From NCBI GenBank assembly GCA_015065785.1, contig SVPR01000007.1, positions 1 through 35,633 of the forward strand: a stretch of DNA of 35,633 nt, read 5' to 3'. Positions 1 to 35,633 of this stretch are shown here, piece by piece (position 1 is the first letter of the stretch; the number at the start of each line of letters is the position of its first letter). The notes under the pieces are model-generated. The model did not search any database and was not told the origin of the DNA. It saw only the letters and a list, made by a program, of their open reading frames with translations. A program made the position numbers and the translations under genes. This stretch comes from Oscillospiraceae bacterium (GTDB lineage: Bacteria > Bacillota > Clostridia > Oscillospirales > Acutalibacteraceae).

Positions 1-1
1 C

Positions 2-2522
2 CATTTGAAGCATTTGCTACGCTCACTGTTGGAGTTACATTATAGGTTAGTCCTTTTGTTGGTGTATATTTACTTGCTACACTACCATTCACTGCTTTTA
101 CGGTGTGACTATAAATTGTACCAAGCTTAACAGTTGTATCTGTGTAACTTAAACCTGTTGTTGTTTTTATTGCTTTCCAGTTAGAATATTTCTTTGTAGT
201 TTTGTTATATACTCTCTGGTAAACAATATATTTTTCTGCGTTTTCAACAGCGTTCCAGGTGATTGTAATACCTTTTGCTGTGTTCGCAGTTTTTGCTGTT
301 GGGGTTGCGAGGGTTAAAAGCTTAGGAATTTCCATCCCCTTTTCTGTTACTGTATTACATACAGAACAGATTTTATCACCTGTGTAGCCCGGTTCTTTTG
401 TTGTCGCTTTTTTTGCACCCACAATAGAAATTTTGTGCGCTGTTTTTGCCGTTGTCTGTTGTGCTACTGTTACCTTGCCACAAACCGAACACTTTTTACC
501 CTCTGTGAGTCCTGTAGCAGTACAGGTTGCAGCTTTACCTGTCACCGTTACCTCTTTATGTCCTTTGGCTAATATTGTTTCACCTTTATATACAGTGCCA
601 CAATCAAGACAAGTTTTGTCGCCTGAGTAACCGTTTTCTGTGCAGGTTACCGCTTTATAACCTGCTGTAGAAAAGCTTGTGCAAGCACCTTTAGGGAGTA
701 TTTGCCTTGACATTTCTTTTGTGCAACCCTTACACGCTTTATAAATGTAACCATCTTCTTTACAGGTTGCTTCTTTACCTTTTATCCACGCATCCCCCTC
801 GATATGAACACCTGTAGCATCTATACTTTGTATATCTATTCTGTTATCACAACGAGTACAATGGCGGGATTCCTCACCATCACGAACACAAGTAGGCTCC
901 AAATCAACTGTCCAGCTCGTTGCATAATCGTGACCTAACGCAGTACCATAACGCCACTCAAATATATCACAATGTGTGCAATCTCTTAACTCAACACCTT
1001 TATCGGTACAAGATGGTGGATTGTGCTCATCAATATACCAATCGGTCCATATATGATTATCCTCTAAAGGCGGAATAAGTCTTGAGCCTACTTCTGCGCC
1101 ACAGTCAATACAATAATTCTTTTCTTTACCCTCACTTGTATATGTCGGCTCTATAACAACTTTCCAGTTTTCTGTAGGGTTATGAAAGCCCTTTGCAAAT
1201 ATCTGCTCTCTTTTTGTTGTAATTGTATAATTTGGCGTTTCTGAAAATTCGCCCCAGAGAATACAACCAACAGCTGTCATACCGTAAATTCTATAACCAT
1301 CTGACCCTGTTGTCTCTTTAATATATTCCTGAGTCAATATAGCTTCAGTAACATCAGTTGTTGGATTATAGCTATAAACCGCCTCAGGTGCTGAGTAAAA
1401 TATTTTATCGCGGATTGAAGCTAATCTTGAGTAATTACCGGGCCAATAAGCGCCACCGTCTGCAGTAGTCCATTCATAATCAAGATTCACTATTGTTTCA
1501 GGAGTTGTGTCAGTAATATCATCAATAACATTTAATTCTCCATTCACATTATCAATATAATAAATTTTGTCATTCACTAATTGAAAAGCAGTTTCTGAAT
1601 TCTGCCAGAAATAATTATCGTAGGTTGTATCGGTAGGAGTAGTAATGAAATCTGTTGCCGAATGTGAGCCTGTTGATTTTATGCCCTCAGTTGAACGCAA
1701 GAAATTATAATGATTAACACGACCTGACATATCAAACACAGGGTCATCGTGAGTAACATCAACATGGTAAGGCACGCCGTTGATATAAACTATATTCCAC
1801 GCATGGTTCAAAGCATCCGAAGAGCAATATTCCGCTTCAATTCCGACCTGCTCTAAAAGGTAATCATAAGCTAAGGCGTAGCCCATACAAACAGCTGTAG
1901 CAAGCCCTAATGCACCATAAGCATTGTAAGAAGTATCCGGAATACTCCCTGCAAGGTAATTTTCGTAATCATACTCACAGTATTCTGCAAGTCTGTCGTG
2001 AATTAAAAGAGCTTTTTCAACATCGCTTAAAGTGTTATTATTCTTAATCCCCTGCAACAATTTATCTGCCGTTTCTACCATTAAATTATATGCATTATTA
2101 AAATCATTCACATTATAATAATGATAGTTCACTATTAAAGAATTTATAGTAATTAAATTATGCTGAACGCCTGTTTGATTTATTCTGAACAACTCAGGGC
2201 TTTCATACCAGATTGTGTTATAAAGAGCCGTTAACACTTCTTCGTTATAAGGTAAATTATATTTACTTAAATCGATGATGCTCGTATCTTTCTGAGGCAC
2301 ATCTGTTTTAATAAATTCGAGAATATATGCCTGAAAATCATCAATATCACCCACATATTTCTCTAAAATGTTAGTCTGTACCTCCACTGAATTATAAAGC
2401 ACGGGTGACTCTAAGTCTGTACTGAATTTTATAATGTTACCTGCAAAAGCAACATTTGAATTAGCTAACATAAACAGTAAAACAAATACACCACAAAGTG
2501 TGCGTTTTAAAGTCTTTTTCAT
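2..2522 (-). CDS. Secreted transglutaminase-like protein with Cys-rich repeats and Fn3-like domain (3' end beyond window)
   Basis: The frame opens at ATG 2522, preceded by CAGGAG 9 nt upstream, and stays open to the window edge (840 residues visible, no stop). Residues 1-27 are a signal peptide (MKKT start, hydrophobic core, AFA end). Residues about 150-270 form a transglutaminase-core fold with a visible Cys-His-Asp triad: C212 (AVCMGYA), H240 (LNHAWN) and D255 (HVDVT). Residues about 447-733 hold seven Cys-rich repeats of about 40 residues, most with a C-x2-C pair in the pattern C-x2-C-G. A fibronectin type III-like stretch follows (about 735-828). The protein is predicted to be exported and possibly wall-attached, with the anchor outside the window. 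Whether it crosslinks, hydrolyses peptides or is inactive is not known. A paralogue lies at 24242-26080. The transglutaminase-fold call is firm; the substrate is unknown. Confidence 0.85.
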   Translation of the reverse strand, partial: MKKTLKRTLCGVFVLLFMLANSNVAFAGNIIKFSTDLESPVLYNSVEVQTNILEKYVGDIDDFQAYILEFIKTDVPQKDTSIIDLSKYNLPYNEEVLTALYNTIWYESPELFRINQTGVQHNLITINSLIVNYHYYNVNDFNNAYNLMVETADKLLQGIKNNNTLSDVEKALLIHDRLAEYCEYDYENYLAGSIPDTSYNAYGALGLATAVCMGYALAYDYLLEQVGIEAEYCSSDALNHAWNIVYINGVPYHVDVTHDDPVFDMSGRVNHYNFLRSTEGIKSTGSHSATDFITTPTDTTYDNYFWQNSETAFQLVNDKIYYIDNVNGELNVIDDITDTTPETIVNLDYEWTTADGGAYWPGNYSRLASIRDKIFYSAPEAVYSYNPTTDVTEAILTQEYIKETTGSDGYRIYGMTAVGCILWGEFSETPNYTITTKREQIFAKGFHNPTENWKVVIEPTYTSEGKEKNYCIDCGAEVGSRLIPPLEDNHIWTDWYIDEHNPPSCTDKGVELRDCTHCDIFEWRYGTALGHDYATSWTVDLEPTCVRDGEESRHCTRCDNRIDIQSIDATGVHIEGDAWIKGKEATCKEDGYIYKACKGCTKEMSRQILPKGACTSFSTAGYKAVTCTENGYSGDKTCLDCGTVYKGETILAKGHKEVTVTGKAATCTATGLTEGKKCSVCGKVTVAQQTTAKTAHKISIVGAKKATTKEPGYTGDKICSVCNTVTEKGMEIPKLLTLATPTAKTANTAKGITITWNAVENAEKYIVYQRVYNKTTKKYSNWKAIKTTTGLSYTDTTVKLGTIYSHTVKAVNGSVASKYTPTKGLTYNVTPTVSVANASN

Positions 2523-2551
2523 ATTAACCACTCCTGATATTTTATAATAAT

Positions 2552-2580
2552 ATTATAAATAAAATATTTTTTTCAGTAAA
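2552..2580 (-). promoter_or_regulatory. Sigma-A type promoter for the transglutaminase-like gene
   Basis: On the minus strand the -35 is TTTACT (2575-2580) and the -10 is TATAAT (2552-2557), with a 17-nt spacer, about 30 nt upstream of the start codon. Confidence 0.5.
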
Positions 2581-2594
2581 TCCGCATTATAAAC

Positions 2595-2630
2595 AAAAAT
2601 GGCATAGGTATTTTTACCTACACCATTTTT
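2595..2630 (-). terminator. Intrinsic terminator of the GH2-GH78 operon
   Basis: A 15-bp stem (AAAAATGGTGTAGGT paired with ACCTATGCCATTTTT on the minus strand, two G-U pairs) with a 6-nt A-rich loop and a terminal T run. It lies just after the rhamnosidase stop codon at 2634. Confidence 0.85.
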
Positions 2631-2633
2631 ATT

Positions 2634-4964
2634 TTACGCTTCGTTGAAATACTTAACAATATATTGCACAACTGCGCCAAACATAGGGTGGCTGTGTGAA
2701 GCTTCGCCGTTCCAATTTTCCCAAAGAGTTGTAGCTCCGTGCTTTTTCATATTATAGAAAGTGTTTTCTTTTTCCGAAGTTAAAAGCTTAAAGGCTAAAT
2801 CTTTATGACCATTTTCGCAAAGCACACGAATTAAAATATCTGTACCGAAAATACCTGTATCAAATTCACTGAGTGCTTCATATTTATCAACAATAGCCTT
2901 AAGTGTTCTTTCGTCACCTAAACCAATATCATAAGCATAAGCATCACTTGCTTCAAGTGAAGAACAGAATGCACCTGTTTTTTCATCGTAATAAGCATCG
3001 ACGAAAGCTTTTGTTATTTTTTCAAGTCTCGCTTTTAATTCAGTTGTATCTTTTTCTAAAATCTCTGATATTTCTACAACTTGCTTAAATGCTTTTATTA
3101 AGAAATATGTATTAACAAAAGGTTCAGGTATAAGATTTTTATTATCGGGTGAACACCAGTCACCAAGGCACCAGCCGCCTGCTTCCTCTCTTACTACAAG
3201 ACCGTTTTCACTTCTGTCTTCCATATAGTCAAGGAAGTTTAACATATTGTCATAATATTTACTGAGAATTTCTTTATCCTTATAGAATTTATAGAATGAA
3301 TACGGAACAAATACAATTGCACCGCCCCAGCCACCAGGGCCACCTCCGCCACCACGGAATGGTGCTGTGTGTTGCACATGACCGTTATAAATATCCTGAC
3401 AATCGGCAACATCCTGCATCCATTTTCTGTACATTTTTTCAGCATCGAAGCAAGTCATAACAGCTTCACAAGCTAATTGACCGTCACCTGTGTAGCCAAG
3501 TCTTTCTCTGTGCGGACAGTCTGACGGAATACAGCCGTGTGTATTACTTAACTGTGTTCTTATAAAGGCGTCAAAAATCCATTGTAAAGTTTCGTTACTT
3601 GATTTAAAGTTCACTTTTTGCTTTAAATCTGTGTGAGTAACTCGGTACTCTACTACATCGGCATCACCGATAACCTCAAAATATCTTGCAGCGTGCCAGG
3701 TAAAGCGAGTGTGAAATTCAGTTTTCTTTTTATCGCGGATAAATCTGTCTCGTTGCACTCTTGATTCCCAACCTGCAGAATCAAAATTGAGTGTAAAATC
3801 TTCATTAATATTTTCTGCATAGCGAATATCACAAACACCACTGTGTGAAGTGTCTTCGTGGAATTTAATTACCGCGTAGCCTGACACATTTTCACCGATA
3901 TCATAGAGCTTAATATCGCCACGGCTATAAATACATTTTGGTTTTAATGTTCTGATTACTTTGTCAGGGATGCAATCCTGCTCCTGAAGAATTGAAAGCG
4001 GTCTTTTTATTTCTTCTGCCTTTTTCCAGCTTTCAATACTGTAATCTGTATTCTCAAAATCGTAATTACCAATACGGGCGTCGTGCTCTTCGCCGTAGTA
4101 AACATTTGATTTTCTTATGTATGATTTAGTATATCTTACTCTGTCATCGCTTTCAGCAATCTGTTTTTCACCCTGCATTATTTTAAAGCAAAGCATTAAG
4201 TCACCGTAAGCCGGTGCAAGCTCACCAATACTTTCATATTGACAGAACCAGCCACCACCAATGTGGAAAACAATTGTGTTTTTACCCTCTTTTAAAAATG
4301 ATGTTACATCTGACTTCTCATAAAGAATTCTGTTAGTCATTTTATCAAAAATCGGGTAAGACATAGTTTTTGAATCAACTGAAACATAGTTAGTCCATGC
4401 CGGTGCTAAAAGTCGGTCTGAAATTTTCTGACCGTTAATGTAAATTTCGCAAAAACCAAGACCTGATGCGTAAAGAATTGTTTCTTTTACTTCGTCAAGT
4501 TCAAAATCCTTACGAACAATTACAGCATCTCTTTCGCCACCGAAGGTTACCCACTGAGCATCATCAAAAATGAATTGATATGAGCATTTAATGACACGCT
4601 TGTCACCTTTTTTATATGACACACCATCTACCGCCATCTGATTTTTTTCAAAAAATCTTACAGCGTCGAGTGGTAATTCTGCAAAAATTTCAGTTGCTTT
4701 TGATTCTTTTGCCTTTTGTTTAAAGCACTTGATAATTTCTGTGCCTAAGCCGTTATTTCTGTAATGCTCTTTTACAAATAAGCCGTAAATTTCAAAAATA
4801 CCCTTTTCATTTTCAGCAAGGCTACCGCAAGCTATTATATCGTCACCAATGACACAGCTTATATGAAATGCTTTTTCGTCCTTCTCGCTTTTTTCTCTCA
4901 ATGTGAGAATTTTTTTATAATTCTCACATTGTGAAGAATGCTTTATATATTCTAACATTGCCAT
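2634..4964 (-). CDS. GNAT-domain / GH78 alpha-L-rhamnosidase fusion
   Basis: 776 residues. Residues 1 to about 128 resemble a GNAT N-acetyltransferase, with the acetyl-CoA pyrophosphate-binding signature R69-N-N-G-L-G74 after an EIYGLFV strand. From about 135 onward it is a GH78 inverting alpha-L-rhamnosidase: N-terminal beta-sandwich regions, then the (alpha/alpha)6 barrel. Catalytic-site residues D482, E487 and D494 (SDCPHRERLGYTGDG) keep the same 5 and 12 residue spacing as D567/E572/D579 in Bacillus RhaB. E749 (LWENWNG) matches its second catalytic glutamate. Only 27 residues follow E749, so the usual C-terminal beta-sandwich is absent. No signal peptide is visible, so it is likely cytoplasmic. 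The ATG at 4964 is 3 nt after the GH2 stop codon, with AGAGGG inside the upstream gene's end, so translation is probably coupled. It would remove terminal rhamnose from glycans or glycosides; the GNAT substrate is unknown. Confidence 0.9.
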   Translation of the reverse strand: MAMLEYIKHSSQCENYKKILTLREKSEKDEKAFHISCVIGDDIIACGSLAENEKGIFEIYGLFVKEHYRNNGLGTEIIKCFKQKAKESKATEIFAELPLDAVRFFEKNQMAVDGVSYKKGDKRVIKCSYQFIFDDAQWVTFGGERDAVIVRKDFELDEVKETILYASGLGFCEIYINGQKISDRLLAPAWTNYVSVDSKTMSYPIFDKMTNRILYEKSDVTSFLKEGKNTIVFHIGGGWFCQYESIGELAPAYGDLMLCFKIMQGEKQIAESDDRVRYTKSYIRKSNVYYGEEHDARIGNYDFENTDYSIESWKKAEEIKRPLSILQEQDCIPDKVIRTLKPKCIYSRGDIKLYDIGENVSGYAVIKFHEDTSHSGVCDIRYAENINEDFTLNFDSAGWESRVQRDRFIRDKKKTEFHTRFTWHAARYFEVIGDADVVEYRVTHTDLKQKVNFKSSNETLQWIFDAFIRTQLSNTHGCIPSDCPHRERLGYTGDGQLACEAVMTCFDAEKMYRKWMQDVADCQDIYNGHVQHTAPFRGGGGGPGGWGGAIVFVPYSFYKFYKDKEILSKYYDNMLNFLDYMEDRSENGLVVREEAGGWCLGDWCSPDNKNLIPEPFVNTYFLIKAFKQVVEISEILEKDTTELKARLEKITKAFVDAYYDEKTGAFCSSLEASDAYAYDIGLGDERTLKAIVDKYEALSEFDTGIFGTDILIRVLCENGHKDLAFKLLTSEKENTFYNMKKHGATTLWENWNGEASHSHPMFGAVVQYIVKYFNEA

Positions 4965-4967
4965 AGC

Positions 4968-7900
4968 TTAACCCTCTTTTTTGCCTGGTACAATAACAAA
5001 ATTAAATGTAAGTTCCTTAGATAAATCAATTGTATATTGCGGAAGAGTTTCAGGACCACAGGAATTCGAGCCTGTACCCCTTGTAAAGCCATCAAGAGTT
5101 ACAAATGTTGTCTTTTCGTCAACAACATCTTCTCTGTGATTACCCTTTAAAAGTGTATTCTGGCTATAATTATGGATATTGAATGTGAAATCTCTGTCCG
5201 AATAAATAAGAACCTCTTCGCCCTTTTCGCTCTTAAGCTTTACATATTTTGTGTCGCAATGGTTTGAGTTATCTTGAGGGCGGATATACGGCTCGTGACT
5301 TTCTTCAACTGTACTGCTGTAAAGTCCGACATAAGACTGTGCTTTGTAGTCACAAAGACATTCTCTGTCACCTCTGCCGAAATATTCAAACTCGTTGAAT
5401 CTCTTATCTAATTCAACTGTAAGACCAATTCTCGGAACGCTCGTTAACACCTTTTCACCCTCAACGGTACGCTTGATTGCAACTTCAATATCAATTACAC
5501 CGTTACCGCCGATAATATAAAGAATATGAGCATCAAAAATCGGGTCCTTTTCACCATAAACAGTTACAAATTCTGAAACTGTTGCAATGCCTGATTTAAC
5601 CTCTGCACTGATGTCATTAACCTCAATTTGTGGATTCGCTAATTTTTCTCTCTTCCACATCGCAAGCATTTTGTCGGCATCGTTATCTGTGTAAGCTCTT
5701 GCGAGATTAAGCATAAAGCCTTTATGAGAAACAGGTGTTTTATTTAAAATGCTTACGCCATCTCTCTTGTAGCTTAACATTTCGCCTGTTTCTTCAGAGA
5801 ACTCAACGCTACCGTTCTCAAATTTTACAGTTAAAACATCATTATCAGATGTAATTGACATTTTACCGCTTGTAAGCTTTGGTAAGTCGAAATCTGCTTT
5901 ATTTAACTCAATCTGCTCTTTTGCTATTTCAAAATCGCCGTCAAGATATGTAACATTAAGATAAACATTTTTATCTTTATTTACTTTCGGTAAATCAAGT
6001 GTATATGTTGCATCTTTTTGCGCTTCAATTTCTGTTAAGAATGAGCCGCAATGAGCTACAACACCATTTTCCTGAAGCTCCCAATAAACTTCAATTCCGC
6101 TTGAGGGTTTAAAACGGTTTGTATTAGTAATTGTAAGCTTATTATTTGAAAACTTCTTAACTCTTAACGGACGATAAACATTTTTCATTTCTAAAGCACC
6201 TGTGTGAGGTGTTCTGTCAGGATAGAAAAGACCGTCAACACAGAAGCAACCATCGTGTAATTTTTCACCGTGGTCACCGCCGTAGGTATATTCATACTTA
6301 AAGCCGTCTTTTTTCTTGTCGTGCTTTACAGAATGGTCTGCCCATTCCCAGATACAGCCACCCATAAAAATATCGTCTGACATAAAGATGTCAAAATAAT
6401 CTTCTAAAGAGCCAGGGCCCATACCCATAGCGTGTGCATATTCACAAAGGTAGAACGGAACCTCTTTATATTGCTTACCGCGCTTACCCTCTCTCACTTT
6501 AATTAAATCATCAGGATGAGTGTACATTTCAGAGAAAACATCATAATGATAACGCTTTGTTCTGCAAACGCTTTCGTAATGAACAGGAATAGCTGTACCA
6601 ATTTCTTTGAGCATCTGGTAGCATTTATCCTGACACTTGTAGCCCTCTGCCTCATTACCTAAAGACCACATTGTAATTGATGGGTGGTTTCTGTCACGGT
6701 AATACATTCTTCTTACTCTGTCCATATAATGCTTTGCCCATTTTAAGTCGTTACTGATTGCAGTACCCTCACAACCCAAATGATAAAGACCGTGGGTTTC
6801 AATATCTGCTTCATCAACAACATAAAGGCCGTAATGGTCGCAAAGCTCTAAGAAATGCGGGTCTGGTGGGTAGTGCGAGGTACGGACACAGTTTACATTG
6901 TATTCTTTCATAAGAAGAATATCTTTAAGTAAATCATCATAATTTAATGCGTAGCCCTTTGTTTCGTGTGTATCGTGGTGGTTTACACCCTTGAGTTTAA
7001 CTTTTTTACCATTGAAATAGAATACTGCATTCTTGATTTTAATATCCTTAAAGCCTGTATATGAACGGATTGTCATAACCTCTTTCTTGCCGTCAAGAAG
7101 AGTTATGTAAAGCTCATAAAGTCTTGGGATTTCTGCACACCATTCATCAACCTTAAGATTTTTAAATACAACCTCTGTTTCTTTCTCTGCATCAATAATT
7201 TCAGTTGCTATAACTGTTTTGCCATCCATTAAAGCAATTTCGAGTTTTTTATTCTTTAAATCGCCCTTAACCTCTGCTTTAACTGAAAGATTGTATTTGT
7301 CGCCTTTTTTAGCAGGAATAGCTTCGTAATCGTTAATATATGTTTTATTGTAAGCGTGAAGAAGAACATCACGGAAAATACCGTTTTCTCTGAACATATC
7401 CTGTGCTTCAAGATATGAGCCGTTTGTCCAACGGAACACAACGCCGAGGATTTCGTTTTCACCCTCAACTAAATATTTTGTAATATCAAATTCATAAGAA
7501 TTGTGTGAGCCCTCACCGTAACCTACATATTGACCGTTTACATAAAGGTCTAAAGAAGCGGCAACACCTAAGAAAGTAATAATATAATTTTTATTTGTAT
7601 CATCAATTTTTATATTTTTTCTGTAAACACCGCAAGAAAAATCTTCAGGAAGCTCCGGTGGCTTTACACCTTGCTTTTCAGGAAGCCCTAAATATACAGG
7701 GTCAAATGTATATGGGCAGTTAATGTAGGCAGGGTTATCGTAGCCTGTTCTCTGCCAGGTGCAAGGAACATTGATTTTATCAAATGTAATTTTACTTGTG
7801 TCTAATTTTTCGGGAAGTTTTGATTTCTTTTTATAAAATTTAAAATCCCATTCACCTGAAAGAACAGTTACAATATCACTCTGATATCTTTCAAAATTGT

Positions 7901-8021
7901 AGTCAATTTTTTTAGCATCTGACTTTTTAGAATGAGATATAAAGTATGCTCTGGGGTTTAATCTGTTCACTGCAATTGTTTTAAAATCACAATGATTTGT
8001 TTTGTTTATTAAGTACTTCAT
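4968..8021 (-). CDS. lacZ: GH2 beta-galactosidase (LacZ type)
   Basis: 1017 residues, close to the length of E. coli LacZ. Domain order is the jelly-roll sugar-binding domain (about 45-225), immunoglobulin-like domain (about 230-330), TIM barrel (about 335-620), a linker beta domain, and the C-terminal Bgal small-chain-like domain (about 735-1010). The acid/base is E457 in WSLGNEAEG and the nucleophile is E527 in FYLCEYAHAMG, in the motifs of E. coli E461 and E537. It hydrolyses terminal beta-galactosides and lacks a signal peptide, so it acts on imported oligosaccharides. It is the first gene of a two-gene operon with the GNAT-GH78 gene. The ATG follows GAGG by 8 nt. Family membership is certain; specificity for lactose versus other beta-galactosides cannot be read from sequence alone. 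Confidence 0.93.
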   Translation of the reverse strand: MKYLINKTNHCDFKTIAVNRLNPRAYFISHSKKSDAKKIDYNFERYQSDIVTVLSGEWDFKFYKKKSKLPEKLDTSKITFDKINVPCTWQRTGYDNPAYINCPYTFDPVYLGLPEKQGVKPPELPEDFSCGVYRKNIKIDDTNKNYIITFLGVAASLDLYVNGQYVGYGEGSHNSYEFDITKYLVEGENEILGVVFRWTNGSYLEAQDMFRENGIFRDVLLHAYNKTYINDYEAIPAKKGDKYNLSVKAEVKGDLKNKKLEIALMDGKTVIATEIIDAEKETEVVFKNLKVDEWCAEIPRLYELYITLLDGKKEVMTIRSYTGFKDIKIKNAVFYFNGKKVKLKGVNHHDTHETKGYALNYDDLLKDILLMKEYNVNCVRTSHYPPDPHFLELCDHYGLYVVDEADIETHGLYHLGCEGTAISNDLKWAKHYMDRVRRMYYRDRNHPSITMWSLGNEAEGYKCQDKCYQMLKEIGTAIPVHYESVCRTKRYHYDVFSEMYTHPDDLIKVREGKRGKQYKEVPFYLCEYAHAMGMGPGSLEDYFDIFMSDDIFMGGCIWEWADHSVKHDKKKDGFKYEYTYGGDHGEKLHDGCFCVDGLFYPDRTPHTGALEMKNVYRPLRVKKFSNNKLTITNTNRFKPSSGIEVYWELQENGVVAHCGSFLTEIEAQKDATYTLDLPKVNKDKNVYLNVTYLDGDFEIAKEQIELNKADFDLPKLTSGKMSITSDNDVLTVKFENGSVEFSEETGEMLSYKRDGVSILNKTPVSHKGFMLNLARAYTDNDADKMLAMWKREKLANPQIEVNDISAEVKSGIATVSEFVTVYGEKDPIFDAHILYIIGGNGVIDIEVAIKRTVEGEKVLTSVPRIGLTVELDKRFNEFEYFGRGDRECLCDYKAQSYVGLYSSTVEESHEPYIRPQDNSNHCDTKYVKLKSEKGEEVLIYSDRDFTFNIHNYSQNTLLKGNHREDVVDEKTTFVTLDGFTRGTGSNSCGPETLPQYTIDLSKELTFNFVIVPGKKEG

Positions 8022-8057
8022 AATGTTGCCTCACTTAATTCTTTTAATATTGAATTT

Positions 8058-8086
8058 ATTTTATCACAACGATCGTCCTTTTTCAA
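8058..8086 (-). promoter_or_regulatory. Promoter of the GH2-GH78 operon
   Basis: On the minus strand, TTGAAA (8081-8086), a 17-nt spacer and TAAAAT (8058-8063), preceded by TGA, giving an extended -10. It lies in the divergent gap with recD2. Confidence 0.6.
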
Positions 8087-8133
8087 TTTATTTATAAAAT
8101 TTCCGGAAAATTATCGCATATTTTTTTATTTTG

Positions 8134-8142
8134 TGATAAAAT
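8134..8142 (+). promoter_or_regulatory. Possible extended -10 promoter of recD2
   Basis: TGTGATAAAAT on the plus strand is the same word as the opposing GH2 promoter's -10. No good -35 is visible, so this is a weaker call. Confidence 0.4.
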
Positions 8143-8174
8143 GATTTCAACATTTCTTTTCGGGTGGTGAAAAA

Positions 8175-10376
8175 GTGACTGATTCTCAGGAAACAATAAC
8201 AGGAATAGTTGAAGATATTACTTTCCAGAATGCCCAGAATGGCTTTACAGTTCTTGATTTTTCAAGTGACGATGAGTTGTTTACGGCTGTTGGCGTTATG
8301 CCCGGAATTACTGCAGGCGAAACAGTTTCTTTAACAGGCTCTTTTATTATGCACCCAACCTTTGGCAGACAGTTAAAGGTCACCTCTTTTACACGAACTC
8401 TACCCGAAACAAGTGAACAGATTATAAAATATCTTTCCTCCGGTGTTATAAGAGGAATAGGCCCTAAAAAAGCACTTTCAATTGTTGAAGCCTTTGACAC
8501 TGACACATTGAATGTTATTGAAAACACACCCGAAAGACTTGCTGAACTCAAGGGAATTTCAATTGACCAGGCAAAAAATATCGGTGAAGAATTCAAAAAG
8601 CAATACGCAATGAGAACTGTTATGTTAGGCCTTGAAAAATATGGCTTAACACCCAACGAATGTGTAAGAATTTATAAAAAATTAGGCATTCAATCAGTTG
8701 AAATGGTTAAAGAAAACCCCTACTGTCTTTGTTCATTAGGCATTGGTATAAGCTTTGAAAAGGCAGAGATAATCGAAGAAAAATTAGAAGAAAAGCCTGT
8801 TCCCGAACACAGAATAAGAGAGGGCATTCTTCATGTTATGCGTTATAACCGCAATTCCCGTGGGCATACCTGTATTCCCCGTGAAAAGCTTTTAAAGCCG
8901 TGTGCAGATTTACTTAACACTAATGAAGATACAATTGATATTACAATTGATTCTCTCGTTTCTACTGCACAATTAAAATTGCATATAATTGATGGTACTG
9001 AATTTATATTTTTGCCATCCTCTTATAAGGATGAAAAAAGAATTGCAGAGAGAATGAGTGTTGTTGCAAAATTCCCACCACCAAGAATGAGTACTCTTGC
9101 ACAAACCATTGATGATATTGAATACGAAAACGACATTAAATATGAAGATTTGCAGAGAATGGCTATTGCCACCGCCGCTAACAAAGGTCTTTTAATTCTT
9201 ACAGGTGGTCCTGGTACGGGTAAAACTACTGCGATTAAAGGTATTATCAAGGTATTTGAAAAGCAGAATCTTGACATTGCTTTAGCTGCCCCCACAGGCA
9301 GAGCTGCAAAAAGAATGACTGAATTAACAGGCAGGGAAGCAAAAACTATTCATAGACTTTTAGAGGTTGAATGGGATGAAGATGACCGCCCTGTTTTCAG
9401 GCGTGACATAAAAAATCCTCTTGACTGCAATGCATTGATTTTAGACGAGTTATCTATGGTAGATATTTCACTTTTTGCAAGTCTTTTAGACGCTTTACCC
9501 TTAGGCTGCAGACTTATTTTAGTTGGTGACTCTGACCAGCTACCGCCGGTAGGGGCTGGTAATGTTCTGCACGATTTAATAAAAGCAGAAGTGTTACCTG
9601 TAATTGAGCTTAATAAGGTATTCCGTCAGGCTATGGAAAGTAAAATAGTAAGCAATGCACACAAAATTGTTGTGGGTGAAATGCCCGACTTAAAAAATGA
9701 TGGCAAAGACTTTTTCCATATGGAAAGGCAATCACCATTTTTAGCAACAGAAACAATTGCAGAGCTTTGTGCGGTAAGACTAAAAAAAGCTTATAACTGG
9801 GACCCGCTTTCAGATATTCAGGTTATTTGCCCCTCTAAAAAAGGTGAAACAGGCACTGCAAACTTAAATAAAATTTTACAACGCCTTTTAAACCCTGAAG
9901 ACGATAAGAAGCATGAGGTAATTGTTGCAGGTCAGTTATTCCGCGAGGGTGACAAGGTAATGCAGACCAAAAACAATTACAATATTGAATGGGAAAGCGA
10001 AGATGAAAAGGGCAACGGAATTTACAACGGTGATATTGGAATTCTTGAAAAAATCAATACCCAAAACGGACTTGTTACAATAAACTTTGACGGAAGAATT
10101 GCTGAAATAGCCACAGAAAATCTGACTGAATTAGATTTATCTTACGCAATAACCGTACATAAAAGTCAGGGTAGTGAATTCAAGGCGGTTATAATGCCTG
10201 TAACAGGAATTGTACCTGAGCTCTCATACCGAAACCTTTTGTACACTGCGGTAACAAGGGCAAAAGATATGTTAATTACCGTAGGTTCTGCTGATTTGGT
10301 TTATAAAATGACTGCTAATGATAAAAAAGCAAAGCGTTTTTCTGCATTAGCACACTTTTTAAAGGCGGAATTTTAA
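8175..10376 (+). CDS. recD2: ATP-dependent DNA helicase RecD2
   Basis: 733 residues, the usual size for the RecD2/RecD-like superfamily 1B helicases found in bacteria without RecBC partners. The N-terminal OB-like and helix-hairpin-helix region (about 1-200) includes GVIRGIGPKKA. Walker A is GGPGTGKTT at 344-352, Walker B is LILDELSMVD, followed by VGDSDQLPPVGAGN. C-terminal motifs are YAITVHKSQGSEF and LLYTAVTRAKD. It is a 5'-3' helicase with roles in DNA repair and replication fork processing in the cytoplasm. The start is GTG at 8175 with GGTGG about 7 nt upstream. Its stop overlaps the comF start by 1 nt (TAATG), so the two form one operon. Confidence 0.93.
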   Translation: MTDSQETITGIVEDITFQNAQNGFTVLDFSSDDELFTAVGVMPGITAGETVSLTGSFIMHPTFGRQLKVTSFTRTLPETSEQIIKYLSSGVIRGIGPKKALSIVEAFDTDTLNVIENTPERLAELKGISIDQAKNIGEEFKKQYAMRTVMLGLEKYGLTPNECVRIYKKLGIQSVEMVKENPYCLCSLGIGISFEKAEIIEEKLEEKPVPEHRIREGILHVMRYNRNSRGHTCIPREKLLKPCADLLNTNEDTIDITIDSLVSTAQLKLHIIDGTEFIFLPSSYKDEKRIAERMSVVAKFPPPRMSTLAQTIDDIEYENDIKYEDLQRMAIATAANKGLLILTGGPGTGKTTAIKGIIKVFEKQNLDIALAAPTGRAAKRMTELTGREAKTIHRLLEVEWDEDDRPVFRRDIKNPLDCNALILDELSMVDISLFASLLDALPLGCRLILVGDSDQLPPVGAGNVLHDLIKAEVLPVIELNKVFRQAMESKIVSNAHKIVVGEMPDLKNDGKDFFHMERQSPFLATETIAELCAVRLKKAYNWDPLSDIQVICPSKKGETGTANLNKILQRLLNPEDDKKHEVIVAGQLFREGDKVMQTKNNYNIEWESEDEKGNGIYNGDIGILEKINTQNGLVTINFDGRIAEIATENLTELDLSYAITVHKSQGSEFKAVIMPVTGIVPELSYRNLLYTAVTRAKDMLITVGSADLVYKMTANDKKAKRFSALAHFLKAEF

Positions 10377-11113
10377 TGAACAAACAAGAATTAAAAGATT
10401 TTTTAATTGCATTTTTATTCCCGAAGCGATGCAGATATTGCACCTGCGTTGTAAAGCACAATGAAGAAATCTGTAGTAAATGTGAGGATAATCTTCACGA
10501 AATAAGCGGAGAAATATGCTTTTTGTGTGGCTGCAGTAAAGAGGATTGCACCTGCAAAAATCATAAATCCTATTATGAAGCAATTTCTGCGCCATTTTAT
10601 TATGACGGCACAGCAGGTAATTCTATAAGACTTTTAAAATTCCAAAAGAAATCAGAAATAGCAGATGTTTTATCAGAAGAAATGGCAAAATGCTATGTAA
10701 ATAATCTCTCTGAATATTCAGTAGATTTAGTAACATTTGTGCCAATGCATAAGAAAAAACTGAAAGAACGCGGATTTAACCAGGCAGAGCTTTTAACCAG
10801 AAAAATGTGCGATTTATTAGACCTGCCCTGTGAAGAGCTTTTGACAAAATCTTACGAAACAGGCGACCAGCACTTTCTTGATGAAAATCTGAGAAAAGGT
10901 AACCTTTTAGGCGTTTTTTCAATTAACCCTGAAATTGATATTCTTGACAAAAGAATTCTTCTTTGTGACGACATTAAAACAACCGGCGCAACACTTGATG
11001 AATGTGCGAAGACGCTTTTAATCGCGGGTGCTTCGGATGTGGTTTGTTTAACGACGGCAGTTACGAGGAAGAAGTCAGGGACTAGAGTTCAGGGACTAGG
11101 GACTAGGGACTAG
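10376..11113 (+). CDS. comF: ComF family phosphoribosyltransferase-like protein
   Basis: 245 residues. The N-terminus is Cys-rich with zinc-ribbon pairs (CRYC near residue 19, CSKC, then CFLCGC and CTC). The C-terminal half is a type I phosphoribosyltransferase domain with the PRPP loop ILLCDDIKTTGAT. In naturally competent bacteria ComF helps single-stranded DNA uptake at the inner membrane; other family members have less clear roles. It is translationally coupled to recD2, so both may act on incoming or broken DNA. The natural family C-terminus probably ends near TTAVTRKK. The last 12 or so residues (SGTRVQGLGTRD) are encoded by a heptamer tandem array, and the TAG stop is part of a CTAGGGA unit. 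Confidence 0.88.
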   Translation: MNKQELKDFLIAFLFPKRCRYCTCVVKHNEEICSKCEDNLHEISGEICFLCGCSKEDCTCKNHKSYYEAISAPFYYDGTAGNSIRLLKFQKKSEIADVLSEEMAKCYVNNLSEYSVDLVTFVPMHKKKLKERGFNQAELLTRKMCDLLDLPCEELLTKSYETGDQHFLDENLRKGNLLGVFSINPEIDILDKRILLCDDIKTTGATLDECAKTLLIAGASDVVCLTTAVTRKKSGTRVQGLGTRD

Positions 11114-11475
11114 GGATCAGAAATCAGGGAATAGAAAATGCTGAGTGCTGAATTAAGGGTCTGCGACGCAAAAATAATTGAAAATGGAAAATTGAAAATT
11201 GAAAATTTAGGGGCTACGCCGTAATTATAATAATTGGTTATAATGGTAAACTGACTTTTTCATTTATACTAATTACAAATATTAAGATATAAAAATAAAA
11301 ATTCTATCATTTTTAGTTTATATAAAACTTCAAATGATAGAATTTCTTGCTTTTATGGATAATTATTATTGCCGACCGCAGGTCCCACAATTTTCAATTT
11401 TCCATTTTCAATTTTTAATTTTTAATTTTCACTTATAAGTCTCTATTCTCCGTTCCCTGATTTCTGAACTCAGCT
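11075..11475. repeat. Heptamer/hairpin intergenic element, copy A (comF / membrane protein gap)
   Basis: The left side starts with eleven uninterrupted 7-nt units (11075-11151; TCAGGGA, CTAGGGA, TCAGAAA, ATAGAAA, ATGCTGA, GTGCTGA types), then mini-hairpin GTC-TGC-GAC (11159-11167). A second array of ATTGAAA units (11177-11204) leads to mini-hairpin GGC-TAC-GCC (11212-11220) and AATTATAAT. The core hairpin spans 11299-11345 (AAATTCTATCATTT paired with AAATGATAGAATTT). The right side is the inverted counterpart: mini-hairpin GACC-GCA-GGTC (11374-11384), TTTCAAT arrays (11389-11430), CTTATAAG, then TTTCTGA/TCCCTGA-type units to about 11468. It fills the 3'-3' gap and runs into both flanking coding sequences. 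No ORF lies inside. Confidence 0.8.
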
Positions 11476-12224
11476 TGAATTTCTTGAGCTTGTTGTGTAT
11501 CAAAGGTAGATTGAAGTGGCGCCCCGAGCTGTGCTTCTCTTTTTTTCTTTTGATTTTTATTTATTACTAAACCAATAATACCACCGATAATTGCAGCTGC
11601 AATTATAATCATTGGCACGAATATATCGAAATCATCTTCAATTGTTCCTGCAGGTGCTATTGTATCCTTTGATGGCATAAGCTCATCCTCATTCATTTTA
11701 AAGGTATCTGCTATTGCATCAAGCTCGTCTATTGTATCCATATTATCTGCTGTAAGTGCAATTGTATAAACGAAATCAACACCTGCAAACTGATACATTT
11801 TCTGATAAAATACTGTATCCTGAATCTTTGTTTTAATAACTGATATAAGTGCTGTGTAGCCACTTGAAAGGTCTTTGCTATCTACTGAAACAACTTCAAT
11901 ATCTGCTTTGATTTGTTGTTGTGCATATTGTGAAGTCATTGTTGCTTTAAATACTTTTGCATAAGAATCATAATTCTCTTGTGTTAAATCTTTAAGACAC
12001 TCGTTGTCCGTATTTTCAACATAATTAACAGTTATATTTGTAACGCCATCGGCTTTTACAAAATAGAACAAAACATCTGTACTGTTTTCTTTCACATACT
12101 CGTACTCATCGCCTACATCAATAGAAAAGTGTGAATCCTCACTAAAAACATTAGCAGCACTTACACTGATAACTGATGTAAAAATCATAATTGCTACAAC
12201 TAATAAAATACTTACCTTTTTCAT
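11433..12224 (-). CDS. Unrecognised exported single-pass membrane protein
   Basis: 263 residues from ATG 12224; an upstream in-frame ATG at 12290 exists but AAGGAG sits 7 nt before 12224. A signal peptide (residues 1-24, MKKVSILLVV to VSA) is followed by an extracellular domain of about 180 residues with no family I recognise. A transmembrane helix follows near 203-225 (IFVPMIIIAAAIIGGIIGLV), then a short basic cytoplasmic tail (NKNQKKKREA). The topology is type I. The last 11 or so residues (FRNQGTENRDL) are encoded by heptamer units of the adjacent repeat element. It has its own promoter and sits downstream of the CBS transporter on the same strand, separated by a terminator. No function is assigned. 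Confidence 0.75.
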   Translation of the reverse strand: MKKVSILLVVAIMIFTSVISVSAANVFSEDSHFSIDVGDEYEYVKENSTDVLFYFVKADGVTNITVNYVENTDNECLKDLTQENYDSYAKVFKATMTSQYAQQQIKADIEVVSVDSKDLSSGYTALISVIKTKIQDTVFYQKMYQFAGVDFVYTIALTADNMDTIDELDAIADTFKMNEDELMPSKDTIAPAGTIEDDFDIFVPMIIIAAAIIGGIIGLVINKNQKKKREAQLGAPLQSTFDTQQAQEIQAEFRNQGTENRDL

Positions 12225-12261
12225 TTTAATACTCCTTAAATAAAATATATTTTTCTTGCTT

Positions 12262-12290
12262 ATAATAGCACAGAAGAAAGCAAAAATCAA
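12262..12290 (-). promoter_or_regulatory. Promoter of the membrane protein gene
   Basis: On the minus strand, TTGATT (12285-12290), a 17-nt spacer ending TGTGC, and TATTAT (12262-12267): an extended -10 type sigma-A promoter. Confidence 0.65.
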
Positions 12291-12303
12291 GACTATTAGA
12301 GTA

Positions 12304-12370
12304 AACAGTGAACAGGAAGCAGGAAACAGTTTTTATTTAGTTGACCTGAACTCTAGTCCCTAGTCCCTGA
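12304..12370. repeat. Coreless inverted pair of heptamer arrays (copy D)
   Basis: AACAGTG, AACAGGA, AGCAGGA, AACAGTT run rightward at 12304-12331. After a short AT-rich spacer, CCTGAACTCTAGTCCC begins an opposing array (12345-12370) whose reverse complement shares the 16-mer GGGACTAGAGTTCAGG with the left end of copy A. No core or mini-hairpin is present. Confidence 0.7.
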
Positions 12371-12372
12371 TT

Positions 12373-12410
12373 AAAAAAGAAACTCAGCAAAAATGCTGAG
12401 TTTCTTTTTT
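12373..12410 (-). terminator. Intrinsic terminator of the CBS transporter gene
   Basis: A perfect 17-bp stem (AAAAAAGAAACTCAGCA paired with TGCTGAGTTTCTTTTTT) with a 4-nt loop. It begins inside the stop codon of the gene ending at 12409, and its A/T symmetry suits both directions. Confidence 0.9.
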
Positions 12411-13833
12411 AATCATCTTCATCTTCATCATCGTCATCTTCTTCGACCGGAATCGGAGTGATTTCGACTTTGATTTTTTCAATTCTTCGTTCTTCTACTT
12501 TAAGAACTGTAAATTTAACATTTTCAAATTCGACCTCATTCATTTCACCGTCTTTAGGTAAAAATTGAAGCTGGTCAATTATAAAGCCTGCGAGAGTTTC
12601 ATAATCACCCTCAGGGAGCTCTTTACCAATAAGCTCTTCAATTTCCTCTATATCAATAGTACCGTCAACTGTGAATGTATTGTCGTCGATTTTTCTGATT
12701 TCTTCATCCTCCTGGTCATACTCATCCTGAATATTACCCATAATTGCTTCAACTAAATCTTCAAGTGTAAGAATACCTGCTGTGCCACCATATTCATCAA
12801 CAACAATTGCCATCTGAATTTTTTTAGCACTCATTTCGGTAAACAATTCACCACAGGATTTTGTTTCAGGAATGAAGTAAGCCTCTCTTGCCATCTTTTT
12901 AAGATTTGACTTGGATGGTAAGGATTTACCTACATATTTAAGTAAGTCTTTTACATATATAATGCCGATTATATTATCAATTTCGCCCTCATAAACAGGA
13001 ATTCTTGAGTATCCGTTTTCAATAGCGAGAGCCACAAAGCTTTCTATATTAGTATCTTCAACATCAACTGCGGTAACATCAGTACGGTGAGTCATAATGT
13101 CACCAGCATTAAGGTCATCAAATTCAAAGATGTTGTTAATCATCTCTTTCTGAGCATCTTCAATAACGCCCTTTTCCTGACCGACATCAACCATCATTCT
13201 GATTTCTTCTTCTGTAACAGTTTCTTCAGAAGCGTTAGGGTCGAAGCCTAAAAGTCTTACAACTCCATTAGTAGATACTGAAAGCACCTTAACAAAAGGT
13301 GAAGTGATTTTTGAAATTGTTCTTAATGCACCCACAACCTTGAATGCGATTTTTTCCGGAATCTGCATACCGATTCTCTTTGGTGCCAATTCGCCGAAAA
13401 CAAGTGTAAAGTATGAAATAATGATTGTAATAAGAATAACTGCAATTGGTGAAATAATATTTTCATTTACGCCTGTTGAATCCACAACTACTGCTGTAAG
13501 CATTTCTGCAAGTGTTGTAGCCGCAGAAGCAGATGCCAAGAAGCCTGCAAGAGTTACACCAATTTGAATTGTAGATAAAAATTTACTTGGATTTTTTGTT
13601 AATTTTAAAACTTGTTTTGCTTTTTTGTTACCTTCTTCAGCTTGTTTCTCCAGCTTTGCATCATTAAGCGAGATAACTGCAATTTCACTCATTGCAAAAA
13701 ATGCATTGACTAAAATGAGAACAATTAAAAGCGGTATTTGCCATGCAAGAGATTTTGCATCAGGGGTTGCTGATAATGTATTCATTATCGGCTCAAAAGA
13801 ATTTAAAATAATACTAGGTCCGGCGTCATCCAT
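12409..13833 (-). CDS. CNNM/CorC-type membrane protein with CBS pair (hemolysin C family)
   Basis: 474 residues from ATG 13833. The in-frame TTG at 13854 is rejected because AAAGGAG lies between it and 13833. Domain order: DUF21/CNNM transmembrane domain (about 20-200) with hydrophobic segments such as IPLLIVLILVNAFFAMSEIA and the conserved FGELAPKRIG; two CBS domains (about 215-340); the CorC/HlyC transporter-associated domain (about 380-455) with GGTAGILTLEDLVE upstream; and an Asp/Glu-rich acidic tail. The family is linked to Mg2+ and other divalent cation efflux or resistance; 'hemolysin' is a historical label. It is monocistronic, with a consensus promoter and its own terminator. Confidence 0.9.
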   Translation of the reverse strand: MDDAGPSIILNSFEPIMNTLSATPDAKSLAWQIPLLIVLILVNAFFAMSEIAVISLNDAKLEKQAEEGNKKAKQVLKLTKNPSKFLSTIQIGVTLAGFLASASAATTLAEMLTAVVVDSTGVNENIISPIAVILITIIISYFTLVFGELAPKRIGMQIPEKIAFKVVGALRTISKITSPFVKVLSVSTNGVVRLLGFDPNASEETVTEEEIRMMVDVGQEKGVIEDAQKEMINNIFEFDDLNAGDIMTHRTDVTAVDVEDTNIESFVALAIENGYSRIPVYEGEIDNIIGIIYVKDLLKYVGKSLPSKSNLKKMAREAYFIPETKSCGELFTEMSAKKIQMAIVVDEYGGTAGILTLEDLVEAIMGNIQDEYDQEDEEIRKIDDNTFTVDGTIDIEEIEELIGKELPEGDYETLAGFIIDQLQFLPKDGEMNEVEFENVKFTVLKVEERRIEKIKVEITPIPVEEDDDDEDEDD

Positions 13834-13869
13834 TATAGGACTTGCTCCTTTCAAAAATTATAATGCAAC

Positions 13870-13898
13870 ATTATACAAAATAATGGAGGTTTTGTCAA
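13870..13898 (-). promoter_or_regulatory. Consensus sigma-A promoter of the CNNM/CBS gene
   Basis: On the minus strand, a perfect TTGACA (13893-13898), 17-nt spacer and TATAAT (13870-13875), about 37 nt upstream of ATG 13833. Confidence 0.85.
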
Positions 13899-13990
13899 TG
13901 TTATTACCATTATTCTACATTATAGATATATAATTTACTTAAATATAGCAAATTTTCCACTTTTTTTGTAGAATTTTTAACGATTTTATG

Positions 13991-14019
13991 TTTACAATTT
14001 CGCTTTTTAGTGTTAAAAT
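13991..14019 (+). promoter_or_regulatory. Promoter of the PFOR gene
   Basis: TTTACA (13991-13996), a 17-nt spacer ending AGTGT, and TAAAAT (14014-14019), 43 nt before ATG 14062, which follows AGGAGG by 9 nt. Confidence 0.65.
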
Positions 14020-14061
14020 GTTTCTTGTGTTTAAATATTATTTCACAGGAGGAAAAATCCA

Positions 14062-17000
14062 ATGGCACGTAAAATGAAAACCATGGACGGTAACAATGCG
14101 GCTGCGTATGTCTCATATGCATTCACAGAAGTTGCCGGCATCTACCCAATCACACCTTCAAGCCCAATGGCTGACTATGTTGACCAATGGTCTGCACAAG
14201 GTCAAAAGAACATTTTCGGTACAACTGTAAAAGTTGCTGAAATGCAATCTGAAGCAGGTGCTGCAGGTACAGTACACGGCTCACTCGCTGCCGGTGCTCT
14301 TACAACAACTTACACAGCATCACAAGGTCTTCTTTTAATGATTCCTAACATGTATAAAATTGCTGGTGAGCTTCTCCCATCAGTTTTCCATGTTTCAGCT
14401 CGTTGCGTAGCTTCACACGCACTTAATATTTTCGGTGACCATTCAGACGTTTATGCTTGTCGTCAGACAGGTTTTGCAATGCTCGCTGAAACAAACACTC
14501 AAGAGGTTATGGACTTAGGTGCTGTTGCTCACCTTGCAACAATTAAGAGCAGAGTTCCATTCATTAACTTCTTCGACGGTTTCCGTACTTCTCACGAAAT
14601 TCAAAAAATTGAAATCTGGGACTACGAAGACCTCAAAGAAATGTGCGATATGGATGCAGTTGATGCATTCCGTCAAAGAGCACTTAACCCAGAACATCCT
14701 GTAATGCGTGGTTCTCACGAAAATGGTGACATTTTCTTCCAACACAGAGAAGCATGTAACAAATACTATGACGAAGTTCCTGCAATCGTTGAAGAATATA
14801 TGGGCAAGGTTAATGCTAAGCTCGGCACAAACTACCAGCTCTTCAACTACTACGGTGCTGAAGATGCTGAAAGAGTTATCGTAGCAATGGGTTCATTCTG
14901 TGATGTAGCAGAAGAAGTTATTGACTACCTCTTAGCAAAAGGCGAAAAAGTTGGTCTTCTTAAAGTTAGACTTTACAGACCATTCGCTGCTGACAAATTC
15001 TGTGCAGCTCTTCCTAAGACAGTTAAAAAGATTGCTGTTCTTGACAGAACTAAGGAACCAGGTTCAATTGGTGAACCACTTTACCTTGATGTTGTTGCAG
15101 CTCTTGAAGCATGTGGCAAAACAGGTCTTACAGTAACAGGCGGTCGTTATGGTCTTGGTTCAAAAGACACACCACCTGCATCAGTATTTGCAGTTTACGA
15201 TGAACTCGCAAAGGCTGAACCAAAGAAACACTTCACACTCGGTATCAACGACGATGTTACCTACCTTTCACTCGAAGAAAAAGAAGCTCCTGCAACTGCT
15301 GCTGAGGGTACAATTGAGTGTAAGTTCTGGGGTCTCGGTGGTGACGGTACTGTTGGTGCTAACAAAGACTCAATCAAAATCATTGGTGACCATACTGACA
15401 AATATGTTCAGGCATATTTCCAATATGACTCAAAGAAAACAGGTGGCGTTACAATTTCTCACCTTCGTTTCGGCGATAAGCCAATCAAGAGCCCATACTA
15501 TGTAAACAAGGCAGACTTCGTTGCTTGCCACACACCTGCTTACATTGAAAAAGGCTTCAAAATTGTTAACGACGTTAAACCAGGCGGTGTATTCCTTATC
15601 AACTGCCAATGGGATGACGCTGAACTCGCTGAAAAGCTCAATGCTGAAACAAAGCAATATATTGCTAAGAACAATGTTCAGCTTTACACAGTTAACGCTA
15701 TTGACTTAGCTGCTGAAATCGGCCTTGGTAAGAGAACTAACACAATTCTTCAGGCTTCATTCTTCGCTCTTGCTAATGTTCTTCCAAAAGAAGATGCAAT
15801 CGGCTATATGAAGAACGCTGCTATGAAGTTCCTCAAAAAAGGTCAGGATATCGTTGATATGAACCACAAAGCTATTGACGCTGGTTTCGGTGCATTCAAA
15901 AAGTACGATGTTCCTGCTGACTGGGCTAACGCAACTGATAACACAGTAGCAGAAAAAGCAGAAGGCCCAGAAAAGCTTGTTAAGATGGTTGACAACATCA
16001 TGAAACCTGTTGGTAACATGAATGGTGACTCTCTTCCAGTTTCTGTATTTATGGATCACGCTGACGGTACATTTGAACAAGGTGCTGCTGCTTACGAAAA
16101 ACGCGGTGTTGCTGTTATGGTTCCTGAATGGGACGAAAACACTTGCGCAAAATGTAACAAGTGCTCATTCGTATGTCCTCACGCTACAATTCGTCCATTT
16201 GCTCTTGATGCAAACGAAGTTGCTGGTGCTCCGGAAGTTCTCAAGAAATCACCAAAGCCAGTTGTTAAGACAGATTACACATACACACTTGCTATTTCAC
16301 CTATGGATTGTATGGGTTGTGGCGTTTGTGTTGGCGTTTGTCCTACAAACTCACTTAAAATGGTTTCTCGTGAAAGCCAGGATGCTCAACAAGAAGCATT
16401 TGATTACTGCGTAGCTAATGTTACAGAAAAAGAAGGCGTTGCAACTTCTGCAAACCTTATTTCTAGCCAGTACAAGAAACCTCTCCTTGAGTTCTCAGGT
16501 TCTTGCGCAGGTTGTGCTGAAACTGCTTACGCTCGTCTTATTACTCAGCTCTTCGGTGACAGAATGTATATTTCTAACGCAACAGGCTGTTCTTCAATCT
16601 GGGGTGGTCCTGCTGCAACATCACCATACACAGTAAATGCTAAGGGTCAAGGTCCTGCATGGGCTAACTCACTCTTTGAAGATAACGCTGAACACGGTTT
16701 CGGTATGTTCCTTGGTCAGAACGCTATCCGTAACAGCCTTATTTCTAAAGTTGAAAACATTCTCACATCAGGCAAAGCTTCTGATAATCTCAAAGCAAAA
16801 GCTCAAGCTTACCTCGATACTGTAAATGACGGTGAAGCAAACGCTGCTGCTACTGATGCTCTTGTTGCTGCTCTCGAAGATGGCGCTTGCTGTGACAACT
16901 GCAAATCAATCCTTGCTAACAAAGACTACCTTGCTAAGAAATCTGTATGGATCTTCGGTGGCGACGGTTGGGCTTACGACATCGGCTTCGGCGGTGTTGA

Positions 17001-17604
17001 CCATGTTCTTGCATCTGGTGAAGATGTTAATATTATGGTATTCGATACAGAGGTTTATTCAAATACAGGCGGTCAGGCTTCTAAGGCTTCTAACATTGGC
17101 CAGGTTGCTCAATTCGCTGCTGCTGGTAAAGCTGTTGCTAAGAAGAGCCTTGCTGAAATCGCTATGAGCTACGGTTATGTATATGTTGCTCAAATCGCTA
17201 TGGGTGCTGACCAGAATCAGACACTTAAAGCAATTAAGGAAGCTGAAGCTTATAATGGTCCTTCAATCATTATTGCTTACGCTCCATGCGAAATGCACTC
17301 AATTAAGGGCGGTATGGTTAACTGCCAGAACGAAATGAAGAAGGCTGTTGATTGCGGTTACTGGAATATGTTCCGTTACAACCCAGCTCTCAAGGCTGAA
17401 GGTCAGAACCCATTCACAATTGATAGCAAGCCTGCAACAGGTAGCTACCGTGACTTCCTTCTTAACGAAGCTCGTTACGCTTCTCTTACTCGTTCATTCC
17501 CTGAAAGAGCTGAAGAACTCTTCGCACGTTCAGAGAAAACAGCTATGGAAAGATATGAGCATCTCCTCAGACTTAAGGACCTCTACGCTCCAAAAGCTGA
17601 ATAA
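14062..17604 (+). CDS. nifJ: Pyruvate:ferredoxin (flavodoxin) oxidoreductase, single-chain
   Basis: 1180 residues, the normal length of homodimeric PFOR. It oxidises pyruvate with CoA to acetyl-CoA and CO2 and reduces ferredoxin. Visible parts: N-terminal pyrimidine-binding domain (YPITPSSPMADYVDQW), domain II, and an 8Fe ferredoxin domain with CAKCNKCSFVCPH from C695 and CMGCGVCVGVCP from C750. The proximal cluster and thiamine region includes CAGCAETAYARL, GDGWAYDIGFGG and the Mg/TPP-binding NTGGQASKAS. It is the cytoplasmic entry of fermentative pyruvate catabolism; the reduced ferredoxin would feed the [FeFe] hydrogenase encoded at 35172-35633. Codon choice is strongly biased (GCT, GGT, CGT and C-ending two-fold codons) compared with its neighbours, as expected for a highly expressed gene. 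It is monocistronic with its own promoter and terminator. Confidence 0.97.
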   Translation: MARKMKTMDGNNAAAYVSYAFTEVAGIYPITPSSPMADYVDQWSAQGQKNIFGTTVKVAEMQSEAGAAGTVHGSLAAGALTTTYTASQGLLLMIPNMYKIAGELLPSVFHVSARCVASHALNIFGDHSDVYACRQTGFAMLAETNTQEVMDLGAVAHLATIKSRVPFINFFDGFRTSHEIQKIEIWDYEDLKEMCDMDAVDAFRQRALNPEHPVMRGSHENGDIFFQHREACNKYYDEVPAIVEEYMGKVNAKLGTNYQLFNYYGAEDAERVIVAMGSFCDVAEEVIDYLLAKGEKVGLLKVRLYRPFAADKFCAALPKTVKKIAVLDRTKEPGSIGEPLYLDVVAALEACGKTGLTVTGGRYGLGSKDTPPASVFAVYDELAKAEPKKHFTLGINDDVTYLSLEEKEAPATAAEGTIECKFWGLGGDGTVGANKDSIKIIGDHTDKYVQAYFQYDSKKTGGVTISHLRFGDKPIKSPYYVNKADFVACHTPAYIEKGFKIVNDVKPGGVFLINCQWDDAELAEKLNAETKQYIAKNNVQLYTVNAIDLAAEIGLGKRTNTILQASFFALANVLPKEDAIGYMKNAAMKFLKKGQDIVDMNHKAIDAGFGAFKKYDVPADWANATDNTVAEKAEGPEKLVKMVDNIMKPVGNMNGDSLPVSVFMDHADGTFEQGAAAYEKRGVAVMVPEWDENTCAKCNKCSFVCPHATIRPFALDANEVAGAPEVLKKSPKPVVKTDYTYTLAISPMDCMGCGVCVGVCPTNSLKMVSRESQDAQQEAFDYCVANVTEKEGVATSANLISSQYKKPLLEFSGSCAGCAETAYARLITQLFGDRMYISNATGCSSIWGGPAATSPYTVNAKGQGPAWANSLFEDNAEHGFGMFLGQNAIRNSLISKVENILTSGKASDNLKAKAQAYLDTVNDGEANAAATDALVAALEDGACCDNCKSILANKDYLAKKSVWIFGGDGWAYDIGFGGVDHVLASGEDVNIMVFDTEVYSNTGGQASKASNIGQVAQFAAAGKAVAKKSLAEIAMSYGYVYVAQIAMGADQNQTLKAIKEAEAYNGPSIIIAYAPCEMHSIKGGMVNCQNEMKKAVDCGYWNMFRYNPALKAEGQNPFTIDSKPATGSYRDFLLNEARYASLTRSFPERAEELFARSEKTAMERYEHLLRLKDLYAPKAE

Positions 17605-17616
17605 GATTAGTTAAAC

Positions 17617-17652
17617 AAAAAACCTGTAGAGGAAACACTCTGCAGGTTTTTT
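17617..17652 (+). terminator. Intrinsic terminator after PFOR
   Basis: The stem AAAAAACCTGTAGAG pairs with CTCTGCAGGTTTTTT through one wobble pair, with a 6-nt loop GAAACA and a T run. It lies 13 nt after the stop codon. Confidence 0.9.
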
Positions 17653-17654
17653 TA

Positions 17655-18007
17655 ATTAAAAATTAAAAATTGAAAATTGAAAATTGCGGGGCTACGCCGT
17701 AATTATAAAAATGCAGAAGGCAGAGTGCAGAATGCAGAATTTCGGAACTGCGTTGGCAATTATAATTAAATAACAAAAATATAAGTTCTATCATTTAAAG
17801 TTTTTCGTAAACTAAAAATGATAGAACTTTTTCTGTTTCCTGCTTTCTGTTTCCTGTTTCCTGACCACTGACTTACTGACTCACTGACCACTGGTACAAA
17901 TGATAGAACTTGTTGTTTTTATTCAATTAAATATAATCAAGGCGAAGCCTTCCGAAATTTTCAATTTTCCATTTTCAATTTTCAATTCAAAATAGACTTC
18001 TGCATTC
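17655..18007. repeat. Heptamer/hairpin intergenic element, copy B (PFOR / thrS gap)
   Basis: The left side has ATTGAAA units (about 17661-17685), mini-hairpin GGC-TAC-GCC (17690-17698), AATTATAA, then ATGCAGA units (17711-17738) and mini-hairpin AAC-TGC-GTT (17746-17754), followed by AATTATAATT. The core hairpin is 17782-17829 (AAGTTCTATCATTT paired with AAATGATAGAACTT). The right side repeats AAATGATAGAACTT after a 68-bp insert, then has mini-hairpin AAGGC-GAA-GCCTT (17939-17951), inverted TTTTCAA-type units to about 17988, and a fragment complementary to ATGCAGA next to the thrS stop. No ORF lies inside. Confidence 0.8.
17816..17911. repeat. Heptamer array inserted in the core between 14-bp direct repeats
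   Basis: AAATGATAGAACTT occurs at 17816-17829 and again at 17898-17911. Between them (17830-17897) is an array built from CTGTTTC/CTGACCA-type units, mostly 7 nt with two 8-nt units. Copy C has only one AAATGATAGAACTT at the same place, directly followed by the shared GTTGTTTTTATT. Confidence 0.8.
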
Positions 18008-19945
18008 TTACAGCTTTTTTGTTTCAACTTCCTCTATCGCCATTTTGACGAATTCGTCAACCTTCATTGAGCCCATATCGCCATTCTTTCTGCTTCTTAC
18101 AGAAAGAGAGTCGTTCTCAATTTCGTTGTCACCGAGAATGAGCATATAAGGAATTTTCTCAAGCTGAGCTTCACGGATTTTGTAGCCTGTTTTTTCTGCT
18201 CTGTCATCAACAGTAACACGAAGTCCATTTGCTTCGAGCTTGTTTTTGAGCTCGTAACAAGCATCGTGATGTCTTTCAGAAATCGGGAGAATTCTCATCT
18301 GCTCAGGTGCGAGCCAGAGCGGGAATGCACCTGCATATTTTTCAATAAGAAGTGCAAGAGTTCTTTCGTAGCAACCGATTGATGTACGGTGAATGATGTA
18401 AGGATTTTTCTTTGTGCCATCCTTGTCAACATATTCCATACCGAATTTTTCAGCAAGCATCTGGTCAATCTGGATTGTGATTAAAGTATCCTCTTTACCG
18501 TGAACATTCTTAATCTGAATATCAAGCTTAGGACCATAGAACGCAGCTTCACCAACGCCAACCTTATATTGAATTCCGAGATTATCAAGAATTTCTTTCA
18601 TTATGCCCTGAGCTTCGTTCCATTGCTCGTCTGTACCGATATATTTTTCTTTATCTGCAGGGTCCCATTGTGAGAAGCGGTAAGAAACATCCTCATAAAG
18701 ACCGAGTGTTTTAAGCATAAATATGCAAAGGTCAAGACAACGCTCAAACTCACCTGCAAGCTGTTCAGGAGTACACATAAGATGTCCCTCTGAAATTGTG
18801 AATTGTCTTACACGGATAAGTCCGTGCATTTCGCCTGAAGATTCATTTCTGAAAAGTGTTGAAGTTTCAGCTAATCTCATAGGAAGGTCACGGTAAGAAC
18901 GCGCTCTGTTCAAATATGCCTGGTACTGGAATGGACAAGTCATTGGACGGAGTGCAAAAACCTCATCGTCCTTTTCTTCATCGCCCAAAACGAACATACC
19001 ATCCTTATAATGATCCCAGTGGCCTGAAATTTTATAAAGGTCGCTCTTTGCCATAAGAGGTGTCTTTGTACGCACCCAGCCCCTTCTTGCCTCTTCATCT
19101 TCAACAAAACGCTGAAGTGTCTGTACAATAAATGTACCCTTTGGAAGAAGAATTGGTAAGCCCTGACCGATAGTATCAACTGTTGTGAAAATTTCAAGCT
19201 CTCTGCCTAATTTATTGTGGTCGCGCTTTTTTGCTTCTTCAATTCTCTCAAGATGCTCTTCTAATTCAGAGGCTTTCGGGAAAGCAGTACCATAAATTCT
19301 CTGAAGCATTTTGTTCTTTTGGTCACCACGCCAGTAAGCACCTGTGCAAGCTGTGAGCTTAATTGCCTTAACTTTGCCTGTTGAAAGAATGTGAGGACCT
19401 GCACAAACATCTGAAAATTCACCTTGCTTATAAAAGCTGATTGGTTCATTTTTACCTGCGTGTTCTTTAATAAGCTCTACCTTGTAGATTTCGCCTTGTT
19501 CTTCCATAAGCTTAATTGCTTCTTGTGGCTCAACAAGGAATTTTTCAAGCTCAATATCTTCTTTAACAATCTTTTTCATTTCTGCTTCGATTTTTTCGAG
19601 TGTTTCAGGTGTAAATGAAACCTCTGAATCGAAATCATAATAGAAGCCATTGTCAATTGCAGGACCAATTGCAAGCTTTGTTTCAGGATAAAGTCTTTTA
19701 ACTGCCTGTGCTAAAATGTGTGAAGCAGTGTGCCAGAATGCGTGCTTACCCTCTTCACTTTCAAATGTGAGAAGATTAACCTCACAATCTTCATTTAATT
19801 CTGTTCTTACATCTGCCATTACGCCGTTGATTGTACAAGCGCAAAGGTTTCTGTAAAGTCCCATACTGATTTCTTTTGCAATATCAGCAGGAGTTGTTCC
19901 TTTTGGGAATTCCTTTACTTCATCACGAAGTGTAACCTTAATCAT
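18008..19945 (-). CDS. thrS: Threonine--tRNA ligase
   Basis: 645 residues from ATG 19945; an in-frame TTG at 19963 is rejected because AGGCGG lies 7-8 nt before 19945. Domains: TGS (1-60), the editing/second additional domain (about 65-235) with HTASHILAQA, the class II catalytic core (about 240-535), and the anticodon-binding domain (about 540-645). Motif 2 region LFRNESSGEMHGLIRVRQF and motif 3 region HRTSIGCYERTLA are intact. The zinc ligand Cys lies in RPMTCPFQ. It charges tRNA-Thr in the cytoplasm. Expression is controlled by the T-box leader at 19995-20240. Confidence 0.97.
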   Translation of the reverse strand: MIKVTLRDEVKEFPKGTTPADIAKEISMGLYRNLCACTINGVMADVRTELNEDCEVNLLTFESEEGKHAFWHTASHILAQAVKRLYPETKLAIGPAIDNGFYYDFDSEVSFTPETLEKIEAEMKKIVKEDIELEKFLVEPQEAIKLMEEQGEIYKVELIKEHAGKNEPISFYKQGEFSDVCAGPHILSTGKVKAIKLTACTGAYWRGDQKNKMLQRIYGTAFPKASELEEHLERIEEAKKRDHNKLGRELEIFTTVDTIGQGLPILLPKGTFIVQTLQRFVEDEEARRGWVRTKTPLMAKSDLYKISGHWDHYKDGMFVLGDEEKDDEVFALRPMTCPFQYQAYLNRARSYRDLPMRLAETSTLFRNESSGEMHGLIRVRQFTISEGHLMCTPEQLAGEFERCLDLCIFMLKTLGLYEDVSYRFSQWDPADKEKYIGTDEQWNEAQGIMKEILDNLGIQYKVGVGEAAFYGPKLDIQIKNVHGKEDTLITIQIDQMLAEKFGMEYVDKDGTKKNPYIIHRTSIGCYERTLALLIEKYAGAFPLWLAPEQMRILPISERHHDACYELKNKLEANGLRVTVDDRAEKTGYKIREAQLEKIPYMLILGDNEIENDSLSVRSRKNGDMGSMKVDEFVKMAIEEVETKKL

Positions 19946-19994
19946 ATATATTCCGCCTTTCAAGATTATTAATTATCAATTGTAAAATAAAAAA

Positions 19995-20240
19995 TGCTTC
20001 ACCCCATAAATATGGGATGAAGCAATAATCTACTCCACGGTTCCACCCAAATTGCAGTATAATACTGCCACTCAAGGAATGTCTTAACGCGACACAGACG
20101 GCTCTATTTATCGTAATATATACACTTCATAAAGCACTCATAAGTGGTTTTCAAAACGGCGTAACTCGTGTCTTTCACCAACCGACACGCTCTCTGAAGA
20201 AACTGACCGTCCCTACTCTCTTAATCATAGATTTGTTCTA
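19995..20240 (-). promoter_or_regulatory. Threonine T-box riboswitch leader of thrS
   Basis: On the minus strand the leader has stem I starting near 20225 (AGAGAGTAGGGACGG). The likely specifier codon is ACC (Thr) at 20146-20148, followed by a purine. The T-box sequence GGGTGGAACCGTGG is at about 20034-20047. The intrinsic terminator hairpin TGCTTCATCCCAT/ATGGGGTGAAGCA is followed by a T run at 19995-20024. Uncharged tRNA-Thr should favour the antiterminator and turn thrS on. The ACC assignment is inference from position. Confidence 0.92.
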
Positions 20241-20250
20241 TATAAAACAT

Positions 20251-20277
20251 ATTATACCTATTTAATTGGGTTGTCAA
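20251..20277 (-). promoter_or_regulatory. Promoter of the thrS leader
   Basis: On the minus strand, TTGACA (20272-20277) and TATAAT (20251-20256), with a short 15-nt spacer. Confidence 0.6.
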
Positions 20278-20284
20278 GTGAAAA

Positions 20285-21211
20285 TTATTCCGCAGTATGC
20301 TTTGGCTCAATTTTGCCATAGCGAGAAGAACCGCTTGCATCTACCTTTTGTTCTCTTGGCTCTTTTGGAGCTTCAGGAACATATTGTGGTCTTCTTTCGC
20401 GTCTGCCACCGTTGTTGTGACGACGGTCTTTTGAATAGCCACCGCGTTTTGAATTATCGCAATCATCAGAAACGATAACAACGCGTCTGTTTTCGCCTTC
20501 ACCAACTGAATGTGAAGAAACGCCCTCTATTTCCTGAACTGCTGTATGAATAATACGGCGTTCATAAGGATTCATTGGTTCTAAAACACAGCTTCTGCGA
20601 TATTTAATAGCTCTTTGTGCCTGACGCTTTGCAAGTGATTTAAGAGTTTCTTCACGGCGTTTTCTGTAATCACCAACATTAAGAGAAACGCGTTTGCCAT
20701 CTTTATCTGCACGGTTAACAAAAAGTCTTGTGAGATATTGAAGTGCATCAAGTGTTTCACCGCGTCTGCCTATAATGTTGCCGTAATCTTCACTGCAGGT
20801 AATTTCAAAGAACATATCCTCGTCTGTTTCTTTTACTGTAACATTAGCATCGCTAAAGCCCATACCAACGAGAATTGATTTTAAATAATCTGTAGCAGCA
20901 TTTTCTTTTGCTTCAATACCGGAAAGGTCAATCTGAACTTCTTTCTTTTCCGGCTTTTCTTTTTTCTGAGGTTTATTTTCTTTTTTAGGCTCAGCTTTCT
21001 TCTCAGGTGCTTTTTTCACTTCTTCAACACCGTCATCATAATAAGCCTTAACCTTTGCATCTGCGCCACCGAAAAGGCCTAAAACCTTTTTCTTTGGCAT
21101 ACTGATAATTTCAACCTTAACATCAGCATCAATAGGTGCATTAAGGTTCTCAGTTGCTATTTTTCTTGCTTCATCTATTGTAGATGCAACACCAATTGCT
21201 TCTTTAATCAT
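20285..21211 (-). CDS. jag: Jag / KhpB RNA-binding protein (SpoIIIJ-associated)
   Basis: 308 residues. The Jag N-terminal domain (1-52) is followed by a Lys/Glu/Pro-rich linker (about 65-100), a KH domain with the GxxG loop IIGRRG (about 118-195), and an R3H domain with R-x3-H in ERRIIHTAVQ (about 205-255). An Arg/Gly/Asn-rich tail of about 50 residues follows. It binds RNA and in other Firmicutes affects cell elongation and division as the KhpB/EloR partner of KhpA. It is the last gene of rpmH-rnpA-yidD-yidC-jag, 9 nt after the yidC stop with AGGTG overlapping that stop. Confidence 0.93.
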   Translation of the reverse strand: MIKEAIGVASTIDEARKIATENLNAPIDADVKVEIISMPKKKVLGLFGGADAKVKAYYDDGVEEVKKAPEKKAEPKKENKPQKKEKPEKKEVQIDLSGIEAKENAATDYLKSILVGMGFSDANVTVKETDEDMFFEITCSEDYGNIIGRRGETLDALQYLTRLFVNRADKDGKRVSLNVGDYRKRREETLKSLAKRQAQRAIKYRRSCVLEPMNPYERRIIHTAVQEIEGVSSHSVGEGENRRVVIVSDDCDNSKRGGYSKDRRHNNGGRRERRPQYVPEAPKEPREQKVDASGSSRYGKIEPKHTAE

Positions 21212-21220
21212 AGTAACACC

Positions 21221-22192
21221 TTATTTCTTTTCGTTTTCTACGCGTAATTTTGTAGTGTTTTCTTTTGAACGCCTTACAACAGTTTCATCAACCATCTGTT
21301 GTGCAATAACCTTTTTTGGACTATAAAAAATAGAAATACCAATCTGTTGTACAAATGAAAGAATATTAGAAATAATCCAATAAACACCTACACCTGTCGG
21401 GAACATAAATGTGAAAATGAGTGACATGAGAGGTGACATAAGTGTCATACAACCCATTGCAGGGTTTTTTGCCATTTCAGGATTTTGCTTTCTTTGCTTC
21501 AAATAAAGATAAATTGAAGAAAGTAAAGCAGTAGCACAAGCGAGAATCGGGATAAGCCAATATGCATTGAAATTACCCTTATCCGGTGTAACTGAAAGGT
21601 CAAGTCCTAAAAATGTGAATTTCTCACTGAATTCCGCTAATTCATTAAGTGACTCTGCACCAATTTCTTCTGTAAGCTCTGCTGTGAAATCCTTGTAATT
21701 CTTAAGAATGTTAATTTCATGCATATCAACAGAACCGCGTTTGCTGTTTTTAGCAGCTGCGTCAAGAGCAGTTTGCATAACTGATTTTATAGCGGTGATT
21801 TTTTCATCACTGAATCTTAACACACTTGAAAGTGGCTTATACATAACGCCATAAAGACCAATCATAACAATCATCTGAATCATCATAGGCATACAGCCCA
21901 TATTAGCTGCACCAAAGCCCTCGCGTTGATAAAGTTCCTGAATTTCCTGTTGTGCTTTTTGTGGGTTATTTGCGTATTTTTGTCTTATTCTGTTTACTTT
22001 TGCATTAAGTCTTGTTTGCTTTGCTGAGTTTTTCTGTTGCTTGATTGAAACAGGGAGAAGAAATAATCTTATAACAAGTGTCAATAAGAAAATTGCTAAA
22101 ACATAGCTACCTGTCCAATCGTAAAACCAACTGAGTGGTATACTAAAAAACGGCAATAAAATCGCTCTAATACCTTCGTAAATTCCAGCCAT
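21221..22192 (-). CDS. yidC: Membrane protein insertase YidC/SpoIIIJ
   Basis: 323 residues, the short Gram-positive form without the large periplasmic domain of proteobacteria. Hydrophobic segments lie near 28-48 (YVLAIFLLTLVIRLFLLPVS, containing the conserved Arg), 100-118 (MMIQMIVMIGLYGVMY), 208-230 and 245-275. The cytoplasmic loop with KAQQEIQELYQREG and the GCMPMMIQ motif are typical. It inserts and folds membrane proteins with or without SecYEG. The N-terminus lacks a lipobox Cys, unlike some Bacillus YidC proteins. It follows yidD by 22 nt. Confidence 0.95.
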   Translation of the reverse strand: MAGIYEGIRAILLPFFSIPLSWFYDWTGSYVLAIFLLTLVIRLFLLPVSIKQQKNSAKQTRLNAKVNRIRQKYANNPQKAQQEIQELYQREGFGAANMGCMPMMIQMIVMIGLYGVMYKPLSSVLRFSDEKITAIKSVMQTALDAAAKNSKRGSVDMHEINILKNYKDFTAELTEEIGAESLNELAEFSEKFTFLGLDLSVTPDKGNFNAYWLIPILACATALLSSIYLYLKQRKQNPEMAKNPAMGCMTLMSPLMSLIFTFMFPTGVGVYWIISNILSFVQQIGISIFYSPKKVIAQQMVDETVVRRSKENTTKLRVENEKK

Positions 22193-22214
22193 TTATTTTT
22201 GGTATCCTTTCATT

Positions 22215-22463
22215 TTAATGTCTGCCCTTGCAGTTGCATTTGTGTTCCTTTTTCGGTGGAACAGGATCTACCCCACCGGGAAAAAGAATGTTACAACGCA
22301 TAAGGCGACAGATGGCAAGAATCAAACCTTTAAAAATACCGTGAATTTCAATTGCATCTTTTGCATATTGCGAACAAGTCGGAAAGTAACGACATCTTGG
22401 CGGAAAAAGCGGCGAAATGCGTCTTTGATAAAAGCTTATCATTTTAAGAAGTGCTTCTTTCAT
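22215..22463 (-). CDS. yidD: Membrane protein insertion efficiency factor YidD
   Basis: 82 residues with the family signature RYFPTCSQYA and the downstream RLMRCNILFPGGVDPVP. The N-terminus is amphipathic. It is a small membrane-associated protein that helps YidC. The ATG overlaps the rnpA stop by 1 nt (TAATG), so it is translationally coupled. Confidence 0.95.
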   Translation of the reverse strand: MKEALLKMISFYQRRISPLFPPRCRYFPTCSQYAKDAIEIHGIFKGLILAICRLMRCNILFPGGVDPVPPKKEHKCNCKGRH

Positions 22464-22819
22464 TATTCTGCACCCTCTTTTTTATTGAAAAGCATATTTT
22501 CCTGTGACATCATATCACGCATAATTTTTTCTATATAAGTGCTTTTCTGATATTTTGTTTTGCTTCTTGCAACAAAAACAATGTCAAAGCCACCGTCAAT
22601 TTCCTTTACCACACTTCTGAAGGCTTCTCTTATAATGCGTCTTGAGCGATTACGCTCTACTGCATTACCAATCTTTTTGCCGGTAGTTATACCAATACGG
22701 CAAATTCCCGCGCGGTTCTTAGAATAATACATAACCAACGCAGGATTCGTTACAGCCTTACCTCTATTATAAAGGCGACGAAAATCACCATTTAACTTTA
22801 GTGTGACGAAGTCTAACAC
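22463..22819 (-). CDS. rnpA: Ribonuclease P protein component
   Basis: 118 residues starting with GTG at 22819, preceded by GAGGAGA 6 nt upstream. It carries the RNR signature in GNAVERNRSRRIIREAFR and the aromatic N-terminal strand GDFRRLYNRGKA. It is the protein cofactor of RNase P, which trims 5' leaders of tRNA precursors. It lies 29 nt downstream of rpmH, the near-universal arrangement. Confidence 0.96.
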   Translation of the reverse strand: MLDFVTLKLNGDFRRLYNRGKAVTNPALVMYYSKNRAGICRIGITTGKKIGNAVERNRSRRIIREAFRSVVKEIDGGFDIVFVARSKTKYQKSTYIEKIMRDMMSQENMLFNKKEGAE

Positions 22820-22848
22820 TTGTTCTCTCCTCGGATTCAGGCTAATTC

Positions 22849-22983
22849 TTAATAAGTGAGTTGCTTTCTGCCTTTTCTTCTACGACGAGCAAGTACCTTG
22901 CGGCCGTTTCTGTCTGCCATTCTTTTACGGAAGCCGTGTTCCATTTTTCTGTGTCTTTTCTTAGGCTGATAAGTTCTTTTCAT
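22849..22983 (-). CDS. rpmH: 50S ribosomal protein L34
   Basis: 44 residues, [20 protein letters not shown] at the N-terminus and a very basic C-terminus ending KGRKQLTY; the standard length and pattern for L34. ATG 22983 is preceded by AGGAG with 8 nt spacing. It is the first gene of the rpmH-rnpA-yidD-yidC-jag operon. Confidence 0.97.
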
Positions 22984-23106
22984 TTTATTTACTCCTATCT
23001 ATTATTCAGGTAAATTATTTAAGAAGTGAAAGTAGTGTATAAAATAATAACCTGTTTTACAAATTTAAACGCCTGTTTTTCATAATTACAGACAATCGCA
23101 CATTGC

Positions 23107-23135
23107 ATTATATAAAAAACAGACAAAAATGTCAA
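23107..23135 (-). promoter_or_regulatory. Consensus promoter of the rpmH operon
   Basis: On the minus strand, a perfect TTGACA (23130-23135), 17-nt spacer and TATAAT (23107-23112), about 125 nt upstream of rpmH. The 22984-23296 gap otherwise shows no gene and no TTATCCACA-type DnaA box. Confidence 0.85.
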
Positions 23136-23238
23136 TAGTTTTTCATTCACAAATTACCTCTGTTTTTTTCTGATTTATAGTGCAAAATGAAACAAAAACC
23201 TTTAAAAATTTCTTTTTTACAAATAAAAATGTACAACC

Positions 23239-23267
23239 TTGATATTTTTATACTTTTGTGCTATCAT
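23239..23267 (+). promoter_or_regulatory. Promoter of the Mrp-family gene
   Basis: TTGATA (23239-23244), a 17-nt spacer ending TGTGC, and TATCAT (23262-23267), 29 nt before the ATG, which has AGGAG about 10 nt upstream. Confidence 0.6.
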
Positions 23268-23296
23268 ACTAACACATTATTAGGAGATGATTTTAA

Positions 23297-24118
23297 ATGA
23301 GCGAATGCACACACGATTGTAGCAGTTGCAGTCAGAACTGCTCTTCAAGAGAGCCACAAAGTCTTATTGAAAAACCACACGAGCTCTCTAAAATTAAAAA
23401 AGTTATAGGCGTCGTAAGTGGTAAAGGTGGCGTTGGTAAATCACTTATCACTTCACTTTTAGCAGTTTCTATGAAAAGACGCGGATTTTCTACCGCTATT
23501 CTTGATGCTGATATTACAGGTCCTTCAATCCCAAAAGCTTTCGGATTAAAAGAAAGAGCACAAGGTACAGAGCAAGGCATTTTACCTTGCAGCACAAAAA
23601 CAGGCATTGAAGTTATGTCAGTTAACCTTTTACTTGAAAATGAAACTGACCCTGTTGTATGGCGTGGTCCTGTTATTGCAGGTACAGTAAAGCAATTCTG
23701 GACAGATGTTATCTGGAATGATGTTGACTTTATGTTTGTTGATATGCCACCGGGCACCGGTGATGTTCCCCTTACAGTATTCCAGAGTATTCCTGTTGAC
23801 GGAATTGTTATTGTTGCTTCACCTCAGGAATTAGTTGGAATGATTGTTGAAAAAGCTGTTAAAATGGCTTCTCTTATGAACATTCCTGTTTTAGGCTTTG
23901 TTGAAAATATGTCCTACTTTGAATGTCCTGACTGCAAAAAGCGTCACAGCATTTTTGGTGACAGCCACATTGACGAGATTGCAAAAGAACATTCTGTTGA
24001 CACTGTTTCTAAATTACCAATCAACAACAAATTAGCCGCTGCTGTTGATGCAGGTGCTATTGAGCTTTTCGAGGGCGATTGGTTAGAAAATCTTGCAGAT
24101 AAAATTGAAAAATTATAA
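23297..24118 (+). CDS. mrp: Mrp/NBP35 family Fe-S cluster carrier ATPase
   Basis: 273 residues. The deviant Walker A motif SGKGGVGKS is near residue 42, followed by DADITGPSIPKAFGL and the DMPPGTGD motif. The N-terminus has a Cys cluster (C4, C8, C11, C15) as in NBP35-like members, and a C-terminal CPDC pair near residue 216 is the usual cluster-binding site. It is a cytoplasmic scaffold/carrier for [4Fe-4S] clusters, plausibly serving PFOR, hydrogenase and related enzymes. It is monocistronic with promoter and terminator, divergent from rpmH. Confidence 0.92.
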   Translation: MSECTHDCSSCSQNCSSREPQSLIEKPHELSKIKKVIGVVSGKGGVGKSLITSLLAVSMKRRGFSTAILDADITGPSIPKAFGLKERAQGTEQGILPCSTKTGIEVMSVNLLLENETDPVVWRGPVIAGTVKQFWTDVIWNDVDFMFVDMPPGTGDVPLTVFQSIPVDGIVIVASPQELVGMIVEKAVKMASLMNIPVLGFVENMSYFECPDCKKRHSIFGDSHIDEIAKEHSVDTVSKLPINNKLAAAVDAGAIELFEGDWLENLADKIEKL

Positions 24119-24123
24119 TTTTT

Positions 24124-24154
24124 ATGCACATCACTTTTTGTGGTGTGCATTTTT
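24124..24154 (+). terminator. Intrinsic terminator after mrp
   Basis: ATGCACATCAC and GTGGTGTGCAT form an 11-bp stem with one wobble pair and a T5 loop, followed by a T run. It lies 5 nt after the stop codon. Confidence 0.9.
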
Positions 24155-24191
24155 CATAAACCGAATAATAAATTTTCATATATATAATGAA

Positions 24192-24221
24192 TTGACGGGG
24201 TTATTAAAATTGTTTTATAAT
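24192..24221 (+). promoter_or_regulatory. Promoter of the second transglutaminase-like gene
   Basis: TTGACG (24192-24197), 18-nt spacer, TATAAT (24216-24221), 20 nt before the start codon. Confidence 0.6.
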
Positions 24222-24241
24222 AAATACAGGTGGTGATTTCT

Positions 24242-26080
24242 ATGAAAAAGACAACGAAAATCTTAGTAGCATTTATATTAACTTTAATTTTATTCATAAC
24301 TAATGCTAATGTTGCTTTTGCGGTAGAAATCGTTTCTCCCGGGGTAAAATTTGACTCTCCCGATTTTTATGATGCTGCAACCTCTACTCTTGATCTTTCA
24401 ACTTATTTTGACTTCGAAGAATTCAATAATTATATGGTTGAACAATTAAAAACTGTTAATGGTACATCTTCTACCCTTGCAACTATAAATATAAGTCAAT
24501 TTAATATACCTAAAAGCGACGCCATAAAAAAAGCCTTACAGGAACATATCTGGTATAATTCACCTGAACTTTTCAGAATCAGTTCTATGGGATTTGGTTA
24601 TTCCGGAAACAAATATACTTCTGTTCAATTCTATTCATATTACACAAAAGAAGAATATGCAGAAATGCATAGCCAGATGGTAAGCGAAGCAGAAAAGCTT
24701 TTGTCAGGAATTAAGGATAATCAAAATCTTACCGATGTTGAAAAAGCACTTCTTTTACACGACAGACTCGCTTTGCACTGTGAATATGACTATGACACAT
24801 ATTTATACGATTACAGTAATATGCCTCGTTCTTCTTATAATGCCTATGGTGTTTTTGTCTTGCGTGATGCGGTATGTATGGGTTATGCATTAGCCTACGA
24901 CTATCTTCTTGAACAGGTCGGAATCAAAAATCTTTACTGTTCTTCAGATACCCTTAACCACGCATGGAATATAGTTTACATTGATAACACACCTTACCAT
25001 GTAGATGTTACCTGGGATGACCCTGTATGGGATATGTACGGCAGAGTTTCACACGAAAATTTCTTGCGTTCAACACAAGGTATAAAGGACAGCGGGCACA
25101 CCGCAACTGACTTTTTCAGTTTTCCTGCTAACACAACCTATGACAATTATTATTGGCAAAACAGTGAAACTGCCTTCCAGCTTATAAATAACGATATATA
25201 TTATTTCAGCACAAGCTCAAAAGAGTTATGTAAACTAAACAACACAATCACCGGCGAAGCTTCTGTTCTGAAAACAGTCAATGACCGTTGGACTACTTCC
25301 GGTGGATTCTATAGCAACAGCTACACAAAGCTTTTAAGCGACAATTATTATCTTTACTACAACACCAAAGATACAGTTTACAGATACAACCCCGAAACAG
25401 ATGCTGAAAAAATAGCATTTTCTCCTGATGTAAAAAGCTTTGGTAATTACTATTGGATTTACGGAATGAATTATTCTGACTGTAAAATTACTTGTGAAGT
25501 TTACAGTTCGCCGAATTACAACGCAGATGTCAAAAAATCTTTTGTAGTTACAACTGATGTTCACGCACCATCTGAATGGATAACAGTAACAGAACCTACA
25601 ATGGAAGAAGATGGCGAAAAGCAACAAAAATGTCTTAACTGTTCGCAAATTATCGGTACAGAAACCATACCCCAAATATTAGTTTCTGCAACAGAAAATA
25701 CAGAAACAATAATAGAAGATGATATTATTTTTACAGGTAATAGCCTGTGTGAAGATATTGAGACTCTCGTAAATTTTTCTGACAGCGTAACTTATGAAAT
25801 TTCTGCAAGTCTTAAAACCTCCACAACCGAATTTTTAGGTACAGGTAGTGTAATTTCTATTTATGAAAATGGCGAAAAAGTAAGCGAATACACGGTTATT
25901 GTTGCCGGTGATTTAAACGGTGACAGTGTCTGCGATGTTTTAGATATTGCAAGTGCAGAGCTTTCTGTTACAAATAACAGAATTCCGTCAGCAGACGAAT
26001 GCTACGCTGCTAACGGAACTAAAAAAGATATCATTGACGAGTCATCATTTCAATTTGTGGTTAATACTGCTTTGTCATAA
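24242..26080 (+). CDS. Secreted transglutaminase-like protein with dockerin-like C-terminus
   Basis: 612 residues from ATG 24242 (AGGTGG 8 nt upstream); a GTG at 24230 lies before that site and is rejected. A signal peptide (1-27) ends NVAFA. The transglutaminase core carries C212, H240 and D255, the same residue numbers as in the paralogue at 2-2522. One Cys repeat follows (CLNC near residue 462, with H and IP motifs). The C-terminus has one dockerin type I-like calcium loop, GDLNGDSVCDVLDIASAE, followed by a degenerate second half (AANGTKKDIIDESSF) in which the calcium-binding Asp pattern is mostly lost. It is predicted to be secreted, and cohesin docking is doubtful. It is monocistronic and converges on the FliB-like gene with only 5 nt between stops and no terminator. 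Confidence 0.88.
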   Translation: MKKTTKILVAFILTLILFITNANVAFAVEIVSPGVKFDSPDFYDAATSTLDLSTYFDFEEFNNYMVEQLKTVNGTSSTLATINISQFNIPKSDAIKKALQEHIWYNSPELFRISSMGFGYSGNKYTSVQFYSYYTKEEYAEMHSQMVSEAEKLLSGIKDNQNLTDVEKALLLHDRLALHCEYDYDTYLYDYSNMPRSSYNAYGVFVLRDAVCMGYALAYDYLLEQVGIKNLYCSSDTLNHAWNIVYIDNTPYHVDVTWDDPVWDMYGRVSHENFLRSTQGIKDSGHTATDFFSFPANTTYDNYYWQNSETAFQLINNDIYYFSTSSKELCKLNNTITGEASVLKTVNDRWTTSGGFYSNSYTKLLSDNYYLYYNTKDTVYRYNPETDAEKIAFSPDVKSFGNYYWIYGMNYSDCKITCEVYSSPNYNADVKKSFVVTTDVHAPSEWITVTEPTMEEDGEKQQKCLNCSQIIGTETIPQILVSATENTETIIEDDIIFTGNSLCEDIETLVNFSDSVTYEISASLKTSTTEFLGTGSVISIYENGEKVSEYTVIVAGDLNGDSVCDVLDIASAELSVTNNRIPSADECYAANGTKKDIIDESSFQFVVNTALS

Positions 26081-26085
26081 AAGCC

Positions 26086-27090
26086 TCATTCTTCAAATGT
26101 TAATAAATCAACATTCAGGTCACTGTATTCAATTTGCTTTGACCATCTTTTAACATTTTCAATTCTGTCTTTTAAAGTGAGTTCTTTTGTTTCACAAAAT
26201 GTTTTTATATCGCAAAGCTTAATAAATCTCACTGCTGAAATGCAGAAATTGAAATATTCCATAAATCCTGCGTTATCACCATAAACACAGTTACTCAGAT
26301 GTCTGAATATTATGTAAGAAAGAATTTTAGAATATTTTTTATCGCCGTTTGTCGCTTCGTCAAACGGCTTTTCTTTTTCTGAATATTCACATATATTCTC
26401 CTGAAGCTCATTAAAATATGAAGTCCACTCTTTATTAATCGGCTCGGTTTGTTCATATCTTGCTAAAATAGTGCCATCACTGTCAAGTGTCACCTTTGCA
26501 TTAAGATTTTCTTCAACTATCTCAATAAGCCTTGCAATCTTTTCATTATATGGCAATTCGCCACTAAGAATATTAAACATTTTTTCTCTGATTTTATATA
26601 AAGCGATGTAACCCTCGTGAGTGCTTTCATCAAGATAAAAATTTATTCCGATTTCATTATCGTGTACTATTTCTGTTTTAAAACAAACTGCTTCATCATT
26701 TTCTAAAAGCAATCTGCAAACCTCTTCACAGCAAAGCCCTAAACCGCACTCAACTGATTCTGAAAAATCATTATAAAATCGAGGATGCTCTCTGCAAATT
26801 CCACAAAGTGCATTTTCACCGCAATTTATAATAATATCACAGAGCTTATCTTTATTTAAAAACGGGCAACGCTCATTTTCATCTAATTTAAAGCAGGTTT
26901 CATTATCTTCGTCTTTCATTAAATTCGCTCTTATCTTTTCGCCGAAATCGCCTTTTATATTTTTGTACTTTTCGCTTGTTTCTCTGTCTACAACAATCTC
27001 CCAGCCGACACAGCAGGAATCGTTACATTTATCGGCAATACATTTAAATTCCTTGTAAAATGATGGTCTTGTTACAACCAATTCACTCAC
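26086..27090 (-). CDS. FliB-like Cys-rich protein (flagellin lysine-N-methylase family)
   Basis: 334 residues from GTG 27090, chosen because it overlaps the trmO stop in a GTGA coupling and gives an N-terminus VTRPSFYKEF matching the family. A longer ATG at 27123 would start inside trmO. The N-terminal half is Cys-rich in the FliB pattern: CIADKCNDSCCVGWEI, CPFLNKDKLCDII, CGICREHPRFY and CGLGLCCEEVC. These probably bind an Fe-S or other metal centre. In Salmonella FliB methylates flagellin lysines, but no flagellar gene is in this window, so the substrate here is uncertain. It is the second gene of a trmO-fliB-like operon. Confidence 0.8.
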   Translation of the reverse strand: MSELVVTRPSFYKEFKCIADKCNDSCCVGWEIVVDRETSEKYKNIKGDFGEKIRANLMKDEDNETCFKLDENERCPFLNKDKLCDIIINCGENALCGICREHPRFYNDFSESVECGLGLCCEEVCRLLLENDEAVCFKTEIVHDNEIGINFYLDESTHEGYIALYKIREKMFNILSGELPYNEKIARLIEIVEENLNAKVTLDSDGTILARYEQTEPINKEWTSYFNELQENICEYSEKEKPFDEATNGDKKYSKILSYIIFRHLSNCVYGDNAGFMEYFNFCISAVRFIKLCDIKTFCETKELTLKDRIENVKRWSKQIEYSDLNVDLLTFEE

Positions 27091-27761
27091 CCTATTCCAA
27101 TAATTAAAATTCCACTTTCGCAATACTTGAATTTCACTTCTGAATTTTTATATGACAATCCGTAAACTCTTTCTTCATCGTTCTGATACGCTGGTCTTGG
27201 ATTGAGAGATAAAATCTCTTTTATCTCTTCAAGCTCTTCTGCAGGCACTACAGCCTCCGCTTCCTTTAAAATAGTTACATTCAAAAAATCATTTTTGTAT
27301 TCTTCAGAAAATCCACCCTTTGCAGTTGGAATTGAATCAGCATAAGGCAAATACGGCTTTATATCAAATATGGGTGTCGCATTAACTAAATCGGCACCGC
27401 TTACTACAAGAATTTTTCCGTCTTTACTATTTTTTATTTCTTCAAGCCTTACTACCGAAAGCCCCAGTGAGTTAGGTCTGTAAGGTGAACGGGTTGCAAA
27501 AACGCCAACTCTTTTGTTGCCGCCGAGCTTAGGTGGTCTTACTGTTGCTGACCATTTCTCATTATTTTCCGAAAACCCCCATATAAGCCATAAATGAGAA
27601 TACTGTTCAATATCTCTTATTAAGTTTTCATCTCTGAACTCTTTTTCAAAAACAATTTCAGATTTTACATCAGGTGCCAAGCCACTCTGACGCGGTACTC
27701 CGAATTTTTCATTATATCCGTTTTTTATTTTTGCGACAGGCTTTATTAAAAAATCAGGCAT
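27087..27761 (-). CDS. trmO: tRNA (N6-threonylcarbamoyladenosine37-N6)-methyltransferase TrmO
   Basis: 224 residues from ATG 27761 (GGATG upstream); an in-frame ATG at 27803 lies before it and adds a non-conserved stretch. It is a TsaA/YaeB beta-barrel SAM-dependent methyltransferase with GVPRQSGLAP, YSHLWLIWGF, GVFATRSPYRPNSLGLS and FDIKPYLPYAD, all family landmarks. The C-terminal domain (about 160-224) has LNPRPAYQND and the YGLSYKN strand. It N6-methylates t6A at position 37 of threonine tRNAs and related tRNAs. It is co-transcribed with the FliB-like gene. Confidence 0.93.
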   Translation of the reverse strand: MPDFLIKPVAKIKNGYNEKFGVPRQSGLAPDVKSEIVFEKEFRDENLIRDIEQYSHLWLIWGFSENNEKWSATVRPPKLGGNKRVGVFATRSPYRPNSLGLSVVRLEEIKNSKDGKILVVSGADLVNATPIFDIKPYLPYADSIPTAKGGFSEEYKNDFLNVTILKEAEAVVPAEELEEIKEILSLNPRPAYQNDEERVYGLSYKNSEVKFKYCESGILIIGIG

Positions 27762-27791
27762 TTTTTCACATCCGTTGTTTTTATCTATTTC

Positions 27792-27820
27792 TTTATAGCA
27801 CAAAACCGCTTTTTAGTCAA
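27792..27820 (-). promoter_or_regulatory. Promoter of the trmO operon
   Basis: On the minus strand, TTGACT (27815-27820), 17-nt spacer ending TGTGC, and TATAAA (27792-27797). Confidence 0.7.
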
Positions 27821-27948
27821 TTTCTTTAAAATTCTACAAAAAACGCACTTTTTCAGGTTAAATTGTTAATTTTTCTTAAATATTTTTCCAATATACTGTT
27901 GCTTTTTTATATACTTTTATAGTACAATACTATAAATAGATTAAATTG

Positions 27949-27983
27949 GGTTAGTACCGTTATATTTTTTCTGGCACTAAACC
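27949..27983 (+). other. Leader hairpin upstream of the diguanylate cyclase gene
   Basis: GGTTAGTACC pairs imperfectly with GGCACTAAACC around a T-rich loop, ending 5 nt before GGAGG. There is no T run, so this is not a terminator. It may affect translation or stability. A weak promoter candidate (TTGCTT 27899-27904, TACAAT 27923-27928, 18-nt spacer) lies upstream. Confidence 0.45.
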
Positions 27984-27999
27984 AAAATGGAGGAAAATA

Positions 28000-29142
28000 A
28001 TGTTAAGTAAGTTAAAAAATTACATTGTATCAACTTTTATTTATGCAGGCATTACACCGGAAGAATATGATTCCATAAGACCTGCAAGAGAAGAGAAAAA
28101 CAAAGGCATTCTTTTTGTCACATCAGGACTTGGAACCTTGGTTTTCTTTGCCTTGTTTGTAGTTTCACTTTTTGAAGCTTCATACAGTCACAATACACTT
28201 TTATATGGCTCACTTTTCATTTGCGAATTGTTAGTTTTACTTTTCGCATGGTTTTTCCTGAAGAAGAAGCCTGACTTAATCACTCCGATAACCTATTTAT
28301 CAATATTTGCAATTTTTGCTTATGCAATTATTCTTGGTACATTTAACAGCCCAACAATTACCAGTACTACATTCTGTGTATTTTTAATTGCTATTCCAAT
28401 GATAATAATTGACAGACCCTGGCGTCTTATAACATTTAATGCAGTTCAGGTTATAATTTTCTGTCTTTGCAGTAATTATGTTAAAGAGTGGGAAATTGCT
28501 TCAGTTGACATTTTAAATGCTGCAAGCTTTTACTTCTTAGGTGCTGTGCTTAACACTTATATGATTAAAACAAAGGCTAAAGAGCTTACCTTAAGAAGAT
28601 ATATTGAACACGACAGAGACACTGACCCGCTTACTCTTCTTTACACAAAAGCTGCTGTAGGCAGAGAAATTTCGAAACACATTAACAACGGCGGTACTGG
28701 TGTACTTATGTTCGTTGACCTTGACAATTTCAAAAAAATTAACGATACTTACGGCCACGCATTTGGTGACGATGTTCTCCACGAATTTGGTGATTGCATC
28801 CGCCGTATTTTCCGTCACACCGATATTTTAGGTCGTTTTGGCGGTGACGAATTCATTATTTTCTTACCTCATCCTATTGAAGATGAAATTGTTTCAACTC
28901 GTGCTCAGGATCTTTTAGATCTTATGCAGGAGAATATTAAAATTGAAGATGAATCAATTGATTTCCATGCAAGTATCGGTATTGCTAAATGCCCTGAAAA
29001 CGGCGCAACCTACGAAGCCGTTATGGAAAAGGCTGACCAGGCACTTTATTATTCAAAGAAAAATGGTAAAAATATGTATAAATATTATGATGAGCTTCCT
29101 GAGGATTATTTAAAATCTCTGGAAGAACAGGCAAATAACTAA
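28000..29142 (+). CDS. Membrane-bound GGDEF diguanylate cyclase
   Basis: 380 residues. About six transmembrane segments lie between residues 38 and 190, including LFVTSGLGTLVFFALFVVSL, LITPITYLSIFAIFAYAIIL and LIAIPMIIIDRP. The cytoplasmic GGDEF domain (about 205-370) has an intact GGDEF active site at 281-285, preceded by the product-inhibition site RHTD (272-275) at the usual 5-residue spacing. The substrate-side motif FVDLDNFKKINDTYGH is present. It makes cyclic di-GMP from two GTP and is likely feedback-inhibited through the I-site. The input ligand of the membrane domain is unknown. It heads an operon with ppa and a hybrid histidine kinase; the start has GGAGG 6 nt upstream. Confidence 0.92.
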   Translation: MLSKLKNYIVSTFIYAGITPEEYDSIRPAREEKNKGILFVTSGLGTLVFFALFVVSLFEASYSHNTLLYGSLFICELLVLLFAWFFLKKKPDLITPITYLSIFAIFAYAIILGTFNSPTITSTTFCVFLIAIPMIIIDRPWRLITFNAVQVIIFCLCSNYVKEWEIASVDILNAASFYFLGAVLNTYMIKTKAKELTLRRYIEHDRDTDPLTLLYTKAAVGREISKHINNGGTGVLMFVDLDNFKKINDTYGHAFGDDVLHEFGDCIRRIFRHTDILGRFGGDEFIIFLPHPIEDEIVSTRAQDLLDLMQENIKIEDESIDFHASIGIAKCPENGATYEAVMEKADQALYYSKKNGKNMYKYYDELPEDYLKSLEEQANN

Positions 29143-29168
29143 TTTTATTTTAATCAGAGGCGATTTTT

Positions 29169-29705
29169 TTGAACATCTGGCACGACATTAACCCCGAAAG
29201 AATTTCCCGCTCATCTTATGCGGCAGTTATAGAAATAAGCAAAGGCAGTAAAATGAAGTATGAGCTTGATAAGGAAACAGGTCTTTTAAGGCTTGACCGT
29301 GTTCTTTACACTTCAACACACTACCCTGCTAACTATGGCTTTATTCCCAGAACTTATGCTAAGGATAATGACCCGTTAGATGTTCTCGTGCTCTGCTCTG
29401 AGCAAATTCAACCAATGTCTATAGTTGAATGCTACCCTATAGGTGTTATTTCTATGCTCGACAACGGTGCTGCTGATGATAAAATAATCTCCATTCCATT
29501 TAACGACCCTACTTATAACACATATAAGGATATCAGTCAGCTCCCTGCTCATGTTTTTGATGAAATGAAGCACTTCTTTTCTGTTTATAAAACACTTGAA
29601 GAAAAAGAAACTGCAATTGATGAAGTGAAAGGTGTTTTAGATGCAGTTTCAATTATAGAAGAGGCTATTATTGCATATTCAGAAAAATTTCCTAATAGTA
29701 ATTAA
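29169..29705 (+). CDS. ppa: Family I inorganic pyrophosphatase
   Basis: 178 residues starting at TTG 29169, with AGAGG about 9 nt upstream and no better ATG before the conserved part. The signature DNDPLD (D-x-D-P-x-D, metal-binding aspartates) is intact, preceded by YPANYGFIP and followed by the GVISMLDNGAADDKII strand. It hydrolyses PPi to phosphate in the cytoplasm. It sits 26 nt after the diguanylate cyclase gene, whose reaction releases two PPi, and 32 nt before the kinase gene, so co-transcription is likely. Confidence 0.93.
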   Translation: MNIWHDINPERISRSSYAAVIEISKGSKMKYELDKETGLLRLDRVLYTSTHYPANYGFIPRTYAKDNDPLDVLVLCSEQIQPMSIVECYPIGVISMLDNGAADDKIISIPFNDPTYNTYKDISQLPAHVFDEMKHFFSVYKTLEEKETAIDEVKGVLDAVSIIEEAIIAYSEKFPNSN

Positions 29706-29737
29706 AGTATTAAGTTATAATAAAAGTGAGCGATTTT

Positions 29738-32143
29738 ATGGCAACTGCAAATTTTGAAAACGGAATGTATATTGTCGGTACTGATTACCGCATTCGTTAC
29801 GCTAATGAAACTTTAAAAAACTTTTTCCCTAAGGTTGTGGAAGGTACTATCTGCTACAAAGCTATTGCAGACAGAGATACGCCTTGCACATTCTGCCCTA
29901 TTGCCAATAATCTCGAAAAAGGAAAATTATTATTCAATTCACCTAACTTCAGCCGTTATGGTGCTGCTTTTACTAATATTGATACACCTGAATTCAAGAA
30001 CTGTTACTCTGTTATGATTCAGGAAATTGCATCTCCTAATGTAGTATCTAAATTAGATAACGATGAAATGCAGGCATTCTTACTTCAGCAAAAAGAATTA
30101 AAAAACAGAAACGAAATCATACAGACACTTTCTGAAGAGTATTCTTCAATTTATTTCATTTATGAAGAAAATGGCGTTTTCAAATGCACAAAAAATTATG
30201 ATGAATCCACATCTAACTCTTTTTCTACTGCTGATATAGCTTTAAGCAGCTATGATGCCATTTTTAACACTTTTGCTATACAGCATGTACATCCTGATGA
30301 CAAAAAGCTTTTCCTTGAAGGAATAAAGCTGGATAAAATAATAGCAACCGTTCTCCGCCAGAATATGCCTTATGACTTAAATTACCGCGAAATTGAAAGC
30401 GATAATAAGGTTAAGCATATGCAAATCAGATTTATCCCTGTTAAAACCAACGAGGCCCCTAAGGTTATTGTTGCTTTCCGTTGCATTGACAACATAGTTG
30501 AACAAGAGCTTAACCAACGCAAAAAAATTACAAAAGCATTAGATGACGCACAACAGCGTTTGAGAGTTATTGAAGGTCTTTGCACAGAATATGAAACCCT
30601 TTATTATGTAGATGCAAGAAGAGATGTTGGTATTCCTTATGTTTTAACAGATAAGCTTCCGGAAGAATTCAGAACTAATTTTATGCTTCAGGAAATGCCT
30701 TATACAAAGCTTTTCTATGAATATATTGACAGCATTGTAGCACCAAATCAGCGCGAATATCTTAAATCACAGACTGATTTGAAGCTCGTTACTGAAAAGC
30801 TTAAAGAAAATAACTTGTACCGCATAAATTATGAGGTTCCTTATGAGGGTAAAATGCTCCACTTCCAGATATTTATTGCACGAGTTGGTGAGCCTCACGA
30901 ACAAATCTGGGCTTTCAGAAGTATCGAAGAAACCGTTGAAGAGCAAATCAAGCAGCATAGAATCTTAGTTGACGCTCTCAACGAAGCAAAAAAAGCCGAG
31001 CAAGCTAAATCGAACTTCCTTTTCAATATGTCGCACGATATCCGTACACCTATGAATGCAATTTTAGGCTTTAATACAATTGCAGAAAAGAATATTGAAA
31101 ACAAAGAAATTGCACGAGACGCCCTGAAAAAAGCTAAAAACTCAGGCGAGCATATGCTCAACATCATTAACAATGTGCTTGATATGGCACGAATCGGCAG
31201 TGGTAAGCTTGAGCTTAATCGTGAAGTCGTAAACTTCTCAGAATTAGTTGAAAAACTAAAAGAAATGTTTATTCACGATATGGCTCAGAAAGACATAAAC
31301 TTCAATGCAAACTTTACTATAAATACACCAATGATTTATAGTGACTCTCTCAGAATTTCTCAGATTATTATAAATCTTCTGAGCAACGCTTTAAAGTTCA
31401 CTAATCCCGGTGGTACTATTACATTCCAGGTATCAGAGTTAAAGTCGCCTGACGACAATAAGGCATATTTCCAGGTAAGAATTGAAGATACCGGTATTGG
31501 TATGAGCGAGACTTTCCAGAAGCATCTCTTTAATGCCTTTGAGCGTGAATATAACACTACACAAAGCGGTGTTCAGGGTACAGGCTTAGGTCTTGCCATT
31601 ACTAAGAACCTTGTAAATCTCTTAGGTGGCTCTCTTACATATAACAGTATGGTTGGTGTCGGCACAGAGTTCACATTTACATTTAAAGCAGACAAGGCAG
31701 GCAATGCAGAAGTGAAGTCACAGGAAACAATTACATTGCTTCCTGAATTAAAGGGCAAGAGAATTCTCGTTGTTGAAGATAATATGATTAACCGTGAAAT
31801 TGCCCGTGAGCTTTTAGAGGACGAGGGCTTTATTATTGAAGAAGCCGAAGATGGTACTATTGCTGTCAAGATGCTCGAAAGCAAAGAAAAAGGCTATTAT
31901 GAATTTGTACTTATGGATGTTCAGATGCCTATTATGAACGGTTACACTGCAACAAGAAAAATCCGTGGCTCAGATAATGTAGATATTGCTGATATTCCAA
32001 TTATTGCAATGACTGCCAACGCATTCAGTGAGGATAGAAAAAATGCCTTTGATGCAGGAATGAACGAGCATGTTGCTAAACCGCTTGACCTTGATATTCT
32101 TATCCAGGTACTTAATAAGGTTTACAAAGATACTCATAAATAA
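29738..32143 (+). CDS. Soluble hybrid sensor histidine kinase with Cys-containing PAS domain
   Basis: 801 residues from ATG 29738; GTG 29726 has no ribosome binding site, whereas GTGAG precedes 29738. There are no transmembrane segments. The N-terminal PAS-like domain (about 1-100) has the Cys set CYKAIADRDTPCTFCP, a pattern seen in PAS domains that may bind metal or sense redox. Two further PAS-like modules span about 110-260 and 275-410. HisKA has H433 in MSHDIRTPMN. The ATPase has NLLSNALKFT, DTGIGM and GTGLGLAI. The C-terminal receiver (about 675-798) has D727 in VLMDVQMPIMNGYT and a conserved Lys in HVAKPLD. It is a phosphorelay protein without an adjacent HPt or output gene. Confidence 0.92.
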   Translation: MATANFENGMYIVGTDYRIRYANETLKNFFPKVVEGTICYKAIADRDTPCTFCPIANNLEKGKLLFNSPNFSRYGAAFTNIDTPEFKNCYSVMIQEIASPNVVSKLDNDEMQAFLLQQKELKNRNEIIQTLSEEYSSIYFIYEENGVFKCTKNYDESTSNSFSTADIALSSYDAIFNTFAIQHVHPDDKKLFLEGIKLDKIIATVLRQNMPYDLNYREIESDNKVKHMQIRFIPVKTNEAPKVIVAFRCIDNIVEQELNQRKKITKALDDAQQRLRVIEGLCTEYETLYYVDARRDVGIPYVLTDKLPEEFRTNFMLQEMPYTKLFYEYIDSIVAPNQREYLKSQTDLKLVTEKLKENNLYRINYEVPYEGKMLHFQIFIARVGEPHEQIWAFRSIEETVEEQIKQHRILVDALNEAKKAEQAKSNFLFNMSHDIRTPMNAILGFNTIAEKNIENKEIARDALKKAKNSGEHMLNIINNVLDMARIGSGKLELNREVVNFSELVEKLKEMFIHDMAQKDINFNANFTINTPMIYSDSLRISQIIINLLSNALKFTNPGGTITFQVSELKSPDDNKAYFQVRIEDTGIGMSETFQKHLFNAFEREYNTTQSGVQGTGLGLAITKNLVNLLGGSLTYNSMVGVGTEFTFTFKADKAGNAEVKSQETITLLPELKGKRILVVEDNMINREIARELLEDEGFIIEEAEDGTIAVKMLESKEKGYYEFVLMDVQMPIMNGYTATRKIRGSDNVDIADIPIIAMTANAFSEDRKNAFDAGMNEHVAKPLDLDILIQVLNKVYKDTHK

Positions 32144-32150
32144 AATTTGA

Positions 32151-32183
32151 AACAGAAGCTTTTTTAGGAAGCTTCTGTTTTTT
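32151..32183 (+). terminator. Intrinsic terminator after the hybrid kinase
   Basis: AACAGAAGCTT and AAGCTTCTGTT form a perfect 11-bp stem with a 7-nt loop and a T run, just after the stop codon at 32143. Confidence 0.92.
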
Positions 32184-32226
32184 ATATTTTTCGCTTCTCT
32201 GGTTAAAATAATCAAGAGGTGAAATT

Positions 32227-33243
32227 ATGCCCAAAAGAATTGGAAGATATACTATTTATTTACAAAACAGACCCAGCATTACAGGTAACGCCGCTGTCGT
32301 CGGAAAAAAGGAGGGCGAAGGTCCGCTCTCTCAGGAATTCGACAAAATTCACGATGATGAATTTTTAGGTAAGGAAACCTTTGAAAAAGCGGAAAGCGAG
32401 TTAGTAAAAGACGCTGTAACAAGAGCGTTATCTAAGGCAGATGAAACACCCGAAGATATTGACTGTTGCTTTTCGGGCGACCTTTTAAATCAATGCATCG
32501 GCTCATCATTCGGACTCAGAGAATTCGGAATGCCGTTTTCGGGACTTTATGGTGCTTGCTCTACTATGGCTTTATCTTTAGCACTTTCTGCCACACTTAT
32601 AGATTCAGGCGCATTAGAAAGTGCCGTTGCATCTACCTCCTCACACTTTTGCTCAGCAGAACGACAATACAGAAACCCGCTTGAATATGGTGGTCAACGC
32701 CCTCCCGCTGCTCAATGGACTGTTACAGGTGCAGGTGCCGCCGTTTTAAAAAATTCCGTGCCTGATAACCCACGGGTTAATGCTGTTATTTTCGGGAAAA
32801 TCCGTGATTTAGGAATAACCGATACTAACAATATGGGTGCAGCAATGGCACCCGCAGCCGCTGAAACAATCAGTGCATTTTTAAATGATACTCACACAGT
32901 ACCATCTGATTTTGATTTGATTTTAACGGGTGATTTAGGAAAAGTCGGTAGCGATATTTTAAAGGAATTGCTTATTAAAGAAAACAATATTGACATCAGC
33001 AAGGTACACAATGATTGCGGAACTATGATTTATGATTTGGACACTCAGGATGTTCATTCCGGCGGTTCGGGTTGCGGCTGCAGTGCAAGTGTTCTTTGTT
33101 CTTACATCATAAACAAATTAAGAAAAAAAGAGCTTAAACGAGTATTGTTTGTTGGTACAGGCGCACTTCTCTCCCCCACTTCATCATTACAGGGCGAAAG
33201 CGTTCCCGGAATTGCGCACGGTGTGTTATTGACATCAGATTAG
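32227..33243 (+). CDS. spoVAD: Stage V sporulation protein AD
   Basis: 338 residues with the thiolase-like fold of SpoVAD: GRYTIYLQNRP start, GDLLNQCIGSSFGLRE, GLYGACSTMALSLALSA, PPAAQWTVTGAGAAVL and the HSGGSGCGCSA segment. SpoVAD is the dipicolinic-acid-binding subunit of the SpoVA channel that loads Ca-DPA into the forespore. spoVAC and spoVAE, usually adjacent, are not next to it here; instead a 47-residue ORF follows directly. The AGAGG ribosome site is about 5 nt before ATG 32227. It indicates a spore-forming organism. Confidence 0.95.
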   Translation: MPKRIGRYTIYLQNRPSITGNAAVVGKKEGEGPLSQEFDKIHDDEFLGKETFEKAESELVKDAVTRALSKADETPEDIDCCFSGDLLNQCIGSSFGLREFGMPFSGLYGACSTMALSLALSATLIDSGALESAVASTSSHFCSAERQYRNPLEYGGQRPPAAQWTVTGAGAAVLKNSVPDNPRVNAVIFGKIRDLGITDTNNMGAAMAPAAAETISAFLNDTHTVPSDFDLILTGDLGKVGSDILKELLIKENNIDISKVHNDCGTMIYDLDTQDVHSGGSGCGCSASVLCSYIINKLRKKELKRVLFVGTGALLSPTSSLQGESVPGIAHGVLLTSD

Positions 33244-33254
33244 GAGTTTAAAAA

Positions 33255-33398
33255 ATGAATTATTGTCTTAAAACCTTAGAAAATATTGAAAAGCTTACTA
33301 AAGCATACAAATCAATTTTTGTACTCAAAAAATTATTATCTGCATTTTTAATAATTTATACCGCAATAAAGGTAGTAACATTTTTTGTGAATAAGTAG
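33255..33398 (+). CDS. Small membrane ORF coupled to spoVAD
   Basis: 47 residues from ATG 33255 to TAG 33398. AGGAG lies 8 nt before the ATG and overlaps the spoVAD stop codon, so translation is probably coupled. The first half is polar with amphipathic character (NYCLKTLENIEKLTKAYKS); the second half is a likely membrane helix (LLSAFLIIYTAIKVVTFFV) ending with a short basic tail. I do not recognise a family. Its position suggests a spore-membrane or SpoVA-associated role, which is inference only. It is missed by length-filtered gene calling. Confidence 0.65.
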   Translation: MNYCLKTLENIEKLTKAYKSIFVLKKLLSAFLIIYTAIKVVTFFVNK

Positions 33399-33418
33399 CT
33401 TTTTAATTTCGATAGCAA

Positions 33419-33460
33419 AAGAAGAATATCACGGATTTCTAAAACCCGTAATATTCTTCT
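33419..33460 (+). terminator. Terminator-like hairpin after the spoVAD unit
   Basis: GAAGAATAT-C-ACGG pairs with CCGT-A-ATATTCTTC, with one internal mismatch. It is flanked by A and T stretches on both sides, so it could work in both directions. Confidence 0.6.
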
Positions 33461-33465
33461 TTATC

Positions 33466-33494
33466 TTGTTTTTATACATATAATGTGCTATAAT
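33466..33494 (+). promoter_or_regulatory. Promoter of the GH125 gene
   Basis: TTGTTT (33466-33471), 17-nt spacer ending TGTGC, and TATAAT (33489-33494). Confidence 0.7.
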
Positions 33495-33540
33495 AATAAA
33501 AATTTGGTTTGTACCAAAATAATAAAAACGGAGAAGAATT

Positions 33541-34824
33541 ATGAATATTCCTGAAATTCTTTCTAAAAAAGCAAATGAAATAGAAGAGATACTCAAAGTA
33601 AAATGCCCTGAGGCAGCACCATTTTTCAAAAGGTGCTTTTTAAACACAATTGAAACTACTGTAACACAATTAGAGGACGGCAGTTACTTTGTTATTACGG
33701 GTGATATTCCTGCAATGTGGTTGAGAGATAGTGCCGCACAGGTAAAACCTTATATCCGTTATGCGAATGAAGATGAGGATTTAAAAGCGATTCTTAAAAG
33801 CATTATTGAAAAACACGCTTTTTATGTTTGTCTTGACCCGTATTCTAACGCATTTAACGCAGAGCCAAACCCTGAAAGCCACGATGACGAAACCGACTTT
33901 TCGCACGAGCTCATTTTTGAAAGAAAATATGAGGTTGACTCATTATGCGCACCGCTTTATTTAGCTTACGAGTATTACCAGACAACTTTAGATAATTCAA
34001 TTTTTACTGAGCAATTCAAAGATATGCTTTGGAAAATCTTTGAAACCTTTAAAAAAGAGCAAAACCATTTTGCTAACTCTACATATTTCTTCAACCGTAA
34101 AGACTGCCCTGCATTAGATACATTATCTAACGACGGCAAGGGTGAAGAGGTCGCTTATACAGGTATGACCTGGTCGGGCTTCAGACCATCAGACGACCGT
34201 TGTAAATTAGGTTATTTAGTACCTGCTAATATGATGGCTGTCTGTGCATTAAAAAAGGCTGCTGAGATGGCTAATATTGGCTACGAAGACACAAAGCTTG
34301 AGAGTGAATGTCGCTCACTTGCATTTGATATTGATGAGGGTATTAAAGAATACGGCGTTATTGACAATGAGCGCCACGGTAAAATGTTCGCGTATGAAAC
34401 AGACGGCAAGGGTAACTTTGTTCTTATGGATGACGCAAATTCACCAAGTCTTCTTTCAGCCCCTTATTTAGGCTACATAAAAGCTGATAATGAAATTTAT
34501 AAGAATACCCGTAATTTTATTCTTTCGGGCAACAACCCCTGGTATTTCGAGGGCAGTGCCGCAAAAGGTGTAGGTAGCCCTCATACAGGACTCGACAAAA
34601 TCTGGCATATTGCCCTTTCAATGCAAGCACTTACAAGTACTGACGCTGAAGAAGTAAAAGAATGTATTAAAATGCTCACTACTACTGATGCAGGTACAGG
34701 TCTTATGCACGAATCATTTTATAAGAATGACGCAAAAGATTTTACTCGCAGTTGGTTTGCCTGGGCAAACAGTCTTTTCGCAGAACTGCTTATAAGAATT
34801 GCTGATACCAATTACGACTATTAA
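33541..34824 (+). CDS. GH125 exo-alpha-1,6-mannosidase
   Basis: 427 residues, the usual GH125 length, without a signal peptide. Family landmarks of the (alpha/alpha)6 barrel: TGDIPAMWLRDSAAQ, the long YEVDSLCAPLYLAYEYYQ helix, TGMTWSGFRPSDDR, MDDANSPSLLSAPYLGY, GVGSPHTG and LMHESF. The catalytic acid candidate is D218 or D219 in RPSDD and the base candidate is E391 in MHESF, close to D220 and E393 of the Clostridium perfringens enzyme. It is an inverting, metal-independent enzyme releasing mannose from alpha-1,6-linked mannosides, probably N-glycan cores taken up by the cell. It is monocistronic; GGAGA lies about 8 nt upstream of the ATG. Confidence 0.93.
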   Translation: MNIPEILSKKANEIEEILKVKCPEAAPFFKRCFLNTIETTVTQLEDGSYFVITGDIPAMWLRDSAAQVKPYIRYANEDEDLKAILKSIIEKHAFYVCLDPYSNAFNAEPNPESHDDETDFSHELIFERKYEVDSLCAPLYLAYEYYQTTLDNSIFTEQFKDMLWKIFETFKKEQNHFANSTYFFNRKDCPALDTLSNDGKGEEVAYTGMTWSGFRPSDDRCKLGYLVPANMMAVCALKKAAEMANIGYEDTKLESECRSLAFDIDEGIKEYGVIDNERHGKMFAYETDGKGNFVLMDDANSPSLLSAPYLGYIKADNEIYKNTRNFILSGNNPWYFEGSAAKGVGSPHTGLDKIWHIALSMQALTSTDAEEVKECIKMLTTTDAGTGLMHESFYKNDAKDFTRSWFAWANSLFAELLIRIADTNYDY

Positions 34825-34865
34825 TTTTTAAGTGAAATACTTATCATTTTTTCAAGTTGAAAGCA

Positions 34866-35125
34866 AAGTGCTGAGTGCTGAGTGCTGAATGCAGAATTAT
34901 GGGTCTGCGACGCTATTATAATTTAATAACAAAAAGCTAAGTTCTATCATTTAAAGTTTTTTGTAAACTAAAAATGATAGAACTTGTTGTTTTTATTGAC
35001 TAATAATTATAATCAAGTCCGCAGGACTTCCGAAATTCTGCACTCAGCACTCAGCACTCAGCATTCAGCACTTTATAATAGCGTTGCAGACCATTTTCTC
35101 TTATCTCTTATCTATTCTCTCTTAT
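34866..35125. repeat. Heptamer/hairpin intergenic element, copy C (GH125 / hydrogenase gap)
   Basis: This is the cleanest copy. The left array has GTGCTGA units and ATGCAGA (34868-34895), then mini-hairpin GTC-TGC-GAC (34903-34911) and ATTATAATT. The core hairpin is 34939-34985 (AAGTTCTATCATTT paired with AAATGATAGAACTT). The right side has mini-hairpin AAGTCC-GCA-GGACTT (35015-35029), an inverted CACTCAG-type array (35037-35072), TTATAAT, a weaker mini-hairpin (35083-35091, GTC-TGC-AAC on the minus strand), and an outer array of TCTCTTA units (35097-35127). No ORF is credible inside. Confidence 0.82.
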
Positions 35126-35130
35126 CCAAC

Positions 35131-35168
35131 AAAAAATCCCCCTGCTTTCGTGAAGCAGGGGATTTTTT
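35131..35168 (-). terminator. Intrinsic terminator of the hydrogenase gene
   Basis: AAAAAATCCCCCTGCTT and GAAGCAGGGGATTTTTT form a long stem with one bulged C and a short loop, adjacent to the stop codon at 35172. It is strong in the minus direction and A/T-symmetric. Confidence 0.93.
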
Positions 35169-35171
35169 ATC

Positions 35172-35633
35172 TTAATATTTAGCTCTTTCTGTATAACCTG
35201 TGTGGAGAATATCGTGTGCCTTATGGCTACCAGGTTTGCCGAAGTATTCATCATATACAGCCTTAACATCAGGATTTTCGTGTGATTTTCTGATTTTAAG
35301 GTTTTTGTCATCGTTGTAAAGACCTGCTGCACGAGCCGCTCTTACATCTGTAAAGTTCTTAATTGATGCTGGAACGATTGGTTGACCACCGCCGTTTACA
35401 CAACCACCAGGGCAAGCCATAACTTCAATGAAGTCATATTTCTTATCACCGGATTTAACCATATCAAGAACTGTTTTTGCATTTGCAAGACCTGAGCAAA
35501 CTGCAACATTGATTTCTGCACCGTCAAGGTTATAAGTTGCTTCTTTAACGCCTTCAACGCCACGAACATCTTTAAATGCATCAAAGTCAGGAAGCTCTTT
35601 ATTTGTAACAACTTCATAAGCAGTACGAAGAGC
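35172..35633 (-). CDS. [FeFe] hydrogenase, C-terminal part (5' end beyond window)
   Basis: 153 residues are visible, open at the right edge. The H-cluster motif [16 protein letters not shown] contains two cluster-region cysteines. It is followed by [29 protein letters not shown] and [15 protein letters not shown], the usual C-terminus of NADH- or ferredoxin-linked [FeFe] hydrogenases (HydA/HndD type). It reduces protons to H2 using reduced ferredoxin, so it would complement PFOR. Which subgroup it belongs to depends on the N-terminal Fe-S domains outside the window. Confidence 0.92.

Follow-up and report, generated by a model that had tools for sequence, protein, structure and literature searches.

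We conclude, with a probability of roughly two in three, that the three repeat copies in the window (the whole stretch of DNA analysed, 35,633 nt) are non-coding, MITE-like derivatives of putative palindromic mobile elements whose coding members carry a gene of the S23/IVP family (PF05635/TIGR02436). We observed a repeat family with a definite unit grammar, S23 genes inside that grammar at some loci, and arm units that were swapped on an orthologous core. The placement of S23 genes between inverted heptamer arrays, found in this genus, in cyanobacteria and in others, suggests a novel type of mobile element. Within a 2.24-Mb draft genome that is 83.6% complete, the window forms contig C29, and each of its copies, A, B and C, lies between convergent protein genes.

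Anatomy of the window copies and their repeat family

Copy C (34867-35126) is an imperfect palindrome. Around a core hairpin it carries 7-nt arrays in inverted orientation, AATTNNGG junctions, mini-hairpins and ATTATAAT. Blastn aligned 195 bases of it with its own reverse complement at 76%, and the two arms can be aligned from array to core. The left heptamer array (AGTGCTG/AATGCAG, plus strand, 34867-34898, from TRF and the sequence) ends in AATT and is complementary to the right array; its AGTGCTG tandem stretch covers 34867-34892. The left unit (plus strand, 34895-34922), delimited by sequence and unit grammar, consists of AATT-AT-GG (34895-34902), the mini-hairpin GTC-TGC-GAC (34903-34911) and ATTATAAT (34915-34922). 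The core hairpin, AAGTTCTATCATTT ... AAATGATAGAACTT, occupies 34939-34985 without an assigned strand; it was identified by folding, its arms align with each other, and the hairpin scan did not flag it as terminator-like. On the right, the inner unit (minus strand, 35006-35037, from the sequence) carries ATTATAAT (35006-35013), the mini-hairpin AAGTC-CGCAG-GACTT (35015-35029, scanned as 6 bp with a 3-nt loop) and CC-GA-AATT (35030-35037), and it is followed by a GCACTCA array (minus strand, 35040-35072, TRF). Stretches similar to this right array occur in three Nostoc plasmids, and a phage origin was set aside, copy C having 0 matches in a phage collection.

The first-pass annotation had described copy C as carrying the same type of unit in opposite orientation on both sides of a core hairpin, and we found every named part at 34867-35126. 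Its second right unit is indeed present outside the first (minus strand, 35073-35126, from the sequence and TRF), comprising TTATAAT (35073-35079), GTT-GCA-GAC (35083-35091) and a TCTCTTA array (35097-35126); this unit is degenerate, however, and its non-canonical junction lacks a clean CCNNAATT. Copies A (11077-11434) and B (17649-17992), neither assigned a strand, are built from the same modules. Copy A is non-coding, with GGC and GACC end hairpins and an asymmetric spacer, and copy B has a heptamer insert in its core, flanked by a 14-nt direct repeat. The two left units reported for each of these copies were present, together with one right unit each, and counting by eye gave the same nine array-hairpin junctions over the three copies. 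As side observations, the C-terminal codons of both genes beside copy A (10376-11113, plus strand; 11433-12290, minus strand) are apparently heptamer arrays, and the window's minus strand holds a T-box leader at 20010-20237 (RF00230 in Rfam, 115.8 bits).

Copy C is a member of a dispersed family. A blastn search of its own genome gave 103 alignments, about 40 distinct places by eye once both-strand self-hits and fragments were set aside. The unit pattern AATTNNGG-N8-20-ATTATAA matched this genome 188 times, whereas its reversed control matched 7 times. Among relatives, the corresponding pairs of counts were 70 and 6 in G001, 63 and 8 in G018, 50 and 9 in G021, 49 and 9 in G002, 47 and 8 in G006, 34 and 3 in G007, 24 and 8 in G013, and 20 and 3 in both G003 and G005. 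The other 70 genomes were mostly near control level; G036, from another genus, had 10 matches against 1, six of the 10 being identical. A stricter pattern matched 49 of 250 genomes of the bacterial family, mostly once or twice, and outside the genus it matched G095 11 times, G280 8 times and G036 6 times. The 49 stretches returned by a scan of genome contigs for GGC-stem units were labelled Clostridia, Oscillospiraceae, Clostridiaceae or Eubacterium throughout, and the host animals of these MAGs, where named, were goat, sheep, yak and water deer. For 14 of 16 innermost inverted unit pairs in the window and 400 kb of its own genome, the distance was 140-221 nt. The copies are thus related genome-wide, and an Rfam scan of the element gave 0 matches at gathering score, with weaker matches far below the cut-offs; neither of the two outcomes named beforehand as refuting, unrelated copies or a fit to a named repeat family, was encountered. 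Two candidate traits were set aside. We do not claim one array type on both sides as a special trait of non-coding copies, since it held in only 8 of 14 inner pairs, and a purine bias of the 5' arm, noticed by eye, was dropped because it is not universal.

The mini-hairpins vary in their stems around a constant loop. CTNCG was present in 91 of 148 distinct unit strings, and the remaining 57 look diverged or due to chance. The next two pairs outside the C-G closing pair were Watson-Crick in 84 and 86 of the 91, with all four pair types represented, whereas positions slid by one or two bases as a control gave Watson-Crick pairs in 6-44 of 91. The units comprised 28 hairpin strings, 25 of which have a pair beyond the closing one. 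We conclude that stem positions covary while the loop stays fixed; read on one strand, this loop is C-GNA-G. In the same genome's 400 kb, C-GNA-G loops closed 15 of 23 triloop hairpins near arrays and 10 of 288 elsewhere (stems of at least 5). GNA-loop DNA hairpins are described as extraordinarily stable and nuclease-resistant (excerpt of PMC4686876), and we infer that the mini-hairpin structure acts as single-stranded DNA.

The arrays are dominated by one period. In the 400 kb, which were chosen irrespective of the elements, 53 of 83 tandem arrays had period 7 and 11 had period 14 (together 64 of 83), whereas a Markov-2 shuffle of this sequence contained 1 array. Period 7 also accounted for 13 of 19 arrays in G018 (2 more having period 14), 6 of 6 in G006 and 3 of 6 in G009. 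In 40 of the 48 cases in which an array came within 12 nt of a CTNCG hairpin, the array was closer on the 5' side. The pattern seen in the window is beyond chance.

S23 genes between inverted heptamer arrays

The window contains no S23/IVP gene. Elsewhere in the same genome, a unit pair 686 nt apart encloses an ORF of PF05635/TIGR02436, the 23S-rRNA-intervening-sequence or four-helix-bundle family, which is related to the solved chain 2RLD. An S23 ORF also lay beside a unit at two near-identical loci among 49 fetched by the unit pattern. PF05635 was detected in 20 of 22 genomes of the genus, with 11 matches in the genome of the window, compared with 0 of 14 control genomes.

We examined 85 of 93 S23 loci, those in which the gene was located and the flanks were long enough. 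Arrays of period 7 or 14 occurred on both sides of 20 of these 85 genes but of only 10 of 812 control genes; arrays of other periods stood beside 3. In all 21 loci flanked by arrays on both sides, a set obtained with a slightly different filter, the two arrays were one heptamer in inverted orientation with at most one mismatch (17 without any), and they also matched in direct orientation in only 2 of the 21. The heptamer itself varied by locus and included AATGCGA, AATGCAG, AATTCGT, AATTAAA, AATTGAA, AGTGCTG, AATTAGG, AATTGCA, GTTAGGT and others. Flanks that follow the strict unit grammar on both sides were rarer; they occurred at 6 of 39 S23 genes in the nearest subfamily, at 0 of 46 in the remainder and at 3 of 812 controls. 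An inverted-repeat test with 200-nt flanks and a threshold score of 18 was passed by 33 of 90 S23 loci in the genus (27 with period 7 and 2 with period 8) and by 6 of 816 control genes (2 with period 7). The other 57 genus loci did not pass. These counts are not fully independent, because L280 and L353 are one gene, L140 and L158 are near-identical and several loci are orthologues. Unit number did not track S23 number: G020 has 15 unit matches and 11 S23 matches, and G013 has 24 and 2. The S23 genes are under purifying selection, with pN of 0.00-0.18 against pS of 0.31-0.77 and pN below pS in 8 of 8 pairs.

Complementarity of the flanks did not continue outside the arrays, since 136 of 500 permutations over 42 loci reached the observed mean. 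This makes simple insertion into a hairpin loop less likely, and insertion into pre-existing loops, by analogy with rRNA intervening sequences (IVSs), is accordingly not our preferred explanation. At three sites (L293/L292, L308/L291 and L351/L269), a different S23 subfamily with a different heptamer occupies the same position in different species. S23 elements also lie between smpB and an apparent tmRNA gene, identified by eye, in three species (L280, L296 and L309), where the heptamers are similar across the three; a fourth species (L285) has a remnant only. A second kind of S23 locus (L302-L305 in the genome of the window; L341, L348 and L349 of the L339-L356 region; L324) has short words alternating with hairpins upstream of the gene. 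These 7-8-nt words are GCGATAT, GTGAAAT, ATATCAC and ATGAAAT, and the hairpins have differing stems and many TNC/GNA-like loops.

The same layout was found on plasmids of other phyla. A tblastn search with two S23 subfamilies against 72,556 plasmid records hit 31 and 25 records, mostly cyanobacterial, and we sampled 22 of these 56 by spread and rank before their flanks were seen. Inverted arrays surrounded 16 of the 22 S23 genes, the period being 7 at 15 of them and 8 at the remaining one, whereas among 75 other ORFs from two stretches of Nostoc plasmids 0 passed the inverted-repeat test. The 16 positive loci were 13 from cyanobacteria and one each from Bernardetia (Bacteroidota), Monoglobus (Bacillota) and Gemmatirosa (Gemmatimonadota). 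The six that failed were four cyanobacterial loci, Treponema, in which arrays are visible below the threshold, and Chlorohelix. Inverted arrays of a locus-specific heptamer thus surround S23 genes in four phyla. At six loci on cyanobacterial and clostridial plasmids (L360, L363, L364, L369, L372 and L376), the S23 gene lies between linked genes: cas2/cas1 and cas6/cas4 at two loci each, hsdS/hsdR and nrdB/nrdA. Such splitting of linked gene pairs is as expected of an insertion.

Orthologous sites, a proposed mechanism and its rivals

Coding and non-coding forms can be compared directly at one orthologous site. Locus L316 of G002, a sister species, and locus L087 of the genome of the window have common flanking genes. 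Both ends of L316, which is coding, carry AATTAAG/AATTGAG arrays; L087 is non-coding, is bounded on each side by AATTGAA arrays and has mini-hairpins other than those of L316. Non-coding copies match the flanks of coding elements beyond the arrays, as in L095 against L310 (80% over 110 nt). The right core arm of copy C scored above all 300 shuffles against the leaders of L301, L226 and L310, but not against those of L300 and L322; its left core arm did not exceed the shuffles against any of the five coding leaders.

For 16 copies of the genome of the window, we searched coding ends in G018, G021 and G001, which yielded 30 site comparisons at 14 sites, read by eye. The core hairpin was present in 12 and absent in 17, and one ran off a contig end. 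Empty sites, which had been proposed as a check, do occur in these relatives. The shortest, L202 of G001 against L023, has a gap of 64 instead of 318 nt and contains an ordinary terminator-like hairpin; no target duplication was seen by eye at this site. Other sites retain the element in altered form. L015 and its G018 counterpart L201 have a common core with both arm units different, and L028 differs from L198 of G018 in the left arm alone. Copy B and L130 of G021 are one common element, to which copy B adds the heptamer-rich insert with its flanking 14-nt direct repeat, one left heptamer and two right heptamers. These three comparisons indicate that modules swap and that arrays change by whole heptamers. 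We also noted that a convergent gene pair of relatives (L192, L194, L195, L197 and L200) is split in the genome of the window (L003 and L011), with an element beside each half, possibly through rearrangement between elements. Taken together, the dispersed multi-copy family, its presence and absence at orthologous sites and its covarying hairpins support the initial proposal of a non-autonomous mobile or structured element.

A full coding element in this genus has an S23 gene between two mini-hairpins, preceded by a heptamer array and AATTNNGG and followed by CCNNAATT and the same array inverted. The elements would fold through their arms into a long stem, inside which would lie two mini-hairpins together with a foldback core or the S23 gene. 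S23, an oligomer, probably binds the folded element and may be needed for its spread; a solved relative from Xanthomonas is a pentamer (excerpt of PMC4990558). Cutting could be performed by host enzymes or by some other nuclease. The non-coding copies would be passengers, moved in trans now or formerly and reshuffled through recombination between copies. Heptamer number would be set by slippage, and the arms would be kept alike by polymerase template switching between them, which is the process of quasipalindrome correction.

Several other explanations have to be weighed against derivation from S23-carrying elements. Heptamer palindromes could arise on their own at hairpins close to the ends of genes, by slippage and template switching, and serve as targets into which S23 elements insert. 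Arrays without S23, such as that at the comF end of G001 and those of most non-coding copies, fit this idea, as does the likeness of the smpB-ssrA heptamers across three species, as if set by the site. We nevertheless consider it unlikely, because the three comparable sites that lack S23 (L257, L254 and L285) hold only degenerate one-sided remnants and because such inverted repeats are so rare around other genes (0 of 75 Nostoc ORFs and 6 of 816 genes of the genus). A second idea is that the copies are immobile 3'-end structures, two-way terminators or RNA-stability elements, that spread by recombination with S23 as an incidental passenger. By crude ORF calls, the neighbours of the 28 copies in this genome that have both are convergent in 14 cases, tandem in 13 and divergent in 1, and at several sites relatives have an ordinary terminator in place of the element. 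The core hairpin's unremarkable result in the terminator scan, however, and the S23 link with its inverted locus-specific heptamers, which this account leaves unexplained, make it improbable.

Known enzymes offer two further routes. Spread through an RNA copied in trans by a reverse transcriptase has some appeal, since the Avd protein of diversity-generating retroelements is a relative of S23. An RNA route was also reportedly proposed by Elhai in 2008 for cyanobacterial small dispersed repeats, which are reported to lie inside heptamer arrays. RVT_1, however, was detected in 4 of 22 genomes of the genus, including unit-rich G002 and G006, and was not found in the unit-rich genome of the window, G001, G018 or G021, and we regard this route as scarcely credible. 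Transposition of hairpin pairs by a RAYT or IS200-type HUH enzyme, as suggested in the first-pass annotation, is only marginally less doubtful and in our view very improbable. In its favour are the REPIN-like arrangement of two inverted hairpin units with a spacer between them (excerpt of PMC3116915) and the presence of one RAYT gene in the genome. That gene is the only Y1 match there, assigned to RAYT by NCBIfam (84.5 bits, cut-off 80), and it lies amid other repeats. Y1_Tnp occurred in 9 of 22 genomes of the genus, two of these below the family cut-off, and had 0 matches in unit-rich G001, G006, G013 and G021, although several drafts are only about 80% complete (several 81-82%), so that single gene absences are weak. 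These results do not support the HUH proposal. Around the RAYT gene itself (L061:1080-2960, G000:C9), we observed GGGGACGGTTCT-type palindromes and octamer arrays; these repeats stand in tandem copies of about 200 nt and form a separate repeat family.

Comparison with known systems

We compared the elements with systems that resemble them in part. In REPINs and BIMEs with their RAYTs (excerpt of PMC3116915), two inverted hairpin units likewise surround a spacer and are dispersed between genes, and the spacing of our inverted unit pairs agrees with such an arrangement. The present elements differ in having variable stems on one loop grammar, heptamer arrays and no RAYT in several rich genomes, and the RAYT of the genome of the window is not flanked by the same repeats. 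A Y1 transposase with matching ends, as in IS200/IS605, was likewise not found in this genome, where the single RAYT-type Y1 gene has unrelated flanks. Classical MITEs of DDE transposons have fixed terminal inverted repeats and a target-site duplication; the ends of these elements are arrays that differ by locus, and they may nonetheless be of this type. To our knowledge, ends that differ between insertions yet agree within one insertion are unlike those of any known transposon, and they raise a direct question about the copying of palindromic DNA.

Intervening sequences of 23S rRNA with an S23 ORF also have complementary ends that form a long stem, and they have been proposed to be mobile, with an origin called unclear (excerpt of PMC4990558). 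An S23 ORF lies inside our coding relatives but not inside the window copies, and complementary termini were found at the genus and plasmid S23 loci that passed the inverted-repeat test. Known IVSs sit in rRNA helices; the present elements are intergenic and multi-copy, with heptamer-array ends and mini-hairpins, and many are non-coding. The window copies lie between protein genes rather than in 23S rRNA, and 11 loci gave no Rfam rRNA match.

Heptamers in intergenic DNA have been described before. Cyanobacterial STRR heptamers form similar 7-nt arrays, reported without a known cause (excerpt of PMC4692102); a link to S23 is absent from that excerpt, and we find it in the sampled cyanobacterial plasmids. 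The intergenic TAACTGA heptamers of Beggiatoaceae have a patchy distribution in Gammaproteobacteria, Cyanobacteria and Bacteroidetes, but they are described as direct repeats, mostly before start codons in one genome, and "S23" and "four helix bundle" are not among the terms in the excerpted text (PMC4679880). S23/four-helix-bundle genes are widely annotated with no known function (excerpts of PMC4692102 and PMC4990558). Within the open-licence PMC literature, preprints being outside its scope, we recognised no report linking S23 to heptamer arrays.

Because REPIN/RAYT and IS200/IS605 each fail a tested feature and the IVSs differ in location, we regard the class as new, although each of its parts has known relatives. 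A broader proposal, to which we give even odds, is that S23/IVP genes are the cargo of a widespread mobile class whose ends are self-renewing inverted arrays of locus-specific heptamers, with S23 as the required hairpin-binding factor; clostridial hairpin repeats, cyanobacterial heptamers and 23S IVSs would then be three faces of this class. One element class would in that case join the cyanobacterial heptamers, the S23 genes and the origin of the 23S IVSs, and each would become testable.
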